Shown here: positions 1-64,000 of the stretch, piece by piece
How the letters are laid out: each line of letters starts with the position of its first letter
How positions within the stretch are numbered: position 1 is the stretch's first letter
From: Staphylococcus argenteus
Lineage (GTDB): Bacteria; Bacillota; Bacilli; Staphylococcales; Staphylococcaceae
Assembly (NCBI RefSeq): GCF_000236925.1
Contig: NC_016941.1
Coordinates: 1,984,001 to 2,048,000 of the forward strand
Direction of reading: 5' to 3'
Length of the DNA: 64,000 nt
Made by a program: the position numbers and the translations under genes
Notes under the pieces: model-generated
Databases searched by the model: none
Seen by the model: only the letters and a program-made list of their open reading frames with translations
Told to the model about the DNA's origin: nothing

Positions 1-1421
1 ACCGCTATAGATAGCTTTTTGATTAATTCTTCCATTACTGGTGCAAACGCACTTTCAATAGAAGTCCATACATCAGCACCTACTAATTTTAATTTATTCA
101 TTGCTACTTTAAATCTTTCGGAGCCACTTTCAGAATCTTTAAACGTTTGATTTACTGTGCCTTGGGAATCTTCGATAGTTTTTAAAAATTCTTGATAACT
201 AAAACGACCACCTTTAATAGCATCTGCTAAATCAGGACCTGCTTTTGCACCAAATGCTTCAATCGCTAAACTTGTTGCGCTAGCTATATCCGGCGTCTTT
301 TCAATTTCTGCTAATGTCTTCTTAAATTCTTCTCTTGGATTTTTACCAGCTTTACCCCAATTGGATATAGCTTTTTTCAAACCACTGAAGGCTATTTCAG
401 TATTAACACCTGATTTCTCCCATTGAGAGAATAAAGCGATTGATTCTTTCATCTCAAAGCCCATAGCCCTCATTGGAGCACCGTATTTAGTAATGCTATC
501 AGCTAATGTATCAACACTTATACCGCTAGCCTGTGCTGCTTTCGCTACCATATCAAGTACACTTTGATACTCATCAGCTTCAATACCTGCATCACCCATT
601 GCACGCGTAATTAATTGAACGGCTTGTACGCCTTCAGAACCTGTTATGTGACTAAATTTCAAGAATGACTCTGTGGCACTCTCAAGTTCTTTGTCAGTGA
701 AACCTAACCTTGTGTTAACTTCCCCTAAAACACCGCCTACAGTCTCAGCATCTGCTGGAAAGTTGCCATAAACATCTTTAAATGAATTCTGCAACTTCTT
801 AAGCTCTCCGCCGGTTGCTCCTGTTGCTTGGGTAACTGTATCTAAACCTTTATCAACTTCTGCAAAAGCTTTTCCTGATGCTGCTGCAATACCTAAAACA
901 GGTGCGGTAACACCAATCATCATACCTTTACCAATAGATTTTAAACCATCACCCATTTTTGTTAATTTAGGTCCCATACTTTCAAAAATTTTACTGGTTT
1001 TCCCCCAGCCACTTTCTGCCATTCTTTGAGCTTCAACTTGGGCTTTTTTGAACTCTTCAAACTCAGCCGATGTTTTTTGCAATTCTCTTTCTAAATAATT
1101 CAGCTCATTTGCTTGTTTGTTATATTCTTGCCGTAATTTTTGAGCTTCTGCACTGTTTTCACCCTGTTCTTGAGATACCTTGTCATATTGCTTGGCTAAA
1201 TCATCAACATTTTTCTTATAACCTATGATAGTTCCGTCAAGTTCTTTAATCCTTTGTTGGTAACTATCAGTTGATTTTTCGGTATATTTGAAGTTGTTGC
1301 CGGTTAACTTTAAGTCAGAATTTAAAGTTTTAAAGTTTCGTTTGATTTCTGCAAATGATCTATTTAAATTTGCTGCATCCAAATCCAAACCTATAGATAA
1401 ACCTTTTATTCTTTCTCCCAT
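1..1421 (-). CDS. Phage tail tape measure protein, N-terminal part (cut by window edge)
   Basis: The reading frame is open from an ATG at 1421 to the window edge, so the C-terminal part is missing. About 473 residues are visible. They begin MGERIKGLSIGLDLDAANLN, continue with a predicted coiled coil (about residues 60-140), then a Gly/Ala-rich hydrophobic stretch (about 160-190) and a tape-measure-like region. Tape measure proteins set tail length and help DNA enter the cell. A strong ribosome-binding site (AAAGGAGGT, 1427-1435) precedes the start by 5 nt. The gene follows the tail chaperone pair, the usual order in siphoviruses. The assignment is firm; only the length is unknown. Confidence 0.9.
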   Translation of the reverse strand, partial: MGERIKGLSIGLDLDAANLNRSFAEIKRNFKTLNSDLKLTGNNFKYTEKSTDSYQQRIKELDGTIIGYKKNVDDLAKQYDKVSQEQGENSAEAQKLRQEYNKQANELNYLERELQKTSAEFEEFKKAQVEAQRMAESGWGKTSKIFESMGPKLTKMGDGLKSIGKGMMIGVTAPVLGIAAASGKAFAEVDKGLDTVTQATGATGGELKKLQNSFKDVYGNFPADAETVGGVLGEVNTRLGFTDKELESATESFLKFSHITGSEGVQAVQLITRAMGDAGIEADEYQSVLDMVAKAAQASGISVDTLADSITKYGAPMRAMGFEMKESIALFSQWEKSGVNTEIAFSGLKKAISNWGKAGKNPREEFKKTLAEIEKTPDIASATSLAIEAFGAKAGPDLADAIKGGRFSYQEFLKTIEDSQGTVNQTFKDSESGSERFKVAMNKLKLVGADVWTSIESAFAPVMEELIKKLSIA

Positions 1422-1447
1422 TTTTTACCTCCTTTCTAAAAAAGTTC

Positions 1448-1479
1448 AAAAAAATAACCCTAACCAAACGGTTAAGGTT
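1448..1479 (-). terminator. Hairpin plus U-run between tail chaperone and tape measure genes
   Basis: A 10-bp stem (1456-1465 with 1470-1479, one G-U pair) with a 4-nt loop is followed on the minus strand by A then seven T (1455-1448). It looks like an intrinsic terminator, placed inside the late operon and overlapping the stop codon of the frameshifted chaperone. It could tune tape measure expression by partial termination. Confidence 0.6.
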
Positions 1480-2016
1480 AAAATGCATCAATTAAAGCCT
1501 CTGCTTTTTCTTCAGAAATGTCATTGTTTTTATTTTGATATATGGAAAGTACATAATGAAATGGCATTTTTAAAACTTCGTTAGCGTCTTTACCATTTTC
1601 AATTAAGTCCATCATGAGAGTATCCATATTTTTCAACATTGCTTTATATGTTAAATCTTCAGGCTTTATTTCATGTTCTGGATAAAATTTCTAGTTTCCT
1701 CAGTTTGCTGACCTTGAGTAATGAAAATTACTTGTTCACGAAGTGCATTCATTCCATCAGGTGCATGCATACGTTCTTTTAAGTCTTTAACTGTGAATTG
1801 GTTATCGTAAATTTTTACAACCATATCCATCAATCTGTCAGCGATTTCTCTTGGTTTCATCGTGCTATTTTCGTCCTCAATATCATCGATTAAATCCATT
1901 GCTTCGTATACAATTTCAAATGAAATGAAGTGTGGTGTTAAGTACGTTTGTAATTTAATTTCATTTGCTTTCGGGTCTTCTACTAATTGAATAATGTTAC
2001 GTTTTAATTTTGCCAT
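1478..2016 (-). CDS. Tail assembly chaperone gpGT-like product made by -1 frameshift
   Basis: A second frame overlaps the end of the 116-aa chaperone gene and continues to a TAA at 1478-1480. The heptamer A AAT TTT (1684-1690, minus strand) has the X XXY YYZ form in the correct frame. Slipping back one base gives 111 residues of the upstream protein plus 68 new ones, 179 aa in all. Siphoviruses commonly make gpG and gpGT this way, just upstream of the tape measure gene, to chaperone its assembly. The second frame has no good start of its own. Frameshifting is inferred from sequence and position. Confidence 0.8.
1666..2016 (-). CDS. Tail assembly chaperone (gpG-like)
   Basis: This 116-aa acidic protein lies between the major tail protein and tape measure genes, the standard place of the gpG tail assembly chaperone. 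It starts MAKLKRNIIQLVEDPKANEI and has a ribosome-binding site AAGGAGAG about 9 nt upstream. A slippery heptamer lies five codons before its stop, so a fraction of ribosomes should extend it into the gpGT form. The family coats the tape measure protein during tail-tube assembly and is absent from virions. The function is assigned from gene order, size and frameshift signal rather than from a motif. Confidence 0.8.
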   Translation of the reverse strand: MAKLKRNIIQLVEDPKANEIKLQTYLTPHFISFEIVYEAMDLIDDIEDENSTMKPREIADRLMDMVVKIYDNQFTVKDLKERMHAPDGMNALREQVIFITQGQQTEETRNFIQNMK

Positions 2017-2040
2017 TTTATAATACTCTCCTTATTTTCA

Positions 2041-2066
2041 AATAAAATAGAGGGGTTGCCCCCTCT
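2041..2066 (-). terminator. Hairpin after the tail tube gene region
   Basis: A 7-bp GC-rich stem (2049-2055 with 2060-2066) with loop TTGC is followed on the minus strand by TATTTTATT. Its outer base is the first base of the stop codon of the Ig-like frame. It probably acts as a partial terminator between the tail tube and chaperone genes. Confidence 0.6.
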
Positions 2067-2347
2067 TATGCTTCTACATTTATTGTTATAGTGTCACTCA
2101 TATTACCAACTGTTGCTTTAACCGTAGCAATGCCTTGTGCTTCCGCAGTAACTTGACCATCTCTATTGATTGATACAATATTCGTTTGATCTGTTGTGTA
2201 TTTCAATAACTTACTTTGATTAGATGGCTCTACTACAACATTTAAATCGTATGTGTCGCCAACTTTAAGTGTTTTAATGCTATCTGGTATATTAACCGAC
2301 TTTACCGCAGTTTCCGATGAAGCCGGTTTCGTTACAAAGTTTCTTCG
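2066..2347 (-). CDS. Ig-like (Big_2 type) domain in the -1 frame after the major tail protein
   Basis: The -1 frame is open from 2347 to a TAA at 2066-2068 and begins before the stop of the major tail protein (2332). About 90 residues have Ig-like features: SIKTLKVGDTYDLNVVVEP, then a TDQTNIVSINRDGQVTAEA segment and a closing GIATVKATVG strand, as in bacterial Ig-like group 2 domains. There is no ATG, GTG or TTG at its start. It is most likely a C-terminal extension of some tail tube subunits made by frameshifting. The GAA GAA ACT TTG TAA context is not a classical heptamer, so the mechanism is unclear. Such domains decorate phage tails and may bind carbohydrate. Confidence 0.65.
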   Translation of the reverse strand, partial: RRNFVTKPASSETAVKSVNIPDSIKTLKVGDTYDLNVVVEPSNQSKLLKYTTDQTNIVSINRDGQVTAEAQGIATVKATVGNMSDTITINVEA

Positions 2348-2976
2348 TTATCCTCTGTCACGTTTCCAGTATATTCTTCGCCTAAAATTTTCTTTAAGAA
2401 AGCCTCTTCGCCTTTTTCACCGTCGCCACCATGATTTGTCATGTTAGCTGAGTCAAAGATATATTTACGTACAGACTTTTTATTATCAACTAAAGGGAAA
2501 AGTGCCTCACCTTCAACCTCTTCACTTGAGAAATCCCAATCTTTCTCAGCCGTTTCTCCATCGATTTTAGGATTTGTAAACATAACTTTAGGTAATAAAA
2601 CTGTTCTAAATGTACCGTCTCTACGCTCTTGTCTGAACCATACAGCTACGTAATTGTTTTGTTTACCTTGTTTCTCTTCGTAAACGCCATCTTCATCATA
2701 ATCTTCATTAAAAACAATTTTGCGAATCTCTTTAGGGAACGCATGCATTTGTAATGAGATTTTACCTTCTCCGTCTGTATTCCCTGATTCAATTGGACCG
2801 CCATCAGCATAAGCTGTTTTTAGTTCTCCACCAGTTTCAACACCAATTTTTTGTAATCCTCTTGTTTTTGTAATATCACTATATTTTAATTCCGCGCCTT
2901 CTTTCGTTAATTTAGCGAAACCTAAATCAGTAATGTTAATATACGCCTTTGGCGCACTTGCATGTTTTACTGCCAT
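2332..2976 (-). CDS. Major tail (tube) protein
   Basis: The 214-aa protein starts MAVKHASAPKAYINITDLGF and matches the phi13/TP901-type major tail protein pattern in length and N-terminus (residues about 1-190 form the tube fold). It polymerises into the tail tube. It sits between the tail-completion genes and the tail chaperones. The ribosome-binding site AAGGAGGA lies 6-7 nt before the ATG. An Ig-like frame follows directly and probably extends part of the product. Confidence 0.85.
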   Translation of the reverse strand: MAVKHASAPKAYINITDLGFAKLTKEGAELKYSDITKTRGLQKIGVETGGELKTAYADGGPIESGNTDGEGKISLQMHAFPKEIRKIVFNEDYDEDGVYEEKQGKQNNYVAVWFRQERRDGTFRTVLLPKVMFTNPKIDGETAEKDWDFSSEEVEGEALFPLVDNKKSVRKYIFDSANMTNHGGDGEKGEEAFLKKILGEEYTGNVTEDNEETL

Positions 2977-3384
2977 TTAATTTTCCTCCTTATAAAAAAT
3001 GCCCTCGTAAACGCGAGAGCTTCTATATGTTTTAAATTCTTCTATATATTCCAGTTTTCCATTTGAAACATTTCCCATTTTTAGTTCAGACCATAATAAC
3101 TTTTGAATGCGATTAGATATCTTATTTCTTATGATTCTCGCATTATATTCATCATTGTACTTAACAAAAACATCTATTTGGACAATATAACTATATGCAC
3201 ACTCATCTCCGTCAGTATAAGTTGTAGGTATTGGGTCGTCGATATCGTCAATAACAATAAAAGGTACATCAGTATCTTTTACATTAGGGTATTTATTGAA
3301 CTTAATATTATTGATATTTACGTGCTCTCTAATAATTCTGTCTTGACTAATCACTTCATGAACTTTGTACAAAATATCAATCAC
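2977..3384 (-). CDS. Tail terminator/completion protein (DUF806-like)
   Basis: This 135-aa protein (MIDILYKVHEVISQDRIIRE) lies directly upstream of the major tail protein. Its start overlaps the stop of the preceding gene (ATGA-type junction at 3381-3384). Size, position and the alternating hydrophobic pattern (FIVIDDI, SYIVQIDVFV) fit the tail terminator family that caps the tail tube and joins it to the head, DUF806-like in staphylococcal phages. The family name is recalled, and no catalytic motif is expected. Confidence 0.65.
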   Translation of the reverse strand: MIDILYKVHEVISQDRIIREHVNINNIKFNKYPNVKDTDVPFIVIDDIDDPIPTTYTDGDECAYSYIVQIDVFVKYNDEYNARIIRNKISNRIQKLLWSELKMGNVSNGKLEYIEEFKTYRSSRVYEGIFYKEEN

Positions 3385-3785
3385 AATTTTTTCAACTCCC
3401 TTTTTAGCGTCTCAAAATACTTATTTTGCCCTTGTCTTATTGCTCTATTAACACCGCCCATAGCTTTAGGTTTGATAAATTTACCTGTTTCTTTTTGAAC
3501 GTGTCCATATTCAATTAAATGTACGATTTTATAACGGTCTTTAGAACCTCGCCAATGAACAGTAATTGTACGTTTTCCGTTTATCCATTCAGGTTTACTA
3601 AAACTTACCTCATTAATTAATGCTCCCGTATCTTTTGAGGGCTTTAGTTGTTTTTTTACTTCTTCAACAATTACCTTAGCACCAGCTATTAACGCCTTAT
3701 CTTGAACTTTTACCATCTCTTTTATGCCAAAACGTTTTTCTAATTCTCTTTCTAATGCTTTATCACCTATCACTTTCACACTCAT
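3381..3785 (-). CDS. HK97 gp10-like head-tail joining protein
   Basis: The 134-aa basic protein (MSVKVIGDKALERELEKRFG) has the N-terminal helix and the KVIVEEVKKQLKPSKDTGAL segment typical of HK97 gp10-like neck or tail-completion proteins. It overlaps both neighbours by 4 nt, so the morphogenesis genes are probably translationally coupled. It likely builds the neck between connector and tail. The C-terminus is rich in Lys and Arg (residues about 110-134). Confidence 0.75.
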   Translation of the reverse strand: MSVKVIGDKALERELEKRFGIKEMVKVQDKALIAGAKVIVEEVKKQLKPSKDTGALINEVSFSKPEWINGKRTITVHWRGSKDRYKIVHLIEYGHVQKETGKFIKPKAMGGVNRAIRQGQNKYFETLKRELKKL

Positions 3786-4144
3786 GAACTATATCCTCCA
3801 CGAATCATAATAAAGTCTTTATTATCCAAATCTGGTGATACTTGCTTAATATTCAAACGATTTTTGAAATATCTTGATTCAATTTCAAGATAATGTTCTT
3901 CACTGGGTAAATAATCACCTTGCGGATCACGAATGTATAACTTGACGTCGTTATGCGTTCCATTTGCAATAGCTTGCTCTAATTCGCGCAACCAAACACC
4001 ATCAACGCTAGCCCAACAACTATACAAAAGTTTTTCTTCGCTTTCTCCAGCTTCAGGACCATCATTTTCAATGTACTTATAAAAGTGAACACGTGTTTTT
4101 AGTCGTCTCGTCGTTATTTTAGGTTTTTTAAATGGTTTCCTCAT
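3782..4144 (-). CDS. Head-tail adaptor / head closure protein
   Basis: The frame is open from 4174, but the start at 4144 (MRKPFKKPKITTRRLKTRVH, about 120 aa) has a GGAGGT ribosome-binding site 8 nt upstream and is preferred. Homologues of this size begin with a basic stretch followed by TRVHFYKY and a segment like CWASVDGVWLRELEQA, the pattern of SPP1 gp16-like head closure proteins. These bind under the connector and stop DNA leaking out. It overlaps the upstream connector gene by 17 nt. Confidence 0.75.
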   Translation of the reverse strand: MRKPFKKPKITTRRLKTRVHFYKYIENDGPEAGESEEKLLYSCWASVDGVWLRELEQAIANGTHNDVKLYIRDPQGDYLPSEEHYLEIESRYFKNRLNIKQVSPDLDNKDFIMIRGGYSS

Positions 4145-4409
4145 CGTCCTCAACCTCCACAAGGCTAATGCCAAAGTCGATTAAATCAACTCTATAGTTT
4201 TCATTAAAGTATTCTAGTAGATCTTGATAAGCGTAACGGGCACGATTTAATACCAATTCTCTACCAATCAAGTTTTTATCGATATCAAACTTGCCATAAT
4301 CTCTTTGTAACTTTTCGTAAGATCTTTTCAAAAGTTTTTCAATATAACTGTCTTCACTTGTATGGTCAATTTTTTCCATATCTTTAAAATCTTGAACAAG
4401 TTCATCCAT
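4128..4409 (-). CDS. Head-tail connector protein (gp6-like)
   Basis: This 93-aa mainly helical acidic protein lies between the capsid region and the head-closure gene, the place of HK97 gp6/SPP1 gp15-like connectors. Features are an N-terminal acidic helix, a central YEKLQRDYGKFDID segment and a closing helix YAYQDLLEYFNENYRVD. It probably forms the ring that attaches to the portal. Ribosome-binding site AGGTGA lies 4 nt before the ATG. The assignment rests on order, size and fold type. Confidence 0.7.
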   Translation of the reverse strand: MDELVQDFKDMEKIDHTSEDSYIEKLLKRSYEKLQRDYGKFDIDKNLIGRELVLNRARYAYQDLLEYFNENYRVDLIDFGISLVEVEDDEETI

Positions 4410-4417
4410 GAAATCAC

Positions 4418-4696
4418 CTACGCATTCAATAAATCAATAATTTCATTTTTCAATGCGCTTTTAGGTATTTCCACTTTATTTCTTTCTGCAATTTCTAATA
4501 GTTCATTTTTAGAAAATTTGTCTAAAGCTTTGATATAAACCTGATTGTATTTATTGACTTCGTTATTAGTTAACAAGTCAATTCGAGTCTCCTCGTATCC
4601 CTTAGCCGGATAAATATCATAGATGTTGTATTTATGATATTTATGAGCGATATCTGTATAGGGTCTGACTACAGCATGTTTCATTACTTCGCTCAT
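4418..4696 (-). CDS. Small structural-region protein with Rho-N/SAP-like C-terminus
   Basis: The 92-aa protein has a tyrosine-rich N-terminal half and a C-terminal helix-extended-loop-helix (residues about 58-92: FSKNELLEIAERNKVEIPKS followed by ALKNEIIDLL) that resembles Rho N-terminal or SAP-like modules, which bind nucleic acid. It lies between the capsid and connector genes, where many siphoviruses carry a small accessory capsid protein. Its exact role is unknown. Ribosome-binding site AGAGGTGATAAG precedes the ATG. Confidence 0.6.
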   Translation of the reverse strand: MSEVMKHAVVRPYTDIAHKYHKYNIYDIYPAKGYEETRIDLLTNNEVNKYNQVYIKALDKFSKNELLEIAERNKVEIPKSALKNEIIDLLNA

Positions 4697-4714
4697 CTTA
4701 TCACCTCTTTATGT

Positions 4715-5854
4715 TTATAATGTTTCGCCACTATCGACAGGCTCAGATGTTGCTAACGCCAATTTGTGAACTGCTGCAGCTTTGTTATCAAAAGCTTTAC
4801 CATAAGCAAATTGCTTTGCAGTGTATAGCTCTAAATCTTCCAAAGCTAGCGTTTGATCAAACTTCTTGATGTTAATTCCTCCACCTAAGTATGCATGATA
4901 ACGACCTTCTACAAATGTAGTTACTTCTCCAGAAACTTGTGCTAGTGACTCAACAATATTCAAGTTAAATGGTAATGCAGTAACATATACACCTTGAGCA
5001 TTTAGGTGTGTGTATTGTGCTTGAATATCAAAAGCATCACTAGGATTAACAACCATGTGCACTTTACCTTTAACTGCAACTGCTTTGCCCTTTTCATTTA
5101 TTGAATGGTGTTTATATACTTTCGTCAACTCTAAAACTGTAGTTTTAGGGTCTTTAAAAGATAATGTAGATGTAATATCCTTTTTAGGATATTCGCCACC
5201 TGAAACAGACACACCCTCTTGAACTTGTCGAATCAAACCAATTGGTTGATCTTTACCTGTTCCATTTAAAAATGCTGCTTCTAATGCAACTGCAAAAGCT
5301 TCTTCAATTTGAATTTTCACGAATGATTCAATCCATGCAGGACCAAAGTCTTTTAAATCTTTTGGAATTACAACAAAAGCAGTCAACTTGTTTTGAATTG
5401 CTTCTTCTTCACTAAATGCTGCATCTAACTGGCCTTTAATTTCGCCGTGAATTTTACCCCAAACAGCTTGGCCTTTAGTTTCAGATTTTAAGAATTTCAA
5501 ACGTAATCCAACATTTTTCAACCCAATGACTTGTAATAACGGATGTGCCGTTGTTAAATCTTCAAAAATACGATCAATTGTTTCTTGCGGGATTAGTTTC
5601 TCTTCTTTGTAACCGACTTCTTTATTAATTTCATTGAAAAACTTGCGTTGTTCAGCATTCAACTTTTTATCGGCATTCGGCATATTTAAAATTCCTTCTG
5701 CTTCAGCTTTAGCTTGTGCTCTAGCTTCTTCAAATAATTCGTTAATCATATCAGAATATAACTGACCTTGTACTTCTTGAGACTCACCATTTTTTACTGC
5801 TTCTAAAAACTCTGTACGAGCATTTTTAAAATCATCACTTAATTTAACTGTCAT
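4715..5854 (-). CDS. Major capsid protein (HK97 fold)
   Basis: The chosen start (MTVKLSDDFKNARTEFLEAV, about 379 aa) has a GGGAGGT site 6 nt upstream; an in-frame ATG at 5878 lacks one. The N-terminal about 115 residues are a charged, helical scaffold-like delta domain (DMINELFEEARAQAKAEAEG) that the upstream ClpP-type protease probably removes. The rest has HK97 capsid features, including an SLSFKDPKTTVLELTKVY segment and a C-terminal TLALEDLELYTAKQFAYGKA region. It forms the icosahedral shell. It follows portal and protease in the normal order. Confidence 0.9.
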   Translation of the reverse strand: MTVKLSDDFKNARTEFLEAVKNGESQEVQGQLYSDMINELFEEARAQAKAEAEGILNMPNADKKLNAEQRKFFNEINKEVGYKEEKLIPQETIDRIFEDLTTAHPLLQVIGLKNVGLRLKFLKSETKGQAVWGKIHGEIKGQLDAAFSEEEAIQNKLTAFVVIPKDLKDFGPAWIESFVKIQIEEAFAVALEAAFLNGTGKDQPIGLIRQVQEGVSVSGGEYPKKDITSTLSFKDPKTTVLELTKVYKHHSINEKGKAVAVKGKVHMVVNPSDAFDIQAQYTHLNAQGVYVTALPFNLNIVESLAQVSGEVTTFVEGRYHAYLGGGINIKKFDQTLALEDLELYTAKQFAYGKAFDNKAAAVHKLALATSEPVDSGETL

Positions 5855-5877
5855 TTTATGACCTCCCATTTTTTGCA

Positions 5878-6600
5878 TTAAAAAAGAAACCTATTAAAAC
5901 CACTTTCGTTAACAGTGTTTTTAGGTTTCTCATTTGTATTATTCATTTTTTCAATTACCTTATTTGCTATAGCGTCAATATCGATTTTCATTTCTGGTGT
6001 TTTACTTACAAGTGCAGTAACACGATTTATTACATCATCTGATAGCATTTGTCCTGAATTAGCAACCAACCGCGGTGCTGCTTCATCAAACATCTTACTG
6101 TCAGCAAATCCGTGTTCAACTGCGTCTTGTGCGTTGAACCAAGTTTCTTTGTTCATAAGACTTAATATTTCATCTTCTGTTTTACCGGTTTTATTGATGT
6201 ATGCATTAGCAATACCTCTGTTTACACCATCTAACATATCAACTGTTTTCTGCATTTCGTTTATGTCACCCATTGCCATCGTCCAAGCATTATGAATCAT
6301 TATTTGTGCTGTCGGACTTATTTCAATATGATCACCCGCCATAGCAATTACTGAGGCGGCACTTGCTGCAACACCAACAATTTTAATGTTAACTTTACCA
6401 GGATACGTTTTTAATGATGTGTAAATTTCGCTACCACTATATACATCACCGCCACCACTGTTGATAATAACGTCAATATCTTCATTAGTATCAGGAAGTG
6501 AATCAGCAATGTCTTTTGGAGAAGTAGCATCCATTTCTAACATTTCATAAATCCATTTGTCATCATTTGGAATAATTGCACCTTTAACGTTTATCTTCAT
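5878..6600 (-). CDS. Head maturation protease, ClpP/S14 type
   Basis: This 240-aa protein belongs to the ClpP-like S14 prohead protease family. The nucleophile is probably Ser80 in VGVAASAASVIAMAG and the histidine His103 in AQIMIHNAWTMAMG; the INSGGGDVYSG loop (about 47-56) matches the ClpP oxyanion region. It should cleave the capsid delta domain during head maturation. The last about 40 residues (PEMKIDIDAIANKVIEKMNN) may be a scaffold tail. It overlaps the portal gene by 4 nt and has a GGTGGTGATG ribosome-binding region. Confidence 0.9.
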   Translation of the reverse strand: MKINVKGAIIPNDDKWIYEMLEMDATSPKDIADSLPDTNEDIDVIINSGGGDVYSGSEIYTSLKTYPGKVNIKIVGVAASAASVIAMAGDHIEISPTAQIMIHNAWTMAMGDINEMQKTVDMLDGVNRGIANAYINKTGKTEDEILSLMNKETWFNAQDAVEHGFADSKMFDEAAPRLVANSGQMLSDDVINRVTALVSKTPEMKIDIDAIANKVIEKMNNTNEKPKNTVNESGFNRFLF

Positions 6601-7745
6601 TTTTCATCACCACCTTTCAATGTACTACCATTTTCGTTTGCTTTTTCGTAGTTCTTCGTCACTAGATATTCGTCTAATTCAGGATTGTCAGACGGTTCTT
6701 CACCTAACATTATTCTTACTTCATTACGTGTAAATGAACCACTGCTTACAAGCTTGTCAATTGCTTCTGAATGTTCAAGTGGCGATTTTTTATTAACACC
6801 AATTACTACAACTCGATTACCTTCTAAATATTCTTTTCGGTTGTATAGCTTTGCATTCAATTCGTTTTCAATTTTCTTAAGTAATGGATTTAAGCAAAAC
6901 TTTTCAAAAATCTTCATATTCTTTTCAAGATCTGCTGTTTCACCATAAATAAGACCTGGTGGAATGCCGATAATCAGCGCAACATTTTTAATTGCATCTT
7001 TTAATAAGTCTGACATTTCATTAAATGCCATATTGTTTGATTTACCGTTTGAAAGTTCTTCATAATCAAAACCTTTAGTTAACGGAGCTATTGCAATTTG
7101 ATTCTCACTAAATGACTTAAACATCTTTTTCATAAAAGCATTCATTAGCTCTCGTTGTCCTTTTTCCATAGAGCTACTTTCTGTTTTGACTATGCCTCGT
7201 ATTTGATAATTTTTCATTTGTGCGTCAATCATTCGTCCGAATATTTTTCCGTAATCTTCAAATAATGATTCGACTAAATGCATGATTTGATTGTTGTTAA
7301 ATTTCAAATAAATAACTTCATCCATTTTAAAAGAACGGTTAAATGTATATTCTTTTACTTCAACACTTTCGAAAATATCATCATATAAAGCGTATTCTTT
7401 GCGGTAAAAGCTATCAGCAATCAATAATTCTTTTTTGTCTGATACAATGATTAGAACTTCATTGTCGTAAATCAATTTATACATGACATGTTGCCAAAAT
7501 GTATCACTAGACATGTCTGTGTTAGGTTTAACATTCAATTTGTAATATGTGTCATTCATTTGCGATTTATAACCTTTTAATACTTTGAATTGACTTTGTG
7601 CTACTGCCTTTGCTAAAAATTCTATACAACTATCTAGTGCTAATCTTTTAACATATGCTTGATTAGATAAATCTTCGATTACGTCATAGTCAAACATCCA
7701 CTTTAAATCTTCGCGACGATTAAAAATTTTTCCTAAGATTCCCAT
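6597..7745 (-). CDS. Phage portal protein
   Basis: The 382-aa protein begins MGILGKIFNRREDLKWMFDY and has the HK97-family portal pattern, including LDSCIEFLAKAVAQSQFKVL near residue 38 and NVALIIGIPPGLIYGE near residue 255. The portal forms the dodecameric DNA channel at one capsid vertex and docks the terminase. It lies between terminase and protease genes. Ribosome-binding site AAAGGAGGT lies 4 nt before the ATG. Confidence 0.9.
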   Translation of the reverse strand: MGILGKIFNRREDLKWMFDYDVIEDLSNQAYVKRLALDSCIEFLAKAVAQSQFKVLKGYKSQMNDTYYKLNVKPNTDMSSDTFWQHVMYKLIYDNEVLIIVSDKKELLIADSFYRKEYALYDDIFESVEVKEYTFNRSFKMDEVIYLKFNNNQIMHLVESLFEDYGKIFGRMIDAQMKNYQIRGIVKTESSSMEKGQRELMNAFMKKMFKSFSENQIAIAPLTKGFDYEELSNGKSNNMAFNEMSDLLKDAIKNVALIIGIPPGLIYGETADLEKNMKIFEKFCLNPLLKKIENELNAKLYNRKEYLEGNRVVVIGVNKKSPLEHSEAIDKLVSSGSFTRNEVRIMLGEEPSDNPELDEYLVTKNYEKANENGSTLKGGDEK

Positions 7746-7759
7746 TTTGCACCTCCTTT

Positions 7760-9421
7760 CTAAAAATCCAAACTATTTAAAAATTCAAGTTCATCATCAA
7801 GATTTGACTCAATAATTTCATCCGCTCTATATAACGCATGAACAAATGCCATAAATCCATCCGTTTTACGTCTGACTTCATCTTTTTTGATATACTCTTT
7901 ATTTCCATCCGGCTTGATTTTTACAGCAACATTATTTGTAAACCAACGCATTAATGGATCATCTCCATATATCACATTATGTTTAGCAAATATTGTATCT
8001 ATTCGAGGGGCTAATAAGCCGTGTATTGCTTTTGGGTTTCTTATAACATCTAATTCGATGCCTGCCGCTTCAAATGCACGCCTTACAATGTCAGTTCTAT
8101 AGTTATCAGCCACAACTTTCTCAAGTCCATATTTTTCCTTAGCTTTTAAAAACCAATCAACAATATATTCAATTTCAATAACATCATCATCGACAATCGT
8201 CAGTAACCCCATTTTTTCCCATTCTTTAATAGGGGGCTCTAATTTGACATCATCCAAAAACCCTTGTCTTACAAAAGAATGTCCTAACCAAATATAATCG
8301 TCGTTCTTTCGGAACAGTAGCCCTACACTTGCGAAATCTCGGATATTTGCAAAGTCTAAACCACCTATACACATTTGGTTATCTAAATTTGGTATCTCTC
8401 TATTAGTCGCTAGTATTTCTTTCCATGGGGCTATGACTTTTTCAAGATCAACTTCAGGCAAATTCATTCGCTTAGTTATGAATTCGGGCTTATTTGAACG
8501 GTTGAATGGTAAATCGTTATATTCTTCTTCAATAGTACTTAGCAGTGTTTTAGCGTATTCTGACAACGGTTTATGTAACATTGGGTTTGCCTTTTCCCAC
8601 ATATTTCTGTCATCAACTTCTTTTGGATCATCTAACTTACAATAAAAAGGGAATAACCTGCTATTTTTAACTTTGCCACTTAATACACTCGCAATTTTGC
8701 GCTTCATTGAATCGATATAACCATCTCTAACGAAGCCATCAGTGCTAATATAAAATGTTCGTCGGTTTTTCTTTTTACCTAGTCCACCACGTTTAACGTT
8801 TACCATTTCAGGACCAAAGAAATAATGAATTTCATCAAAAATAACACACCCCTCACGTCCACCATCTTTGGTTTTTGTGTTTGATGTGTTATAACGAATA
8901 ACTGATTTAGTTGCACGGTTTATTATTTTTGTTTGACTAACTTCATAAGGAGCTTTTGGCGTTTTACCCGTCTTATTTCGTTTGTTTTCCATTAAAACGT
9001 TTCTGATTTCATCAAACGATGTTTTTGCTTGTTCTTCACTATTGGAAACAATAGAGATGTGATATTCTTTAACTCCATGTAGGGGCGTAGAAAGGAAATC
9101 ACTAATTGCACTTATTAAACCGTTTTTCCCGCCTCCACGTCCCATGAAAATAGCAAATTCTGTAAAGAAAGCTTCATCTGTATTTTTATCTATAAGAAAT
9201 ATATTAGCTATGATAAACCTTTGAAATGGTAATGTTGGAAAATACCATTTTTCAATAAATTTGATACAATCCTCGATTTTCTGTTCATCAAAATATACAT
9301 CATTTCGTGAATATATATGTGTTTGTAGATAATTAAATAGATCAATTCTTTCTTTATTTAAAATTATATTTCCTTGTTTCCACAAATTTATATATTCATC
9401 AACGTATTTATTACTAATCAT
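7760..9421 (-). CDS. terL: Terminase large subunit
   Basis: This 553-aa protein is the packaging motor and nuclease. The ATPase Walker A is MGRGGGKNG (residues 93-101), Walker B is CVIFDEIH with Asp196-Glu197, and a YISTDG coupling segment follows near 224. The C-terminal RNase H-like nuclease starts at GGLDFAN (Asp356) and contains KVVADNYRTD and the late DEVRRKTDGFMAFVHA acidic region. Its ATG overlaps the stop of terS (ATGA). With the HNH gene nearby it fits cos-type packaging as in phi13/phi12-like phages. Confidence 0.93.
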   Translation of the reverse strand: MISNKYVDEYINLWKQGNIILNKERIDLFNYLQTHIYSRNDVYFDEQKIEDCIKFIEKWYFPTLPFQRFIIANIFLIDKNTDEAFFTEFAIFMGRGGGKNGLISAISDFLSTPLHGVKEYHISIVSNSEEQAKTSFDEIRNVLMENKRNKTGKTPKAPYEVSQTKIINRATKSVIRYNTSNTKTKDGGREGCVIFDEIHYFFGPEMVNVKRGGLGKKKNRRTFYISTDGFVRDGYIDSMKRKIASVLSGKVKNSRLFPFYCKLDDPKEVDDRNMWEKANPMLHKPLSEYAKTLLSTIEEEYNDLPFNRSNKPEFITKRMNLPEVDLEKVIAPWKEILATNREIPNLDNQMCIGGLDFANIRDFASVGLLFRKNDDYIWLGHSFVRQGFLDDVKLEPPIKEWEKMGLLTIVDDDVIEIEYIVDWFLKAKEKYGLEKVVADNYRTDIVRRAFEAAGIELDVIRNPKAIHGLLAPRIDTIFAKHNVIYGDDPLMRWFTNNVAVKIKPDGNKEYIKKDEVRRKTDGFMAFVHALYRADEIIESNLDDELEFLNSLDF

Positions 9422-9762
9422 AGGTAATCATCAGATGGTGTTTCTGTATCTTCTTTCTCTTCGGGCAATAAATCCGATAATTGTTTGATTATTTTTTGAT
9501 AGGCTGCATCTCTAGCATTAAATAATTTGGCTACTGGTCTTTCTCTTTCATATGGTGGCGCCTTTTCAGATTGAGTAAATAAATCATAGTCACCTTTTTC
9601 TTTTATGTCTTCCCACATGTAATCAAGCATTACACGTAGCCTTGCTGCTTGAATAATTAAACCATCAACTACTTTTAATTTATTGCTAGGTATGTCTTTA
9701 TATAATACTTGCAGCCTTTCTTTTTCTTTAAGCACTAAGTTTTCATCAACTATAATCTCCAT
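9418..9762 (-). CDS. terS: Terminase small subunit (P27-like)
   Basis: The 114-aa acidic helical protein directly precedes terL and overlaps it by 4 nt. It has a segment LIIQAARLRVMLDYMWEDIK and the conserved NARDAAYQKIIKQLSDLLPE helix typical of P27-family small terminases. It recognises the phage packaging site and loads TerL. The AT-rich early genes end before it, and the GC-rich putative cos region lies just upstream (9785-9890). Confidence 0.85.
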   Translation of the reverse strand: MEIIVDENLVLKEKERLQVLYKDIPSNKLKVVDGLIIQAARLRVMLDYMWEDIKEKGDYDLFTQSEKAPPYERERPVAKLFNARDAAYQKIIKQLSDLLPEEKEDTETPSDDYL

Positions 9763-9891
9763 TTCATCACCTGCCTTAAAATGGTTATAAGAGGGGGGTT
9801 ATACATGGATTTTTAAAATTATCGCGAAGTCGAGCCCCTCCCCGTTCCCCAAGCGTTTTGATCACTTTCGATTTTTTTGACCCGGGGGTAT
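9763..9891. other. Probable cos packaging region
   Basis: The short gap between the HNH and terS genes contains unusual G- and C-rich runs (9791-9798, 9833-9843, 9882-9887) in AT-rich DNA, with imperfect inverted complementarity. In phi12/phi13-type phages cos lies beside hnh-terS, and HNH, TerS and TerL are all needed for cleavage. The exact cut site cannot be placed from sequence alone. Confidence 0.5.
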
Positions 9892-10191
9892 TTACCATTT
9901 TTCATCTTTCCATTTATTTTCTTTTTTTATAAATCTCTTTTCTTTTTTGTTGTGACATTTAATACACAGTGTTTCTAAATTGTTTAAGTCATGAGCAAAC
10001 TCCGGATGATGTTCTAGCGATAATATATGATCTACATCCAACGACTTACGCTTGCTTTTGTCATATGTCGTTAACTTGCCGTCTCGCTTACATTGTTGAC
10101 ATTCATAATTATCTCTTTCTAGCACTCTTTTTCTTGTTGTTTGCCATTCTTTAGACTTATAGAATCGTATACGTTCGTCTTTAGTCATCAT
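9892..10191 (-). CDS. HNH endonuclease for cos packaging
   Basis: The 99-aa protein has a complete HNH motif: CQQC zinc knuckle (31-34), LDVDHILSLEHHPEFAHDL (core DH at 54-55), Asn at NLETL, and a second knuckle CIKCH (76-80). Phage HNH proteins next to terminase genes assist TerL in nicking cos DNA during packaging; in staphylococcal phi12/phi13-like phages this protein is required for phage and SaPI packaging. Two tandem ATG codons open the gene; either may be used. It is probably the first gene of the late operon, after a terminator at 10290-10322. Confidence 0.9.
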   Translation of the reverse strand: MMTKDERIRFYKSKEWQTTRKRVLERDNYECQQCKRDGKLTTYDKSKRKSLDVDHILSLEHHPEFAHDLNNLETLCIKCHNKKEKRFIKKENKWKDEKW

Positions 10192-10289
10192 AATGTTTCA
10201 CCTTATATAACTTAAGTAGTATCAAGACGCATCTATACTTGATGTGTAGTAATGTATTTACAATTAGTTTGAACATGTTCATACCTCAT

Positions 10290-10322
10290 AAATAAAAAGA
10301 CACATCACATAGTGATGCGCCT
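10290..10322 (-). terminator. Terminator separating early/middle and late genes
   Basis: An 11-bp stem (10298-10308 with 10312-10322, three G-U pairs) with loop ATA is followed on the minus strand by TTTTTATT. It lies after the RinA-like gene and before hnh-terS, so it should stop early transcripts. The late promoter driven by the RinA-like activator probably lies just downstream of it. A second hairpin without a clear U-run lies at 10397-10423 (arms GCGGACTT and AAGTCCGC). Confidence 0.7.
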
Positions 10323-10422
10323 CTTGTTCATGCGTTGTATTAGCATTTAATAACTTTAAATATTAATCTGATACTAACATAATAAACTGTTTTAATGCGG
10401 ACTTACATAGGGTGAAAGTCCG

Positions 10423-10839
10423 CTACACATAACCAATATACTTCGCTAACTTATCGATCAGTGCATTTCTTCTACGCAATATACTTGTCTTACTTGTACC
10501 AAAGTAATGCGCGATATCTTCCCACTCATAACAACCAATAGGACAATCCCAATATCTAAACCTTAATAACTCAAGCGTATCCTCATCGCTCTCATCTATC
10601 AGTCTATCTACACCATTAACTATATTTCTTAATGTATTGTATCTGTTATCACTAAACTTCTTTATTGCACATCGTTCAATCGGATTACCTGGCAAATTAC
10701 TTTTGCTAGCTCCTGCATTATCTGGTTCATGACTTTCAAGTAATTCATATTCTCGCATCTTCAACTCTCTTCGATAGTTATCGATGTGCTGAATGTATTC
10801 TTCAAGCTTTTTGATATCATGTTTCTCAATCTTTATCAT
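10423..10839 (-). CDS. RinA/ArpU-family late transcription activator
   Basis: The 138-aa protein is the last gene before the packaging module, the place of RinA in staphylococcal siphoviruses. Its C-terminus has a sigma-like helix-turn-helix (WEDIAHYFGTSKTSILRRRN, about 106-125), preceded by a helical DTLELLRFRYWDC segment as in RinA/ArpU proteins. RinA activates the terminase-led late operon. A paired rinB-like gene lies upstream. The ribosome-binding site includes GGAGGT. Confidence 0.8.
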   Translation of the reverse strand: MIKIEKHDIKKLEEYIQHIDNYRRELKMREYELLESHEPDNAGASKSNLPGNPIERCAIKKFSDNRYNTLRNIVNGVDRLIDESDEDTLELLRFRYWDCPIGCYEWEDIAHYFGTSKTSILRRRNALIDKLAKYIGYV

Positions 10840-10866
10840 TCAATGCAATACCTCCGATAATATAAA

Positions 10867-11067
10867 TTACTTTTTAATATCGTTATTCATTCGCTTCAAT
10901 TCAATCCTGTATTCTTCTAACCCGTTGTATCCTTTAGTTTTAACTACTTCATCAAGTAGATAATCATTCATATATCTGAGTGCTTGTATCTCTCTTGCAC
11001 GATCACTATTAATACTGATACAAACTAATAGCAATATAGCAAATACAATAGTCATAGTAATCCACAT
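10867..11067 (-). CDS. Small membrane protein (DUF1514-like)
   Basis: This about 66-aa protein has one N-terminal membrane segment (MWITMTIVFAILLLVCISIN) followed by a charged cytoplasmic helix. It fits DUF1514, recalled from staphylococcal phages between rinB and rinA. Start options are ATG at 11067 or GTG at 11070; the ATG overlaps the rinB stop. The function is unknown. Confidence 0.7.
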   Translation of the reverse strand: MWITMTIVFAILLLVCISINSDRAREIQALRYMNDYLLDEVVKTKGYNGLEEYRIELKRMNNDIKK

Positions 11068-11219
11068 CACTCACTTACCTCCGCTCGAAAGACGTAATCA
11101 CTCGGCGCTTCTACATCATCATTAGCCGTCATCATAATATATACTTGCTCAGTTACATACTTACCTAGCTCATACATTGCTAGTAAGAATAATAGTCTCA
11201 AAATTTCTTTAACCACCAC
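11067..11219 (-). CDS. rinB: RinB-like transcriptional activator
   Basis: A 50-codon frame opens with GTG at 11219, overlapping the previous stop (TAGTG), and ends in TGA at 11067. The product contains EILRLLFLLAMYELGKYVTE and then VYIMMTANDD, closely matching RinB of phi11-like phages as I recall it. RinB acts upstream of late genes and rinA. A second GTG at 11216 is possible. It is translationally coupled to both neighbours. Confidence 0.8.
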   Translation of the reverse strand: MVVKEILRLLFLLAMYELGKYVTEQVYIMMTANDDVEAPSDYVFRAEVSE

Positions 11220-11419
11220 TAAACACCCCATGTTAATTTATCGATAATTTGTATAGCTTGTTTTAATGCGTCTCTTTTTTCTTCGATATCTCTATTATCG
11301 CCATCTTCATCAGCTGACATTAACTCACTGTCATATTCATATAATAGTTCTGATATTTCATTACTAGCTACTACTAATAAGTTTTCATCTACATCAATCG
11401 TTACCGTTTTCTTTGGCAT
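11219..11419 (-). CDS. Conserved staphylococcal phage protein, unknown function
   Basis: This acidic 66-aa protein (start at MPKKTVTIDVDENLLVVASN) has an N-terminal strand pair and a long charged helix ending IIDKLTWGV. It overlaps the upstream DUF1381-like gene and the downstream rinB start. I recognise no functional motif. The compact overlapping arrangement indicates a real gene in the middle operon. Confidence 0.65.
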   Translation of the reverse strand: MPKKTVTIDVDENLLVVASNEISELLYEYDSELMSADEDGDNRDIEEKRDALKQAIQIIDKLTWGV

Positions 11420-11582
11420 CTCCATCTCTCCTTATCTTAACTTGTGCCTCGTATTTGCGCTCAGCTTCTTCTTTACTCTCTGCCTCAATAACTGTAAACG
11501 TCTGATTATCTCTAGCCACAGTAATATGTTCATGTGGTCGTCCTGTTGAATCTTTGAATGTTGTGACTAAGTATTGTGTCAC
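11394..11582 (-). CDS. DUF1381-like phage protein
   Basis: The 62-aa product starts from GTG at 11582 with an AAGGAGGT site 9 nt upstream. The sequence MTQYLVTTFKDSTGRPHEHI, then VIEAESKEEAERKYEAQ, fits the DUF1381 family of staphylococcal phages as I recall it. The function is unknown. It overlaps the next gene by about 26 nt. Confidence 0.65.
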   Translation of the reverse strand: MTQYLVTTFKDSTGRPHEHITVARDNQTFTVIEAESKEEAERKYEAQVKIRRDGDAKENGND

Positions 11583-11618
11583 TTCCCCAAAACCTCCTTG
11601 ACTCGATCTAAGATGTCT

Positions 11619-12161
11619 TTACACTCCGCTACTTCCGAAGCCTTTTGCTCCACGTTCTGAAACACTTTCGAATTCCTCCACTTGCTTTAGTTCCGGTGTC
11701 CATATAGGCACGATAACCAATTGAGCTAGTTTGTCGCCTTTGTTGATTTGGTAAACTCTTCTTATGCCTCTTCCATCTTGTACATAGTTACCTTTTATAT
11801 CTAAAATGCTTATTAATCCATCTTCTAATTCAGCGTCTATATCATCATATAAAAAGGGTATTCCATCACGTTCTTCATCATTCTTAATATTAATTCCTAA
11901 ATTACCTTGATAACCGGCGTCTATCTTGCCAGTTTCAATAACTAAATGTGTTTTACTACTTACACCACTACGGCTGGTTAATAGTCCGACATAACCCTCT
12001 GGTATGCTTACGGCTACATCTGTTTTAATCACTGCCTTTTCTTGTGGCTCGAGTACGACAGTTTCAGCTGAGAATATGTCATAACCTGCATCCGTCTTAT
12101 GATTTCGCTCGGGCATTCTAGCATGTTCTGATAATAGTTTCACTTGTAGGATGTTAGTCAT
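11619..12161 (-). CDS. dut: Trimeric dUTPase with staphylococcal phage insert
   Basis: The chosen start gives MTNILQVKLLSEHARMPERN, 180 aa. All five dUTPase motifs are visible: AGYDIFSAE, SRSG, GKIDAGYQGNLGI, KGDKLAQLVI and the C-terminal RGAKGFGSSG that closes over the active site. Between motifs III and IV lies an extra about 40-residue segment (NDEERDGIPFLYDDIDAELE and following), the species-specific insert of staphylococcal phage dUTPases. The enzyme hydrolyses dUTP. Related phage dUTPases also derepress some SaPI islands by binding the Stl repressor. It overlaps the upstream gene. Confidence 0.93.
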   Translation of the reverse strand: MTNILQVKLLSEHARMPERNHKTDAGYDIFSAETVVLEPQEKAVIKTDVAVSIPEGYVGLLTSRSGVSSKTHLVIETGKIDAGYQGNLGINIKNDEERDGIPFLYDDIDAELEDGLISILDIKGNYVQDGRGIRRVYQINKGDKLAQLVIVPIWTPELKQVEEFESVSERGAKGFGSSGV

Positions 12162-12642
12162 TTTCCTGCTCCTCCCATTGCATTGTGTTGCCACCAACTA
12201 AAAGCGCTACAGCTCTAGCTTTGTTAATATCGTCAGTAATCCATGTGTTTAAAATAGTTGCATCTTCTTTTGGGGTATAACTAGCCCAAAAAGTTCCTTG
12301 TTTAGTACCTCCACTTAAATGAACGTCTTGCACAAATGAGCCTTTTGCATAAACTACATATTTAGCACGCTCCAATTTCTTGAACATATTCTCTGCATCT
12401 TTATTACCATCAAATAAATCCATTGCATATATGAAACTTAATATATGCTGTTCTCCTATAATATTTCTGTTTTCGTCATTTCTATATTGGATATAAGTTT
12501 CTAAATAGTCTTTTTTAAGTTTTTCCCACATATCTTTATGCTTATAAACGTCCTCAATCTCTTTTAGCAATCCCTCTGTGTCATTGCCGTTATACGCACT
12601 AGCACTTATAACAGACTGTTCGATTTGTTCGCGATTATTCAT
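12154..12642 (-). CDS. Mosaic protein: DUF1024-like N-terminus with a different C-terminal part
   Basis: The chosen ATG at 12642 overlaps the previous stop (ACTAATGAATAA) and has GGAGGATG upstream. Residues about 1-36 (MNNREQIEQSVISASAYNGN and on to DVYK) match the conserved start of DUF1024 proteins, and the last residues EEQEND match their end. The middle (about 37-155) is unlike DUF1024 and includes YVVYAKGSFVQDVHLSGGTK and a NKARAVALLVGG segment reminiscent of DUF1642. It appears to be a recombinant of two phage families. The function is unknown. Confidence 0.6.
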   Translation of the reverse strand: MNNREQIEQSVISASAYNGNDTEGLLKEIEDVYKHKDMWEKLKKDYLETYIQYRNDENRNIIGEQHILSFIYAMDLFDGNKDAENMFKKLERAKYVVYAKGSFVQDVHLSGGTKQGTFWASYTPKEDATILNTWITDDINKARAVALLVGGNTMQWEEQEND

Positions 12643-13045
12643 TAGTGTCATCCTCCAATTGATCTAAAAATTCGTTAAACTCATTTGTTCCGTCTAGTTT
12701 GTCCATTCGGCACAATATAACATTTAAGTTGCTTTCAGCTCCTCTATATATAGCTACTGCCTTGTTCGCTCTGCTCTCAATCTGTAGTTCGCTAAGTCTA
12801 AAACGGTAAAATTCGTATCTTCCAAACAATTCATTTTTAAGCGTGCGCCACATGTTCTCCAGCTCTTTGTTGCGTTTTTCTAGTTTTTTGATATTTTCAG
12901 AAAGTTTTTTGTTTTCTTCTCTATAGTAAAATGCCTTAGTTCTAAAATGATGTATTGCACTTTCGTCGTCAGTAATAGAGTCTACTCTCTCTACTCCATA
13001 TTTTTTAAAGTAACTTAACAATTCCTCTCTAGTAGGTCGTGTCAT
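12635..13045 (-). CDS. Unknown phage protein with coiled coil
   Basis: The 136-aa product begins MTRPTREELLSYFKKYGVER. Residues about 45-75 (ENKKLSENIKKLEKRNKELE) form a strong coiled coil, followed by a helical RFRLSELQIESRANKAVAIY part. The N-terminus resembles a short DNA- or protein-binding helix. Its ATG overlaps the TGA of the fragment upstream. The family is not recognised. Confidence 0.6.
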   Translation of the reverse strand: MTRPTREELLSYFKKYGVERVDSITDDESAIHHFRTKAFYYREENKKLSENIKKLEKRNKELENMWRTLKNELFGRYEFYRFRLSELQIESRANKAVAIYRGAESNLNVILCRMDKLDGTNEFNEFLDQLEDDTNE

Positions 13046-13551
13046 TCTATCCCCTCCGGAATATTTAATAATCTTCTGGCATAACTATATGCGCCATCAC
13101 TATTTAATCCGTTGCCAAAGCATCTATACATGTATTCGTAATCCTTTTCTGTTAAATGTTTGCCAATATACTGTTCGAAACCTGCTTGTAAAAATACCTG
13201 TGTTCATTTAGGAGATATATTTTCAATACAACATCTGCTAACCCAATGAATAAATTTAACAACTAAATCTAATTTGTTAGCGCAATCTTTTAGTGAAAAG
13301 AAAATATTTGATTCTCCATCGAGGATAAGCTCTTTATTTTCATTGATAAAACTGCATTTAAAGCAATTCATCATTTCGAATACTTCATAAATCAGATTAT
13401 CTATCTCATCAAATGCTTTTTGCTTTTCTCTTAACTTACCTATATCCACGATAAGTTCATCACGTTGCTTCTTGTACGCATCACGTTGTTTTCTCATATC
13501 CTTCAACCTAGCTTCCATTACACCTAGTTGGAACCCTGTTTCATAGTTCAT
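13042..13551 (-). pseudogene. Early phage gene split by an in-frame TGA
   Basis: A 115-aa frame from ATG 13551 (MNYETGFQLGVMEARLKDMR, coiled coil about 15-50) ends at a TGA (13204-13206). The same frame continues without a break for 53 more codons (TQVFLQAGFEQYIGKHLTEK, later YEYMYRCFGNGLNSDGAYSY) and ends in a TGA overlapping the next ATG. The downstream part has no good start codon. Either a nonsense mutation split a 169-aa protein or two gene pieces were fused by recombination. The first part may still be made. The function is unknown. Confidence 0.6.
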
Positions 13552-13985
13552 TCTATCTCCTCCAGTAACTCCGGATTTTCAAACTTATTGCCTAGGTATT
13601 CAATAGTTGGCATTTCACGAACTTCTTCAGCATCAAAAACTCTCATTAGCTGTACGTCGCCAATCATAGTGCCAATATGGTCGCGAGTGACTACACCTGT
13701 AGCATCTAAATAAATATAAGTTTTGTCCCGTTCGATGCCCCACAGTTTCGTTGATACGACTTTTAATATATCGCCCTCGTATAATTCTCTTCCACACAGA
13801 TTTATACCTATTGACTGCATAAGTTCTACATCTGCCATTTTCTCAGTCTTTATAAACTCCTTTATAACCTTGCCGTATTCATTTTCTTTTGTTGAATAAC
13901 TTACTTCGCTATTGTGAAGATCTAACGCTACAACCTCACATATCTTTTTTGTTTCGGTGTCCCATACTCGATATTTCGGCATCAT
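13548..13985 (-). CDS. YopX-family phage protein
   Basis: The 145-aa protein opens PKYRVWDTETKKICEVVALD and has the LMQSIGINLCGRELYEGDIL segment typical of YopX-family phage proteins, followed by a beta-rich half (KTYIYLDATGVVTRDHIGTM). The family occurs in many Firmicute phages; its role is unknown. Tandem ATG codons at 13985 and 13982 follow a GAGGAGATGG site. The gene overlaps its downstream neighbour by 4 nt. Confidence 0.8.
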   Translation of the reverse strand: MMPKYRVWDTETKKICEVVALDLHNSEVSYSTKENEYGKVIKEFIKTEKMADVELMQSIGINLCGRELYEGDILKVVSTKLWGIERDKTYIYLDATGVVTRDHIGTMIGDVQLMRVFDAEEVREMPTIEYLGNKFENPELLEEIE

Positions 13986-13995
13986 TCCATCTCCT

Positions 13996-14244
13996 CTAAA
14001 ATAAAGTTAGTTGCTTTTCTTCCTCGTATTCCAAACCATGTTGCTTTATATATGTTTCAAGCTCTTCCGCTGTATCAAATGTCTTTTTCACGCCTTGCCA
14101 ACCTGGTACGATATGCCCGTGAAAGTAATAAGTGTCATTTACTACATGGATATGTGCCACTCGCTCGTTATCCTGATACAGATATCTCTTAGAGCCGAAA
14201 AATTGGTTTAAGTATTCTTTACGTGCGCTATCGGTTTTAGGCAT
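13996..14244 (-). CDS. Conserved staphylococcal phage protein, unknown function
   Basis: This 82-aa protein (MPKTDSARKEYLNQFFGSKR) has an N-terminal basic helix, a beta-rich centre (VAHIHVVNDTYYFHGHIVPG) and a C-terminal EEEKQLTLF. It abuts the upstream gene. I recall related proteins among phi PVL-like early genes but not a function. Confidence 0.65.
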   Translation of the reverse strand: MPKTDSARKEYLNQFFGSKRYLYQDNERVAHIHVVNDTYYFHGHIVPGWQGVKKTFDTAEELETYIKQHGLEYEEEKQLTLF

Positions 14245-14625
14245 TTATGCTTCCTGCCATTTCTTAAACATTTGGTTATAAGTAGTATCGAACCAGTACG
14301 GATCACGTGAATGTTTTTGAGGCACATTAAATAAATGTGGCTTCTTTCTTCTTAGCTCTGCCTCTTTCTTTCGCTGTCTTTCCAATTTACGTTCGAGTCT
14401 AGCTTGTTCCAGTCTTTCTATTGTTTTCTTTTCTCTGTACTCGCTTAAACGCGTACCTTCTGGTGCGTCCATTGCTTCATGTAGTTCCCAACCGTCTTTT
14501 ACTCTCTTAGAAACCATTCCTGCGGTTATACCGTGACTTTCTATTAATTCCATTTCAAATTTACTGAACCTATATGGTTTATCATTTATTGTTACAATCC
14601 TTGCTTTTCTCGCCATTTTATCCAC
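14245..14625 (-). CDS. Conserved basic phage protein, unknown function
   Basis: The frame opens at 14625, though the ATG giving MARKARIVTINDKPYRFSKF (14616) is likely the true start. The 123-126-aa protein has a helix-loop-helix with ESHGITAGMVSKRVKDGW, which could be a DNA-binding turn, then a highly charged helix (RLEQARLERKLERQRKKEAE) and PHLFNVPQKHSRDPYWFD. It resembles phi PVL early proteins by recall. It overlaps or abuts its neighbours. Confidence 0.65.
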   Translation of the reverse strand: MDKMARKARIVTINDKPYRFSKFEMELIESHGITAGMVSKRVKDGWELHEAMDAPEGTRLSEYREKKTIERLEQARLERKLERQRKKEAELRRKKPHLFNVPQKHSRDPYWFDTTYNQMFKKWQEA

Positions 14626-14628
14626 CTC

Positions 14629-15033
14629 TTATATTTCTTCTATTCGTATGATTATTTTGGGGTCAATTCCATAACGCTTTGAGCTAGTTATTTCTGCAAT
14701 TTGATTGTCATCTTTCCACAAATAATTGTTACAAGCGTCTAGAACTGTCTTCATCAAATTATCGATATCTGGTTTAGTTACTTTTAATTGTCCAATCGCT
14801 TGAGTTTTCTTTTTCTTCGACCATGATTTAGGTGGAGTAAAGTAAAACTCTAATTCAATTTTTAATGCATTTTCTAGATTTAGCTTTGGCATTTGATTTT
14901 GTAAATATTTTTTATGTTCTGTATATTTTGTAGGCATATATGTGTGTGCATATCTACCTTTTGTGCTAAAACGCGGTCGAGGCGAGCCCATAGGTGCCTC
15001 GAAAGTTTCGTTAAATTTAATTTCTATCTCCAT
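14629..15033 (-). CDS. rusA: RusA-type Holliday junction resolvase
   Basis: With start MEIEIKFNETFEAPMGSPRP (134 aa; GAGGG site 6 nt upstream) the protein shows RusA features: an early PRPRFSTKGR segment, IELEFYFTPPKSWSKKKK, and the catalytic acidic stretch VTKPDIDNLMKTVLDACNNY with Asp residues that bind metal, then WKDDNQIAEI. RusA enzymes resolve Holliday junctions during phage recombination and replication. The gene lies between recombination/replication genes and dut. Confidence 0.9.
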   Translation of the reverse strand: MEIEIKFNETFEAPMGSPRPRFSTKGRYAHTYMPTKYTEHKKYLQNQMPKLNLENALKIELEFYFTPPKSWSKKKKTQAIGQLKVTKPDIDNLMKTVLDACNNYLWKDDNQIAEITSSKRYGIDPKIIIRIEEI

Positions 15034-15041
15034 GTAATCCC

Positions 15042-15260
15042 TCATATATATTCAAATAAGCTTGTTTGGTGTCCTAACTCCATTTGTTCATTATCAATAA
15101 GTGTTTTTAATTCATAATCATCTAAGTACCAACGTCGACCATTGAATTTTGTGTGTTTTAATCCAACAACTAAATGCCGTCCATCTTTAAAATGTGGTGT
15201 AACTGAAAACATTTTGTTGCCGTCATGATCAAATAGATAGTATTTATCAAATGCATCCAT
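15042..15260 (-). CDS. Small conserved phage protein (DUF3269-like)
   Basis: The 72-aa product (MDAFDKYYLFDHDGNKMFSV) starts at an ATG 9 nt after GGGAG; a TTG six bases earlier is less likely. It is beta-rich and ends LGHQTSLFEYI. I associate it with DUF3269 of staphylococcal phages, without certainty. It overlaps the open frame of the following rusA. Confidence 0.6.
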   Translation of the reverse strand: MDAFDKYYLFDHDGNKMFSVTPHFKDGRHLVVGLKHTKFNGRRWYLDDYELKTLIDNEQMELGHQTSLFEYI

Positions 15261-15266
15261 TTTCAA

Positions 15267-16160
15267 TCACTCCCATTTGCTATTTAGACGCTTAATAAAA
15301 GCTTCTCTGTCTTTCTCAAGGTTTTCATCTACTTCCGCCGTTTTCGTTTCTCTCGTGCTGTCTGTGAGCCATTTGGGTGTTTTTTCTTTTGATTGTTTAA
15401 CGAAAGGTTTATAATTTTGTTTTTTGCTTTCAAGTTGTTGCTTTTCAAATGCACGTACTTGTTCAATAGATTTCAAGTTTGCATTAAGCCATGTATTCAA
15501 AATGCTTTTAGCATATCCCCAAGTAACTTTGTTTCTATCTTTAGCGATTTTAAGTGATGCGGTAACTATTTGATCTGAATCATTTTCAAATGAATCAAGA
15601 TAATAATTTAAATCGTCTAAATTGTAAGGAGTTATGAAACCGAATCCGTTATCTTGGAAGAAGTCGAAGGCGGTTACCTTCTTCTTCTCATTATTCACAT
15701 TCTTTTCATTATTATCTTTATTATCATTATTGTTTGTGTTGGTTTGATGTTGTTTTGATGTTGGGTTGATGTTTGACTGATGTTGTTTTGATGTTGGTTT
15801 GATGTCGTTTTGATGTTGGTTCCTGCCCTGCTCACTTTGATAAAAGTCATAATTGACAATGGTTATAAGGGTATATTTTGATGTTGTTTTGACTTCTAAC
15901 ATTCCATCACTCTCGAGTAAGTCAAGGAAGGTTTTCACTTTAAATCGTGACCAGTTAAAAAGGTCAGACAAGGTCAAAATCGATGTTAATCTTTGTCCTC
16001 TTTCTACGGTTACAATTTGGTTTCCAATAGGCACTTTTGCCTTTGAATGATTCGCTTCCATGAGTAAATATATCCATGCTTCAAACTTTGAAAATGTTCT
16101 CTTTTCTTTAAATAGCCAATGATTTTGAATTGAGCGATCAATACTTATCCAACCAGTCAT
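15267..16160 (-). CDS. Phage replication initiator (DnaD-like)
   Basis: Start at MTGWISIDRSIQNHWLFKEK gives 297 aa. The N-terminal half (1-110) is a winged-helix initiator domain, including LTLSDLFNWSRFKVKTFLDL. Residues about 112-150 are low-complexity, Gln/Asn/Thr-rich, with an 11-residue repeat. The C-terminal half (about 160-240) is DnaD-like: FFQDNGFGFITPYNLDDLNY and a WGYAKSILNTWLNANLKS motif. It should bind the phage origin and recruit the host helicase loader. The low-complexity part encodes the 11-bp iteron array, the probable origin. Confidence 0.88.
   Translation of the reverse strand: MTGWISIDRSIQNHWLFKEKRTFSKFEAWIYLLMEANHSKAKVPIGNQIVTVERGQRLTSILTLSDLFNWSRFKVKTFLDLLESDGMLEVKTTSKYTLITIVNYDFYQSEQGRNQHQNDIKPTSKQHQSNINPTSKQHQTNTNNNDNKDNNEKNVNNEKKKVTAFDFFQDNGFGFITPYNLDDLNYYLDSFENDSDQIVTASLKIAKDRNKVTWGYAKSILNTWLNANLKSIEQVRAFEKQQLESKKQNYKPFVKQSKEKTPKWLTDSTRETKTAEVDENLEKDREAFIKRLNSKWE
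15743..15819. repeat. Seven 11-bp iterons inside the initiator gene (probable phage origin)
   Basis: Seven units of TTTGATGTTG plus one base start exactly every 11 bp (15743, 15754, 15765, 15776, 15787, 15798, 15809), with small changes in units 3, 4 and 6. Another unit lies at 15877-15886. The AT-rich stretch 15690-15735 next to it could be the unwinding element. Iterons within the initiator gene are known from lambda O and several Gram-positive phages. Confidence 0.75.
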
Positions 16161-16189
16161 ATACACACCTCACTTTCAAACCGGTTAAA

Positions 16190-16660
16190 TTAGAATGGTA
16201 AATCATTGTCATCTATTTCAATCGGACCATTTGCATTCGCAAACGGATTATCTTTTACTGGTTTGTTATTTGAATATTGCGATTGTCCACGTGTTTGTTG
16301 TACTTGTTGTTGGTATAAATCTTGTTGAGTGTCATTTGAGTTTTTCGGTTCTAAAAATTGAATACTATCAGCAATAACTTCCGTAACATATACACGTTGA
16401 CCTTCCTTATTTTCATAATTCCGCGTTTGTAACCTACCATCTACGCCCGTCAACGATCCTTTAGATAGGTATTTATTAACGTTCTCTGCTTGTTTTTTAA
16501 ATACGATGACATTTATAAAGTCTGCCTCGCGCTCGCCTTGTGCATTTGTAAATGTACGGTTAACTGCTAATGTGAATGATGCTACATTTACACCACTTTG
16601 AGTGGTTCTTAATTCTGGGTCTCTAGTTAAACGACCAACTAATATTGTTCTGTTTAGCAT
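16190..16660 (-). CDS. ssb: Single-stranded DNA-binding protein
   Basis: The 156-aa protein has a full bacterial-type OB fold at residues 1-105 ([40 protein letters not shown]), a Gln/Asn-rich linker and the acidic C-terminal tip DDNDLPF that docks partner proteins. It protects phage ssDNA during replication and annealing. The gene abuts the MBL hydrolase gene and precedes the initiator gene. Confidence 0.95.
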
Positions 16661-17359
16661 TTATAAACCTCCAACATAAACGGGCGCGCCCGTCACTTTT
16701 TGTATTTCACTTTTAATGTATTTTGCATTTGAATTTTGACTACTTAAATGAATTAAATGTATTTCTTCGAGTCTAGTTAAATCATTTGCTTTTAACATTC
16801 CGATAGCATGTTCTAAGCTAAAATGAGACTCCATAATTCTGTTTGCTAATGTGCTGTGCACACTGCCGTTTTTTATGTTTTCTTGCATTTGTTCATAGAT
16901 ATAATTAACTTCTAGCATCATGTGCGTAATGCCATTAAATTTGTATTTCAAATACTTTGTATCAGTAACATACAGAACCTTATAACCTAGTGTGCTTTGT
17001 AATAAGAAAGCCACAGGCTCGTTAGCATCATGTTCGATGTCAAACGGTAGAATTGACCATGTACCTATTCGCAGCTCTTGCTTTGCCTTAATCGTGCATA
17101 AGCGATGACTTTCAAAATTCATAGCTTGTTGTGTTCCAGCAGTCATATAGCTGATTACACCATTGTCGACAAACTGCTTTGTGTACTTTGCATGATCACC
17201 ATGTTCGTGTGTGATAAGACACCCTGCTATATGTCTTGTTTTATATTTAAAATGCTTTTGAACACGTTCAAATTTTATACCTGCCTCAAGTAGTAACGTA
17301 GTACGTCCATCATTTAAGACGTAGCAGTTACCACTTGAACCAGTTGCTATTGTTTCAAT
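16661..17359 (-). CDS. MBL-fold metallo-hydrolase, apparently started at a non-AUG codon
   Basis: The frame is open from 17359 to 16661 (232 aa) and carries the metallo-beta-lactamase metal site THEHGDHAKY near residue 56, a later VTDTKYLK loop and a MESHFS/HLSSQNSN end. The first canonical start codon is the ATG at 17146, which would delete the metal site. An ATT at 17357-17359 overlaps the recT stop (TAATT) and has AAGAAGAG 8 nt upstream, so I take it as the start. Similar small hydrolases accompany RecT-type recombination genes in staphylococcal phages and may be nucleases. Role not proven. Confidence 0.8.
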   Translation of the reverse strand: METIATGSSGNCYVLNDGRTTLLLEAGIKFERVQKHFKYKTRHIAGCLITHEHGDHAKYTKQFVDNGVISYMTAGTQQAMNFESHRLCTIKAKQELRIGTWSILPFDIEHDANEPVAFLLQSTLGYKVLYVTDTKYLKYKFNGITHMMLEVNYIYEQMQENIKNGSVHSTLANRIMESHFSLEHAIGMLKANDLTRLEEIHLIHLSSQNSNAKYIKSEIQKVTGAPVYVGGL

Positions 17360-18279
17360 TAAAATGGCTCTTCTTCGCTTTCTTTTTCTGTTGCAGGTTC
17401 TTTTATTTCTTCAAAGTCAGATACATCAATAGGCTTATCATCTTCTAATTCTGTGTATTGTGCTTCTTCGAAAACTGGTTGTTCAAAGTCCAATTGTTCT
17501 TGATTTGCATTCTCTTCAACTTCTGAGTCCAACACTTCTTTGCGTTGACGTTGTTCGGATTCTTGTGCGTATTTGAAAAGATTGCTATCTGTTGATGTGT
17601 TGATATAACGTTTAGCAGCTCTATTGATAACTGTTTTTTTAGCCATTTCTTCTTTGAAATTATTATGTGTTTTAGAATTTTGTAATGCTTTTTCATCTTT
17701 AATCATTGATGACTGCATCCATGCTTGTTTAATTTGTTCAATAGTCATGACTTCAATATAGTTATCTCGTCCATCATTAAATACGATTGTGCAGTACGCA
17801 CCGATAATGTTTTCTTTGTCGATGTTAAAGAAGTCTTGTTCGTGTTTAATCGCTTTGATACGTCCTGTTTCTCCCATTTCTTGCTTGAATGTATCGCCTT
17901 TATAAATCACTTGAGCAACAACATCTTGAGCACCTGCATCACGTTTTAACATCATTACATTACCGTGATAGCTACGTTGTAACTGCATTTTGTTGCCGTA
18001 AGGAATAAAGTAGCATTGATTTTTAGCTGGATTTAAACCTTGCGTTACCATGTCTAATAAGGCATTTGCTTTGCTTGTATCGTTACAACTCATTAATTTG
18101 TTATCTTGGCTGATTTGTAACCATGCTTGTTTCATGGCATTACTTGGTGAATAATCATTTGGCAATTCCAAATTGCCTTGTGACTCTAAAACTCTCACTT
18201 TGTTTAATACGTTGTCAGATACGTTCTTTTCTTGTACTAATTGTTGTTCAATAGTTTGTAATTTATTATTTTCAGTCAT
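17359..18279 (-). CDS. recT: RecT-family single-strand annealing protein
   Basis: The 306-aa protein has the RecT core at about 45-235: AMKQAWLQISQDNKLMSCND, GLNPAKNQCYFIPYGNKMQL, SYHGNVMMLKRDAGAQDVVA and KTVINRAAKRYINTSTDSNL. The last about 60 residues are acidic. RecT anneals complementary single strands and drives phage recombination. It lies between the interrupted SbcC-like ATPase gene and the MBL gene, a usual staphylococcal phage recombination module. Confidence 0.93.
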   Translation of the reverse strand: MTENNKLQTIEQQLVQEKNVSDNVLNKVRVLESQGNLELPNDYSPSNAMKQAWLQISQDNKLMSCNDTSKANALLDMVTQGLNPAKNQCYFIPYGNKMQLQRSYHGNVMMLKRDAGAQDVVAQVIYKGDTFKQEMGETGRIKAIKHEQDFFNIDKENIIGAYCTIVFNDGRDNYIEVMTIEQIKQAWMQSSMIKDEKALQNSKTHNNFKEEMAKKTVINRAAKRYINTSTDSNLFKYAQESEQRQRKEVLDSEVEENANQEQLDFEQPVFEEAQYTELEDDKPIDVSDFEEIKEPATEKESEEEPF

Positions 18280-18280
18280 T

Positions 18281-20230
18281 TTATATAGTCTCCATTCTTA
18301 ATTTTTTATCTTGTTCATTTACTATCAATTGAATTTGTTGTGATTCTGTTTTGATAAGCTCTGTTACTGATTCAGCATTATCAATAAATATTGGCGCTGT
18401 AACTTTAAAATGTTTTGACAGTGTATTGATGATATCTAAGCCAACATTAATTCTTGAGGCGTTATTTAAACCGCTGTCGTATTCGACGCCGTTAACCGTT
18501 GTGGAACATGTTTCTTCTAATTCGCCGTTAACTAAGGTATTGAATAACTTAAATTCAGCAATCTCAAATTCATTATTGATATTTTCAGTAAGCATTTTGA
18601 CTTTTGTTGTTGTAAATTCTTTTAAGATATAAAGGTCATGTGAATACTTTTCTTTTTCATCCAATAATCTATCTTCTTCATTTCTTAATTCAGAAATAAC
18701 ATCATCTAGATGTTTATTTGATTTTTCGATTGATCTTGACACTTCAATTTCTGATTTTTCTTGAGTAAGTTCGCTTATTTTGTCATCTATTCCTGAAACG
18801 TTATCTTGAATAGTTTTCCTAATGTTCGAGCGTTTTTGATTAATCTCGTTTATCTATAACATTACTGCTTTGTATTCGTCAGTTTGTGTAACGTCAACAT
18901 GAGTCGTTTTCAACTTATTAATTTTGTTTTGTATTCTTGCTGAACGCTCTTCTGCTTCGTTGATTTTAATTTGTAGATTATTGTTGTCATCCTCTAACTT
19001 CTCGATGATTGGCTTTATTTTCTTGCCTTCTGAAATAATGTGATTGATAGATGTTTGTATTGTTTCTAATTCTTTCGATTTTTTTACATTGAATTTCTGT
19101 AAAGCTTTTTCTCTTGCCTCATTCACTTGTTCAGTTGGTAACTGTTGACCACAACAACTACATACATTGTCATCAAGATGTTCAAATTTTTGATTTTTAG
19201 ATTTTTCTAAATCACTTTTTAGTCCTTTGTGATTTTCCAATAATTGATTACGTCTATTTTCTTCATGCGTGATTTGTTGTTTGTTTTGCTTTAATCTCGT
19301 TTTAAGGTTTGCTACCGTTCCATTTTCAACGTGTAATTCATTTGTTAAAGCATGGATTTTGTTCTCATTACTTGCGCTGTTATTGTCTTCTATGCGTTTC
19401 AATTCTGATTGTTTATCAGCTAATTGATTACGCAAATTAATTTCTTCCTTACCGTTTTGAATATCTATACGCTCATTTTCAAGTTGCTCAATTTCTTGTT
19501 TGATAATTGCGTATCTATCGTTATCGAATTCTGGTACATCCTGCTTATTTTGTTGTGTTTGATTAATACGTATCGGAATATCTTTAATGTCTTTGTTAAT
19601 CTGCTTTATCTTGTCAGTAAGAATCTTTTTCTTTGTTTCAATTTCATGATCACCAAGAATATTATTTAATTCTTTAAAGTCGTTATTTGTTTTAATGACA
19701 TCCTCATCATTAATTGGTTTTGCAATTTCAAATAACAAACTTCTTCGTTTCTTCCAATCGAGTAAATTAAGTGCTTGGGGATTTGTAATCAACTTGAATA
19801 CATCTTCATCAATTAGTTCATCAATACGAGCTTTATAATCCTTTACTTTTATTGATTCATCATTGATATATTGTTTCTTTGTTCTACTTCGTGAGTATTC
19901 CTTGCGATTCGTCTTTTGATTTATTGTGTATTTAGGATGTGACTCTTTTTTGAAAGTCGTTATTTTTCCGTCGATTTCAAATTCTGCGAAAACAGTCGGA
20001 ATTAACTCATAATTTTCTTCGTTTTTTTCGTTTAAAGGTACAGGGTTAAATGATTTGGTTGATCCGTCCAAACCTTTATCGAAAAGCAGCCATTGTAATG
20101 CGGTTGCAGTCGTAGTCTTACCAGTCGCATTATTGCCGTATATTTTTGTGTCTTTACCGTCAAAGTTAAAGCTTTCTTCTTTGATTCCAGCAAAGTTTGA
20201 TATTGTTAGCTTATTTATTTTTATATCCAT
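18281..20230 (-). pseudogene. SbcC/Rad50-like AAA ATPase gene interrupted by in-frame TAG
   Basis: One frame runs from ATG 20230 to 18281 (about 650 codons) but has a TAG at 18854-18856. The N-terminal piece (about 458 aa) has Walker A (IYGNNATGKTTTATALQW, near 34-43), long coiled coils and a zinc-hook CSCCGQQL. The C-terminal piece, after 37 more in-frame codons, could restart at GTG 18742 and carries the Walker B-like APIFIDNAESVTELIKT. Because Walker A and B lie on different pieces, neither alone should be an ATPase. No frameshift is present, so readthrough, suppression or an intact relative would restore it. Confidence 0.85.
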
Positions 20231-20232
20231 CA

Positions 20233-20496
20233 TCATGCTCCTTTTTTAATCTTCCGATGACCTCTTAGCACCTCGATAATTAAATTTTTTATTCGTTCAT
20301 GGCTGTCTGGATTGATTTCATGTATCTGCACAAGCTTATTGTTCGTTTTGTAACTGTCGTGATAGTGCAAGAAATTAATCGATAAGTACCCGTGATGATT
20401 ACGTTCAATTTCCAATAATGCTCGTTGGTTTGACAAAGTATATTCGTCGAATAACGTCTTAAAAATATTCAATATATTTCTTTCTGTATCTCTCAT
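20233..20496 (-). CDS. Unknown early phage protein
   Basis: The preferred start MRDTERNILNIFKTLFDEYT gives 87 aa; an ATG at 20511 overlaps the upstream gene. Visible features are an N-terminal helix, a beta segment GYLSINFLHYHDSYKTNNKL and a basic C-terminus RGHRKIKKGA. I recall similar proteins next to the SbcC-like ATPase in Sa3-type phages but no function. Confidence 0.6.
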   Translation of the reverse strand: MRDTERNILNIFKTLFDEYTLSNQRALLEIERNHHGYLSINFLHYHDSYKTNNKLVQIHEINPDSHERIKNLIIEVLRGHRKIKKGA

Positions 20497-20504
20497 GCTT
20501 ATAC

Positions 20505-20765
20505 CTACCATTTCATGATTAAATTGATTAATTTGTCCTGTTCATCTGTGTTGAATTCAATCCATTCATAAATTGTTTGTTTTAAAATATCTAAAGCTGT
20601 GTATAGATCGTTCTCATCAGAAACTAGTAACCCGTCAATTGAATTTCCTTCATGATCTAAAACAACTATTTCGACACTATACGCTCGTTTCTTAACTCTT
20701 AATCGAAAATCAAAGCCATCTACATTAATTATTTTTTGACATACGTCACCCGTTTTGTAATACAT
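20505..20765 (-). CDS. DUF1108-like early phage protein
   Basis: The start MYYKTGDVCQKIINVDGFDF (86 aa) has AGGAGGA 8 nt upstream. The beta-rich first half and the end NTDEQDKLINLIMKW match DUF1108 as I recall it from staphylococcal phages. The function is unknown. Its last codons overlap the open frame of the next gene. Confidence 0.7.
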   Translation of the reverse strand: MYYKTGDVCQKIINVDGFDFRLRVKKRAYSVEIVVLDHEGNSIDGLLVSDENDLYTALDILKQTIYEWIEFNTDEQDKLINLIMKW

Positions 20766-20804
20766 TGTTTTAGTCCTCCTTGTCATTATCTATAGCTAGA
20801 ATTT

Positions 20805-21065
20805 TTAACGCATTTTGATAACATCAGCGATATCTCGGTAAACAGCTCTACGTTTCAATAAATTAGCAATATCAACAACATTCCCAATCACACAATGTGA
20901 CGACGGTGTAAAATCTCCGTTGCTAATCCCTACATTTGAAAAAAGTAAAACGTCAAATTCAGTTTCTTCATCGATTTCGCTCGCTAAATCAAACAATTCT
21001 GCATTCTTTTCAGCCAATAAATCCCTTAATTCGTCTTGAGTCATGTCTTTATAATTTTTAGTCAT
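20805..21065 (-). CDS. Unknown early phage protein
   Basis: This 86-aa protein starts MTKNYKDMTQDELRDLLAEK, a charged helix, followed by FDVLLFSNVGISNGDFTPSS and a C-terminal helix DIANLLKRRAVYRDIADVIK. The central Ser/Thr/Asp-rich segment is beta-like. The site CGGAGGAAGT precedes the ATG. No family is recognised. Confidence 0.6.
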   Translation of the reverse strand: MTKNYKDMTQDELRDLLAEKNAELFDLASEIDEETEFDVLLFSNVGISNGDFTPSSHCVIGNVVDIANLLKRRAVYRDIADVIKMR

Positions 21066-21159
21066 GGTTGACTTCCTCCGTTTTTCGTTTTATATTGAAC
21101 ATGAATTAATTTTGTTAATCGTTTGTCACTGTTACTTGTTGGCGCAAGTAGCAGTTGTT

Positions 21160-21321
21160 TTATTCTTCATAAAAGTATTCCTTATAGAATATGAATGTTG
21201 CGATACTTGCGAATCCTGCAATTGACCATGCTGTTGTGAAGTACAAAAATGGCATTAAACAAATCGCTAAGACTGTGAAGCACAGTACTGCTAATAGGTA
21301 GCTTTTATAAATGTTGCTCAT
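21160..21321 (-). CDS. Small two-segment membrane protein (DUF1270-like)
   Basis: A 53-aa frame begins MSNIYKSYLLAVLCFTVLAI and ends YKEYFYEE. It has two membrane segments (about 8-25 and 28-45). It matches the DUF1270 proteins of staphylococcal phages by recall. GGAGAGAATAAA precedes the ATG, which overlaps the stop of the gene before it. The function is unknown. Confidence 0.75.
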   Translation of the reverse strand: MSNIYKSYLLAVLCFTVLAICLMPFLYFTTAWSIAGFASIATFIFYKEYFYEE

Positions 21322-21638
21322 TTTATTCTCTCCTTATATATTTCATTGAAATGCTCATCGACGAATTTATTCATCTTTCTTGCGTTAAATCTCCAGCGAT
21401 TAAAATTCTCATCAGGGTAATGCACAATTCCTTGCGCTCTTAGTTCTTTTTCAAATCTAGGATGAAATAGTAATCTGTCCTTGATAGTCTCATCAGATGC
21501 AATTTTTAATTTCTTCTTTAAGTCACTCATGTTCCATACAGGGTCTAATGAATAACCAATTAGCTCATCGTATTCATCTTTTGTGATAAGTACATGTGTT
21601 TCAGGTATTGGAACTGTTACGTTTAAAATATGTGGCAT
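21318..21638 (-). CDS. DUF771-like protein with DNA-binding features
   Basis: The 106-aa protein has an N-terminal strand pair (MPHILNVTVPIPETHVLITK), a YDELIGYSLDPVWNMSDLKK helix and a winged-helix-like end (HYPDENFNRWRFNARKMNKF). DUF771 proteins in phages resemble excisionase or helix-turn-helix proteins. The Shine-Dalgarno lies within the promoter cassette of the divergent plus-strand gene at 21697. Confidence 0.7.
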   Translation of the reverse strand: MPHILNVTVPIPETHVLITKDEYDELIGYSLDPVWNMSDLKKKLKIASDETIKDRLLFHPRFEKELRAQGIVHYPDENFNRWRFNARKMNKFVDEHFNEIYKERIK

Positions 21639-21648
21639 TTCTATCTTT

Positions 21649-21690
21649 CCTTTCGTGTATAATGTTGTTATCTCCTAGTGAAAGGAGGTG
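21649..21690 (+). promoter_or_regulatory. Promoter/RBS cassette of plus-strand accessory gene A
   Basis: Bases 21649-21672 are identical to 23490-23513. The cassette has a consensus -10 TATAAT (21658-21663) and a near-perfect Shine-Dalgarno (AAAGGAGGTGAT, 21681-21692). No good -35 is visible. It overlaps the ribosome-binding region of the minus-strand DUF771-like gene. Confidence 0.65.
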
Positions 21691-21696
21691 ATATTG

Positions 21697-22329
21697 GTGT
21701 ATATTGATCCTTTAAAAAATGTTCGTTTTTCTATTAATAACGTAATTAGTAATGTTGAAATTTCTAAAAGTATGGCAATTAAACAATCTTTAAAACCTAA
21801 GTACCAATTAGATATAATTAATAGAAACAACATAAATTTATTTTCTGACTTCAAAGTAGACTTTCATCTAAACAACTTAATTGAAATGAATTTTAATTTG
21901 CGTAATTCTTTTTCATCTCTAACATTTCAAAGAAATTTATTTTCTGAAGAAACGATAAAATCTTTTAAGGAACTCTATAGGTTTGATGATGAGATTGTAC
22001 TTCAAGCACAACAGACCATTAGAGATTTTTATATCAATCCAACTGCTATCTCTACTTTGGCTGAAGCCATCAATTCGACCTATCCAATAAATGAGCAAAG
22101 TACCTACAAGAGACACGATGAATTTGTCAAACGTATCGAAAATGATTTTCCACATCCTTTCAAAAAGTTAATAAGATGGTCTAATGGCATTGCAGCAGGT
22201 GCTGACATTCAAATCTTTGTAACAAACTATATAAACGAGAACGATTTACATATTCAAAATTCATTGATAGTTGCTATAGTTTGTTTATTAAGTTTTTTAT
22301 CGACCTATTGTTCACATTCTAAAAAGTAA
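21697..22329 (+). CDS. Accessory plus-strand prophage gene A, unknown, C-terminal membrane anchor
   Basis: The gene runs against the early operon. GTG at 21697 (8 nt after AGGAGG) or TTG at 21694 starts a 210-aa protein. Most of it is a soluble, AT-rich-coded domain with no familiar motif (INRNNINLFSDFKVDFHLNN, SFSSLTFQRNLFSEETIKSF). The end LIVAIVCLLSFLSTYCS is a single membrane segment, which suggests a tail-anchored inner-membrane protein. Its own promoter implies expression in the lysogen. Superinfection exclusion or defence is a reasonable guess but is not shown. Confidence 0.6.
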   Translation: MYIDPLKNVRFSINNVISNVEISKSMAIKQSLKPKYQLDIINRNNINLFSDFKVDFHLNNLIEMNFNLRNSFSSLTFQRNLFSEETIKSFKELYRFDDEIVLQAQQTIRDFYINPTAISTLAEAINSTYPINEQSTYKRHDEFVKRIENDFPHPFKKLIRWSNGIAAGADIQIFVTNYINENDLHIQNSLIVAIVCLLSFLSTYCSHSKK

Positions 22330-22343
22330 TAATAAGGCCTAAT

Positions 22344-22484
22344 TTAGTTAACCTTCTTTAACAACTCTGCAACTGCTCGCAACAATTCAGGGTTGTTACT
22401 TCTTTCTAAACAGTAACTAGCATGCTTTAGTAATTTGAGTTTTAATTTATTTTTTTCTTTCGCGATTCTAAATTTTTGTAACAT
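22344..22484 (-). CDS. Small basic phage protein
   Basis: A 46-aa frame (MLQKFRIAKEKNKLKLKLLK) follows AAAGGAGGCATAACAA. It is basic and helical, with PELLRAVAELLKKVN at the end. It lies just after the convergent accessory gene A. Similar peptides follow the antirepressor in other staphylococcal phages. The function is unknown. Confidence 0.65.
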   Translation of the reverse strand: MLQKFRIAKEKNKLKLKLLKHASYCLERSNNPELLRAVAELLKKVN

Positions 22485-22514
22485 TTGTTATGCCTCCTTT
22501 GCATTTCCAAAAAT

Positions 22515-22712
22515 TTAATCTAACTTAAATTCTTTTCCATCTATTAATCCATAAAAGTTATTTTTTAAATGCGGATGTCTTTCAAGCGTCATTTCAATAA
22601 AACGCGGGTCTATCATTAAGTCGTAGCCATCGTTGTATTGAATATTAACGGGTCGTCTATTACCTTCTTCGTCATAGTAGTAATAGATGACTTTTTTGTT
22701 TTGAGCTTGCAT
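22515..22712 (-). CDS. Unknown small phage protein
   Basis: The 65-aa product begins MQAQNKKVIYYYYDEEGNRR and has a YDLMIDPRFIEMTLERHPHL segment. AGGAGGAACGAACA precedes the ATG. It lies directly downstream of the antirepressor gene, presumably in the same transcript. No family is recognised. Confidence 0.6.
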   Translation of the reverse strand: MQAQNKKVIYYYYDEEGNRRPVNIQYNDGYDLMIDPRFIEMTLERHPHLKNNFYGLIDGKEFKLD

Positions 22713-22727
22713 TGTTCGTTCCTCCTA

Positions 22728-23477
22728 TTAAGATGTTTGTTTTTCTCCTAAAAACTTATTAACAAAGTATTGTTGTCCTTTGCCTGTTACTTTTGGCGTC
22801 TTACTAATTGATGTGTGACCGTCCGAATGTGTGATTGATGTTTCTTTAATTTCGAATAACTCACGTTCCATTGAATACTGTGTAGGCATGTTATAATCCA
22901 CACCCTTGCGTTTAATAAGGAATCCGTTTTGACGTAACCACTCAAACAATCTGCGTTGCCCGATGTTTATACCGTTTTGTTTAATGATCTTTGCTAACTC
23001 TCCAACTAAAATTGATGTCTTAGTAGTAGCTACTGCATCTGCAAATACAATTTTTGGTTTATCACGTTCAATCTTTGTTTCTAATTGATTGATTGTGTTG
23101 TTAGCAATTTTTAAAGCACGTTGCATAATCATTTCTGGGCTATTCCATGCTTTTTCAACTTGGATGAAATACTCTCTAAAATCAAAACCTTTTTCTGTAC
23201 CTGACATCATCGCAACATGTTTAGCTACATCAAGTGTTAAAGCATAATCTTCTAGTTGTCTTACAGCTCCGTTATTAACAACCGTACTTGTAAGTACACT
23301 TGTAAAATCCCTATTTTCTTTGAAATGCTTCAAGTTAATTTCTGCCCAAGCGCTAAAACGCTTTTTAACTTCCAAAGCTTTATATAACTCTCTTGCACTT
23401 ATTGCGATTTCTCCGTTTTCTTTTTCTTGTATGTTGAACATTTCGCCGATGTTCGATTGCGTTTGTAATGCTTGCAT
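22728..23477 (-). CDS. Phage antirepressor (AntA/AntB + KilA-C type)
   Basis: The 249-aa protein has an N-terminal AntA/AntB-like domain (about 10-110: AISARELYKALEVKKRFSAW, LTLDVAKHVAMMSGTEKGFD) and a C-terminal ANT/KilA-C domain (about 140-245: ILVGELAKIIKQNGINIGQR, RLFEWLRQNGFLIKRKG). Such proteins counteract the cI-type repressor. It is the first large gene of the leftward early operon. The -10 of the divergent accessory gene B overlaps its ribosome-binding region. Confidence 0.88.
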   Translation of the reverse strand: MQALQTQSNIGEMFNIQEKENGEIAISARELYKALEVKKRFSAWAEINLKHFKENRDFTSVLTSTVVNNGAVRQLEDYALTLDVAKHVAMMSGTEKGFDFREYFIQVEKAWNSPEMIMQRALKIANNTINQLETKIERDKPKIVFADAVATTKTSILVGELAKIIKQNGINIGQRRLFEWLRQNGFLIKRKGVDYNMPTQYSMERELFEIKETSITHSDGHTSISKTPKVTGKGQQYFVNKFLGEKQTS

Positions 23478-23489
23478 ATTGTTTATGCT

Positions 23490-23527
23490 CCTTTCGTGTA
23501 TAATGTTGTTATCAACCTAAGGAGGTG
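23490..23527 (+). promoter_or_regulatory. Promoter/RBS cassette of plus-strand accessory gene B
   Basis: Bases 23490-23513 duplicate the cassette before gene A, with TATAAT at 23499-23504 and AAGGAGGTGATA right after. The downstream 12-14 bases differ slightly in length between copies. It lies immediately 5' of the antirepressor start on the other strand. Confidence 0.65.
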
Positions 23528-23533
23528 ATAAGT

Positions 23534-24073
23534 ATGGACATAATCGCGATTTGTATCGCAATTTTTAGTTTCTTACTGACTGCACTTAAATATTATTTAG
23601 ACTATATGAAAGATTCTCTTAACATCGATGTTATACCTACCAGAAGCTTTAATTACTTGGTCGATGACAAATCAAGTTACAACGATATAACATTTATTAA
23701 TTTCACAAAGTTTCCCATTTCTGTTATTGACGTTGAATTTGATATTAAAAATAAAGTAAATGAACAAAAAACGTTCAAACCTATACGATATAAAGATAAA
23801 AACTACTCCATTCCATTTACTTTAGGACCTTATGAAAGTGTTGAATGTACTTTTTTGCTCGAAGAATATCCAGTGATATGGGAATGGGATGTGACTATCA
23901 AAGTCACTACCAACAAAGGAATCTATATAAAGCCTGTTATCATAGAATCGCGGACAGAACACCGAGAATCAGAGCCACAAGTGACAGAGTTAACATCAGC
24001 AAATAAGGTAAGTGCTCTTTCCAACCCCAAGGATGGTTTTTTAAAGAAGTTTTTATATCATTTAAAACCTTAA
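23534..24073 (+). CDS. Accessory plus-strand prophage gene B, membrane-anchored, unknown
   Basis: The ATG at 23534 lies 8 nt after AGGAGG; the product is 179 aa. Residues 1-22 (MDIIAICIAIFSFLLTALKY) form a membrane anchor, followed by a short linker and a beta-rich soluble domain (ITFINFTKFPISVIDVEFDI, YESVECTFLLEEYPVIWEWD, VTIKVTTNKGIYIKPVI) resembling an Ig-like sandwich. The tail is charged and variable. I know no family. It is transcribed from the same cassette as gene A, so both are likely lysogen-expressed. Confidence 0.6.
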   Translation: MDIIAICIAIFSFLLTALKYYLDYMKDSLNIDVIPTRSFNYLVDDKSSYNDITFINFTKFPISVIDVEFDIKNKVNEQKTFKPIRYKDKNYSIPFTLGPYESVECTFLLEEYPVIWEWDVTIKVTTNKGIYIKPVIIESRTEHRESEPQVTELTSANKVSALSNPKDGFLKKFLYHLKP

Positions 24074-24094
24074 ACATTTAAAATCCTCCCTTTC

Positions 24095-24128
24095 CGTCAC
24101 TCTTTAATTGGAGTGGCGTTGATTTTTT
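24095..24128 (+). terminator. Terminator after accessory gene B
   Basis: A stem of CACTC with GAGTG (24098-24102, 24111-24115), extended by three outer pairs, is followed by TTGATTTTTT. It overlaps the end of the convergent minus-strand gene. It would complete a self-contained promoter-gene-terminator module. Confidence 0.5.
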
Positions 24129-24357
24129 CGTCTAACTTTTTCAATGCTAATTTGTAAATAACTGAAGCATGTTCGGTTTTAAAATGAGATTCAGCAATAA
24201 TTTTCAATGTTTCTAATTTATTTCTTGCATCACCGTATGTGGTACTTTCTGATAGAACACCTTCTAAAATTTGTTGAACTCGATAATCTAAAAGTTTTAA
24301 GTCTTTATTGATGCATTGTTCGACACACTCTTCTTCGGTTAACGTGATTTGTTCCAT
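24097..24357 (-). CDS. Unknown early phage protein
   Basis: The start MEQITLTEEECVEQCINKDL (86 aa) has AAGGAGGGACACA upstream; an earlier ATG at 24378 precedes that site. It is an acidic helical protein with ARNKLETLKIIAESHFKTEH and LALKKLDEKINA. It lies between the Cro-like gene and the antirepressor. The function is unknown. Confidence 0.6.
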   Translation of the reverse strand: MEQITLTEEECVEQCINKDLKLLDYRVQQILEGVLSESTTYGDARNKLETLKIIAESHFKTEHASVIYKLALKKLDEKINATPIKE

Positions 24358-24372
24358 TGTGTCCCTCCTTAA

Positions 24373-24389
24373 GTTCATATAACATGAAC
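24373..24389. promoter_or_regulatory. Repressor operator-like site
   Basis: GTTCA-N7-TGAAC, a 17-bp palindrome, recurs exactly at 24618-24634 and with one change at 24679-24695. This copy lies between the Cro-like gene and its downstream gene. All three are probably bound by the cI-like repressor, the Cro-like protein, or both. Confidence 0.65.
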
Positions 24390-24599
24390 TTTTTCTTTAA
24401 AAAAATATAAGTGTATTTTCTCTACCGGTATATCTAGTAGTTGTATAGCTTTCCATATTTCACTGTCTTTCCAACCAACTTTACCGTTGAGTTTTAAGGA
24501 TAAACTTCTCTCTGACAATTTCATAGCAATTGCAAAATTGTACTGAGTGCCATACTTTTCTACTATTTTCCCACTCAAACGTGAGTAGTCGTAACACAT
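24375..24599 (-). CDS. Cro-like repressor (DUF739-like)
   Basis: The start MCYDYSRLSGKIVEKYGTQY (74 aa) follows GAGGAGGTGCTTTT. Residues about 18-60 form a helix-turn-helix (NFAIAMKLSERSLSLKLNGK) like DUF739/Cro proteins. It is divergent from the cI-like gene and first in the leftward operon, so it should compete with cI for the operators. The stop overlaps an operator copy. Confidence 0.82.
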   Translation of the reverse strand: MCYDYSRLSGKIVEKYGTQYNFAIAMKLSERSLSLKLNGKVGWKDSEIWKAIQLLDIPVEKIHLYFFKEKVHVI

Positions 24600-24617
24600 A
24601 AAAGCACCTCCTCTCAA

Positions 24618-24731
24618 GTTCACGTATCATGAACTTAAATATACTTTACACCTTGTTTTGAATCAAGCCAATACAAAAATTCATGATTTATGAACTTTTT
24701 TGTTGAATTTTTGTTCAACAAGCTTTATTAT
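24618..24731. promoter_or_regulatory. Lysogeny switch: divergent promoters and operators
   Basis: Leftward promoter: -35 TTGATT and -10 TATATT on the minus strand (24661-24666, 24638-24643; 17-bp spacer). Rightward cI promoter: -35 TTGAAT (24703-24708), -10 TATTAT (24726-24731), 17-bp spacer. Operators GTTCA-N7-TGAAC lie at 24618-24634 (over the leftward start) and, with one mismatch, at 24679-24695. A further palindrome GTTGAA-N6-TTCAAC (24702-24719) overlaps the cI -35. The layout fits mutual repression. Confidence 0.75.
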
Positions 24732-24757
24732 GAAGTTATCAAACGGAGGTGCACTAA

Positions 24758-25528
24758 ATGAGAGAAAAAGTTTCAAATAGACTTAAACACATTATGAAAA
24801 TAAGAAACTTAAAACAAGTAGATATCATTAATAAATCGAAACCTTATCAAAAGAAACTAGGTATATCTTTAAGTAAAAGCACTTTATCTCAATATATTAA
24901 CGACGTACAATCACCCGACCAAGATAGAATTTACCTACTTTCTAAAACTCTGAACGTTGGTGAAGCGTGGCTTATGGGGTATGATGTAGATTCTTATCGA
25001 GTTCCTGATGAAGAACGTCAAGATGAAACGATAATGTCAAAAATCAATAACATATTTTCTCAACTCACACCTCCCCGCCAAGAAAACGTACTTAACTATG
25101 CAAATGAACATTTGGAAGAACAGAATAAAGTCACTTCTATAGATGGATATAAAGAGTCTAAACTAGTATCGTATATTGCATGTGGTGCAACTGGTGCTGG
25201 CATAGGAGAAGAATTATATGATGACATATTACATGAAGAAGTATTTTTTAAAGAAGACGAAACGCCATCAAATGCTGATTTTTGTATTTTAGTTAATGGT
25301 GATTCAATGGAACCTATGTTAAAACAAGGAACATACGCTTTTATTAAGAAAGAAGATTCTATTAAAGATGGTACAATTGCACTCGTTGTATTAGATGGAG
25401 TAAGTCTTATCAAGCGTGTAGATATATGCGAAGACTATATTAATTTGGTATCTCTAAATCCGAAGTATGATGATATCAAAGTCGCTTCGTTTAGTGATAT
25501 TAAAGTAATGGGCAAAGTTGTATTGTGA
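24758..25528 (+). CDS. cI-like repressor with LexA-type S24 peptidase domain
   Basis: The 256-aa protein has an N-terminal helix-turn-helix (about 15-75: LKQVDIINKSKPYQKKLGIS, SKSTLSQYINDVQSPDQDRI) and a C-terminal S24 domain with Ser183 in VNGDSMEPM and Lys219 in DGVSLIKRV. A candidate cleavage region is CGATGAGIGEE (142-152), with an Ala-Gly pair. RecA-stimulated self-cleavage would allow SOS induction. It keeps the lytic promoters off. GGAGGTGCACTAA precedes the ATG. Confidence 0.92.
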   Translation: MREKVSNRLKHIMKIRNLKQVDIINKSKPYQKKLGISLSKSTLSQYINDVQSPDQDRIYLLSKTLNVGEAWLMGYDVDSYRVPDEERQDETIMSKINNIFSQLTPPRQENVLNYANEHLEEQNKVTSIDGYKESKLVSYIACGATGAGIGEELYDDILHEEVFFKEDETPSNADFCILVNGDSMEPMLKQGTYAFIKKEDSIKDGTIALVVLDGVSLIKRVDICEDYINLVSLNPKYDDIKVASFSDIKVMGKVVL

Positions 25529-25582
25529 TTAATAACGTATATTTAGCGCTTTAATATAAATATAAACAAAGGAGAAATTGAC

Positions 25583-25672
25583 ATGAAAAAAGCAATCTTA
25601 ACTTTAAGTCTTATATTTATTACCTACTACCTCACTTTTAAATATATGTGGATTAAAGAATTGAAGTATTAA
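25583..25672 (+). CDS. 29-aa hydrophobic peptide
   Basis: A short frame with a good ribosome-binding site (AAAGGAGAAATTGAC) encodes MKKAILTLSLIFITYYLTFK and nine more residues. It is one membrane-spanning helix with basic ends. It follows cI and is probably cotranscribed. It could be a membrane-active peptide, but no antisense RNA partner is evident. Confidence 0.55.
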   Translation: MKKAILTLSLIFITYYLTFKYMWIKELKY

Positions 25673-25727
25673 TCATGCTTATTTGAAAAAGACGTCTATT
25701 TCAGCAGTGTTTGAAAGGAAGTTTATA

Positions 25728-25910
25728 ATGAAAATAACTAATTGCAAAATAAAAAAAGAAACTATAGTATATGAAGTTTTAACTAGTGGTAATCAACCAT
25801 TCACTTATGAGTTACCTAAAGATTTATCGTCACATAATGCGCGTAAATACTTGGAATTTATTTCACAAAAAATAGATGGCGATAAGTTAACCAAAGAAGA
25901 TTCATTATGA
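25728..25910 (+). CDS. Unknown small prophage protein
   Basis: ATG 25728 follows AAAGGAAGTTTATA; the product is 60 aa, MKITNCKIKKETIVYEVLTS onward. It is beta-rich at the start, then a helix (SSHNARKYLEFISQKIDGDK). It lies between cI and the PemK-like gene on the lysogenic strand. No family is recognised. Confidence 0.6.
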   Translation: MKITNCKIKKETIVYEVLTSGNQPFTYELPKDLSSHNARKYLEFISQKIDGDKLTKEDSL

Positions 25911-25920
25911 TTTTACTAAT

Positions 25921-25947
25921 CAAAAAACGTCTACAAGTGTAGACGTT
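25921..25947 (-). terminator. Hairpin with minus-strand U-run
   Basis: A perfect 9-bp stem (25926-25934 with 25939-25947), loop AAGT, is followed on the minus strand by a T-run (complement of 25922-25927). It could stop stray leftward transcription entering the repressor genes. On the plus strand it precedes the PemK-like gene without a T-run. Confidence 0.5.
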
Positions 25948-26701
25948 GAATGGTGGTGAGAGTGTGAGCGAGAATAAAGGAGAAATGATGACGCATAATA
26001 TAGAAAAACGCATTAATAAATTAAAAACTTCTGGAAATCCAAAATTTAAAAAATTAGATTCAGATATTCACTATTTACTCAAGAGATTTGAAGGTGAAAA
26101 AAACCATAAAGGTTTTTATCCAAAGTTTAAACAAGGAGAAATAGTTTTTGTAGATTTCGGTATAAACGTTAATAAAGAATTCTCTAATTCACACTTTGCA
26201 ATAGTGATGAATAAAAATGATTCTAATACGGAAGATATAGTAAATGTTATTCCCTTATCTTCTAAAGAAAACAAAAAGTATTTAAAGATGAATTTTGATT
26301 TGAAATGGGAGTATTATTTAAGATTGTTTTTAAATTTAATTAGCGCGCAAAATAATTCAGCTATATTAAAAGAAGTTTTCGATAAAAAATACCAAAAAAA
26401 CAACACAGAATTCATCACTAAAGATTATTTTAGTGAATTTATATCTGATAGTTTAGAAATTGAAAATAAATTAAATAAAATTGACAGAAACATTAATAAC
26501 ATAGTATCAGCAATTGATAAGGTAAAAAAATTAAAAGGTAATAGTTACGCTTGCATAAATTCTTTCCAGCCGATTAGTAAGTTTCGCATAAGAAAAGTTT
26601 TACCCCAAAAAATTAAAAATCCAGTAATAGATTCTTCGGATATTATGTTACTGATAAATAGAATTAATAATAATATATTGCAGATTCCTGATATAAGATG
26701 A
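25946..26701 (+). CDS. PemK/MazF-like toxin-family protein with helical extension
   Basis: The open frame is 251 codons. The likely start is the second ATG of MMTHNIEKRINKLKTSG (near 25988), 5 nt after AAAGGAG, giving about 237 aa; a GTG at 25964 is possible. Residues about 60-125 of the frame (YPKFKQGEIVFVDFGINVNK, HFAIVMNKNDSN, IVNVIPLSS) match the PemK/MazF SH3-like beta-barrel, with R/S/T-type catalytic residues unclear. The C-terminal 110 residues are helical and charged. MazF enzymes cut RNA. No antitoxin gene is visible. The coding sequence is very AT-rich, suggesting acquisition. Confidence 0.65.
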   Translation: MNGGESVSENKGEMMTHNIEKRINKLKTSGNPKFKKLDSDIHYLLKRFEGEKNHKGFYPKFKQGEIVFVDFGINVNKEFSNSHFAIVMNKNDSNTEDIVNVIPLSSKENKKYLKMNFDLKWEYYLRLFLNLISAQNNSAILKEVFDKKYQKNNTEFITKDYFSEFISDSLEIENKLNKIDRNINNIVSAIDKVKKLKGNSYACINSFQPISKFRIRKVLPQKIKNPVIDSSDIMLLINRINNNILQIPDIR

Positions 26702-26795
26702 TATAATTTTAATATATTAAAGGTTTATCCTTTAAAACACGTATATATTCGTTACCATTTTTGGTAATTAACCATGTAATCTTATAACTATAAGT

Positions 26796-26827
26796 GGCGT
26801 CTGTATTTTATACAGGCGTCTTTTTTT
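26796..26827 (+). terminator. Terminator between PemK-like and integrase genes
   Basis: An 11-bp stem with two G-U pairs (26796-26806 with 26810-26820) and loop TTT is followed by seven T. It ends the plus-strand lysogeny transcript before the integrase gene. Confidence 0.8.
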
Positions 26828-26891
26828 ATACAATTTTCATGGGTAGCCCGCCTACCCTTATTATTTTTTGCCAATTTTGAGGAGGGAACGC

Positions 26892-27929
26892 ATGAAAACA
26901 CGTTGTTACGATGGTAAAAAATGGCAATATGAATTTAAGTATGAAGGAAAAAGATACCGTAAGAAAGGTTTTAGAACAAAGCGTGAAGCTAATTCTGCTG
27001 GACTAGACAAGTTAAATGAGTTAAGAAGTGGTTTTAATATAGATAACTATATAACTCTTGAAGAATACTTCGAAAATTGGATTAAAACGTATAAACAACC
27101 TGTTGTTAAAGAAAATACCTACCGTCATTATAGAAATGCATTACAACATATACAAAAACATAAAATAGGTAAAATGGAGTTATCAAAGATAAATAGACAA
27201 GTTTATCAGAAATTCATAAACGATTATTCAAAAGAACACGCAAAAGAAACTATAAGAAAAACAAACGGTGCTATTCGGTCAGCTTTAGATGACGCATTAT
27301 ATGATGGGCTTATTTTTAAAAATCCCGCTTATAAAGTTAATTATAAAGCCGGAAAACCTACGAAGTCAGAACAAGAAAAATTCATCTCGGTAACTGAATA
27401 TGAAATACTAAAAGATCACGTCAGAAAGAAGAGAACTCGTTCATCATTAGCGCTATTCATAATGATTTGTACGGGTTGTCGTGTCAGTGGTGCAAGAAAT
27501 ATAAAGATTGAGCATATCAACCAAGTGAAAAACACTATATTTATTGACGAGCGAAAAACCGATACTTCCCCTAGATATATCAGTATCGCTAAATCTGATA
27601 TGAAACACATTATGGACGTCATAAGTACATTTGCAATTAGCTATGATGGTTACATTTTCAAAGAAGCCGGATCTATAATTAACCTTCATGCTATCAATAA
27701 TGCTTTGAAATCAGCCTGTAGAGTCAATAATATACCAATTATTACATCGCACGCATTAAGACACACTCATTGTTCTTATTTACTAGCAAAAGGTGTATCT
27801 ATACATTACATTTCTAAAAGATTAGGTCATAAAAATATAGCAATAACTACATCCGTGTATTCTCATTTGTTAGAAGAAAAATTTAATGAAGAGGACAAAA
27901 AAACAACTAAAATTTTAGAAAGTATGTAA
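26892..27929 (+). CDS. int: Tyrosine integrase, Sa3 (hlb) type
   Basis: Start MKTRCYDGKKWQYEFKYEGK, preceded by GAGGAGGG; 345 aa. The N-terminal arm-binding domain (1-55, AP2-like) and SAM-like core (about 50-140, LEEYFENWIKTYKQPVVKEN) are followed by the catalytic domain with Arg197 (CTGCRVSG), His287-x-x-Arg290 (SHALRH), His313 (LGHKN) and nucleophile Tyr323 (TTSVYSHLL). It integrates the phage at the 14-bp core in hlb. The gene ends 57 bp before the core, the standard layout for hlb-converting phages. Confidence 0.95.
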   Translation: MKTRCYDGKKWQYEFKYEGKRYRKKGFRTKREANSAGLDKLNELRSGFNIDNYITLEEYFENWIKTYKQPVVKENTYRHYRNALQHIQKHKIGKMELSKINRQVYQKFINDYSKEHAKETIRKTNGAIRSALDDALYDGLIFKNPAYKVNYKAGKPTKSEQEKFISVTEYEILKDHVRKKRTRSSLALFIMICTGCRVSGARNIKIEHINQVKNTIFIDERKTDTSPRYISIAKSDMKHIMDVISTFAISYDGYIFKEAGSIINLHAINNALKSACRVNNIPIITSHALRHTHCSYLLAKGVSIHYISKRLGHKNIAITTSVYSHLLEEKFNEEDKKTTKILESM

Positions 27930-27986
27930 TTTAGGGACCCATTAGGGACTCCAAACCCAATAAATACTGTTGTTACAAGGTTTCTA

Positions 27987-28000
27987 TGTATCCGAACTGG
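27987..28000. other. Phage attachment core (right junction)
   Basis: TGTATCCGAACTGG is the 14-bp core reported for phi13-type integration in hlb. It is the first part of the remaining hlb sequence. The other prophage end lies left of the window, so excision boundaries cannot be read here. Confidence 0.9.
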
Positions 28001-28810
28001 GGCCAATATAAACGAGCTGATTTAATTGGTCAGTCTTCATATATTAAAAATAATGATGTTGTTATTTTCAATGAAGCATTTGATAATGGTGCATCTGATA
28101 AGTTATTAAATAATGTTAAAAAAGAATATCCATATCAAACACCTGTGCTTGGTCGTTCTCATTCTGGTTGGGATAAAACTGAAGGTAATTATTCTAATAC
28201 AGTTGCTGAAGATGGTGGCGTAGCAATTGTAAGTAAATATCCGATTAAAGAAAAAATTCAACATGTTTTCAAAAGCGGTTGTGGATTTGATAATGATAGT
28301 AACAAAGGATTTGTTTATACAAAAATAGAAAAAAATGGTAAAAACGTCCATGTTATCGGAACACATACACAATCAGAAGATACTCGTTGTGGTGCTGGTC
28401 ATGATAGAAAAATTAGAGCTGAACAAATGAAAGAAATTAGCGACTTTGTTAAAAAGAAAAACATCCCTAAAGACGAAACTGTATATATCGGTGGCGACTT
28501 GAATGTCAATAAAGGTACTGAAGAGTTCAAAGATATGCTTAAAAACTTAAACGTTAATGATGTTTTATATGCAGGTCACAACAGTACATGGGATCCAAAA
28601 TCGAATTCTATTGCAAAATATAATTATCCTAATGGCAAACCAGAACATTTAGACTATATATTCACAGACAAAGATCATAAACAACCTAAGCAATTAATCA
28701 ATGAGGTTGTTACTGAAAAACCAAAACCATGGGATGTATATGCGTTCCCTTACTATTATGTATACAATGATTTTTCAGATCATTACCCAATCAAAGCCTA
28801 TAGTAAATAG
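27987..28810 (+). pseudogene. hlb: Beta-haemolysin (sphingomyelinase) gene, 3' fragment cut by prophage
   Basis: The fragment encodes about 274 residues (YPNWGQYKRADLIGQSSYIK to SDHYPIKAYSK) of the about 330-aa neutral sphingomyelinase. The signal peptide and the first about 55 residues (including the N-terminal metal-site region) are separated by the prophage. Retained catalytic parts are NEAFD, GTHTQ, GGDLNVN and SDHYPI. An ATG created at the junction could start an intracellular product, but secretion would fail. This is negative lysogenic conversion; precise excision would restore the toxin. A few residues differ from common S. aureus Hlb as recalled. Confidence 0.93.
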
Positions 28811-28824
28811 TGCTCAACAAACTA

Positions 28825-28860
28825 CATCGCTTCGGTCGTTTTGATCGAAGCGATTTTTAT
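28825..28860 (+). terminator. hlb terminator
   Basis: Stem ATCGCTTCG with CGAAGCGAT (28825-28833, 28846-28854) is followed by TTTTTAT. It lies 15 bp after the hlb stop. Confidence 0.85.
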
Positions 28861-28996
28861 CTTCTGATAATCTTATTTGCTCTAGTTTCTTCATTAAATT
28901 ATAGATACTTCAGTTTTAAAGTCAGATGCTTATTTCAATTTAATACATACGCCTTTTGACAATAATATAAAAGTAGGGAGTAAGACAGAAATAATA

Positions 28997-29031
28997 AAGA
29001 ACCACTAATGATTTATTATGTAGTGGTTCTT
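28997..29031. terminator. Hairpin in hlb-lukB intergenic region
   Basis: An 11-bp perfect stem (28997-29007 with 29021-29031) with a 13-nt loop lies between the convergent hlb fragment and lukB. It has no long T-run on either side. It may be an extra terminator or a remnant repeat. Confidence 0.5.
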
Positions 29032-29138
29032 ATACATTAGCCACAGTTCATGTGTACTTAAAAATAGGAATACATGAATAAAACGCATGCATAAGAAATA
29101 CTAATTTCTATAGAAAAAGTATTTCTTTATCGTTGTCC

Positions 29139-29314
29139 TACCCCAACTTGCATTGTTTGTAGAATTTCTTCTTGAAATTCTCTATGTTGGGGCCCCGACC
29201 CCAACTTGCACATTTTTGTAAGCTGACTTTATGTCAGCTTCTGTGTTGGGGCCCCAGCCCCAACTTGCATTGTCTGTAGAATTTCTTCTTGAAATTCTCT
29301 GTGTCGGGCCCCGC
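29139..29314. repeat. STAR-type intergenic repeat array
   Basis: Three related units contain CCCCAACTTGCA and GTTGGGGCCCC-like cores, spaced by AGAATTTCTTCTTGAAATTCT (twice) or a different hairpin linker (29218-29252). This is the S. aureus repeat (STAR) pattern of GC-rich intergenic elements. It lies between convergent genes. Function unknown. Confidence 0.85.
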
Positions 29315-29330
29315 AGTCAACTTCTGTCAA

Positions 29331-29384
29331 TATAACATTGTAGAGTCTAGGACATTGATTTATATCCCAGACTCTACCATAAAC
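29331..29384. repeat. Imperfect copy of an intergenic hairpin repeat; probable lukAB terminator
   Basis: GTAGAGTCTAGG ... CCCAGACTCTAC (29341-29378) forms a long stem. The sequence is repeated in inverted orientation at 35106-35160. Position after lukB (minus strand) suggests a terminator role. Confidence 0.65.
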
Positions 29385-29385
29385 C

Positions 29386-30402
29386 TTATTTTTTCTCTTT
29401 ATCATCTAAAGCTTTAATGAATTTTACATCGTGCGTCTTCCAATCTACTTCGTATAAAGCTGACAATTTTTCTTCTTTCTGATCTACATGGTTTTTACCT
29501 GTCCAATATCCCCAGAATCCATGTCGCATCCAATCTATTTTAAAATCATCCATTGTACGTTTATAATGAACTACAAATTTTGATTTCCCTTTATCTTTCT
29601 TATCATGTGACATAACAGCTAAAAACTCAGGATTAAATCCTTCAGACACAGTTACAGGCATTTTATTTTTCGGTGTAAAATTATCTTTCGCCCATAAATT
29701 ACCATTTCTTGTTAATGTGAAAATTTCACTACCCACTCTATTATCACTATCATTAGTTAATTGTCTTGTATGGTCATGTCCCATATTATTTATTAAATGT
29801 GCTTCTACTTTCCAACCTACACCTTTATTTGTCGCAGGTTGATCAATTAATGTACGATATGATGGTTGTTGATAACTTATTGTTTCTGAATAATTACGTT
29901 CTTTCGTAATATTACCAGTAATGCCTCCTGGACTAATAGAGAAATCTCCACCTGTTTTATAACCATATGTGTATTTAACTTCTCTTGTTTCATCTTGATT
30001 TTTCGGAGCAAAATCTGTCACTTTTGTATTCGTGTTATTATCTACATTTTGAATTGAAACTGAATATGAACCTGGCCATCTTAACGTGCTATTCCAATAA
30101 CCATTTGGGTCTAATATTTTCAATCCACTACCAATCGTTCCTTTTGCTTTGATAAAAACTGTTTCTTTATCATAATTAGGTTCAGTTAAAAAATTAAATT
30201 GTAAACTTTGAGAGATTTTTTTCTGAGAATCACTAGTTGTAGCTGTACGTGTGAACATTTTTGTATTTCCATCTATATTTTGCTCAGAAACTTGTGTGAT
30301 TTCTGATTTAATCTTTGCAAATGAGGTTGCCGGGAATACAGTTAAAGTAGTTGATAACGCTAAACTACAGATTGTGATATTTTTACATATTTGTTTAATC
30401 AT
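29386..30402 (-). CDS. lukB: Leukocidin subunit LukB (LukG), F component
   Basis: The 338-aa secreted protein has a signal peptide (about 1-29, ending ATSFA) and the beta-barrel leukocidin fold: [30 protein letters not shown], the stem region rich in Gly/Ser ([17 protein letters not shown]) and the rim/cap part [20 protein letters not shown]. It is the partner of LukA; the dimer binds CD11b on human phagocytes and forms pores. It is the second gene of the lukAB operon (22 bp after lukA). GAAGGGAAGG precedes the ATG. Confidence 0.93.
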
Positions 30403-30423
30403 TTGTAATCCTTCCCTTCAAAT

Positions 30424-31476
30424 TTATCCTTCTCTAAACGGCTGGTCATCTGAGTATTTATCAACGACCTTAACTGTTTTATTTTTCCAATCAACTTCAT
30501 AAGTCACTATAAATCTATGACCTACTTTATTTTTCTCTAAAATTGGCGGTGCATAATGTAGACCAGGACTATTTTTCAAAATATCTTGATTTCGTGTGTA
30601 TGTTACTTCAAATTGCGTTTTCTCGTTCGACTTTTCATTAGATAAATAAGTTAAAAATTCTGGATTAAATCCACTTCTGACAAGAGCTGGATATCTATAT
30701 TTAGCAGCAAAACTTGATTCAGGATTATCTACTGAAGACGTTCTAGTATTTCTATAGAATAAAAATTCATCATTTCTATTTTTTACTTCTCCACCATATT
30801 TCAAATCATTCGCTATAACCGACCAATGCACATGCCAGTTATTATTTTTACCGCTCGCAATTGTGTCATAATTTTGCTGATTGTAACTAATCGTTTGTGA
30901 ATAGCTATTTGAAGAGTTTCGTCCAATACCTTTTATTGAATCGAATTTACCTCCAAGCGTATATGAAAACGTACTATCTACTTTCGCAGTTGAAATTTTA
31001 TTTTTCGGTAATTGATCTAATATCTCAGTTTTAGGATTTCTTTTCACTTGGAAATCTACGTGATATTCACTTGGATATTTTAGCCACGTTGAATTTTTTT
31101 CTTCTTTATGAGACTCAAATTTCAAATTTGAATGAATTGAACCTTGTTTTTTAACAAGTAATACATCTTTGTCATATGTTGGATCATCGATGAAATTGAA
31201 TTCTAAATTTTGCAAGATATTCGTTTTCTCATCATATTCTGATTCGGTGCGCTTTGTGACTTTACCATTTTTACCAACATCATCTGGCGCTGCGACATTC
31301 TTACCTTTCTTAGTTGAATCTTGCTTGTCTTTTTGTTGAGCTTTATCAACATGTTCTTTCTTATTTTGATCTTGTGAGTCTTTATGAGCTGAATTTGCTT
31401 GAGTCGTTGCTGCTGATAACAATAAAAGTGCGCATGATAATGATGACGCTAATAAAACACGTTTTTTATTTTTCAT
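30424..31476 (-). CDS. lukA: Leukocidin subunit LukA (LukH), S component
   Basis: The 350-aa protein has a signal peptide (about 1-28) and the extra charged N-terminal extension special to LukA ([20 protein letters not shown]). The leukocidin core follows: [54 protein letters not shown]. The C-terminal tail (SDDQPFREG) beyond the core is also LukA-like and contributes to receptor specificity. First gene of the lukAB operon. It is chromosomal, not a phage toxin. Confidence 0.93.
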
Positions 31477-31902
31477 TGTTATAACCTTCTTTCATATAAT
31501 TTTCGTATATTTAATAATTGTTGATATGTATCGACATGTGAATAGTATCACAAAATCAAGGGATATATATTTAACTATTTATTAAATCATTTTGTTAATA
31601 TTATTAAATACTTTTTTTGCTATAAAATTAATATGTGTACAAGGTGTTTTATTCAGTAAGTATTCTTATTAGAAGTAATTGTATGTAGGTTCGTAAATTG
31701 TAGTTGCTTTGTCTAAATAAATTTTATTGCAACCTATTTATTCCAAAAAAGAGATAATAAAAAAATTTACTGCTGTATATAGAGGTTTAATTCTGTAAAT
31801 CAAAATTAAATAACGCACTATATTCTTTAATGAATATAATGTTTAAGTCCAAAAAATATGTTTATATAGTAATATATACTATTTTTTAAAGGTGTGATTT
31901 TA
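31477..31902. other. lukA-dapE-like divergent intergenic region
   Basis: About 425 bp of very AT-rich sequence with no ORF. Promoters for lukAB (minus) and the M20 peptidase (plus) must lie here, but I could not place them with confidence. I see no RNA gene. Confidence 0.4.
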
Positions 31903-33126
31903 ATGACAACTTTTAGCGAGAAGGAAAAAATTCAATTATTAGCAGATATTGTTGAACTTCAAACAGAGAATAATAATGAAATTGAAGTTTGTGAATATTT
32001 AAAAGGTTTATTAGCCAAATACAATATCGACTCTAAAATTTTAAATGTTAATGATCAAAGAGCTAATATCGTTGCAGAAATTGGAACTGGTTCTCCTGTA
32101 CTAGCATTGAGTGGTCATATGGACGTTGTTGATGCTGGAAATAGTGATAACTGGACATACCCTCCTTTTAAATTGACAGAAAAAGAAGGCAAGCTATATG
32201 GAAGAGGTACAACTGATATGAAAGGCGGTCTTATGGCTTTGGTCATATCATTCATCGAATTAAAGGAACAAAATCGATTACCTCAAGGAACACTTCGATT
32301 GCTTGCTACAGCAGGTGAAGAAAAGGAACAAGAAGGTGCAAAATTATTTGCAAAAGAAGGATATTTAGATGATGTAGACGGTTTAATTATTGCTGAACCA
32401 ACTGGCTCTGGCATATTTTATGCGCATAAAGGATCAATGTCATGTAAAGTTACTGCTACTGGTAAAGCTGTACATAGTTCAATCCCTTTTATTGGAGATA
32501 ATGCTATCGACACATTGTTAGAATTTTATAATCAGTTTAAAGAAAAATATACAGATCTTAAAAAATATGATACAGAACATCAACTTGATGTCGCACCTAT
32601 GTTTAAGTCATTTATCGGCAATGCTATTTCTGAAGAAGAAGCAAATTATGCTTCTGGACTTACGGCAGTTTGTTCAATTGCACGCGGTGGAAAACAATTT
32701 AATTCAGTACCTGATGAAGCGTCACTAGAATTTAATGTTAGACCTGTTCCAGAATATGATAATGATTTTGTTGAAAAGTTCTTTCAAGATATTATTAATG
32801 ATGTAAATAAAAATAAACTTAACCTTGAAATTCCTAGCAATCATCGACCTGTAACAAGCGATAAAAATAGTAAATTAGTAACTACGTTAAAAGAAATTGT
32901 TTCTAACTATGTGAATAAAGATGATATATTTATCGCTGCTCATGTAGGTGCTACGGATGCTTCCAGCTTCTTAGGAGATAATAAGAATAATGTGGACTTA
33001 GCTATTTTCGGCCCAGGTAATCCTATAATGGCACATCAAATTGATGAATTTATTGAAAAAGATATGTATCTTAAATATATTGATATTTATGAAGAAGCAA
33101 TCATTAAATATTTAAAAGAAAAATAA
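31903..33126 (+). CDS. M20 family metallopeptidase (ArgE/DapE-like)
   Basis: Start MTTFSEKEKIQLLADIVELQ (407 aa). Metal-site motifs of the M20 family are present: SGHMDVVDAGN, the bridging Asp in GRGTTDMKGG, the catalytic TAGEEKEQEG, and later AEPTGSG and a HVGATDASSF His. A dimerisation domain (HSSIPFIGDNAID region) lies in the middle. Annotations often call it succinyl-diaminopimelate desuccinylase, but the substrate is not clear from sequence. It stands alone and ends at a strong terminator. Confidence 0.85.
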   Translation: MTTFSEKEKIQLLADIVELQTENNNEIEVCEYLKGLLAKYNIDSKILNVNDQRANIVAEIGTGSPVLALSGHMDVVDAGNSDNWTYPPFKLTEKEGKLYGRGTTDMKGGLMALVISFIELKEQNRLPQGTLRLLATAGEEKEQEGAKLFAKEGYLDDVDGLIIAEPTGSGIFYAHKGSMSCKVTATGKAVHSSIPFIGDNAIDTLLEFYNQFKEKYTDLKKYDTEHQLDVAPMFKSFIGNAISEEEANYASGLTAVCSIARGGKQFNSVPDEASLEFNVRPVPEYDNDFVEKFFQDIINDVNKNKLNLEIPSNHRPVTSDKNSKLVTTLKEIVSNYVNKDDIFIAAHVGATDASSFLGDNKNNVDLAIFGPGNPIMAHQIDEFIEKDMYLKYIDIYEEAIIKYLKEK

Positions 33127-33133
33127 GAGGTAT

Positions 33134-33173
33134 ACTGTCAGCAATATTTTTCGTCTTGCTGGCAGTTTTTTAT
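33134..33173 (+). terminator. Terminator of the M20 peptidase gene
   Basis: ACTGTCAGCAA pairs with TTGCTGGCAGT (33134-33144, 33156-33166, one G-U pair) and is followed by TTTTTATTTT. Confidence 0.85.
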
Positions 33174-33743
33174 TTTAATTTTATGTTTCAAGCCCAAAAA
33201 TAGAAATAACAACTAACATTATTTGGATGTAAATATTAAAATATGAACAAGCACATTTTCATTGCCAAAACGATTTAAAGTAGAAACAATCATGATCAAT
33301 TATTGCACATAACTTGACTAATGGCCTTTCAAAAATGTCGCCTTCCAATAGTTTAGTCGACTAACGGAAACCTTCTCATAAAATATTTTCATACAATAAT
33401 TTAATATTTTTTTTAAACCAAGTGCGCAAATTTTATGATTAACAGTAAGAATATAATATACGTAATTAAATATTTAAAATTTTACTGATATTGTCTCCAT
33501 ACTCTTCATCCCATTTATATTTGGCATTATCTTCTGATCAAAAATTCCTTTTAAAATTTTTTGCTGAAATAACACTGTTATCAAGCTGACAATGAATTAG
33601 TTTTATATTTTATATTCATTTTCTATTAAAAATATATAAAGAATTAGTCAATGCTTGTTATTATTATACATCAGTAACATTTCCATTTTCATTTATGATA
33701 TTATCTAATTATTAATTTATAATATAAAGGAGCATGCAATAAA
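33174..33743. other. Long AT-rich intergenic region
   Basis: About 570 bp with no ORF over about 60 codons. I see no known RNA or repeat. A promoter for the potassium transporter should lie near 33690-33730, and TAAAGGAGCATG is its ribosome-binding site. Confidence 0.4.
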
Positions 33744-35051
33744 ATGAACAAAGTCCACAAACCTTTATATTTTTATTTAATCCTATTCTTCTCTACAACT
33801 ATCATAGGTGCACTTTTATTATATTTACCTTTCACTGGTAAAAAGCCAATATCTTTTTTGGATGCTCTTTTTATAGCTTCAAGTGCATTCACAGTGACTG
33901 GCTTGTCTCCAGTCGATATAGGGTCACAGTTTAATATACTTGGTGAAATAGTAATACTGTTATTAATTCAAATAGGTGGCCTAGGTATCGTAACCGTAAC
34001 CTTATTAACACTAGTATTTTTAAATAGAAAAATATCAATGAAAAATAGATTCTTGATTATGGTTACATGGAATATTGACGAACCTGGTGGTGTTATCAAG
34101 CTAATTAAACACTTGGCTATTTATAGTTTAGTCACTGAATTAATTGGTATGTTTTGTTTGTGTTTATCTTTTATACCAAAATTTGGTATTGGTAAAGGTT
34201 TATTTTTAAGTTTATTCACATCAGTGTCAGCTTTTAATAATGCTGGATTTGCTCTTTTTAAGAATAACTTAATAGATTTTTCTAATGATCCAATTGTGAT
34301 TATCACAATCTCAATACTCATAATATTGGGAGGTATTGGACATTTTGTCGTAATAGACTTTATTAATTGTAAAAAACTGAGTCGTTTATCTTTGCACTCT
34401 AAATTAGTCTTAACTACAACTAGTATCCTAATAATTATAGGATCTATTACATTCTTTTTATTAGAACAGTTTAATACGATGCAACATATGGGATTAGTTG
34501 AAAAAATCGGAAATTCTATTTTCCAATCAGTAACAACACGTACAGCCGGTTTTAACACTATTGATATAGCAAACATTAACAAATCTACCGCCTTAATGTT
34601 AATGCTACTTATGTTTATTGGTGGTGCGCCTCTTAGTGCAGCTGGGGGAATTAAAATAACTACTTTTGCAGTGGCGTTTATATTTGTTCTAAATTATATA
34701 CGTAAAGAAAATAATGTTTCAGTATTCAATAAAGAAATATCTGATAAACACATAAAGCTATCTATTGTTACCATTAATATCTCATTTCTATTTATCAGTA
34801 TAATTACTTTTATATTATCGATAATTAATCCGAATATATCATTAATCAAGTTATTATTCGAAGTGGTTTCTGCATTTGGAACAGTAGGTTTAACTATGAA
34901 CCTTACCACAGAATATCATGGTATAACTAAAATGATTATTATATTGGTTATGCTCTGCGGTAAAGTAGGACTATTAACTTTATTAAGAACATTTATACCA
35001 CCTAAAAGTCCTAAAAAATTCCGCTACACTAAAGGACAAATTTATCTATAA
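33744..35051 (+). CDS. ktrB: KtrB/TrkH-type potassium transporter
   Basis: The 435-aa membrane protein has the four-fold MPM repeats of the SKT family, with P-loops at SSAFTVTGLSPVD, SVSAFNNAGFALF, SVTTRTAGFNTID and VVSAFGTVGLTMN; Gly residues of the filter are visible (TGL, NAGF, TAGF, TVGL). It moves K+ with a cytoplasmic KtrA/C-like ring. I recall that S. aureus ktrB lies between lukAB and groEL, which fits here; ktrD lies elsewhere. It has no KtrA partner gene nearby. Confidence 0.85.
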   Translation: MNKVHKPLYFYLILFFSTTIIGALLLYLPFTGKKPISFLDALFIASSAFTVTGLSPVDIGSQFNILGEIVILLLIQIGGLGIVTVTLLTLVFLNRKISMKNRFLIMVTWNIDEPGGVIKLIKHLAIYSLVTELIGMFCLCLSFIPKFGIGKGLFLSLFTSVSAFNNAGFALFKNNLIDFSNDPIVIITISILIILGGIGHFVVIDFINCKKLSRLSLHSKLVLTTTSILIIIGSITFFLLEQFNTMQHMGLVEKIGNSIFQSVTTRTAGFNTIDIANINKSTALMLMLLMFIGGAPLSAAGGIKITTFAVAFIFVLNYIRKENNVSVFNKEISDKHIKLSIVTINISFLFISIITFILSIINPNISLIKLLFEVVSAFGTVGLTMNLTTEYHGITKMIIILVMLCGKVGLLTLLRTFIPPKSPKKFRYTKGQIYL

Positions 35052-35105
35052 AAATAACTATCAATCTATACTGAGAAATCATCTAGTGTAATGAATACAT
35101 TTTAT

Positions 35106-35160
35106 TTAGAGTCTGGGACATAAATCAATGTTCTAGGCTCTACAATGTAATATTGGCATT
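35106..35160. repeat. Inverted copy of the repeat at 29331-29384
   Basis: AGAGTCTGGGACATAAATCA and CTAGGCTCTACAATGT match the reverse complement of 29331-29384 with few changes. It can form a stem (GAGTCTGGGA ... CTAGGCTC). It follows the potassium transporter gene. Confidence 0.7.
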
Positions 35161-35313
35161 TATTGACTAAATAAAAATGCTCTTGTAACAAGCTTTTTCA
35201 ATTTTAGTCAACCTTGCCAATGTACTAGATTAGTGGCAGAACGAGCTACATGTATATAATTTTGTTTTTACTGATATTAATGACTATCCACTTGTGGTTT
35301 AAAATGATTCAAT

Positions 35314-35589
35314 GTGAATTCAATCAATGATGTCACCCATCCATTAAAAATTTCATCAAGCACTTATCCATTTCGTCATTCGCAATGTACATTACTTATT
35401 GAGGATGTTGTACAAATTAAAAAATTACAAGAACGATTACGCCACAAAGATATAAATACCCCTCTAAATACCATTATGAATCTCAATAACAAATTAGCAC
35501 ATAAAAAAGACGCCTCCCATAAGCTTAGTCAACTTATGGAAGACGTCTTTCTAAAACATGCTATTTGTGCATCTAATATTTACTTATAA
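35314..35589 (+). pseudogene. Decayed tyrosine integrase, C-terminal remnant
   Basis: A 91-codon frame includes TYPFRHSQCTLLIEDVVQIK and LQERLRHKDINTPLNTIMNL, which match the end of staphylococcal tyrosine integrases (usual pattern GFRHTHCSLL, VQERLGHKDI, TTxxxYTH). The conserved Gly of LGHKD and the nucleophile Tyr are lost, and no N-terminal part is present. It lies about 55 bp from the groEL island site, so it is probably a trace of an excised or decayed pathogenicity island. Confidence 0.75.
35503..35550 (-). terminator. groESL terminator
   Basis: An imperfect long stem (35506-35523 with 35533-35550) is followed on the minus strand by TTTTTT (complement of 35503-35508). It lies within the integrase remnant, downstream of groEL. 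Confidence 0.7.
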
Positions 35590-35626
35590 TGAATCATACT
35601 CATCCGTAATGTAATTTTCTAGTAAG

Positions 35627-37309
<1,683 letters not shown>

Positions 37310-37332
37310 TTATTTATGAATTAAGTTCTGTA

Positions 37333-37629
<297 letters not shown>

Positions 37630-37646
37630 TTAAAAAAACCTAAAGT

Positions 37647-37711
37647 TTAGCACTTAACATTAAAGAGTGCTAACATACATTTATAATAATCAAATTTGGT
37701 CAAAATTTCAA
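37647..37711 (-). promoter_or_regulatory. groESL promoter with CIRCE and CtsR sites
   Basis: CIRCE: TTAGCACTT-N9-GAGTGCTAA at 37647-37673 (one mismatch), the HrcA site. CtsR-like box: AATCAAA-N3-GGTCAAA at 37688-37704 overlaps the promoter. Promoter on the minus strand: -35 TTGAAA (37706-37711), -10 TATTAT (37683-37688), spacer 17. Dual HrcA/CtsR control of groESL is known in S. aureus. Confidence 0.88.
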
Positions 37712-37793
37712 GTCATAACCATTTGATTAAGTTTTGTAACTTCATGTTATTTAAGATAAAATAAGTTATAAATAAAATATATGGAGGAAAATT

Positions 37794-38537
37794 ATGACAA
37801 GACTATGGGCATCATTGCTAACTGTTATTATATATTTATTGTCGCAATTTTTACCGGCAGTCATTTTAAAAGCACCACAATTTGCACAATATAGTGGTTT
37901 GGAACAACAAAAAGCCGGCATCTATATTCAACTCGTTCTATTTTTAATTGCGGCTACTACGATTATTTTTATTAATTTTAAAATCAAAGACCCTACAAGA
38001 TTAGAATCCGAAGTAAAGGAACCTAATAAATACATTATTCCATGGGCATTACTTGGATTTGCACTTGTCATGGTTTATCAATTTATAGTGAGCATTGTAT
38101 TAACGCAAATTTATGGTGGACAACAAGTAAGTCCTAATACAGAAAAGCTAATTATTATTGCTCGAAAAATACCTATATTTATCTTCTTTGTATCTATTAT
38201 CGGTCCTTTATTAGAAGAATACGTATTCAGAAAAGTCATCTTTGGAGAATTATTTAATGCGATTAAAGGCAATCGTATCGTGGCATTTGTTATTGCTACA
38301 ACAGTAAGTTCATTAATATTTGCATTAGCTCATAATGATTTCAAATTTATTCCAGTTTATTTTGGTATGGGTGTCATTTTTTCATTAGCATATGTATGGA
38401 CAAAACGACTTGCTGTTCCAATTATTATCCATATGTTACAAAACGGATTTGTAGTCATATTCCAATTACTAAATCCAGAAACAATGAAAAAGACAACCGA
38501 GCAAGCAAGTTTTATTTATCATATTTTTATGCCATAA
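37794..38537 (+). CDS. mroQ: CPBP intramembrane protease MroQ
   Basis: The 247-aa protein has about 6-8 membrane segments and CPBP/Abi motifs: motif 1 GPLLEEYVFRKVIFGELF (EExxxR), motif 2 FALAHNDF, motif 3 IIHMLQNGF. In S. aureus MroQ (between groES and sdrH) acts in agr signalling, affecting AgrD peptide maturation or export. It is divergent from groES and convergent with sdrH. GGAGGAAAATT precedes the ATG. Confidence 0.9.
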   Translation: MTRLWASLLTVIIYLLSQFLPAVILKAPQFAQYSGLEQQKAGIYIQLVLFLIAATTIIFINFKIKDPTRLESEVKEPNKYIIPWALLGFALVMVYQFIVSIVLTQIYGGQQVSPNTEKLIIIARKIPIFIFFVSIIGPLLEEYVFRKVIFGELFNAIKGNRIVAFVIATTVSSLIFALAHNDFKFIPVYFGMGVIFSLAYVWTKRLAVPIIIHMLQNGFVVIFQLLNPETMKKTTEQASFIYHIFMP

Positions 38538-38543
38538 CATAAC

Positions 38544-38587
38544 AAAACGAATCACTGACGGATTAAAGTCGTTGTGATTCGTTTTTA
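38544..38587. terminator. Bidirectional terminator between mroQ and sdrH
   Basis: AAAACGAATCAC and GTGATTCGTTTT (38544-38555, 38574-38585) form a 12-bp stem with A- and T-runs on the two sides. The sdrH stop codon lies in the loop. Confidence 0.85.
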
Positions 38588-39783
38588 TTTTGCTTTTTAT
38601 GACGTTTTATAATAAAGATTAACATCGTTGTAAAAATTAAAATCATTGAACAAATAATAGCTATCCAACTTTTACCATACACTGTTGTTTCGCTTTTCTT
38701 ATTTTCTTTTTGTTTTTTTACAACTGTAAAATCATCTTTTTCATGTGGTTCAAATGCACGATGTTTCGTGTCTGTCTTATCTTCTGGTTTTTTTAAATCT
38801 GGCATCGATCCAATTTCACCAGTAATTAAAGCCAAAACTTGTTCATCCAAATTACGATAGTATCTTTCTGATTTCAACGGGTTGAAATATTGGAACCTAA
38901 AGTAATTCGATTGCTGTTGTAATCCATTTAAATATGCATTTCCGCTAAAGTTTTGTTTGCGAATAATATTATAAATGTCTTCATCAGTAACTTCGCCAAA
39001 ATCTTTACCCAACTTATTAATTTGATTTAAAATATATGGATTATATTTATAAGCCCCATTTGCCAATGCTAAAAATCGTTGTGATACAAAATCATTGTTA
39101 TTAGGTTTTTGTGAGTTCCCTTGATTTCCATTTGATTGCCATTGACCTTGATTAGATCCATCCGAAGCATTCGGATTCCATGTTCCTCCATTTTTCGAGC
39201 CACCAGAATGATTGGAATCCCCAGGTTGATTGGGATTAGGAAGCGGATTCGGCTTTGGTTTATCTGGGTCTGGTTTTGGATCCGGATTCGGCTTTGGTTT
39301 ATCTGGATCTGGTTTCGGATCCGGATTTGGTTTCGGTTTATCTGGATCTGGTTTCGGATCCGGATTTGGTTTCGGTTTATCTGGGTCTGGTTTCGGATCC
39401 GGATTTGGCTTCGGTTTATCTGGGTCTGGTTTCGGATCCGGATTTGGCTTCGGTTTATCTGGATCTGGTTTCGGATCCGGGTTTGGTTTCGAGTTATCTG
39501 GATTCACTTGGTTTGAATCAGAATTGGCATCTCGATTATTCGAGCCTGTTCCTCCATTATCAGAAGGACTTGGTTGATGAGGTGCCCCAGTCCCATTATT
39601 ACTTTCATTTAGTTCATTGGATGGAGATGTTGATGTTGAATCATTATTCATATTTGGAGCAGGCGTTTCTTCATTTACGTTAGTTTTCGCTTCAACTGTA
39701 TGCGTCACAATACCGACTCCTGAACTACTTAAAACAAATATACTTGTTGAAAGTAACATTTTCTTAACCCAATGACATGTCAT
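38563..39783 (-). CDS. sdrH: SdrH-like membrane-anchored repeat protein
   Basis: The start MTCHWVKKMLLSTSIFVLSS (406 aa) is preferred over a GTG at 39795 that overlaps the GGGAGG site. A signal peptide (1-32) is followed by a Ser/Asn/Asp-rich region, then six near-identical 13-residue repeats (KPNPDPKPDPDKP; about 97-175), a conserved folded part (FVSQRFLALANGAYKYNPYI) and a C-terminal membrane segment (WIAIICSMILIFTTMLIFII) with a basic tail. It has no LPxTG. It is reported to work with MroQ. The N-terminal and tail sequences differ clearly from the S. aureus SdrH I recall. Confidence 0.88.
   Translation of the reverse strand: MTCHWVKKMLLSTSIFVLSSSGVGIVTHTVEAKTNVNEETPAPNMNNDSTSTSPSNELNESNNGTGAPHQPSPSDNGGTGSNNRDANSDSNQVNPDNSKPNPDPKPDPDKPKPNPDPKPDPDKPKPNPDPKPDPDKPKPNPDPKPDPDKPKPNPDPKPDPDKPKPNPDPKPDPDKPKPNPLPNPNQPGDSNHSGGSKNGGTWNPNASDGSNQGQWQSNGNQGNSQKPNNNDFVSQRFLALANGAYKYNPYILNQINKLGKDFGEVTDEDIYNIIRKQNFSGNAYLNGLQQQSNYFRFQYFNPLKSERYYRNLDEQVLALITGEIGSMPDLKKPEDKTDTKHRAFEPHEKDDFTVVKKQKENKKSETTVYGKSWIAIICSMILIFTTMLIFIIKRHKKQNKNESQRL
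39238..39495. repeat. 39-bp tandem repeats in sdrH
   Basis: About six near-identical 39-bp units (KPNPDPKPDPDKP) lie in sdrH. Silent changes between units (for example GGATCC vs GGATCT positions) suggest expansion with drift. Copy number likely varies between strains. Confidence 0.85.
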
Positions 39784-39978
39784 TTCACGAGACACCTCCC
39801 TTTTTCATGTAAGTATTAATCTAAGTATAATAAATATGCGTTGAAAATGCATTTATATTTGAAATTTGAAAATGAATATTAATATTCTTGAAACTTTCGT
39901 AAATATTACTTTACAAGTTTAGGTATAAATTTTATACTTAGTTTGTTAAATATTCTTTACACAAAAGGAGCAATTATC

Positions 39979-40605
39979 ATGGGTTTATTTAAAAAAGATA
40001 AAACAGCAATGACTTTTAATGATGCAATGGAAGAAAGACGTTCAATATATAATTTAAAAGAATCTATTTCAATTAGTGATGACGAATTAGAAGCAATTAT
40101 TGCACATGCAGTTAAGCATGTTCCTTCATCATTTAATTCTCAATCAACAAGAATCGTATTACTTTTAAATGACAACAATAATAAATTTTGGGATAACACA
40201 AAAGCTATTTTAAAAGAAGTTATGGGTGAAGATCGAGATTTCAACCCTACTGAACAAAAAATAAATAATTTTAAACATTCATATGGCACTATTTTATTTT
40301 ATGAAGATCAAGATGTTGTGAGTGGCTTACAAGAGCAAATGCCAAATTACTATGATAACTTTGCTATTTGGTCTACACAAACCAATGCAATGCACCAATA
40401 CGCTATTTGGACTGCGTTAGCAACTAAAGGTATTGGCGCTTCTTTACAACACTATAATCCACTAGTTGATGAAATGGCAGCAAATGAATTTGATATTCCT
40501 AAAAACTGGAAGCTCTATGCACAAATGCCATTCGGTGATGTTCGCGAAGATGCCGGCGAGAAATCATTTCATCCTATCGAAGATCGTTTCATAATTAAGA
40601 AATAA
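39979..40605 (+). CDS. Nitroreductase-family protein
   Basis: The start MGLFKKDKTAMTFNDAMEER (208 aa) follows AAAAGGAGCAATTATC. It has the nitroreductase fold: MEERRSIYNL near residue 15, HVPSSFNSQSTRIVLL (FMN-site), and later NAMHQYAIWTALATKGIGAS. Such enzymes reduce nitro groups or quinones with FMN and NAD(P)H. The gene stands alone. The substrate is unknown. Confidence 0.88.
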   Translation: MGLFKKDKTAMTFNDAMEERRSIYNLKESISISDDELEAIIAHAVKHVPSSFNSQSTRIVLLLNDNNNKFWDNTKAILKEVMGEDRDFNPTEQKINNFKHSYGTILFYEDQDVVSGLQEQMPNYYDNFAIWSTQTNAMHQYAIWTALATKGIGASLQHYNPLVDEMAANEFDIPKNWKLYAQMPFGDVREDAGEKSFHPIEDRFIIKK

Positions 40606-40616
40606 TATGTATATCT

Positions 40617-40648
40617 GCTGACAAATTAATTTTTTGTCAGCTTTTTTT
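40617..40648 (+). terminator. Terminator of the nitroreductase gene
   Basis: GCTGACAAA pairs with TTTGTCAGC (40617-40625, 40633-40641) and is followed by seven T. Confidence 0.88.
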
Positions 40649-40705
40649 GCGTTTCAATAAATCTTTTAGTAAGTTATAAGTAGGATTTATCAAGGATGTG
40701 ACGTT

Positions 40706-41491
40706 ATGAAAGTTCAAATTTATCAAGTACCAATCATTTTAGGAGATAGTCATAAAAATGAGATACAAATAACTCAATGGTTTGAGGAACATGTAAATGA
40801 TGACATAGAGGTCGTTGTCTTACCTGAAATGTGGAACAATGGTTATGATTTAGAACACTTAAATGACAAAGCAGATAAAAATTTAGATAGAAGTTTTTCG
40901 TTTATTAAACAATTAGCTGAAAAATATGGTATTGATATCATAGCAGGTTCTGTTTCTAATATTAAAAATAATAAAATATATAATACCGCTTTTAGTGTAA
41001 ATCGCAATGGCCAGCTAATTAATGAATATGACAAAATTCATTTGGTACCTATGTTAAGAGAACATGAATTTTTAACAGCTGGTGAAAATGTTGCAGAACC
41101 ATTCCATTTATCTAATGGTACTTTAGTGACTCAGCTTATATGTTATGACTTGCGCTTTCCAGAATTATTAAGATATCCAGCACGTTGTGGGGCAAAAATT
41201 GCATTTTATGTTGCTCAATGGCCATTTTCTAGACTTAAACATTGGCAGTCCTTATTAAAGGCACGTGCCATTGAAAATAATATGTTTGTCGTTGGAACTA
41301 ATAGCACAGGATTTGATGGCAATACCGAGTATGCTGGTCATTCAATGGTTATTAATCCAAACGGAGATATAATTGCGGAATTAACAACCAACTCGGATGT
41401 TTTAACTGTAGACTTAAATTTAGACGAAGTAGATCAACAACGAGAAAACATTCCAGTGTTTAAAAGTATTAACTTAAATCTATATAAGTAA
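40706..41491 (+). CDS. Carbon-nitrogen hydrolase (nitrilase superfamily)
   Basis: The 261-aa protein has the Glu-Lys-Cys triad: Glu in [13 protein letters not shown] (residue about 41), Lys in YDKIHLVPM (about 110), Cys in [14 protein letters not shown] (about 144). This is the pattern of omega-amidase-like (Nit2) or related amidases. It lies next to the agr locus, as in S. aureus. The substrate is not shown. GATGTGACGTT precedes the ATG. Confidence 0.9.
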
Positions 41492-41656
41492 GTTTCATTG
41501 ATTTTAAAAATACTCATAATAATACTTAGGCTTATGAAGAACTACTTCATTAGTCTATTTTTATGTAAAGACCTCCATCATATCAAACAAATCTTCTTAT
41601 CATTTTATATAATGATTTCTTGATAAAATGCTTTTATCCCCTCTTTTGTTGCAACA

Positions 41657-42176
41657 AAAAAAGGCCGCGAGCTTGGGAGGGGCTCACGACCATATACTTA
41701 TTATTAAGGGAATGTTTTACAGTTATTTTTTCAATCTATTTTTGGGGATGTTATTAATTATGAAAAAAATTATATTTATCAAATAATGATAAATCGATGT
41801 TGTTTACGATAGCTTACATGCTAGAAATAATTATCTGTAATGATAATTAAGAAAAATACATAGCACTGAGTCCAAGGAAACTAACTCTATTAGCAAATGT
41901 TACTCACTTGCTAAATTTACATGGTTATTAAGTTGGGATGGCTTAATAACTCATACTTTTAGTACTATACGAAGATAACAAATTTACAATGAAAGTAATT
42001 AATTATTCGTCTTATTTTTTAGTGAATTTATTCACAGTGTCGATAATCCATTTTACTAAGTCACTGATTGTTGAAATGATATCTTGTGCCATTGAAATCA
42101 CTCCTTCCTTAATTAAGATAAAAATTCTTAAAATTAAACAACTCATCAACTATTTTCCATCACATCTCTGTGATCT
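41657..42176 (-). ncRNA. RNAIII, agr effector RNA
   Basis: The sequence on the minus strand begins AGATCACAGAGATGTGATGG (5' end near 42176) and ends in a GC-rich terminator hairpin (41663-41696) with a T-run (41656-41662). The length is about 514-520 nt, as for RNAIII. Its C-rich loop AGCCCCTCCCAAG lies in the terminator (41672-41687); it pairs with ribosome-binding sites of targets such as spa and rot. It contains hld. It is transcribed from P3. Confidence 0.95.
42012..42092 (-). CDS. hld: Delta-haemolysin (phenol-soluble modulin)
   Basis: The 26-aa peptide MAQDIISTISDLVKWIIDTV (then NKFTKK) is the amphipathic cytolysin encoded within RNAIII. The common form has Gly at position 10; here it is Ser. 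GGAAGGAGTGATTTCA precedes the ATG. It lyses membranes, alone or with other toxins. It has no signal peptide, as expected for PSMs exported by Pmt. Confidence 0.97.
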   Translation of the reverse strand: MAQDIISTISDLVKWIIDTVNKFTKK

Positions 42177-42219
42177 ATTTACATTAAAACATGCAAAAAG
42201 CATTTGTTTTCGATTTTTT

Positions 42220-42329
42220 CTTAACTAGCCATTTTTTATTCTTAACTGTAAATTTTTTTATGTTAAAATATTAAATACAAATTACATTTAACAGTTAAGT
42301 ATTTATTTTCGACAGTTAGGCAATATAAT
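42220..42329. promoter_or_regulatory. agr P2-P3 divergent promoters with AgrA boxes
   Basis: P2: AgrA direct repeats ACAGTTAAG (42291-42299) and ACAGTTAGG (42312-42320), 12-bp spacer, then -10 TATAAT (42324-42329). P3 (minus): ACAGTTAAG (42241-42249) and CTAGTTAAG (42220-42228), again with a 12-bp spacer. Phosphorylated AgrA binds both pairs. P2 drives agrBDCA, P3 drives RNAIII. Confidence 0.93.
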
Positions 42330-42381
42330 GATAAAAGATTGTACTAAATCGTATAATACGAGTGAGGAGAGTGGTGTAAAA

Positions 42382-42945
42382 TTGAATTATTTTGATAATA
42401 AAATTGACCAGTTCGCCACGTATCTTCAAAAGAGAAATAACTTAGATCATATTCAATTTTTGCAAGTACGATTAGGGATGCAGGTCTTAGCTAAAAATAT
42501 AGGCAAATTGATTGTTATGTATATCCTTGCTTATATTTTAGGCATTTTTATTTACACGTTAATCACAAATTTATCATTTTATTTAATAAGACGGCACGCA
42601 CACGGTGCACACGCGCCTACTTCTTTTTGGTGTTATGTAGAGAGTATTATATTGTTTATATTTTTACCATTAGCAATAATAAATTTTCATATTAACCCGT
42701 TTATAATGATTATTTTGACTATTATTGCTATAGGTTTAATAATAAAATATGCTCCTGCAGCTACTAAAAAGAAACCCATTCCTGTTCGACTTATAAAGCG
42801 AAAAAAATATTATGCGACTATTGTTAGTTTAGTCTTTTTCATTATCACACTTATCATCAAAGAACCGTTTGCCCAATTTATTCAATTGGGTATCATAATT
42901 GAAGCCATTACATTATTACCCATTTTCTTTATTAGGAGGAATTAA
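42382..42945 (+). CDS. agrB: AgrB, AIP-processing membrane protease
   Basis: The start is TTG at 42382, as usual for agrB (GAGGAGAGTGG upstream), giving [20 protein letters not shown] onward, 187 aa. The conserved cysteine protease part is [19 protein letters not shown] (His77 and Cys84 by the usual numbering). Several membrane segments follow. AgrB cleaves the AgrD C-terminus and helps form the thiolactone. The last codons AGG AGG AAT TAA also serve as the agrD ribosome-binding site, giving a shorter C-terminus (RRN) than the KEDLK form I recall. Variable regions differ from the common group I form. Confidence 0.93.
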
Positions 42946-42946
42946 A

Positions 42947-43087
42947 ATGAATACTTTATTTAACTTATTATTTGAACTTATTACTGGGATTTTAAAAAAC
43001 ATTGGTAACATTGCAGCATACAGTACATGCGACTTTATAATGGATGAAGTTGAAGTACCAAAAGAATTAACTCAATTACACGAATAA
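42947..43087 (+). CDS. agrD: AgrD, AIP-I precursor
   Basis: The 46-aa precursor has an N-terminal amphipathic helix (MNTLFNLLFELITGILKNIG), the AIP core YSTCDFIM (residues 25-32) and an acidic C-terminal tail (DEVEVPKELTQLHE) removed by AgrB. Asp at core position 5 defines AIP-I; group IV has Tyr there. AGGAGGAATTAAA precedes the ATG within agrB. Confidence 0.96.
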   Translation: MNTLFNLLFELITGILKNIGNIAAYSTCDFIMDEVEVPKELTQLHE

Positions 43088-43111
43088 TTTAAATAGAGAG
43101 TGTGATAATAG

Positions 43112-44404
43112 GTGGAATTAATAAATAGTTATAGTTTTGTTTTATTCGTATTAACTCAAATGATATTAATGTTTACAATACCAGCTATTATTAGTGGAAT
43201 CAAATATAGTAAATTTGATTATGTATGTATTGTAGCAATCTCGTCATTATCGTTATTTCTATTTAAAATGTTTGATAGCGCATCCCTTATAATATTAACT
43301 TCATTCATAATAATAATGTATTTCGTCAAAATCAAATGGTATTCTATTTTACTGATTATGACTTCACAAATAATTTTGTACTGTGCTAACTATATGTTTA
43401 TAGTTATGTATGCCTATATTGGCAAAATTTCTGATAGTATATTTGTAATATTTCCAAGCTTTTTTGCTATTTATGTGACGATTAGTTTACTATTTTCTTA
43501 TATTATAAATAGAGTATTAAAAAAAGTTAGCTCTTCTTATCTAGTTCTAAATAAAGGATTTTTAATAGTTATTTCGACCATCTTACTGCTTACTTTTTCT
43601 TTGTTTTTCTTTTATTCACAAATAAATTCAGATGAAGCAAAAGTAATAAGGCAGTATTCATTTATTTTTATTGGAATTACTATATTTTTAAGTATATTAA
43701 CATTTGTTATTTCACAATTTCTTCTCAAAGAAATGAAATACAAACGAAACCAAGAAGAAATTGAAACATATTACGAATACACTTTAAAAATCGAAGCAAT
43801 CAATAATGAAATGCGCAAGTTCCGTCATGATTATGTCAATATATTAACAACGCTTTCTGAATATATTTGCGAAGATGACATGCCTGGTTTGCGTGACTAT
43901 TTCAATAAAAATATTGTGCCGATGAAGGATAACTTGCAAATGAATGCTATTAAATTAAATGGTATTGAGAATCTTAAAGTACGTGAGATTAAAGGGCTAA
44001 TTACTGCCAAAATTTTACGTGCACAAGAAATGAATATTCCTATAAGTATAGAAATACCTGATGAAGTGACTCGCATTAATTTGAATATGATCGATTTAAG
44101 TCGCAGTATTGGTATTATTCTTGATAACGCAATTGAGGCATCAACAGAAATTGATGACCCTATCATTAGGGTAGCATTTATTGAAAGCGAAAATTCGGTA
44201 ACGTTTATTGTTATGAATAAATGTGCTGATGATATACCACGTATTCATGAATTATTCCAAGAAAGTTTTTCTACTAAAGGTGAAGGTCGTGGTTTAGGTC
44301 TATCAACTTTAAAAGAAATTGCTGATAATGCGGATAATGTCTTGTTAGATACGATTATCGAAAATGGTTTCTTTATTCAAAAAGTTGAAATTATTAACAA
44401 CTAG
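43112..44404 (+). CDS. agrC: AgrC, AIP sensor histidine kinase
   Basis: The GTG start at 43112 gives 430 aa. Residues 1-205 are the six-segment membrane sensor (the variable part), then a coiled linker (EEIETYYEYTLKIEAINNEM), the phospho-accepting His239 in RHDYVN, and the ATPase with N-box IGIILDNAIEAST and GEGRGLGLSTLKEI. It phosphorylates AgrA on binding AIP. Cys253 replaces the Arg I recall in EYIREDD. The sensor half has several changes relative to common AgrC-I, though AIP is type I. Confidence 0.95.
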   Translation: MELINSYSFVLFVLTQMILMFTIPAIISGIKYSKFDYVCIVAISSLSLFLFKMFDSASLIILTSFIIIMYFVKIKWYSILLIMTSQIILYCANYMFIVMYAYIGKISDSIFVIFPSFFAIYVTISLLFSYIINRVLKKVSSSYLVLNKGFLIVISTILLLTFSLFFFYSQINSDEAKVIRQYSFIFIGITIFLSILTFVISQFLLKEMKYKRNQEEIETYYEYTLKIEAINNEMRKFRHDYVNILTTLSEYICEDDMPGLRDYFNKNIVPMKDNLQMNAIKLNGIENLKVREIKGLITAKILRAQEMNIPISIEIPDEVTRINLNMIDLSRSIGIILDNAIEASTEIDDPIIRVAFIESENSVTFIVMNKCADDIPRIHELFQESFSTKGEGRGLGLSTLKEIADNADNVLLDTIIENGFFIQKVEIINN

Positions 44405-44422
44405 CCATAAGGATGTGAAAGA

Positions 44423-45139
44423 ATGAAAATTTTCATTTGCGAAGACGATCCAAAACAAAGAGAAAACATGGTTACCATTATTAAAAATTATATAATGATA
44501 GAAGAAAAACCTATGGAAATTGCCCTCGCAACTGATGATCCTTATGAGGTGCTTGAGCAATCTAAAAATATGAATGATATAGGTTGTTACTTTTTAGATA
44601 TTCAACTTTCAACAGACATTAATGGTATTAAATTAGGTAGTGAAATACGTAAGCATGACCCTGTTGGCAATATAATATTTGTTACTAGTCATAGTGAACT
44701 TACTTATTTAACATTTGTCTACAAAGTTGCAGCAATGGATTTTATTTTTAAAGATGATCCTGCTGAATTAAAAACACGAATTATAGATTGTCTAGAAACT
44801 GCACATACACGCTTACAATTATTATCAAAAGATAATAGCGTTGAAACGATAGAGTTAAAACGTGGCAGTAATTCAGTGTATGTTCAATACGATGATATTA
44901 TGTTTTTCGAATCATCTACCAAATCGCATAGACTCATCGCCCATTTAGATAATCGTCAAATTGAATTTTATGGTAATTTAAAAGAATTGAGTCAATTAGA
45001 TGATCGTTTTTTCAGATGTCATAATAGTTTTGTTGTCAATCGTCATAATATCGAATCCATTGATTCGAAAGAACGAATTGTCTATTTTAAAAATAAAGAA
45101 CATTGTTATGCATCGGTAAGAAACGTTAAAAAAATATAA
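44423..45139 (+). CDS. agrA: AgrA response regulator (LytTR)
   Basis: The 238-aa protein has a receiver domain (MKIFICEDDPKQRENMVTII; phospho-Asp59 in CYFLDIQLSTD) and a LytTR DNA-binding domain (about 140-238), with the Arg/Asn-rich region SHRLIAHLDNRQIEFYGNLK and NSFVVNRHNIESID. Cys199 (FRCHNS) is the redox-sensitive cysteine. It binds the P2/P3 direct repeats. Last gene of the operon. Confidence 0.97.
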   Translation: MKIFICEDDPKQRENMVTIIKNYIMIEEKPMEIALATDDPYEVLEQSKNMNDIGCYFLDIQLSTDINGIKLGSEIRKHDPVGNIIFVTSHSELTYLTFVYKVAAMDFIFKDDPAELKTRIIDCLETAHTRLQLLSKDNSVETIELKRGSNSVYVQYDDIMFFESSTKSHRLIAHLDNRQIEFYGNLKELSQLDDRFFRCHNSFVVNRHNIESIDSKERIVYFKNKEHCYASVRNVKKI

Positions 45140-45179
45140 TATGATAACTAAGTCAGTTAACGGCGTAAATCCTTTTGTG

Positions 45180-45204
45180 TATACTGTTTAACATTAACAG
45201 TGTA
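45180..45204 (+). terminator. Possible agr operon terminator
   Basis: TATACTGTT pairs with AACAGTGTA (45180-45188, 45196-45204, one G-U pair), followed by ACTTTTC. The T-run is weak. The rest of 45140-45431 holds no ORF of note. Confidence 0.5.
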
Positions 45205-45431
45205 ACTTTTCAACGCTTTGTATAGCTGGCTTTTTTATGTCTAATTTTAATTATCATTTCCACCAATCGTTCCGCCACTGCAAGTTACAAACATGTTCTT
45301 ATTACACATAACTTATCAATTTCTTAATATCTGCACAATGCTTTACCTTGCGTTTTAACAAAATATTCTATATTTGACATCAACTTCTACTTTGAATCAA
45401 TATTATATTCCCTATTTTTCAAATTAATCAT

Positions 45432-45478
45432 AAAAAAGCAGTGTGAAACTATCTATTTCCTTAGTTTCTAACACTGCA
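45432..45478 (-). terminator. scrBK terminator
   Basis: GCAGTGTTAGAAACTA and TAGTTTCACACTGC form a bulged stem (45440-45478), followed on the minus strand by TTTTTT. Confidence 0.8.
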
Positions 45479-45491
45479 TAAAATATTAACA

Positions 45492-46451
45492 TTATAATGA
45501 GTCTTCAACTTCTTGTATGTTAGGCAAACTGTTAATAGCACCATATTTCGTTGTCACCATTGCAGCAACACGATTACTAAATGATAAAATACCTTCACCT
45601 TCATTTTCAAAAAGATGGATTAAATCTAAAGTTGGAGACGCTAAAATTCGACTAATCACCGCACCAATAAAGGCATCTCCAGCTCCAGTTGTATCAACAG
45701 CATTTACTTTGTAACCAGCGTGATTAAATGTATTTCCATTTTTCAAATAGACAGCAGCACCATCTGAACCTTTTGTATAAATAACTACTTTGACGTTGCC
45801 TAAGAATAAAGATTGAATTGCTTCATTTTCATCATGTATACCTGTTATAAATTCTAATTCTTCATCAGAAACTTTTACTATATGTGCCAAAGGTAAAAAT
45901 GAATGAATTGCATGCCTCAAATCTTCTGGGTTATCCCACAAAAGTAGCCTTACATTGGGATCAAAAACAACCGTGCCATTTGCATCTAATACTTTAGTAA
46001 TTAATTTATGATGCGCATTTTTCATCGGACTTTCAACTAAATCCACAGAACAAAAATGTACTATATCATTTTCACTCACTTCAATATTATCCACATAACT
46101 CGGCTCAAATAGCATATCTGCAGATGGCTTTCGGTAGAATGAAAAGTCTCGTTCACCTGCTTCAGTTAGACTCACAAAAGCTAATGCCGTATTAGCTTCG
46201 TTCGTACGATAGACATGCTTTACATCCACACCTATTTTAGAAATTGTTTCAACAATACTATCTCCAAAAGCATCGTCACCTAACTGTGTAATTATATGTG
46301 CTTGCTGTCCTAACTTTTGAACAGCACATGCTACATTGCATGGGGCTCCACCAATTTGCTTCGTAAAGGTTTCAACATCTTTCAAATTGGCATTCGTCAC
46401 ATTTGGAATAAAATCAATTAACGCTTCACCTATTGCAAATAAACGTCTCAT
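45492..46451 (-). CDS. scrK: PfkB-family fructokinase
   Basis: The 319-aa sugar kinase has the PfkB motifs: N-terminal IGEALIDFIPN and IGGAPCNVACAVQKLGQQAH (ribokinase signature 1), and C-terminal DTTGAGDAFIGAVISRI (signature 2, catalytic Asp of GAGD). It phosphorylates fructose released by ScrB. Its start overlaps the scrB stop (ATGA), so the two are co-translated. Confidence 0.92.
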   Translation of the reverse strand: MRRLFAIGEALIDFIPNVTNANLKDVETFTKQIGGAPCNVACAVQKLGQQAHIITQLGDDAFGDSIVETISKIGVDVKHVYRTNEANTALAFVSLTEAGERDFSFYRKPSADMLFEPSYVDNIEVSENDIVHFCSVDLVESPMKNAHHKLITKVLDANGTVVFDPNVRLLLWDNPEDLRHAIHSFLPLAHIVKVSDEELEFITGIHDENEAIQSLFLGNVKVVIYTKGSDGAAVYLKNGNTFNHAGYKVNAVDTTGAGDAFIGAVISRILASPTLDLIHLFENEGEGILSFSNRVAAMVTTKYGAINSLPNIQEVEDSL

Positions 46452-47929
46452 TCTTGATCATCCTTCAAATCATATTTAGTAAATTGTAAATAAACTTGTC
46501 CTGATTCTGTTGATGTTTTAATACCAACCGCATCGTCAGTTGGGAAAATTCGAGATGTTAATACACGTTCACCATCATTACAGAAAATTTCAATACTCGA
46601 TGTATCAACATATATTTGTAATTGTTTCAATGGTGTATCTAACGTTGTGCTACGTGTCATACCTTCTACATTCGCTGGTAATAGACCACTATCACTTCGA
46701 TCCAATGTAATTTTATTTTCGCGTTTATTATAAGAGATTAAAGTTGAAGTTGTTTTTGATGTACGTAGTTCGAAATATACTTCAGTTGCATCATTATCTA
46801 AAATATCAATAATTAGTTCATATTGCTTACCTTCATAAGGATGTAGCTTTCGTGTAAATTTATTTGCGTAGCCTAATGCTGTCTCTTTATTATGGCGTAA
46901 CTTTTCTAATGCTGGATACGGACGTTGCATAAGTCGCCCATTTTCCACAGTTAATACTCGAGGAATAGTTAAACAATGAGCCCAACCTTCATTATCTGTA
47001 GGATATTCGATTTCCGGCAATCCCATCCATCCGATTAATACACGTTGCCCCTTTTCATCTAAAAATGTTTGAGGTGCATAAAAGTCAAAACCATTATCAA
47101 GTTCAACAAAATCTTCATGCTCAAAAGTTAAGTTTTCAATATCTAATTGACCTAACATATAACCACTTTGATAAATATTTTTAAATTGATCAGCTTGCGA
47201 ATCAACACCTTGTGGACAAATAAGTATGACATCTTGACCATCGATATTAAAGTAATCTGGACACTCCCACATATATCCAAAATCATCTAATTCAGTTTTA
47301 ATTTCACCTAAATAATGCCAGTTAATTATATCTTCAGTGCTATATAATAATAATCGACCTTGATGTTCAGTATTTTGTGCGCCAATGACTGCATAATACT
47401 TATCATCTTTTTTAAATACCTTCGGATCTCTAAAATGACTTGTATATCCTTCTGGTTGCTGATTAATTACAGGCTTTGGAAACTTTTCTACTGTTCCATC
47501 ATCTTTCATACGTGCCATCATTTGACTCGAATGTCTTTGCCAATGGTTATCTCGATGATTCCCAGTATACATATAATATAAATGTCCGTTATATTCGAAA
47601 GCACTACCACTATACACACCATGACTATCATATTTTGAATCTGGATTTAATATAGGTCCTTCTGCTTTAAAAGTAACTAAATCATCACTTGTATAATTAA
47701 ACCAATATTTTAACCCATGAACTGCACCTAACGGGAACCATTGATGTGACACATAATATTTTCCATTATAAAAAATAAGCCCATTCGGATCGTTCAATAA
47801 TCCAGTTTCAGGTTGAATATGAAATTGTTGACGAAATTTAGATTGATCAACTTGTTGTTTTAAATTTTTGAAATATTCCGTATCAACGTCTTCGATACGT
47901 TGATAACGTTCTTCTCTAGTCCATTCGGT
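46448..47929 (-). CDS. scrB: Sucrose-6-phosphate hydrolase (GH32)
   Basis: The start MTEWTREERYQRIEDVDTEY (493 aa) is the family-type N-terminus; an ATG 30 nt earlier includes the AAAGGAGG site in its coding region. GH32 motifs are GLLNDPNGLIF (nucleophile Asp), HFRDPKVF (transition-state Asp) and WECPDYFNI (acid/base Glu). It hydrolyses sucrose-6-phosphate to glucose-6-phosphate and fructose. It is cotranscribed with scrK and downstream of scrR. The sucrose PTS gene is not in the window. Confidence 0.93.
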   Translation of the reverse strand, partial: TEWTREERYQRIEDVDTEYFKNLKQQVDQSKFRQQFHIQPETGLLNDPNGLIFYNGKYYVSHQWFPLGAVHGLKYWFNYTSDDLVTFKAEGPILNPDSKYDSHGVYSGSAFEYNGHLYYMYTGNHRDNHWQRHSSQMMARMKDDGTVEKFPKPVINQQPEGYTSHFRDPKVFKKDDKYYAVIGAQNTEHQGRLLLYSTEDIINWHYLGEIKTELDDFGYMWECPDYFNIDGQDVILICPQGVDSQADQFKNIYQSGYMLGQLDIENLTFEHEDFVELDNGFDFYAPQTFLDEKGQRVLIGWMGLPEIEYPTDNEGWAHCLTIPRVLTVENGRLMQRPYPALEKLRHNKETALGYANKFTRKLHPYEGKQYELIIDILDNDATEVYFELRTSKTTSTLISYNKRENKITLDRSDSGLLPANVEGMTRSTTLDTPLKQLQIYVDTSSIEIFCNDGERVLTSRIFPTDDAVGIKTSTESGQVYLQFTKYDLKDDQE

Positions 47930-48042
47930 CATAATACTTGTCCAGTCCTCCTTTAACATTTATGATGCTAACAATTTATATTCTATTATAGCAAATTTTA
48001 CTTACGTTCTTTAATTATTGCGCTATAATATTTCATACTTTG

Positions 48043-48056
48043 TGGTATCGGTTCCA
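48043..48056. promoter_or_regulatory. LacI-type operator upstream of scrB
   Basis: TGGTATCGGTTCCA has the CG-centred palindrome of LacI-family operators. Its complement shares 10 of 14 bases with TGTAACCGCTTCAA at 49081-49094 upstream of scrR. ScrR, CcpA or both may bind. Confidence 0.6.
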
Positions 48057-48080
48057 CCCTTATTTTAAAAAATACAGCGT

Positions 48081-49031
48081 CTAAATGCTAACATCTACAG
48101 TGACGCTATATGGCATATCTTTATTTTTTAGCATTTGTTGAATTTCTTCCATTGCGCATTGACCCGCTTCATAGTAGTTGTAATGAATTGTTTTAATCGT
48201 CGGAGATACTAACTGAGTCATAGGGTCTCCACCAAAACCATAAATTTGTTTCGGTTTCATGGCATCTTCTTTCCCAGAATAATATTTATAAGCTGCTAAC
48301 GCAATCGTATCCGTCGCACCAACAATTGCATCTACTTGATTTACATTCTTTAATACTTGAGCAACATCTTGTTGTGCATCCTTATATGTGAAATTTGTTT
48401 CATGTACATTAGGTGTAATTTGATATTTAGCTAATTGATCAAGTAAACCACGTTTTCTATGTATACCGACTGCAATATCTTTTTCACTTACACTAAATAC
48501 TTCAACTTGTCGATAATCTTGTTGCCCAATCCATTCACCAATGATTTGCCCTGCTTTGTAATCATCATGCACAATACTATGAAGCTGTTCATGCTGTTGT
48601 CCAACAATAACCGTTGGAACTTTCATTTTATTTATAACTTCAATATGCTTATTAGTAATATCTGTAGCCATTAAAACAATGCCATCTACTTTACTACGTG
48701 CTAATGTTTCAAGTGCTTGGATTTCTGCTTCAATGTTTAGTCCAGTATAATTTAAGATTAACTGAGATCCATATTTTTCACATTGTTTTGCTAACCCTTT
48801 GATTGTCTCATCTACAGCGTATGAATTCATTCTCGGTATGATTGCGCCAATAAGATGTGTTTGTCGGGCTCTTAAACTTTGTGCAAACTGATTCGGTTGA
48901 TAGTCATGCTCAGCGATAATTTTTGTTAATTTTTCACTTGTTTTTTTACTGACAGATCCATTATTTAAAAACCTAGATACTGTACTTTTTGAAACACCTG
49001 CTAATTTGGCAATATCGGATATATTTTTCAT
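48081..49031 (-). CDS. scrR: ScrR sucrose repressor (LacI family)
   Basis: The 316-aa protein has a LacI helix-turn-helix (residues 3-25: ISDIAKLAGVSKSTVSRFLN), a hinge (YQPNQFAQSLRARQT) and a periplasmic-binding-like sensor domain (IIPRMNSYAVDETIKGLAKQ, IVGATDTIALAAYKYYSG). It represses scrBK until sucrose or fructose derivatives bind. It probably autoregulates through the 49081 site. Confidence 0.92.
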   Translation of the reverse strand: MKNISDIAKLAGVSKSTVSRFLNNGSVSKKTSEKLTKIIAEHDYQPNQFAQSLRARQTHLIGAIIPRMNSYAVDETIKGLAKQCEKYGSQLILNYTGLNIEAEIQALETLARSKVDGIVLMATDITNKHIEVINKMKVPTVIVGQQHEQLHSIVHDDYKAGQIIGEWIGQQDYRQVEVFSVSEKDIAVGIHRKRGLLDQLAKYQITPNVHETNFTYKDAQQDVAQVLKNVNQVDAIVGATDTIALAAYKYYSGKEDAMKPKQIYGFGGDPMTQLVSPTIKTIHYNYYEAGQCAMEEIQQMLKNKDMPYSVTVDVSI

Positions 49032-49080
49032 AATTACTCACCTATCATTATTTATGACGCTTAGTTTATTTTAGCATATA

Positions 49081-49094
49081 TGTAACCGCTTCAA
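49081..49094. promoter_or_regulatory. LacI/CcpA-type operator upstream of scrR
   Basis: TGTAACCGCTTCAA is cre-like (two departures from TGWAANCGNTNWCA) and lies about 50 bp before scrR. It is related to the scrB operator. Confidence 0.6.
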
Positions 49095-49201
49095 ATAACA
49101 TTTCATCTCCTTTCTAAAAAATATTTAACAAAACAGAAAATGTCCTAACATCATTTTTCTAAACAGATGTCAGGACAATTTATTTTCTATGTATTTTTAA
49201 T

Positions 49202-50452
49202 TTAATATCGAATATGTTTATTAAACCTATTTAGCTCGCCTTCAAAATAAGCATGCTCACCATGCACAATTTTATCTAATCCTATATTTGTTTCTTGCTC
49301 TGTCACAGACAACGGCGTAATCAATTTAATTACCTTCGCAATAATAAATGTCATAACTACGCTAAAAATTACTACTGCTGTAACACAAAGTATTTGCACT
49401 AACATAATATGAACATCACCTGTATAAATAAATCCATTATCAATATCCGGATTTGCTTTTTTACTTTGGAAAAATGCTGTTAATACTGCACCAATAATAC
49501 CACCTACACCATGAATACCAAATGCATCTAACGCATCATGATATTTTAGTTTCACTTTTATATAATTAATGACGATATAACAACAAATACCACCAATTAA
49601 TGCCATAATTGTTGCACTAAGATATGTTACATATCCAGCTGCAGGCGTAATGACAACAAGACCAGCCAGTGCACCTAGTAATAGCCCAAGTAAACTTGTA
49701 GTCTTTTTGAAAATATATTCTAAAATTAACCAACCTATAGCACCTGCGCTTGCAGCAATAACTGTGTTTGTAAATGCTAGCATTGCAATTTGATCAAATG
49801 TAAATGCACTACCTACATTAAATCCGTACCATCCAATCCACACAAAAATACCACCAATTAAGGTAATAATTAAATTATGAGGTGTAGATTCAGATTGTTT
49901 GTTACCTTTTCCAATCATAATTGCCAGTACCAAACCTGAAACACCTGATGTAATATGAACGACTGTACCACCAGCGAAATCTAATACGCCAAGTTTATTG
50001 ATCCAACCGCCACCCCATACCCAGTGTGCTACCGGGCTATAAACAAGTGCTGTCCAAATAACTACAAATAATAGATACGGGATAAATTTCATTTTTTCAG
50101 CGATTGAACCTGATAAAATTGAGATTGCAATCGTACAAAACATCATTTGAAATAACATAAATAATGCCAGTGGTATATGTGGACTTATATCTTCTTGTGT
50201 AGCAAAACCTACATGATTAAGAAGTGTATATTGCCAATTTCCAAACCATAGGCTCCCATCTCCAAAACTAATAGTAAAACCAACTGTTATCCAAACAAAT
50301 GTTACTAGAACAATTGCTGCCATACTTTGCATAACAGTATTAAGTGCATTTTTAGATTGAACTAATCCGCCATAAAACAAACTTAATCCTGGCGTCATTA
50401 ACCAAACTAATAATGTACATAAAAACATAAATATTGTGTCGTTAAGATTCAT
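49202..50452 (-). CDS. amtB: Ammonium transporter (Amt/NrgA)
   Basis: The start MNLNDTIFMFLCTLLVWLMT (416 aa) has GGGAGTGG upstream; an earlier in-frame start at 50566 lies in a promoter region. It has 11 membrane segments and Amt family motifs: FYGGLVQSKNALNTVMQS, the pore twin-His neighbourhood (DFAGGTVVHITSGVSGLVLA; FGIHGVGGIIGAVLTAFF). It conducts ammonium. No glnK gene follows. Confidence 0.93.
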   Translation of the reverse strand: MNLNDTIFMFLCTLLVWLMTPGLSLFYGGLVQSKNALNTVMQSMAAIVLVTFVWITVGFTISFGDGSLWFGNWQYTLLNHVGFATQEDISPHIPLALFMLFQMMFCTIAISILSGSIAEKMKFIPYLLFVVIWTALVYSPVAHWVWGGGWINKLGVLDFAGGTVVHITSGVSGLVLAIMIGKGNKQSESTPHNLIITLIGGIFVWIGWYGFNVGSAFTFDQIAMLAFTNTVIAASAGAIGWLILEYIFKKTTSLLGLLLGALAGLVVITPAAGYVTYLSATIMALIGGICCYIVINYIKVKLKYHDALDAFGIHGVGGIIGAVLTAFFQSKKANPDIDNGFIYTGDVHIMLVQILCVTAVVIFSVVMTFIIAKVIKLITPLSVTEQETNIGLDKIVHGEHAYFEGELNRFNKHIRY

Positions 50453-50596
50453 ACTTACCACTCCCTTGTTTTCATAATAATCTGATAATTTATAAAATGC
50501 AAAAATGCGTAAGATTATATGACATCTATTGAAATAAAATATGACACAACCTTTTTTTGTTAACACTTACTTATTCCTGATATTTCCATAATAAAA

Positions 50597-50640
50597 AGGC
50601 TATTTTCTCACTTTTAATATAGAGAAAATAGCCTTTTTAA
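50597..50640. terminator. Bidirectional terminator between amtB and tusA-like genes
   Basis: AAAAAGGCTATTTTCTC pairs with GAGAAAATAGCCTTTTT (17 bp), loop about 11 nt. T-runs lie on both strands. It ends the tusA-like transcript (minus) and lies upstream of the amtB promoter. Confidence 0.92.
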
Positions 50641-50667
50641 TGTTTGTGTTAGCAACAATAAATATCG

Positions 50668-50892
50668 TTATACTTTTTGAACTGTAATCGTCCAAGAAGC
50701 ATTGTCAACTTGTTCGAAACTAGTTACGGGATATCCATTTTCTGCTGCCCAATTCGGTATAGCTTCAGTCGCTTGTGTACAGTCAAAATCAATTTTCAAT
50801 TCATCTCCAGATGATAATGTCGCCATTTTCTTTTGTGCTTCAATCAATGGAAATGGACACACCATACCTACTGTACCTAATTCATATATCAT
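50668..50892 (-). CDS. TusA/TsuB-like sulfur carrier protein
   Basis: The start MIYELGTVGMVCPFPLIEAQ (74 aa) follows GAGGAGTGTTAATT. The CPFP motif (Cys12) is the persulfide site of TusA-family proteins. It is paired with a YeeE-type transporter upstream, as in thiosulfate uptake TsuAB systems. Confidence 0.88.
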   Translation of the reverse strand: MIYELGTVGMVCPFPLIEAQKKMATLSSGDELKIDFDCTQATEAIPNWAAENGYPVTSFEQVDNASWTITVQKV

Positions 50893-50966
50893 AATTAACA
50901 CTCCTCTTTTCAATTAAATTATTAAATGGATTTTTCCTACTTTCCTGTTCTTGAAATTCCTCACAT

Positions 50967-52049
50967 TTATACTAGTTGTGTTTGTTGTTGCGCCTTATCA
51001 ACTTGTTGTTGAACTTTCTTCATTGGACGAACAAACATAAAATGACTGATTGTCCATACGCCAGCAATCATCGCTGCTAGTGCAATCCATCCTTGCCAAG
51101 TCATCATGGCAGTTTCAACTAGACCATTACCTATGGAACATCCCCCTGCTACTGAAGCACCGAAGCCCATACATATACCACCTATAGCGCTGTTACGAAT
51201 CGTCAACTTATCAGGCAAACGCCATTTAAATTCTTTTGATCCTTTAGCTGCAATGTAAGAACCTAAAAATATCCCTAAAACTAATAGGACACCCCAGTCA
51301 ATAAATTTTGTTTCGCCGGTAATTAAAAAATGGACTAAATTTGCTGATGGCGTTGTAATTCCAAGCCCTGCATTCCTACCAGTCGATGTACTCATTGGCC
51401 ATGCTAATAAAGCAATAAGTCCTATTGCGATTGCAGCTATAAATGGATGATATCGCTTTTCGAAAAGATAATGTCTGATACCTCTATATCGCTGCTTCAA
51501 TTTAGGAATTGCTACTTTTGATTTTTTATTATTAAGTGTTCTAACTACAAGTACAGTAGTTATGATAGATAATGCTGCTACTAACACCCAAAAAGGTATT
51601 CCAGTCGTTTGAGATATATCACTATTCACATTCGTTGATTGATTAATTTGATACATTACTGGTTTCAAAATTCCTGTCTTAGTTATCGCAGCAGTAATAG
51701 CATACAAAATTAAAGCAATCCAACTTCCTATCAAACCTTCACCGGCACGATACCATGTACCAGTTGCACACCCGCCTGCTAGCACAATTCCAATCCCAAA
51801 AATAAATGAGCCGATAATCGTTCCTAATATAGGAAAACTGTGTGTAGGAATTTGTAAAACGCCAGTTGCCGTCAAAATTAAAAGTCCGACACTTTGAATA
51901 GTAATAGCTATTAATAATGCGTAAAACATTTTATTATTCTTTTGCACGTACATATCACGAAAACCACCTGTTAAACAAAATCTTGTACGTTGCATAACAA
52001 ATCCTAAAAGTCCCCCGACTAATAAACCACTAACAATCATCCAAACCAT
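50967..52049 (-). CDS. YeeE/YedE (TsuA-like) sulfur compound transporter
   Basis: The 360-aa membrane protein has about nine segments and the conserved cysteines of the family: RTRFCLTGGF (N-terminal), AGGCATGTWYRAGEG and AGGCSIGNGLVETA. TsuA in other bacteria imports thiosulfate and passes sulfur to TusA-like TsuB. Its partner gene is 75 bp downstream. The substrate here is inferred. Confidence 0.88.
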   Translation of the reverse strand: MVWMIVSGLLVGGLLGFVMQRTRFCLTGGFRDMYVQKNNKMFYALLIAITIQSVGLLILTATGVLQIPTHSFPILGTIIGSFIFGIGIVLAGGCATGTWYRAGEGLIGSWIALILYAITAAITKTGILKPVMYQINQSTNVNSDISQTTGIPFWVLVAALSIITTVLVVRTLNNKKSKVAIPKLKQRYRGIRHYLFEKRYHPFIAAIAIGLIALLAWPMSTSTGRNAGLGITTPSANLVHFLITGETKFIDWGVLLVLGIFLGSYIAAKGSKEFKWRLPDKLTIRNSAIGGICMGFGASVAGGCSIGNGLVETAMMTWQGWIALAAMIAGVWTISHFMFVRPMKKVQQQVDKAQQQTQLV

Positions 52050-52347
52050 TATAATACCACCTATTTCCGATAAGTTTAGTATGTATTATAGGCGATGATT
52101 TCCTCATTTTCAACCTTATACACAATATTTTTGCTATACAATAGAATATTATCTATCTGTAACCAATAGTGATTGTGTTGATTGTTTAACAATAAATTTA
52201 CATGATTATTTTCTTGTATTAAGACATAACAATACATTAATTTACCACTAAAATTTCAGATTCAATAAGAAAAAGCCTGAGACTTTGTCCCAGACTTTAA
52301 AAATAATTTAAGATATAACAAGGTTAATCTTTAAAGCTACATCACAT
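52050..52347. other. AT-rich gap with rex terminator
   Basis: A hairpin at 52268-52300 (AGTCTGGGAC with GTCTCAGGCT, T-run on the minus strand) ends rex. The remainder holds no ORF. Confidence 0.6.
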
Positions 52348-52983
52348 TTATTCACTGTAATTTTTCATAAAGAATAGTAATGACTGTAATTCTATACCTA
52401 AGTCGATTTGATGTACTTGCACATCTGAAGGTGTATTTATTCTGCCAGGCGTAAAGTTTAATATCCCTTTTACACCAGCTTGAACAAGTTCATCTGCTAT
52501 TTTTTGAGCTACTCTCTCTGGTGTCGTTAAGATCACAACATCGATTTCTTCTTTCTTCAATGTCGCTATTAATTCATTATTATCTTTTACAATAACATTC
52601 CCTATTTTTTGGCCAATAATATCTTCTTTAATATCAAATGCTTCAGTAATAGTCATATCGTCATGAATTGAAAAGTTATATGTGAGTAATGCTTTCCCTA
52701 GGTTCCCGACTCCGACAATTGCGATTTTTATCATATCACTTTCGCTAAGTTCAGATTTAAAGAAATCTAATAAACTATCTATATTATATCCGTACCCTTT
52801 TTTACCTAATTCGCCAAAATATGAAAAATCACGACGAATTGTTGCCGAGTCAATTTGTAACGCATCGCTAATCGCTTTTGAATTTACACGATCTATACCT
52901 TTAGATTTTAATGAACTCACAAATCTATAATATAACGGTAAACGTTTTAAAGTTGCTCGAGGAATTTTAACTTGGTCACTCAT
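52348..52983 (-). CDS. rex: Redox-sensing repressor Rex
   Basis: The 211-aa protein has an N-terminal winged helix ([40 protein letters not shown]) and a C-terminal Rossmann domain with [11 protein letters not shown] (NAD(H) site). Rex senses the NADH/NAD+ ratio and represses fermentative genes. The domain-swap C-terminal helix [11 protein letters not shown] is present. It is divergent from the ABC-F gene. Confidence 0.96.
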
Positions 52984-53236
52984 TCGCTATTTCCTCCTTC
53001 GTGTTTGAATGAATTATATCTATGTATTCAAACGAGTTAGAGCGTAGTTGTTAGATTATTAAAAAACAAATAATTGATTACAATGAATACTTAAATATTA
53101 TACATTATTGAATTTTAAAAATAAATATCTTAGTTTCATGACGGCGTTTTATACTGTAAAATGGTTATTAATGTAATGATTACGATTGAAATCGTAAACT
53201 AAAACTAATTGACGAAATACGAAAGGTGAAGATCGA

Positions 53237-55165
53237 ATGATACTTTTACAACTTAATCATATATCAAAATCGTTCGATGGTGAAGATATATTTACTGATG
53301 TTGATTTTGAAGTAAAAACAGGAGAACGTATAGGTATAGTAGGAAGAAATGGTGCCGGTAAATCAACATTAATGAAAATTATAGCTGGTGTAGAAAACTA
53401 CGATTCAGGAAATATGTCCAAAATCAAAAACCTAAAGCTTGGCTATTTAACTCAACAAATGACACTCAACTCTAACGCAACGGTTTTTGAAGAAATGTCC
53501 AAACCATTTGAACATATTAAAAACATGGAAGCATTAATTAAAGAAGAAACCGATTGGTTAGCTAAACATGCAGATGATTATGATAGCGATTCATATAAAG
53601 CTCATATGTCACGATATGAATCTTTATCAAATCAATTTGAACAATTAGATGGGTATCAATACGAGAGTAAAATTAAAACTGTGTTGCATGGTTTAAATTT
53701 CACTGAAAACGATTTTAATAAACCCATAAATAACTTTAGTGGTGGTCAAAAAACACGCCTTTCATTAGCTCAAATGTTATTAAATGAACCTGATTTATTA
53801 CTTTTAGATGAGCCTACTAACCATTTAGACTTAGAAACAACTAAGTGGCTTGAAGATTATTTACGTTATTTTAAAGGTGCAATCGTAATTATCAGTCACG
53901 ATCGTTACTTTTTAGATAAAATTGTAACTCAAATTTATGATGTAGCCTTGGGTGACGTCAAACGCTATGTTGGTAACTATGATCAATTTATTAAGCAACG
54001 TGATTTATATTATGAAAAGCGGATGCAAGAATATGAAAATCAACAAGAAGAAATTAAACGTTTAGAAACATTTGTTGAGAAGAATATTACACGTGCCTCC
54101 ACTAGTGGCATGGCAAAAAGTAGACGTAAAATTTTAGAAAAAATGGAACGTATTGATAAACCAATGTTAGATGCTAAAAGTGCGAATATACAATTCGGCT
54201 TTGACCGTAATACAGGCAACGATGTCATGCACATTAAACATTTAGAAATTGGTTACCAAACACCTATTACCCAACCTATTAACATTGAAGTTTCAAAAGG
54301 TGACCATATTGCTATTATCGGGCCTAACGGTATTGGAAAATCAACATTGATTAAAACAATCGCTAATGAACAACAAGCACTTGGTGGCAATATTACTTTT
54401 GGAGCAAATTTGCAAATTGGTTATTATGACCAAAAGCAAGCTGAATTTAAATCTAATAAATCCATTTTAGATTATGTATGGGATCAATATCCTTTAATGA
54501 ATGAAAAAGATATACGTGCAGTACTTGGACGTTTCTTATTCGTACAAGATGATGTCAAAAAAATTATCAACGATTTATCGGGTGGCGAAAAAGCAAGATT
54601 ACAGTTAGCACTTCTAATGTTACAACGTGACAACGTCCTCATTTTAGATGAGCCTACCAATCATCTTGATATCGATTCAAAAGAAATGTTAGAACAAGCA
54701 CTTCAAAATTTTGAAGGAACAATATTATTTGTTTCTCACGATCGTTATTTTATAAATCAATTAGCCAATAAAGTATTTGATTTAACCAAAGATGGCGGCA
54801 AAATGTATCTTGGTGATTACCAATATTATATTGAAAAAATTGAAGAAGCAGCTGCATTAAATGCTCAGCAAAATGAACAATCTGTTTATAACGAATCACA
54901 TGAAAAGTCGCCGGAGCATTCATCGTATCATAATCAAAAAGAACAAAGACGTGAACAGCGAAAACTAGAAAGACAAATTAATGATTGTGAAAACGAAATA
55001 GAATCTTTAGAAGCTGCTATCGCTTTGATTGATGAACAATTAACTCAACCAGATATTTATAGTAACCCACAAAAAGCAAATGAATTAGCTCTCGAAAAAG
55101 AAGAAAGCGAACAAAAATTAGAACAAGCCATGACGAATTGGGAAGAATTACAACAAAAATTATAA
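53237..55165 (+). CDS. ABC-F family ATPase (YdiF-like)
   Basis: The 642-aa protein has two ABC domains and no membrane segments: Walker A GRNGAGKST (about 36) and GPNGIGKST, signatures SGGQKTRLSLAQ and SGGEKARLQLAL, Walker B LLLLDEPTNHLD and VLILDEPTNHLD. The interdomain linker (about 240-320, VEKNITRASTSGMAKSRRKI) and a C-terminal coiled-coil arm (about 560-642) fit ABC-F translation factors of the YdiF type. It likely acts on the ribosome. It is not a known resistance member by sequence memory. Confidence 0.9.
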   Translation: MILLQLNHISKSFDGEDIFTDVDFEVKTGERIGIVGRNGAGKSTLMKIIAGVENYDSGNMSKIKNLKLGYLTQQMTLNSNATVFEEMSKPFEHIKNMEALIKEETDWLAKHADDYDSDSYKAHMSRYESLSNQFEQLDGYQYESKIKTVLHGLNFTENDFNKPINNFSGGQKTRLSLAQMLLNEPDLLLLDEPTNHLDLETTKWLEDYLRYFKGAIVIISHDRYFLDKIVTQIYDVALGDVKRYVGNYDQFIKQRDLYYEKRMQEYENQQEEIKRLETFVEKNITRASTSGMAKSRRKILEKMERIDKPMLDAKSANIQFGFDRNTGNDVMHIKHLEIGYQTPITQPINIEVSKGDHIAIIGPNGIGKSTLIKTIANEQQALGGNITFGANLQIGYYDQKQAEFKSNKSILDYVWDQYPLMNEKDIRAVLGRFLFVQDDVKKIINDLSGGEKARLQLALLMLQRDNVLILDEPTNHLDIDSKEMLEQALQNFEGTILFVSHDRYFINQLANKVFDLTKDGGKMYLGDYQYYIEKIEEAAALNAQQNEQSVYNESHEKSPEHSSYHNQKEQRREQRKLERQINDCENEIESLEAAIALIDEQLTQPDIYSNPQKANELALEKEESEQKLEQAMTNWEELQQKL

Positions 55166-55173
55166 AAATAACC

Positions 55174-55216
55174 ATAACTCTAACTATGAAAACTCATTAG
55201 TTAGAGTTATTTTTTA
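55174..55216 (+). terminator. ABC-F gene terminator
   Basis: A 13-bp stem (55174-55186 with 55198-55210) is followed by six T. Confidence 0.92.
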
Positions 55217-55233
55217 ACAAATTTCAAATTTTT

Positions 55234-55403
55234 TTATTCACATTGAGAATGTTGATATAATAGCTATCCACAAAGTTATCCTAGTTATCCACAAGTAAAT
55301 TAACACTAATACACAATTAATTTTTACTTTCCCCACTTAATATCCACAATAAAACCCATTATTCACATCAGTTGTCCACAAGTTATGAACACTTTGTTGA
55401 TAA
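55234..55403. other. DnaA-box cluster
   Basis: Three perfect TTATNCACA sites (55234-55242, 55285-55293, 55359-55367) and at least four sites one base off (55264-55272, 55340-55348, 55372-55380, 55383-55391) lie within about 160 bp on one strand, plus one on the other (55395-55403). Such clusters away from oriC bind DnaA and limit initiation in B. subtilis, where I recall one near gcp (tsaD). Confidence 0.75.
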
Positions 55404-55526
55404 GTACGCATGTTCCCTATTGACATTCATTTTTTTAAATAACTTTGTTTATTAATCTCAAATATGAAATAATAATATTATTAAACTGGTTATTTATTAT
55501 AATTCAAAAAATATAAGGAGTTACAT

Positions 55527-57137
55527 ATGAGCACAAATCAAACGTTTTTAATATTTGTTGTTGCGGTAATATTAATTGCTTCAATTGTAGGAATTATTGG
55601 ACGATATATGAGTCGTCAAAAATTGTTTAAATCTATGGAAACATTATGGCAAACGATTTCACCACTAGAAACTTTTATAAGACCAAATTCACATTACGAC
55701 TATGAATATCAACTTTATAAAGTTAACTACAAGCCCTATACATTGGTTGATGATAAAACCTGGTCAGATTTAAACATGTCTGCGATATTTCACCAGATGA
55801 ACTATAACTTAACAGCTATTGGCGAAATGAAACTTTACAGTTGTTTGCGTGGTATGTTAACAATTACAAATAAATCATTACTCAATTTATTTAATGACAA
55901 CGCAGAATTCAGACAGCATGTAACTTTTCATTTAGCTTTGTTAGGTAAATCAGTTTACCCAACTTTTCCTGATCAAATTACACCCGTAAAACGTCATACA
56001 CTCTTAATGCTTTGTCCGTTTTTACCAATCATTACATTCGCAATTATTTTTATAAATGCGCAAGTCGGCATTTTGTTATTTTTATTAAGCTGTTTATTCA
56101 ATATCATTTTATCTGCCATTTTAAAGCGTACGTACGAGGATGACTTAAAATCAATTTTTTATGCATCAAATGTTTTAAAACATGGCTATGCTATTTCAAA
56201 AGTTAAACATGCACCACAACCAGAGGTCAATTTTAAACATTTTAGAACGGCTCGTCATCTCACGAGTGTTTTAGCTGAAGTAAACGAAGAAGATATTGGT
56301 GCCATGGTAATTAAACTTGTTAAACTCATTTTCATGCTCGATTATCTTTTATTCCATACAATTCAAAAAAGCTACACAACACATATGAAAGAGCTGAAAA
56401 ACTGTTTTGACTATATCGCAGAGCTAGATAACCACTATTCGTTAGCTATGTATCGAAGAACTTTAGATGTTTATACAGAACCGCGTATTGATGAAACTAA
56501 AAATAGTATTGAATTCACTGAATTAACGCATCCACTCATTTCAGATGCTATTGCCAATGATTTTTCATTATCACAAAATATATTGTTAACTGGGTCTAAT
56601 GCATCGGGAAAATCTACATTTATGAAAGCTATTGCGATAAACCTTATACTTGCAAAAACGACTCATACTGTTACTGCAACCAAGTTTGTATATCAACCAG
56701 GTAATGTGTTCACATCTATGGCAAATGCCGATAGTGTATTATCTGGTGATAGTTACTTTATGGCAGAATTAAAGTCAATTAAGAGAATCGTCAATATTTC
56801 TGGAAATCAAAATATCTATTGCTTTATTGATGAAATTTTCAAAGGTACCAATACTACTGAACGAATTGCCGCTTCTGAATCAGTTTTATCATTTTTAAAT
56901 CAAAAACCTAACTTTAAGGTCATTGCAGCTACACACGACATAGAGTTAGCCGAATTATTAAAAAATCAATATTCGAATTATCATTTTAATGAAGTTATAG
57001 AAAATAATAAAATTCATTTTGACTATAAGATTAAACCTGGAAAAGCCAATACTCGAAATGCCATCGAGCTACTAAGAATCACTTCATTCCCAGAACAAAT
57101 ATATCAACGTGCAAAAGATAATGTGCCGAAAATTTAG
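55527..57137 (+). CDS. MutS-like ATPase with N-terminal membrane segment
   Basis: The 536-aa protein has a membrane segment (6-27, TFLIFVVAVILIASIVGIIG), helical middle domains, a second hydrophobic pair (about 165-200) and a MutS-type ATPase at the end: Walker A LLTGSNASGKSTFMKA, Walker B IYCFIDEIFKGTNTTERI and a His switch (AATHDIELAELL). It lacks the mismatch-binding domain of MutS. The membrane anchor argues for a role other than mismatch repair. Function unknown. Confidence 0.8.
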   Translation: MSTNQTFLIFVVAVILIASIVGIIGRYMSRQKLFKSMETLWQTISPLETFIRPNSHYDYEYQLYKVNYKPYTLVDDKTWSDLNMSAIFHQMNYNLTAIGEMKLYSCLRGMLTITNKSLLNLFNDNAEFRQHVTFHLALLGKSVYPTFPDQITPVKRHTLLMLCPFLPIITFAIIFINAQVGILLFLLSCLFNIILSAILKRTYEDDLKSIFYASNVLKHGYAISKVKHAPQPEVNFKHFRTARHLTSVLAEVNEEDIGAMVIKLVKLIFMLDYLLFHTIQKSYTTHMKELKNCFDYIAELDNHYSLAMYRRTLDVYTEPRIDETKNSIEFTELTHPLISDAIANDFSLSQNILLTGSNASGKSTFMKAIAINLILAKTTHTVTATKFVYQPGNVFTSMANADSVLSGDSYFMAELKSIKRIVNISGNQNIYCFIDEIFKGTNTTERIAASESVLSFLNQKPNFKVIAATHDIELAELLKNQYSNYHFNEVIENNKIHFDYKIKPGKANTRNAIELLRITSFPEQIYQRAKDNVPKI

Positions 57138-57162
57138 AATATAAAATTAAACATAAAAACGT

Positions 57163-57236
57163 CAGTTATCACATGACAATGACGATGTCACCATTAAAAA
57201 CTGGTTCACCGTTAACATGTTAATAACTGACGTTTA
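57163..57236. terminator. Long hairpin between MutS-like and tsaD genes
   Basis: AAACGTCAGTTAT and ATAACTGACGTTT (57159-57171, 57223-57235) bound a structured region. It probably ends both convergent genes. Confidence 0.6.
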
Positions 57237-57237
57237 T

Positions 57238-58263
57238 TTATTCTATAGAATAATCTTCTAAATCGATATTACTATGTCCATTTAATGCTAAATCTGAAAA
57301 TTTACCGTACTGATATAAATAATAACCGGCAACACCTATCATAGCCGCATTGTCTGTACATAATTTAGGACTTGGTATTGTTAATTCAATATCATTATCT
57401 TTACATTGATTTGTTAATGATTGTCGTAAACCTTTGTTACTTGCAACACCACCAGCAACTATTAGTCGTTGCACTCCATAGTCTTTGCAAGCTTGAATTG
57501 CTTTATAAGTTAATACATCTACGACGCTATTTTGAAAACTGGTTGCTACATTTTCTGCTATGATTGGAATATTTTTTTGTCGTTGATTATGCAACTGATT
57601 AATCACAGCACTTTTTAAGCCGCTAAAACTAAAATCATAACTATCTTTATCTAACCATACACGAGGAAAAGCATATGTATCCTCACCACTTGCAGCTAAA
57701 CGATCAACTTGTGGACCACCTGGATAACTTAATCCAATTGTTCGTGCCACTTTATCATACGCTTCACCTACTGCGTCATCACGGGTCTCACCTATCACTT
57801 CGAATGTTAAATGATTTTTCATATAAACTAACTCTGTATGACCACCTGAAACAATGAGTGCAATAAGCGGAAATGTCAATGATGTTTCAATATGATTAGC
57901 ATAAATATGTCCTGCGATATGATGAACCGGTATTAATGGTTTATCATATGCAAACGCTAATGCTTTAGCTGCGTTGACTCCAATTAACAACGCACCAATT
58001 AACCCTGGGCCTTCTGTTACCGCCACTGCATCTATATCTTCCATTGATACATTTGCTTCTTGAAGAGCCTCATCAATTGTTGTTGTAATACCTTCAACAT
58101 GATGTCTACTTGCTACTTCTGGAACTACACCGCCAAATCGTTTATGACTTTCAATCTGACTTAAGACGGTATTCGATAATACATCTCTACCATTTTTTAT
58201 AATGCTAACACTTGTTTCATCGCAACTCGTTTCCACAGCAAGGATTAAAGTATTATTAGTCAT
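57238..58263 (-). CDS. tsaD: TsaD, tRNA t6A threonylcarbamoyltransferase subunit
   Basis: The 341-aa Kae1/Qri7-type ASKHA protein has [14 protein letters not shown] (N-terminal), the metal-binding [10 protein letters not shown] and the ATP-site [11 protein letters not shown] and [12 protein letters not shown]. With TsaB and TsaE it transfers the threonylcarbamoyl group to A37 of tRNAs that read ANN codons. Last gene of tsaE-tsaB-rimI-tsaD; it overlaps rimI by 8 nt. Confidence 0.97.
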
Positions 58264-58720
58264 TTAAATTCACCCACATTACCATTGCATCTTCACCTTC
58301 ACCATAATAATTTTTACGTTTACCACCATATTGAAAACCTAAATTTTCATATACGTGTTGTGCTACTTTATTATTTACTCTTACTTCTAGACTCATTACA
58401 TCACATGTATGACTCGCGTAATTTTTACCATATTTTAATAACATTTGACCTAAACCATAGCCTCTATATTGATTATCTATAGCGACTGTTGTAATTTGTG
58501 CTTGATCAATCACTATCCATAAACCTAAATAACCTATAATTTGTTGTTCAAATTCTAAAACAAAATACTTCGCAAAGTTATTTTGTTCAATTTCATGATA
58601 AAATGCATCAATTGTCCATGAACTATCATTAAAACTATGACGCTCTATATCAAAAACTTGTGGCACATCTTCCTTAGTCATTGCTCTAATATTTAATTGC
58701 TCTTTTGACTGTTGATCCAA
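58256..58720 (-). CDS. rimI: RimI-like N-acetyltransferase
   Basis: The 154-aa GNAT protein has the acetyl-CoA loop [17 protein letters not shown] (about 82-98, Q/RxxGxG/A) and ISKYS-type closing [14 protein letters not shown]. RimI acetylates the N-terminus of ribosomal protein S18, though specificity here is inferred from operon position between tsaB and tsaD. It overlaps tsaB by 28 nt. Confidence 0.88.
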
Positions 58721-59355
58721 TTTCGTTCCGCCTCAGCTAATTTATGGTATTTAGGTGTGAATGTATGAATATCAGAAGGCTCCTCTATTAAATGATACAT
58801 TACTGAAGCATTTGGTAATTGTGCTACAGTATCTCCTTGTAAATCATCTTGCAATTGCACAGTGTCTTTACCTATAAATACATAAGGTTGATTTGAGCCT
58901 TTTAAAAATGTTTGTAAATCTTCAATTGTCATATATTGATCTTCTAATATAGTTTTCAATTCATTTTGTTGCCATTGATAAACACCTGTATACACAGCTT
59001 TTCTTCTTGCATCAAAAATTGGAACTAACAATTTATCAGTATGATTAATTGTTGCTGCTAACGCTTTTAATGAGGAAACACCGTATAACTTTATATTTAA
59101 GGCATAAGCTAATGTTTTTGCTACCGTTACACCTATTCGTAATCCTGTATATGACCCTGGACCTTCAGCAACAACAATTGCATCTAATTGATGTTTTGTT
59201 ATTTGACACTGCTTAAATAATTCGCTAATTGCTGGCATTAATTGGACTGAATGATTTTGCTTTGAATCAGTTGTTATTTCAGCTTTAACTTTATCATCTT
59301 CCATAATTGCCACTGATAATGGTTGGTTGGATGTATCAATGAGCAACGAATTCAT
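58693..59355 (-). CDS. tsaB: TsaB, t6A complex scaffold
   Basis: The 220-aa ASKHA-type protein has LLIDTSNQPLSVAIMED and VAEGPGSYTGLRIGVTVAKT (about 63-82) but lacks the TsaD metal His pair. It forms a dimer with TsaD and is needed for t6A synthesis. It overlaps tsaE by 20 nt and rimI by 28 nt. Confidence 0.95.
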   Translation of the reverse strand: MNSLLIDTSNQPLSVAIMEDDKVKAEITTDSKQNHSVQLMPAISELFKQCQITKHQLDAIVVAEGPGSYTGLRIGVTVAKTLAYALNIKLYGVSSLKALAATINHTDKLLVPIFDARRKAVYTGVYQWQQNELKTILEDQYMTIEDLQTFLKGSNQPYVFIGKDTVQLQDDLQGDTVAQLPNASVMYHLIEEPSDIHTFTPKYHKLAEAERNWINSQKSN

Positions 59356-59797
59356 GTTCCATTACCTCCTTAATATTTTCATAATGTTCACCTAGTGCTA
59401 TAAGCTCTATTTCTCTGCTTGTTTCAGATAGAGTTGTAATATTTATTGTTAAATGATTTGCAGGAAGTAAGTCTTTAATAAATTGACTCCATTCAATAAC
59501 TGTAATCGCCCTATCTTCAAAAAATTCATCAAACCCTAAATCTTCTTCAGAATCTTCTAAGCGATAACAATCCATATGGTGCAATTTTAAATTTGTACCT
59601 TTGTATGATTTAATAATATTAAATGTTGGTGAATTAATCGTACGTTTGACACCTAATGCTTTACCTATAAATTGCGTTAACGTTGTTTTGCCTGCACCTA
59701 AATCTCCATTAAGTAAAATCAAATCGCCACACTTCAATTGTTCAACTAAAAACATAGCAAATTGATTCATTTCATCTAAACTGTTTATCTTTATCAA
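59336..59797 (-). CDS. tsaE: TsaE, t6A ATPase
   Basis: The 153-aa P-loop protein has Walker A LNGDLGAGKTTLTQ (about 33-46), the SPTFNIIKSY loop and HMDCYRLED, then VIEWSQFIKDLLPA. It hydrolyses ATP to reset the TsaBD complex. It is the first gene of the operon. Confidence 0.96.
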   Translation of the reverse strand: MIKINSLDEMNQFAMFLVEQLKCGDLILLNGDLGAGKTTLTQFIGKALGVKRTINSPTFNIIKSYKGTNLKLHHMDCYRLEDSEEDLGFDEFFEDRAITVIEWSQFIKDLLPANHLTINITTLSETSREIELIALGEHYENIKEVMEHEFVAH

Positions 59798-59966
59798 TGT
59801 TGATTCTCCTATAATATGATTTTCATCAGTAAAATAAAAAGTACTTTATCATTCGAATTTAACTTTATAATTAACCTTTATATTGTAACAAATTTCAACT
59901 TAAATTTCTTATCTTTGAAACAGATTATATCTCTGAAGTTAATTGTAAGAAAATTTAAAATACTTG

Positions 59967-60020
59967 TTGACATAACGAAATAGATATAGTAAATTAAATT
60001 TATCAAATTTTTAGACAATT
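59967..60020 (+). promoter_or_regulatory. ilv promoter and CodY-type box
   Basis: -35 TTGACA (59967-59972) and -10 TAAATT (59990-59995), 17-bp spacer. Just downstream, AATTTTTAGACAATT (60006-60020) matches the CodY consensus AATTTTCWGAAAATT at 13 of 15 bases. CodY repression of the ilv-leu operon by isoleucine and GTP is known in S. aureus. Confidence 0.75.
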
Positions 60021-60067
60021 CTAACTATTATAATGATATAAACCATTCACGGAAGGAGTATAATAAA

Positions 60068-60148
60068 ATGACTTATCAATATACTGAACATCAACCGACA
60101 ACTTCAAATATTATTATTTTATTATACTCTTTAGGACTCGAACGTTAG
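60068..60148 (+). CDS. ilv leader peptide
   Basis: A 26-codon frame with GGAAGGAGTATAATAAA upstream has the run NIIILLYSLGLE: three Ile codons, then four Leu codons within 10 codons. It is the control peptide of the branched-chain amino acid attenuator; ribosome stalling when charged Leu/Ile tRNA is low would favour antitermination. A leucine-rich attenuator peptide is reported for this operon in S. aureus. Confidence 0.92.
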   Translation: MTYQYTEHQPTTSNIIILLYSLGLER

Positions 60149-60230
60149 TATACATATACTAAACGCTTTAAGTCCTATTTCTGTTTGAATGGGACTTGTA
60201 AACGTCCCAATAATATTGGGACGTTTTTTT
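60132..60230 (+). terminator. ilv attenuator
   Basis: Terminator: AACGTCCCAAT with ATTGGGACGTT (60201-60211, 60215-60225) and T-run. Antiterminator: AAGTCC (60170-60175) can pair with GGGACTT (60191-60197), and the leader segment TAGGACT (60132-60138) with AGTCCTA (60171-60177). These pairings exclude each other, the classic attenuation layout. Confidence 0.88.
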
Positions 60231-60314
60231 ATGTTTTAACTGTTGAATTTTAACTTTTATCACTATTAACTTATTTAAATTTGTTAAATCAATAAAATTA
60301 CGGGGGAATTTACT

Positions 60315-62003
60315 ATGCGAAGCGACATGATCAAAAAAGGAGATCACCAAGCACCAGCAAGAAGTCTTTTACATGCTACGGGCGCACTTAAAAGTCCAAC
60401 TGATATGAATAAACCATTTGTAGCTATTTGTAACTCTTATATTGATATTGTTCCAGGACATGTTCATTTAAGAGAACTCGCAGATATAGCAAAAGAAGCT
60501 ATTAGAGAAGCCGGTGCTATCCCATTTGAATTTAATACGATTGGTGTTGATGATGGTATAGCCATGGGACATATTGGCATGAGGTACTCATTACCATCAC
60601 GTGAAATTATTGCTGATGCTGCTGAAACTGTAATCAATGCACATTGGTTTGATGGCGTTTTTTATATTCCTAATTGCGACAAGATTACACCTGGTATGAT
60701 TTTAGCTGCAATGAGAACCAATGTACCAGCAATCTTTTGCTCTGGCGGTCCAATGAAAGCTGGTTTATCAGCACATGGTAAAGCACTCACACTTTCATCG
60801 ATGTTTGAAGCAGTCGGTGCATTTAAAGAAGGTTCAATTTCTAAAGAAGAATTTTTAGATATGGAACAAAATGCCTGCCCTACTTGTGGCTCTTGTGCAG
60901 GAATGTTTACAGCAAATTCAATGAACTGTTTGATGGAAGTTTTAGGACTAGCGCTACCTTATAATGGTACGGCACTTGCTATCAGTGATCAGCGACGTGA
61001 AATGATTAGAGAAGCCGCTTTTAAATTAGTCGAAAATATTAAAAACGATTTGAAACCTCGTGATATCGTTACTCGAGAAGCTATTGATGATGCATTTGCT
61101 CTTGATATGGCTATGGGTGGCTCAACTAATACAGTATTGCACACATTAGCAATTGCAAACGAAGCTGGAATTGATTATGACTTAGAACGAATCAATGCAA
61201 TTGCAAAACGCACACCGTACTTATCAAAAATTGCACCGAGTTCATCTTATTCAATGCATGATGTACATGAAGCAGGTGGTGTCCCGGCAATTATAAATGA
61301 ACTGATGAAAAAAGAAGGTACCCTACACCCAGATCGAATCACAGTCACTGGAAAAACATTACGAGAAAACAATGAAGGTAAAGAAATTAAGAACTTCGAC
61401 GTTATTCACCCACTTGACGCACCTTATGATGCACAAGGAGGTCTATCCATTTTATTTGGAAACATCGCACCAAAAGGCGCAGTCATTAAAGTTGGTGGTG
61501 TTGACCCTTCAATTAAGACATTTACTGGTAAAGCAATTTGCTTCAACTCACATGATGAAGCTGTAGAAGCAATTGATAATCGTACAGTACGTGCTGGACA
61601 TGTCGTTGTTATAAGATATGAAGGTCCTAAAGGTGGCCCAGGTATGCCTGAAATGTTAGCACCTACTTCGTCAATCGTTGGTCGAGGTTTAGGTAAAGAT
61701 GTAGCTTTAATTACAGATGGTCGATTTTCAGGTGCAACAAGAGGTATTGCAGTTGGACATATTTCCCCTGAAGCTGCAGCTGGAGGACCAATTGGTCTAA
61801 TTAAAGACGGTGATGAGATTACTATAGATTTAACAAATCGAACATTAAATGTAAATCAACCTAATGATGTCTTAGAAGAGCGAAGAGCATCTTTAGAACC
61901 ATTTAAAGCAAAAGTGAAAACAGGTTACTTAGCTAGATATACTGCTCTCGTGACTAGTGCAAATACAGGTGGCGTCATGCAAGTGCCTGAGAATTTAATT
62001 TAA
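60315..62003 (+). CDS. ilvD: Dihydroxy-acid dehydratase
   Basis: The 562-aa Fe-S enzyme has [17 protein letters not shown] and [20 protein letters not shown] (cluster Cys residues), and [20 protein letters not shown] near the C-terminus. It dehydrates 2,3-dihydroxy-isovalerate and -methylvalerate in valine and isoleucine synthesis. First gene of the ilv-leu operon after the attenuator. Confidence 0.97.
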
Positions 62004-62020
62004 CTATGGAGATGATTGAA

Positions 62021-63790
62021 ATGTCTAAAACTCAACACGAAGTAAACCAAAATATTGACCCTTTAAAAATCGCTGAATCACTTGAACCTGAACAACTAAA
62101 TGAAAAAACGTTAAAAGAAATGCGTTCAGGATCAGAACTATTAGTAGAAGCATTACTTAAAGAAAACGTAGATTATTTATTTGGTTATCCAGGTGGTGCA
62201 GTATTACCGTTATACGACACATTTTATGATGGAAAAATCAAACATATTTTAGCTAGACATGAACAAGGTGCCGTTCATGCTGCAGAAGGATATGCACGTG
62301 TATCTGGCAAAACTGGTGTCGTCGTTGTAACTAGTGGTCCAGGTGCTACGAATGTTATGACTGGTATTACAGATGCACATTGTGACTCTTTGCCTCTTGT
62401 TGTATTTACGGGCCAAGTTGCTACACCAGGTATTGGTAAAGATGCGTTCCAAGAAGCAGATATATTATCGATGACTTCACCTATTACAAAACAAAACTAT
62501 CAAGTTAAACATGTAGACGATATTCCTAGAATTGTTCATGAAGCATTTCATGTTGCCAATTCGGGACGAAAAGGTCCAGTTGTTATCGACTTCCCAAAAG
62601 ATATGGGTGTGTTAGCTACAAATGTTGATTTATGCGACGACATTAATATTCCAGGTTATGACGTTGTTACTGAACCTGACACTAAAGACATAGACACTTT
62701 CATCTCACTTTTAAAAGAAGCAAAAAAACCTGTTATTTTAGCAGGAGCTGGAATTAATCAATCAAAATCAAATCAATTATTAACAAAGTTCGTTAACAAT
62801 CATCAAATTCCGACTGTCACAACTTTACTTGGTTTAGGTGCTGTACCTTATGAAAACTCACTATTTTTAGGCATGGGAGGTATGCATGGTTCATATGCAA
62901 GTAACATGGCATTAACTGAGTGTGACTTGCTTATTAACTTAGGAAGCCGTTTCGATGATAGATTAGCAAGTAAACCTGATGAATTCGCACCAAATGCAAA
63001 AATTGTTCATGTTGATATTGATCCATCAGAAATTAATAAAGTTATCCAAGTTGATTTAGGTATTATTGCAGACTGTAAAAGATTTTTAGAATGTTTAAAT
63101 GAGTATAATGTTCAAACCACTGAACATAGCGCTTGGGTTAAACATTGTCAAAATAACAAGCTGAAACATCCATTTAAACTTGGTGAAGATGATCAAGTAT
63201 TTTGCAAACCACAACAAACCATTGAATATATCGGTAAGCTGACAAATGGTGAAGCCATAGTTACAACTGATGTAGGACAACATCAAATGTGGGCAGCTCA
63301 ATTTTATCCTTTTAAAGATCATGGTCAATGGGTTACTAGTGGTGGATTAGGAACAATGGGCTTTGGTATCCCATCATCAATTGGTGCAAAATTAGCCAGT
63401 CCAGATAAAACAGTCGTATGTTTTGTAGGCGATGGTGGATTCCAAATGACTAACCAAGAAATGGCACTTCTACCAGAATATGATTTAGATGTCAAAATTG
63501 TATTAATTAATAACGGTACATTAGGAATGGTTAAACAATGGCAAGACAAATTCTTTAACAAGCGTTTCTCTCATTCTGTGTTTAATGGACAACCTGATTT
63601 CATGAAAATGGCTGAAGCATATGGTGTCAAAGGCTTCTTAATTGATAAACCAAACAAACTTGAAGAGCAATTAGATGCCGCATTTAATTATCAAGGACCA
63701 GCTTTAATTGAGGTGCGAATCTCCCCTACTGAAGCTGTTAACCCAATGGTTCCAAGTGGTAAATCAAATCATGAGATGGAGGGCTTATAA
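62021..63790 (+). CDS. ilvB: Acetolactate synthase large subunit
   Basis: The start MSKTQHEVNQNIDPLKIAES (589 aa) follows GGAGATGATTGAA; an ATG 15 nt earlier is less likely. ThDP enzyme motifs: YPGGAVLPLYD, RHEQGAVHAAEGYAR (catalytic Glu), FAD-site segments and the ThDP motif VGDGGFQMTNQEMALLPEYD. It condenses pyruvate (or with 2-ketobutyrate). Its stop overlaps the next start. Confidence 0.97.
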   Translation: MSKTQHEVNQNIDPLKIAESLEPEQLNEKTLKEMRSGSELLVEALLKENVDYLFGYPGGAVLPLYDTFYDGKIKHILARHEQGAVHAAEGYARVSGKTGVVVVTSGPGATNVMTGITDAHCDSLPLVVFTGQVATPGIGKDAFQEADILSMTSPITKQNYQVKHVDDIPRIVHEAFHVANSGRKGPVVIDFPKDMGVLATNVDLCDDINIPGYDVVTEPDTKDIDTFISLLKEAKKPVILAGAGINQSKSNQLLTKFVNNHQIPTVTTLLGLGAVPYENSLFLGMGGMHGSYASNMALTECDLLINLGSRFDDRLASKPDEFAPNAKIVHVDIDPSEINKVIQVDLGIIADCKRFLECLNEYNVQTTEHSAWVKHCQNNKLKHPFKLGEDDQVFCKPQQTIEYIGKLTNGEAIVTTDVGQHQMWAAQFYPFKDHGQWVTSGGLGTMGFGIPSSIGAKLASPDKTVVCFVGDGGFQMTNQEMALLPEYDLDVKIVLINNGTLGMVKQWQDKFFNKRFSHSVFNGQPDFMKMAEAYGVKGFLIDKPNKLEEQLDAAFNYQGPALIEVRISPTEAVNPMVPSGKSNHEMEGL

Positions 63791-64000
63791 TGACAAGAAT
63801 TATTAAATTACAAGTTGCAGACCAAGTGAGTACTCTAAATCGAATTACAAGTGCATTTGTTCGCTTGCAATATAATATCGATACGTTACATGTCACCCAT
63901 TCAGAACGACCAGGTATTTCTAATATGGAAATTCAAGTGGATATCCAGGATGAAATATCACTTCATATTTTATTAAAAAAGTTAAAACAACAAATCAATG
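63790..64000 (+). CDS. ilvN: Acetolactate synthase small subunit (N-terminal part)
   Basis: The ATG at 63790 overlaps the ilvB stop (TAATG), and the frame is open to the window edge. About 70 residues are visible, starting MTRIIKLQVADQVSTLNRIT with an ACT-domain pattern (later RLQYNIDTLHVTHSERPGI). The ACT domain binds valine and regulates IlvB. Also called ilvH. Confidence 0.93.
   Translation, partial: MTRIIKLQVADQVSTLNRITSAFVRLQYNIDTLHVTHSERPGISNMEIQVDIQDEISLHILLKKLKQQIN

Follow-up and report, generated by a model that had tools for sequence, protein, structure and literature searches.

Two unrelated genes in a phi13-like prophage of Staphylococcus argenteus are preceded by the same 25-bp block, TCCTTTCGTGTATAATGTTGTTATC, and we propose that this block works on both strands as a portable control element whose cargo is swappable, on in the lysogen, shut off at induction and most likely directed against other phages, a reading to which we assign a probability of roughly 0.7. 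The window that was analyzed is a stretch of 64,000 nucleotides (contig NC_016941.1, positions 1,984,001 to 2,048,000), and all coordinates count from its first letter. On the lytic strand the block would supply an early-operon gene with its ribosome-binding site, and on the opposite strand it would provide the -10 box and the first transcribed bases of the cargo, whose leader is predicted to fold around its own ribosome-binding site. In the lysogen CI would silence the early operon while the cargo is driven by a promoter of its own. Upon induction, early transcription would cross the cargo in the antisense direction and lower its expression, as in published noncontiguous operons.

The Shared Block and the Genes Behind It

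The two copies of the block are letter-for-letter the same (Table 1). The original prediction had described an identical stretch of 24 bp; the identity held, but the block is one base longer. When up to 3 mismatches were allowed, the window contained 2 sites as compared to 0 in 100 shuffles, and the whole host genome contained the same 2 sites only. The first half of the block holds TCCTTTC, the reverse complement of the ribosome-binding site GAAAGGA used by the divergent minus-strand gene: the DUF771 gene in copy 1 (21648-21654) and the antirepressor gene in copy 2 (23489-23495). The other strand carries the -10 box TATAAT (21658-21663 in copy 1 and 23499-23504 in copy 2) and the presumed first transcribed bases of the cargo, with presumed starts at A 21670, judging from the -10 spacing and the 5' hairpin, and at A 23511. 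AAGGAGG-type ribosome-binding sites lie upstream of GTG 21697 and ATG 23534, and the predicted order of TATAAT followed by a good ribosome-binding site can be read directly from the sequence before both genes. A search across the copies for a -35 box alongside this -10 box revealed no conserved one, which makes the promoter strength uncertain, and a consensus promoter scan listed neither window copy.

Table 1. Coordinates of the cassettes and their surroundings in the window
Feature	Position	Strand	Basis or remark
DUF771 gene, divergent early-operon neighbor ("slot gene") of copy 1	21318..21638	-	
Cassette copy 1	21648..21672	+	Sequence match, shuffle control
Gene A leader, predicted 5'-terminal hairpin	21670..21696	+	Folding energy -8.1 kcal/mol
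Gene A, 210 aa, GTG start	21697..22329	+	Open frame
46-aa lytic-strand gene, phrog_1263, convergent with gene A	22344..22484	-	
65-aa early lytic gene, phrog_845	22515..22712	-	
Antirepressor, AntA and ANT domains, divergent neighbor of copy 2	22728..23477	-	
Cassette copy 2	23489..23513	+	Sequence match, shuffle control
Gene B leader, weaker predicted 5' hairpin	23511..23533	+	Folding energy -4.5 kcal/mol
Gene B, 179 aa, ATG start	23534..24073	+	Open frame
ant45, 45-aa ORF, phrog_19527	23940..24077	-	One hydrophobic segment, own ribosome-binding site
Terminator-like site after gene B, cargo strand	24095..24128	+	9-pair stem then TTGATTTTTT
Early lytic gene, phrog_6175, between ant45 and switch region	24097..24378	-	
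First early gene of the lytic operon, counterpart of phi13_04 DUF739	24375..24623	-	
Counterpart of phi13_03 "transcriptional regulator"	24758..25528	+	

Genes A and B sit among the minus-strand early genes of the lytic region, between the DUF771 gene, the antirepressor gene and the switch region, and outside the cI operon. The first early gene presumably corresponds to mor in the CI/Mor switch, judging from its position and the available text of PMC9694928, and the regulator counterpart presumably encodes the CI repressor. As had been predicted, two different genes run opposite to the early operon (both frames are open and the proteins fall into separate blastp clusters), a single strongly hydrophobic segment is present in each protein (residues 183-208 at the C-terminus of A and residues 1-23 at the N-terminus of B, where a membrane helix spans residues 2-26), and searches of Pfam and NCBIfam returned no family for either. 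PHROG matches were 4768 and, weakly, 7948 for gene A, and 10240 and, weakly, 17486 for gene B, all of unknown function; the phi13 record leaves gene A without annotation. In the gene A family the core is conserved and the N-terminus variable, with a pN/pS of 0.39-0.59 (relatives of 56-92% identity), and the gene B family has a pN/pS of 0.22 (one divergent relative). The AlphaFold2 model of gene A was unusable (pLDDT 38). The model of gene B was moderate (pLDDT 64) and consists of a predicted beta-sandwich at residues 31-136 followed by a low-confidence tail that overlaps ant45; Foldseek gave weak generic beta-sandwich matches (ApaG, DUF4352 and others) from which no function was taken. Against PADLOC the only match of gene A was to SIR2 (35 residues, E 0.0018), and gene B had none. 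As to the HEPN catalytic motif, A contains one R-x6-H stretch whose R is not conserved in relatives, and B contains none.

Distribution of the Block and Proposed Exchange of Its Cargo

At least 399 copies of the block were found at no fewer than 275 loci and in at least 181 distinct local contexts, with copy and cargo frequencies that are biased because the loci were chosen for having the block; conservation inside the block is likewise partly a product of the search pattern. Within Staphylococcus, 25 of 84 genomes contain the block with up to 3 mismatches and none of the 84 contains a control pattern, and 302 phage records match the context of copy 2. The lone non-staphylococcal genome match (1 of 16 stretches), in locus L270 of a Synergistales MAG, was set aside as a chance match since about 0.23 matches are expected in the collection searched. 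Its cargo (C31) and neighbor (M16) were left out of the final counts, as were C34, for which no ribosome-binding site was found, and C36, a 30-aa remnant.

With the doubtful ones dropped, the block precedes at least about 34 clusters of cargo proteins, which disposes of the possibility that relatives hold no variable cargo, and it adjoins at least about 22 types of early-operon genes, in place of the single slot originally envisaged. The two sides are mixed: 13 of 20 neighbors are paired with two or more cargo and 18 of 34 cargo are found beside more than one neighbor, giving at least 80 combinations. Loci with the same neighbor and different cargo have an identity of 0.76 over the 30 bases upstream and of 0.28 inside the cargo. 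When the cargo is the same and the neighbor differs, the identity is 0.28-0.33 upstream, with 0.47 over the final 15 of these bases, and 0.47-0.65 downstream. When both differ, the identity is that of the background except at and beside the block. Because the block is shared and the flanks are not, we infer that the cargo can be swapped between phages and positions by homologous recombination. The cargo ORF is missing in 12 of the 181 contexts. By eye, several cargo-less contexts look like deletion scars adjoining either the lytic gene that precedes them or the tail of gene B.

Leaders, Terminator-Like Sites and Probable Expression in Lysogens

The predicted hairpin of the gene A leader encloses the ribosome-binding site AAAGGAGG (21681-21688), and AAGGAGG of the gene B leader lies at 23519-23525. 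Across the cargo leaders the mean folding energy is -6.0 as compared to -3.3 in shuffles, and 66 of 81 leaders have a predicted helix that starts no later than base 5 and takes in 3 or more bases of the ribosome-binding site, in a pairing register that varies by leader type. Rfam returned 2 matches, each under its gathering score. A scan over 4.1 kb gave 4 terminator-like sites versus 1.6 in shuffles, and the same scan found none directly 3' of gene A.

A tagRNA-seq study reports that SAOUHSC_02232, which adjoins ant in phi13, and SAOUHSC_02218 are transcribed in the lysogenic direction (PMC9694928). We found the block upstream of the phi13 gene that adjoins ant and of the opposite-strand ORF before rep; SAOUHSC_02232 is the apparent counterpart of gene B, and the loci of both transcribed genes apparently carry the block. 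In 80alpha the block is present at orf11 (22 of 24 bases) and at orf19 (20 of 24 bases), and the accessible part of PMC11087260 reports a clear expression switch for these two genes upon induction. Lysogenic-direction RNA from the phi13 gene beside ant, as given in that part of PMC9694928, speaks for transcription in lysogens and against a silent cassette. The original prediction of exchangeable, lysogen-expressed cargo is well supported, with two amendments: the block has a second role for the minus-strand gene, and a convergent lytic-strand gene is frequently part of the mobile unit.

Convergent Lytic-Strand Genes

The tail of the cargo is overlapped by a lytic-strand ORF in 110 of 158 instances, and the exchanged unit would often take this small gene along. 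The partner tracks the cargo (57 of 88 pairs) rather than the neighbor (24 of 247), and it is not cargo-specific, as 9 of 21 partners are found with more than one cargo. The 46-aa gene convergent with gene A does not overlap it and resembles partner family P2. The automatic rule wants the partner to start beyond the end of the cargo and so misses ant45, which was tested apart from these counts. ant45 runs antisense to gene B over the final 134 nt of the latter, and its ribosome-binding site is retained amid differing sequence. In the overlap, 8 sequences with no more than 20 differences per pair gave a pN/pS of 0.19-0.56 when read as ant45 and of 0.67-3.1 when read as gene B, and ant45 appears to be under purifying selection. 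It is a possible candidate for an antidote to gene B. The body of gene B is absent from 35 of the 76 IMG/VR loci that have ant45.

Probable Anti-Phage Cargo and Alternative Explanations

When the 34 cargo representatives were compared with PADLOC at E 0.001, 4 matched and 30 did not. Two matches are strong: a 285-aa Abi_alpha cargo (locus L009; PF14337, E 8.8e-45; PDC-S47) and a 56-aa cargo that matches PDC-S38 along its entire length (E 9.8e-31). The other two are weak, one to a Cas2-like cargo and one, for cargo C17, to part of PtuA. The Cas2-like ORF is without annotation in the phi13 record. 80alpha gp19, annotated as DUF4393, has the block upstream. Anti-phage action of Abi-alpha has been demonstrated in E. 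faecalis prophage 6, according to the available text of PMC6356687. Given Abi-alpha, the 56-aa candidate, the Cas2-like cargo and an architecture like that of Tha and Tai, genes A and B likely protect the lysogen against other phages.

Several other explanations were considered. The identity of the two window copies would fit a recent local duplication of no wider meaning, a reading that is refuted by the spread of the block across Staphylococcus genomes and phage records with unrelated flanks and that we regard as practically out of the question. It is also very improbable that a role as leader of the lytic minus-strand gene accounts for most of the conservation of the block, with incidental cargo ORFs. 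The first half of the block does coincide with the neighbor's ribosome-binding site, which in 150 of 181 contexts stands at a distance of 9-12 bases from the chosen start, and the few copies without a cargo ORF would suit this idea. However, in 226 of 270 block-less starts of the same neighbor genes, taken from loci fetched for other blocks, neither TATAAT nor TATACT occurs within 60 bases, and this together with the coding constraint on the gene A and gene B families largely refutes it.

The remaining readings concern what the cargo does. Lysogen-expressed regulators or fitness genes, which tune the switch by antisense or act on the host, would agree with the cargo representatives being mostly small and without a predicted membrane segment, with the 30 that lack a PADLOC match, and with gene B transcription pointing at the first lytic genes, though a terminator-like site intervenes. 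The high turnover across the cargo clusters, which include Abi_alpha and a PADLOC candidate, suits an arms race better than a fixed regulatory role, and the gene A family, with its conserved core and variable N-terminus, also speaks against regulators, which we consider unlikely. It is similarly doubtful that cargo and convergent ORF form a self-limiting pair, a defense in the lysogen with an antidote in the lytic phase as in Tha/Ith and Tai/Ati. The overlap of ant45 with gene B, its retained ribosome-binding site, its low pN/pS and the tracking of cargo by partner point that way, but ant45 often occurs where the body of gene B is absent, which an ordinary lytic gene would fit as well, and unrelated cargo have partners in common. 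Our most speculative extension, which we hold only tentatively, is that the block forms a shared plug-in socket for immunity, with dozens of anti-phage cargo at about 20 positions and convergent antidotes made only in the lytic phase; ant45 would counter gene B, and act as anti-immunity where B is lost. If this were true, phages that have ant45 and no gene B would use it against gene-B lysogens.

Under the preferred reading of a portable element with probably anti-phage cargo, including A and B, the block is a single searchable signature for probable lysogeny-expressed genes across Staphylococcus prophages. The genes so listed are mostly of unknown function, and some, such as gene A and the Cas2-like ORF in phi13, are unannotated. 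If even some of the cargo is anti-phage, the block offers a direct way to new immune systems and antidotes and would explain how phages could trade cargo while leaving the surrounding operon undisturbed. This would bear on the choice of lytic phages effective against lysogenic S. aureus.

Comparison with Known Systems

Noncontiguous operons were reportedly first described by Saenz-Lahoya in 2019. Those of S. aureus and its prophages resemble the cassettes, in the available text of Rostol et al. 2024 (PMC11087260) and PMC9694928, in having an opposite-strand gene within the operon and expression that switches between lysogeny and lysis. Published examples are 80alpha orf11 and orf19 and phi13 SAOUHSC_02232 and SAOUHSC_02218. 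For A and B, a promoter of their own and a transcript overlapping that of the operon would be in keeping with the -10 box and, for B, the terminator-like site. As far as its accessible text goes, the noncontiguous-operon literature surveyed describes no shared promoter block, exchange of cargo across some 34 clusters or two-faced design. We call the cassettes noncontiguous-operon morons united by a portable promoter. A moron is variably present between conserved phage genes and has its own promoter and terminator; the cassettes are variable in presence, with a -10 box and no conserved -35 box, and with a terminator-like site after B and none just after A.

In virulent coliphages, the T4-type "promoter early stem-loop" cassettes combine a small promoter with a stem-loop and are thought to move between genes, aiding the shuffling of modules. 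A likeness may lie in the -10 box and predicted leader hairpin that occur here in many contexts; the present cassettes differ in belonging to temperate staphylococcal phages, in being antisense to the operon and in having no conserved -35 box.

Tha/Ith of 80alpha and phiNM2 likewise sets a prophage immune gene that is on in lysogeny against a small overlapping antisense lytic gene, as described in the available text of PMC11087260. There, Tha is made from the cI-promoter transcript in the lysogeny module and is a HEPN protein, whereas the A/B cargo has its own predicted promoter within the lytic operon and no conserved HEPN motif; ant45, which overlaps gene B and appears to be under purifying selection, may be a counterpart of the antisense inhibitor of Tha. 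Tai/Ati of phi80 also places a lysogen-expressed immune gene opposite a lytic operon with a counter-gene, but this is a late operon of E. coli with a single protein family, and the accessible text of PMC11364771 mentions no shared promoter hinge. Abi-alpha (DUF4393, PF14337), which the consulted part of PMC6356687 describes as an abortive-infection gene carried by an E. faecalis prophage and driven by its own promoter, is one cargo family of the cassette, of which A and B (no PF14337) are not members. PdpSau is a membrane-anchored prophage protein that shields S. aureus from phages; in the available text of PMC10127798 it has 278 aa and lies beside the amidase in the lysis module, whereas A and B lie elsewhere. 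Lastly, the P2/P4 antiviral hotspots, as presented in the accessible text of PMC9122126, show a similarly fast turnover of defense genes at fixed phage positions. There the slot lies between two conserved genes, whereas here the conserved part is the promoter block itself, which is found beside many genes.

The promoter block and its two faces

Genes A (210 aa) and B (179 aa) lie on the plus strand within the minus-strand early operon of a prophage close to phi13 (NC_004617; 99.4% over 21600-24110), and each is preceded by one copy of the element TCCTTTCGTGTATAATGTTGTTATC, here called the block. The original prediction described two identical copies containing TATAAT and two genes of no known family that run against the early operon; both points were confirmed, with zero mismatch between copies that are one base longer than was claimed and no Pfam or NCBIfam family for either gene. 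The PHROGs families of both genes are labelled unknown function. No further copy was found at up to three mismatches in the window or the whole host genome, and 100 shuffles of the window gave 0.

The plus-strand reading of the block contains TATAAT and ends in ATC; in the minus-strand reading the first seven bases, GAAAGGA, serve the divergent gene (the neighbour) as its ribosome-binding site. Among the matches listed, the distance from the block to the chosen divergent start is 9-12 bases in 150 of 181 contexts and 1 base in 20, and no divergent start or recognised divergent ORF was found in 11. Over 169 contexts (group-weighted), conservation is 87-100% at all but two of the 24 block positions; these two, which lie between the -10 box and the start, reach 51% and 59%. 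The search pattern accounts for part of this conservation, since each match had to contain TATAAT and, four free positions apart, could depart from the block by at most 2 substitutions. A conserved -35 box was looked for and none was found.

Coordinates and database matches of the features discussed
Feature	Location	Coordinates	Strand	Remark
Block copy 1	window	21648-21672		before gene A
DUF771 gene	window		minus	divergent gene at copy 1
Gene A	window	21697-22329	plus	
Block copy 2	window	23489-23513		before gene B
Antirepressor gene	window		minus	divergent gene at copy 2
Gene B	window	23534-24073	plus	
ant45	window	23940-24077	minus	45 residues; overlaps last 134 nt of gene B
PemK/MazF-like protein	window	25946-26701	plus	between repressor and integrase
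phi13 gene A	NC_004617 (L001)	3550-4230		unannotated; block before gene
phi13 93-aa ORF before rep (C26)	NC_004617 (L407)	around 789	minus	opposite-strand; unannotated; block before ORF
Cargo-less block	80alpha (L276)	5339-5362		
Block match, Synergistales MAG	L270	6473-6496		
Abi_alpha cargo				PADLOC PDC-S47, E 3.8e-43
56-aa very basic cargo protein	L148	1550-1717	plus	PADLOC PDC-S38, full length, E 9.8e-31
Cas2-like protein	L129			PADLOC E 1.9e-5
Cargo cluster C17				part of PtuA, PADLOC E 2.1e-4

Exchange of cargo across phages

IMG/VR scans with the exact block and one variant (at least 120 stretches each), genome scans and phi13 gave at least 275 loci with at least 399 block copies, each with an unchanged TATAAT and no more than 2 substitutions; at least 181 of the copies have a distinct local context. 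The plus-strand gene behind the block, the cargo, is absent in 12 of 181 contexts among the matches listed. Clustering by blastp (1e-3) gave at least 37 cargo and at least 23 neighbour clusters, of which at least 34 and 22 were left after three doubtful cargo clusters and one neighbour cluster were dropped. Where both are known, among the matches listed, two or more cargo occur at 13 of 20 neighbours and two or more neighbours with 18 of 34 cargo, in at least 80 combinations. The cargo clusters are partly non-independent, because in genome G037 the gene B profile has a match (E 3.7e-5) at the place of the cluster C22 cargo. The predicted exchangeable genes are well supported, beside about 22 types of neighbour gene and not in a single slot.

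Identity profiles over 155 contexts, made before the doubtful clusters were dropped, locate the swap points. Pairs with the same neighbour and different cargo (1422) have an identity of 0.76 in the 30 bases upstream and 0.28-0.36 from 40 bases past the block start, and for pairs with the same cargo and different neighbours (400) it is 0.28-0.33 upstream, reaches 0.47 over the last 15 upstream bases and is 0.47-0.65 downstream. When both differ (9923 pairs) the block stays at 0.85-1.00, the flanking 15-16 bases on each side are at 0.42-0.46, and identity then falls to near background. Nine neighbour families have 637 gene starts in the collected loci, 367 with the block and 270 without (among the matches listed); in a 60-base span 226 of the 270 hold neither TATAAT nor TATACT, 8 hold TATACT and 36 hold TATAAT, the last including variant or truncated blocks in those looked at.

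The block (up to 3 mismatches) is present in 25 of 84 Staphylococcus genomes (reversed control 0/84), and among 50,697 phage records the 56-base context of copy 2 has 302 matches, of which 298 come from Staphylococcus phages. From these sequence comparisons we regard the block, the exchange of cargo and the opposite-strand design as established. The literature covered on these phages, with few subscription papers, describes noncontiguous operons and yielded no description of the shared block.

Several blocks lead directly into other phage sequence without cargo (L007, L022, L228, L240, L250, L277 and the 80alpha copy) and are probably scars of cargo loss. Another promoter type, in which AAGGAGG or GAGGAGG comes after CTCCTTTCTGCTATACTCCT, occupies the same position at loci L144, L327 and those with neighbour cluster M3; it precedes other cargo, including DUF2513-like ORFs, and also adjoins ant45. 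The L270 match, the only one outside Staphylococcus in the genome collection, is probably due to chance, and OP712483 ('Pseudomonas phage PSV3'; matches H14 and H84), which matches staphylococcal phage DNA at 99%, is probably mislabelled. Elsewhere in the window a PemK/MazF-like protein is encoded (Pfam E 1.7e-6; best PHROGs family mazE-like).

Leaders and convergent partners

Several leader types follow the block (AACCTAAGGAGG, TCCTAGTGAAAGGAGG, CCTTTATGAAGGGAGG, GCTACTGCGATAGTGG). The mean folding energy of 81 distinct leaders is -6.0 kcal/mol vs -3.3 in shuffles (-8.1 for gene A, -4.5 for gene B); 42 rank at 0.1 or better against shuffles, and in 66 a predicted helix that starts no later than base 5 takes in 3 or more bases of the ribosome-binding site.

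A small ORF on the lytic strand that has a ribosome-binding site of its own, the partner, meets the end of the cargo in 127 of 158 instances (among the matches listed), 110 of them with an overlap. Sharing was scored in 120 instances, which make up 68 distinct cargo-neighbour-partner triplets (among the matches listed): the partner is common to 57 of 88 pairs with the same cargo and different neighbours, 24 of 247 with the same neighbour and different cargo, and 108 of 1938 with both different. Sharing is commonest in same-cargo pairs, so block, cargo and partner often move as one unit. Partner families are not cargo-specific, 9 of 21 being found with more than one cargo (among the matches listed).

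Expression in lysogens

Expression in lysogens, also predicted, is published for relatives (phi13 and 80alpha), and its extension to gene B is by position. The accessible text of a study that mapped start sites in replication-deficient phi13 lysogens reports lysogenic-direction transcription of SAOUHSC_02232, which adjoins ant, and SAOUHSC_02218, despite their lytic-region location (PMC9694928). By position, we infer that SAOUHSC_02232 is gene B and SAOUHSC_02218 the Cas2-like ORF that precedes rep; in phi13 each has the block in front of it. In RNA-seq of an esaB mutant SAOUHSC_02232 (+16.7) and SAOUHSC_02218 (+25.9) go up along with the phage repressor gene SAOUHSC_02084 (+17.7; PMC5845737 Table 2).

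For 80alpha, the accessible text describes direct RNA sequencing around three further opposite-strand regions (orf11, orf17 and orf72 in the legend); it reports that orf11 and orf19 switch clearly once the phage is induced and that orf72 has no opposite-strand transcript (PMC11087260). We read the legend's orf17 as orf19, which is the gene that the annotation places on the opposite strand in that region. The block precedes gp11 (22/24 bases) and gp19 (20/24). A scan of the entire 80alpha record with 3 mismatches allowed gives the gp11 and cargo-less copies only; that threshold misses the gp19 copy, so orf72 was searched less deeply.

Genes A and B

Gene A has a C-terminal hydrophobic segment. 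In 17 relatives residues 78-135 are kept at 40-54 of 58 positions, and, except in the three closest, identity in the first 70 residues is down to 7-23 of 51-63 aligned, a mosaic that may resemble proteins that alter what they sense. N-termini look unrelated around the conserved core among relatives P0001-P0022, and P0018-P0020 differ in the C-terminal half. Family pN/pS is 0.39-0.59 at 56-92% identity and 0.74-0.94 at 21-40%, where pS is already 0.5-0.7.

Gene B (annotated in phi13 as phi13_06) has an N-terminal membrane helix and a predicted beta-sandwich; cargo clusters C15 and C22 also have an N-terminal hydrophobic segment. Family pN/pS is 0.22 for the sole divergent relative, and a relative that is truncated but almost identical gives 0.62. 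The tail of gene B, a low-confidence stretch of the structure model, overlaps ant45, which was not picked by the partner rule because it starts only 4 bases past gene B. ant45 has one hydrophobic segment, and its ribosome-binding site is kept amid differing sequence. Across the overlap pN/pS is 0.19-0.56 in the ant45 frame vs 0.67-3.1 in that of gene B (a small sample of 8 sequences with at most 20 differing sites a pair), which suggests that ant45 shaped the gene B tail.

In IMG/VR, 76 loci encode ant45; gene B is present in 41 and its body is absent in 35. A block copy lies 169 nt from a common ant45-region landmark in 34 of these 35, which looks like loss of gene B with retention of ant45. 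This would fit an antidote kept as anti-immunity, and it would also fit an ordinary lytic gene.

Defence signatures among cargo

Pfam (E 0.001) assigns Abi_alpha, DUF2321, DUF2513 and Phage_80a_gp11 among 34 cargo representatives, with Cas2-like, DZR and TPD1_C matches below the cut-off. PADLOC matches 4 of the 34 (see the table), with PDC names that we take to mean phage defence candidates. An anti-phage role for genes A and B themselves is likely but unproven. Among known systems, Abi-alpha is described as anti-phage in E. faecalis in the accessible text of PMC6356687.
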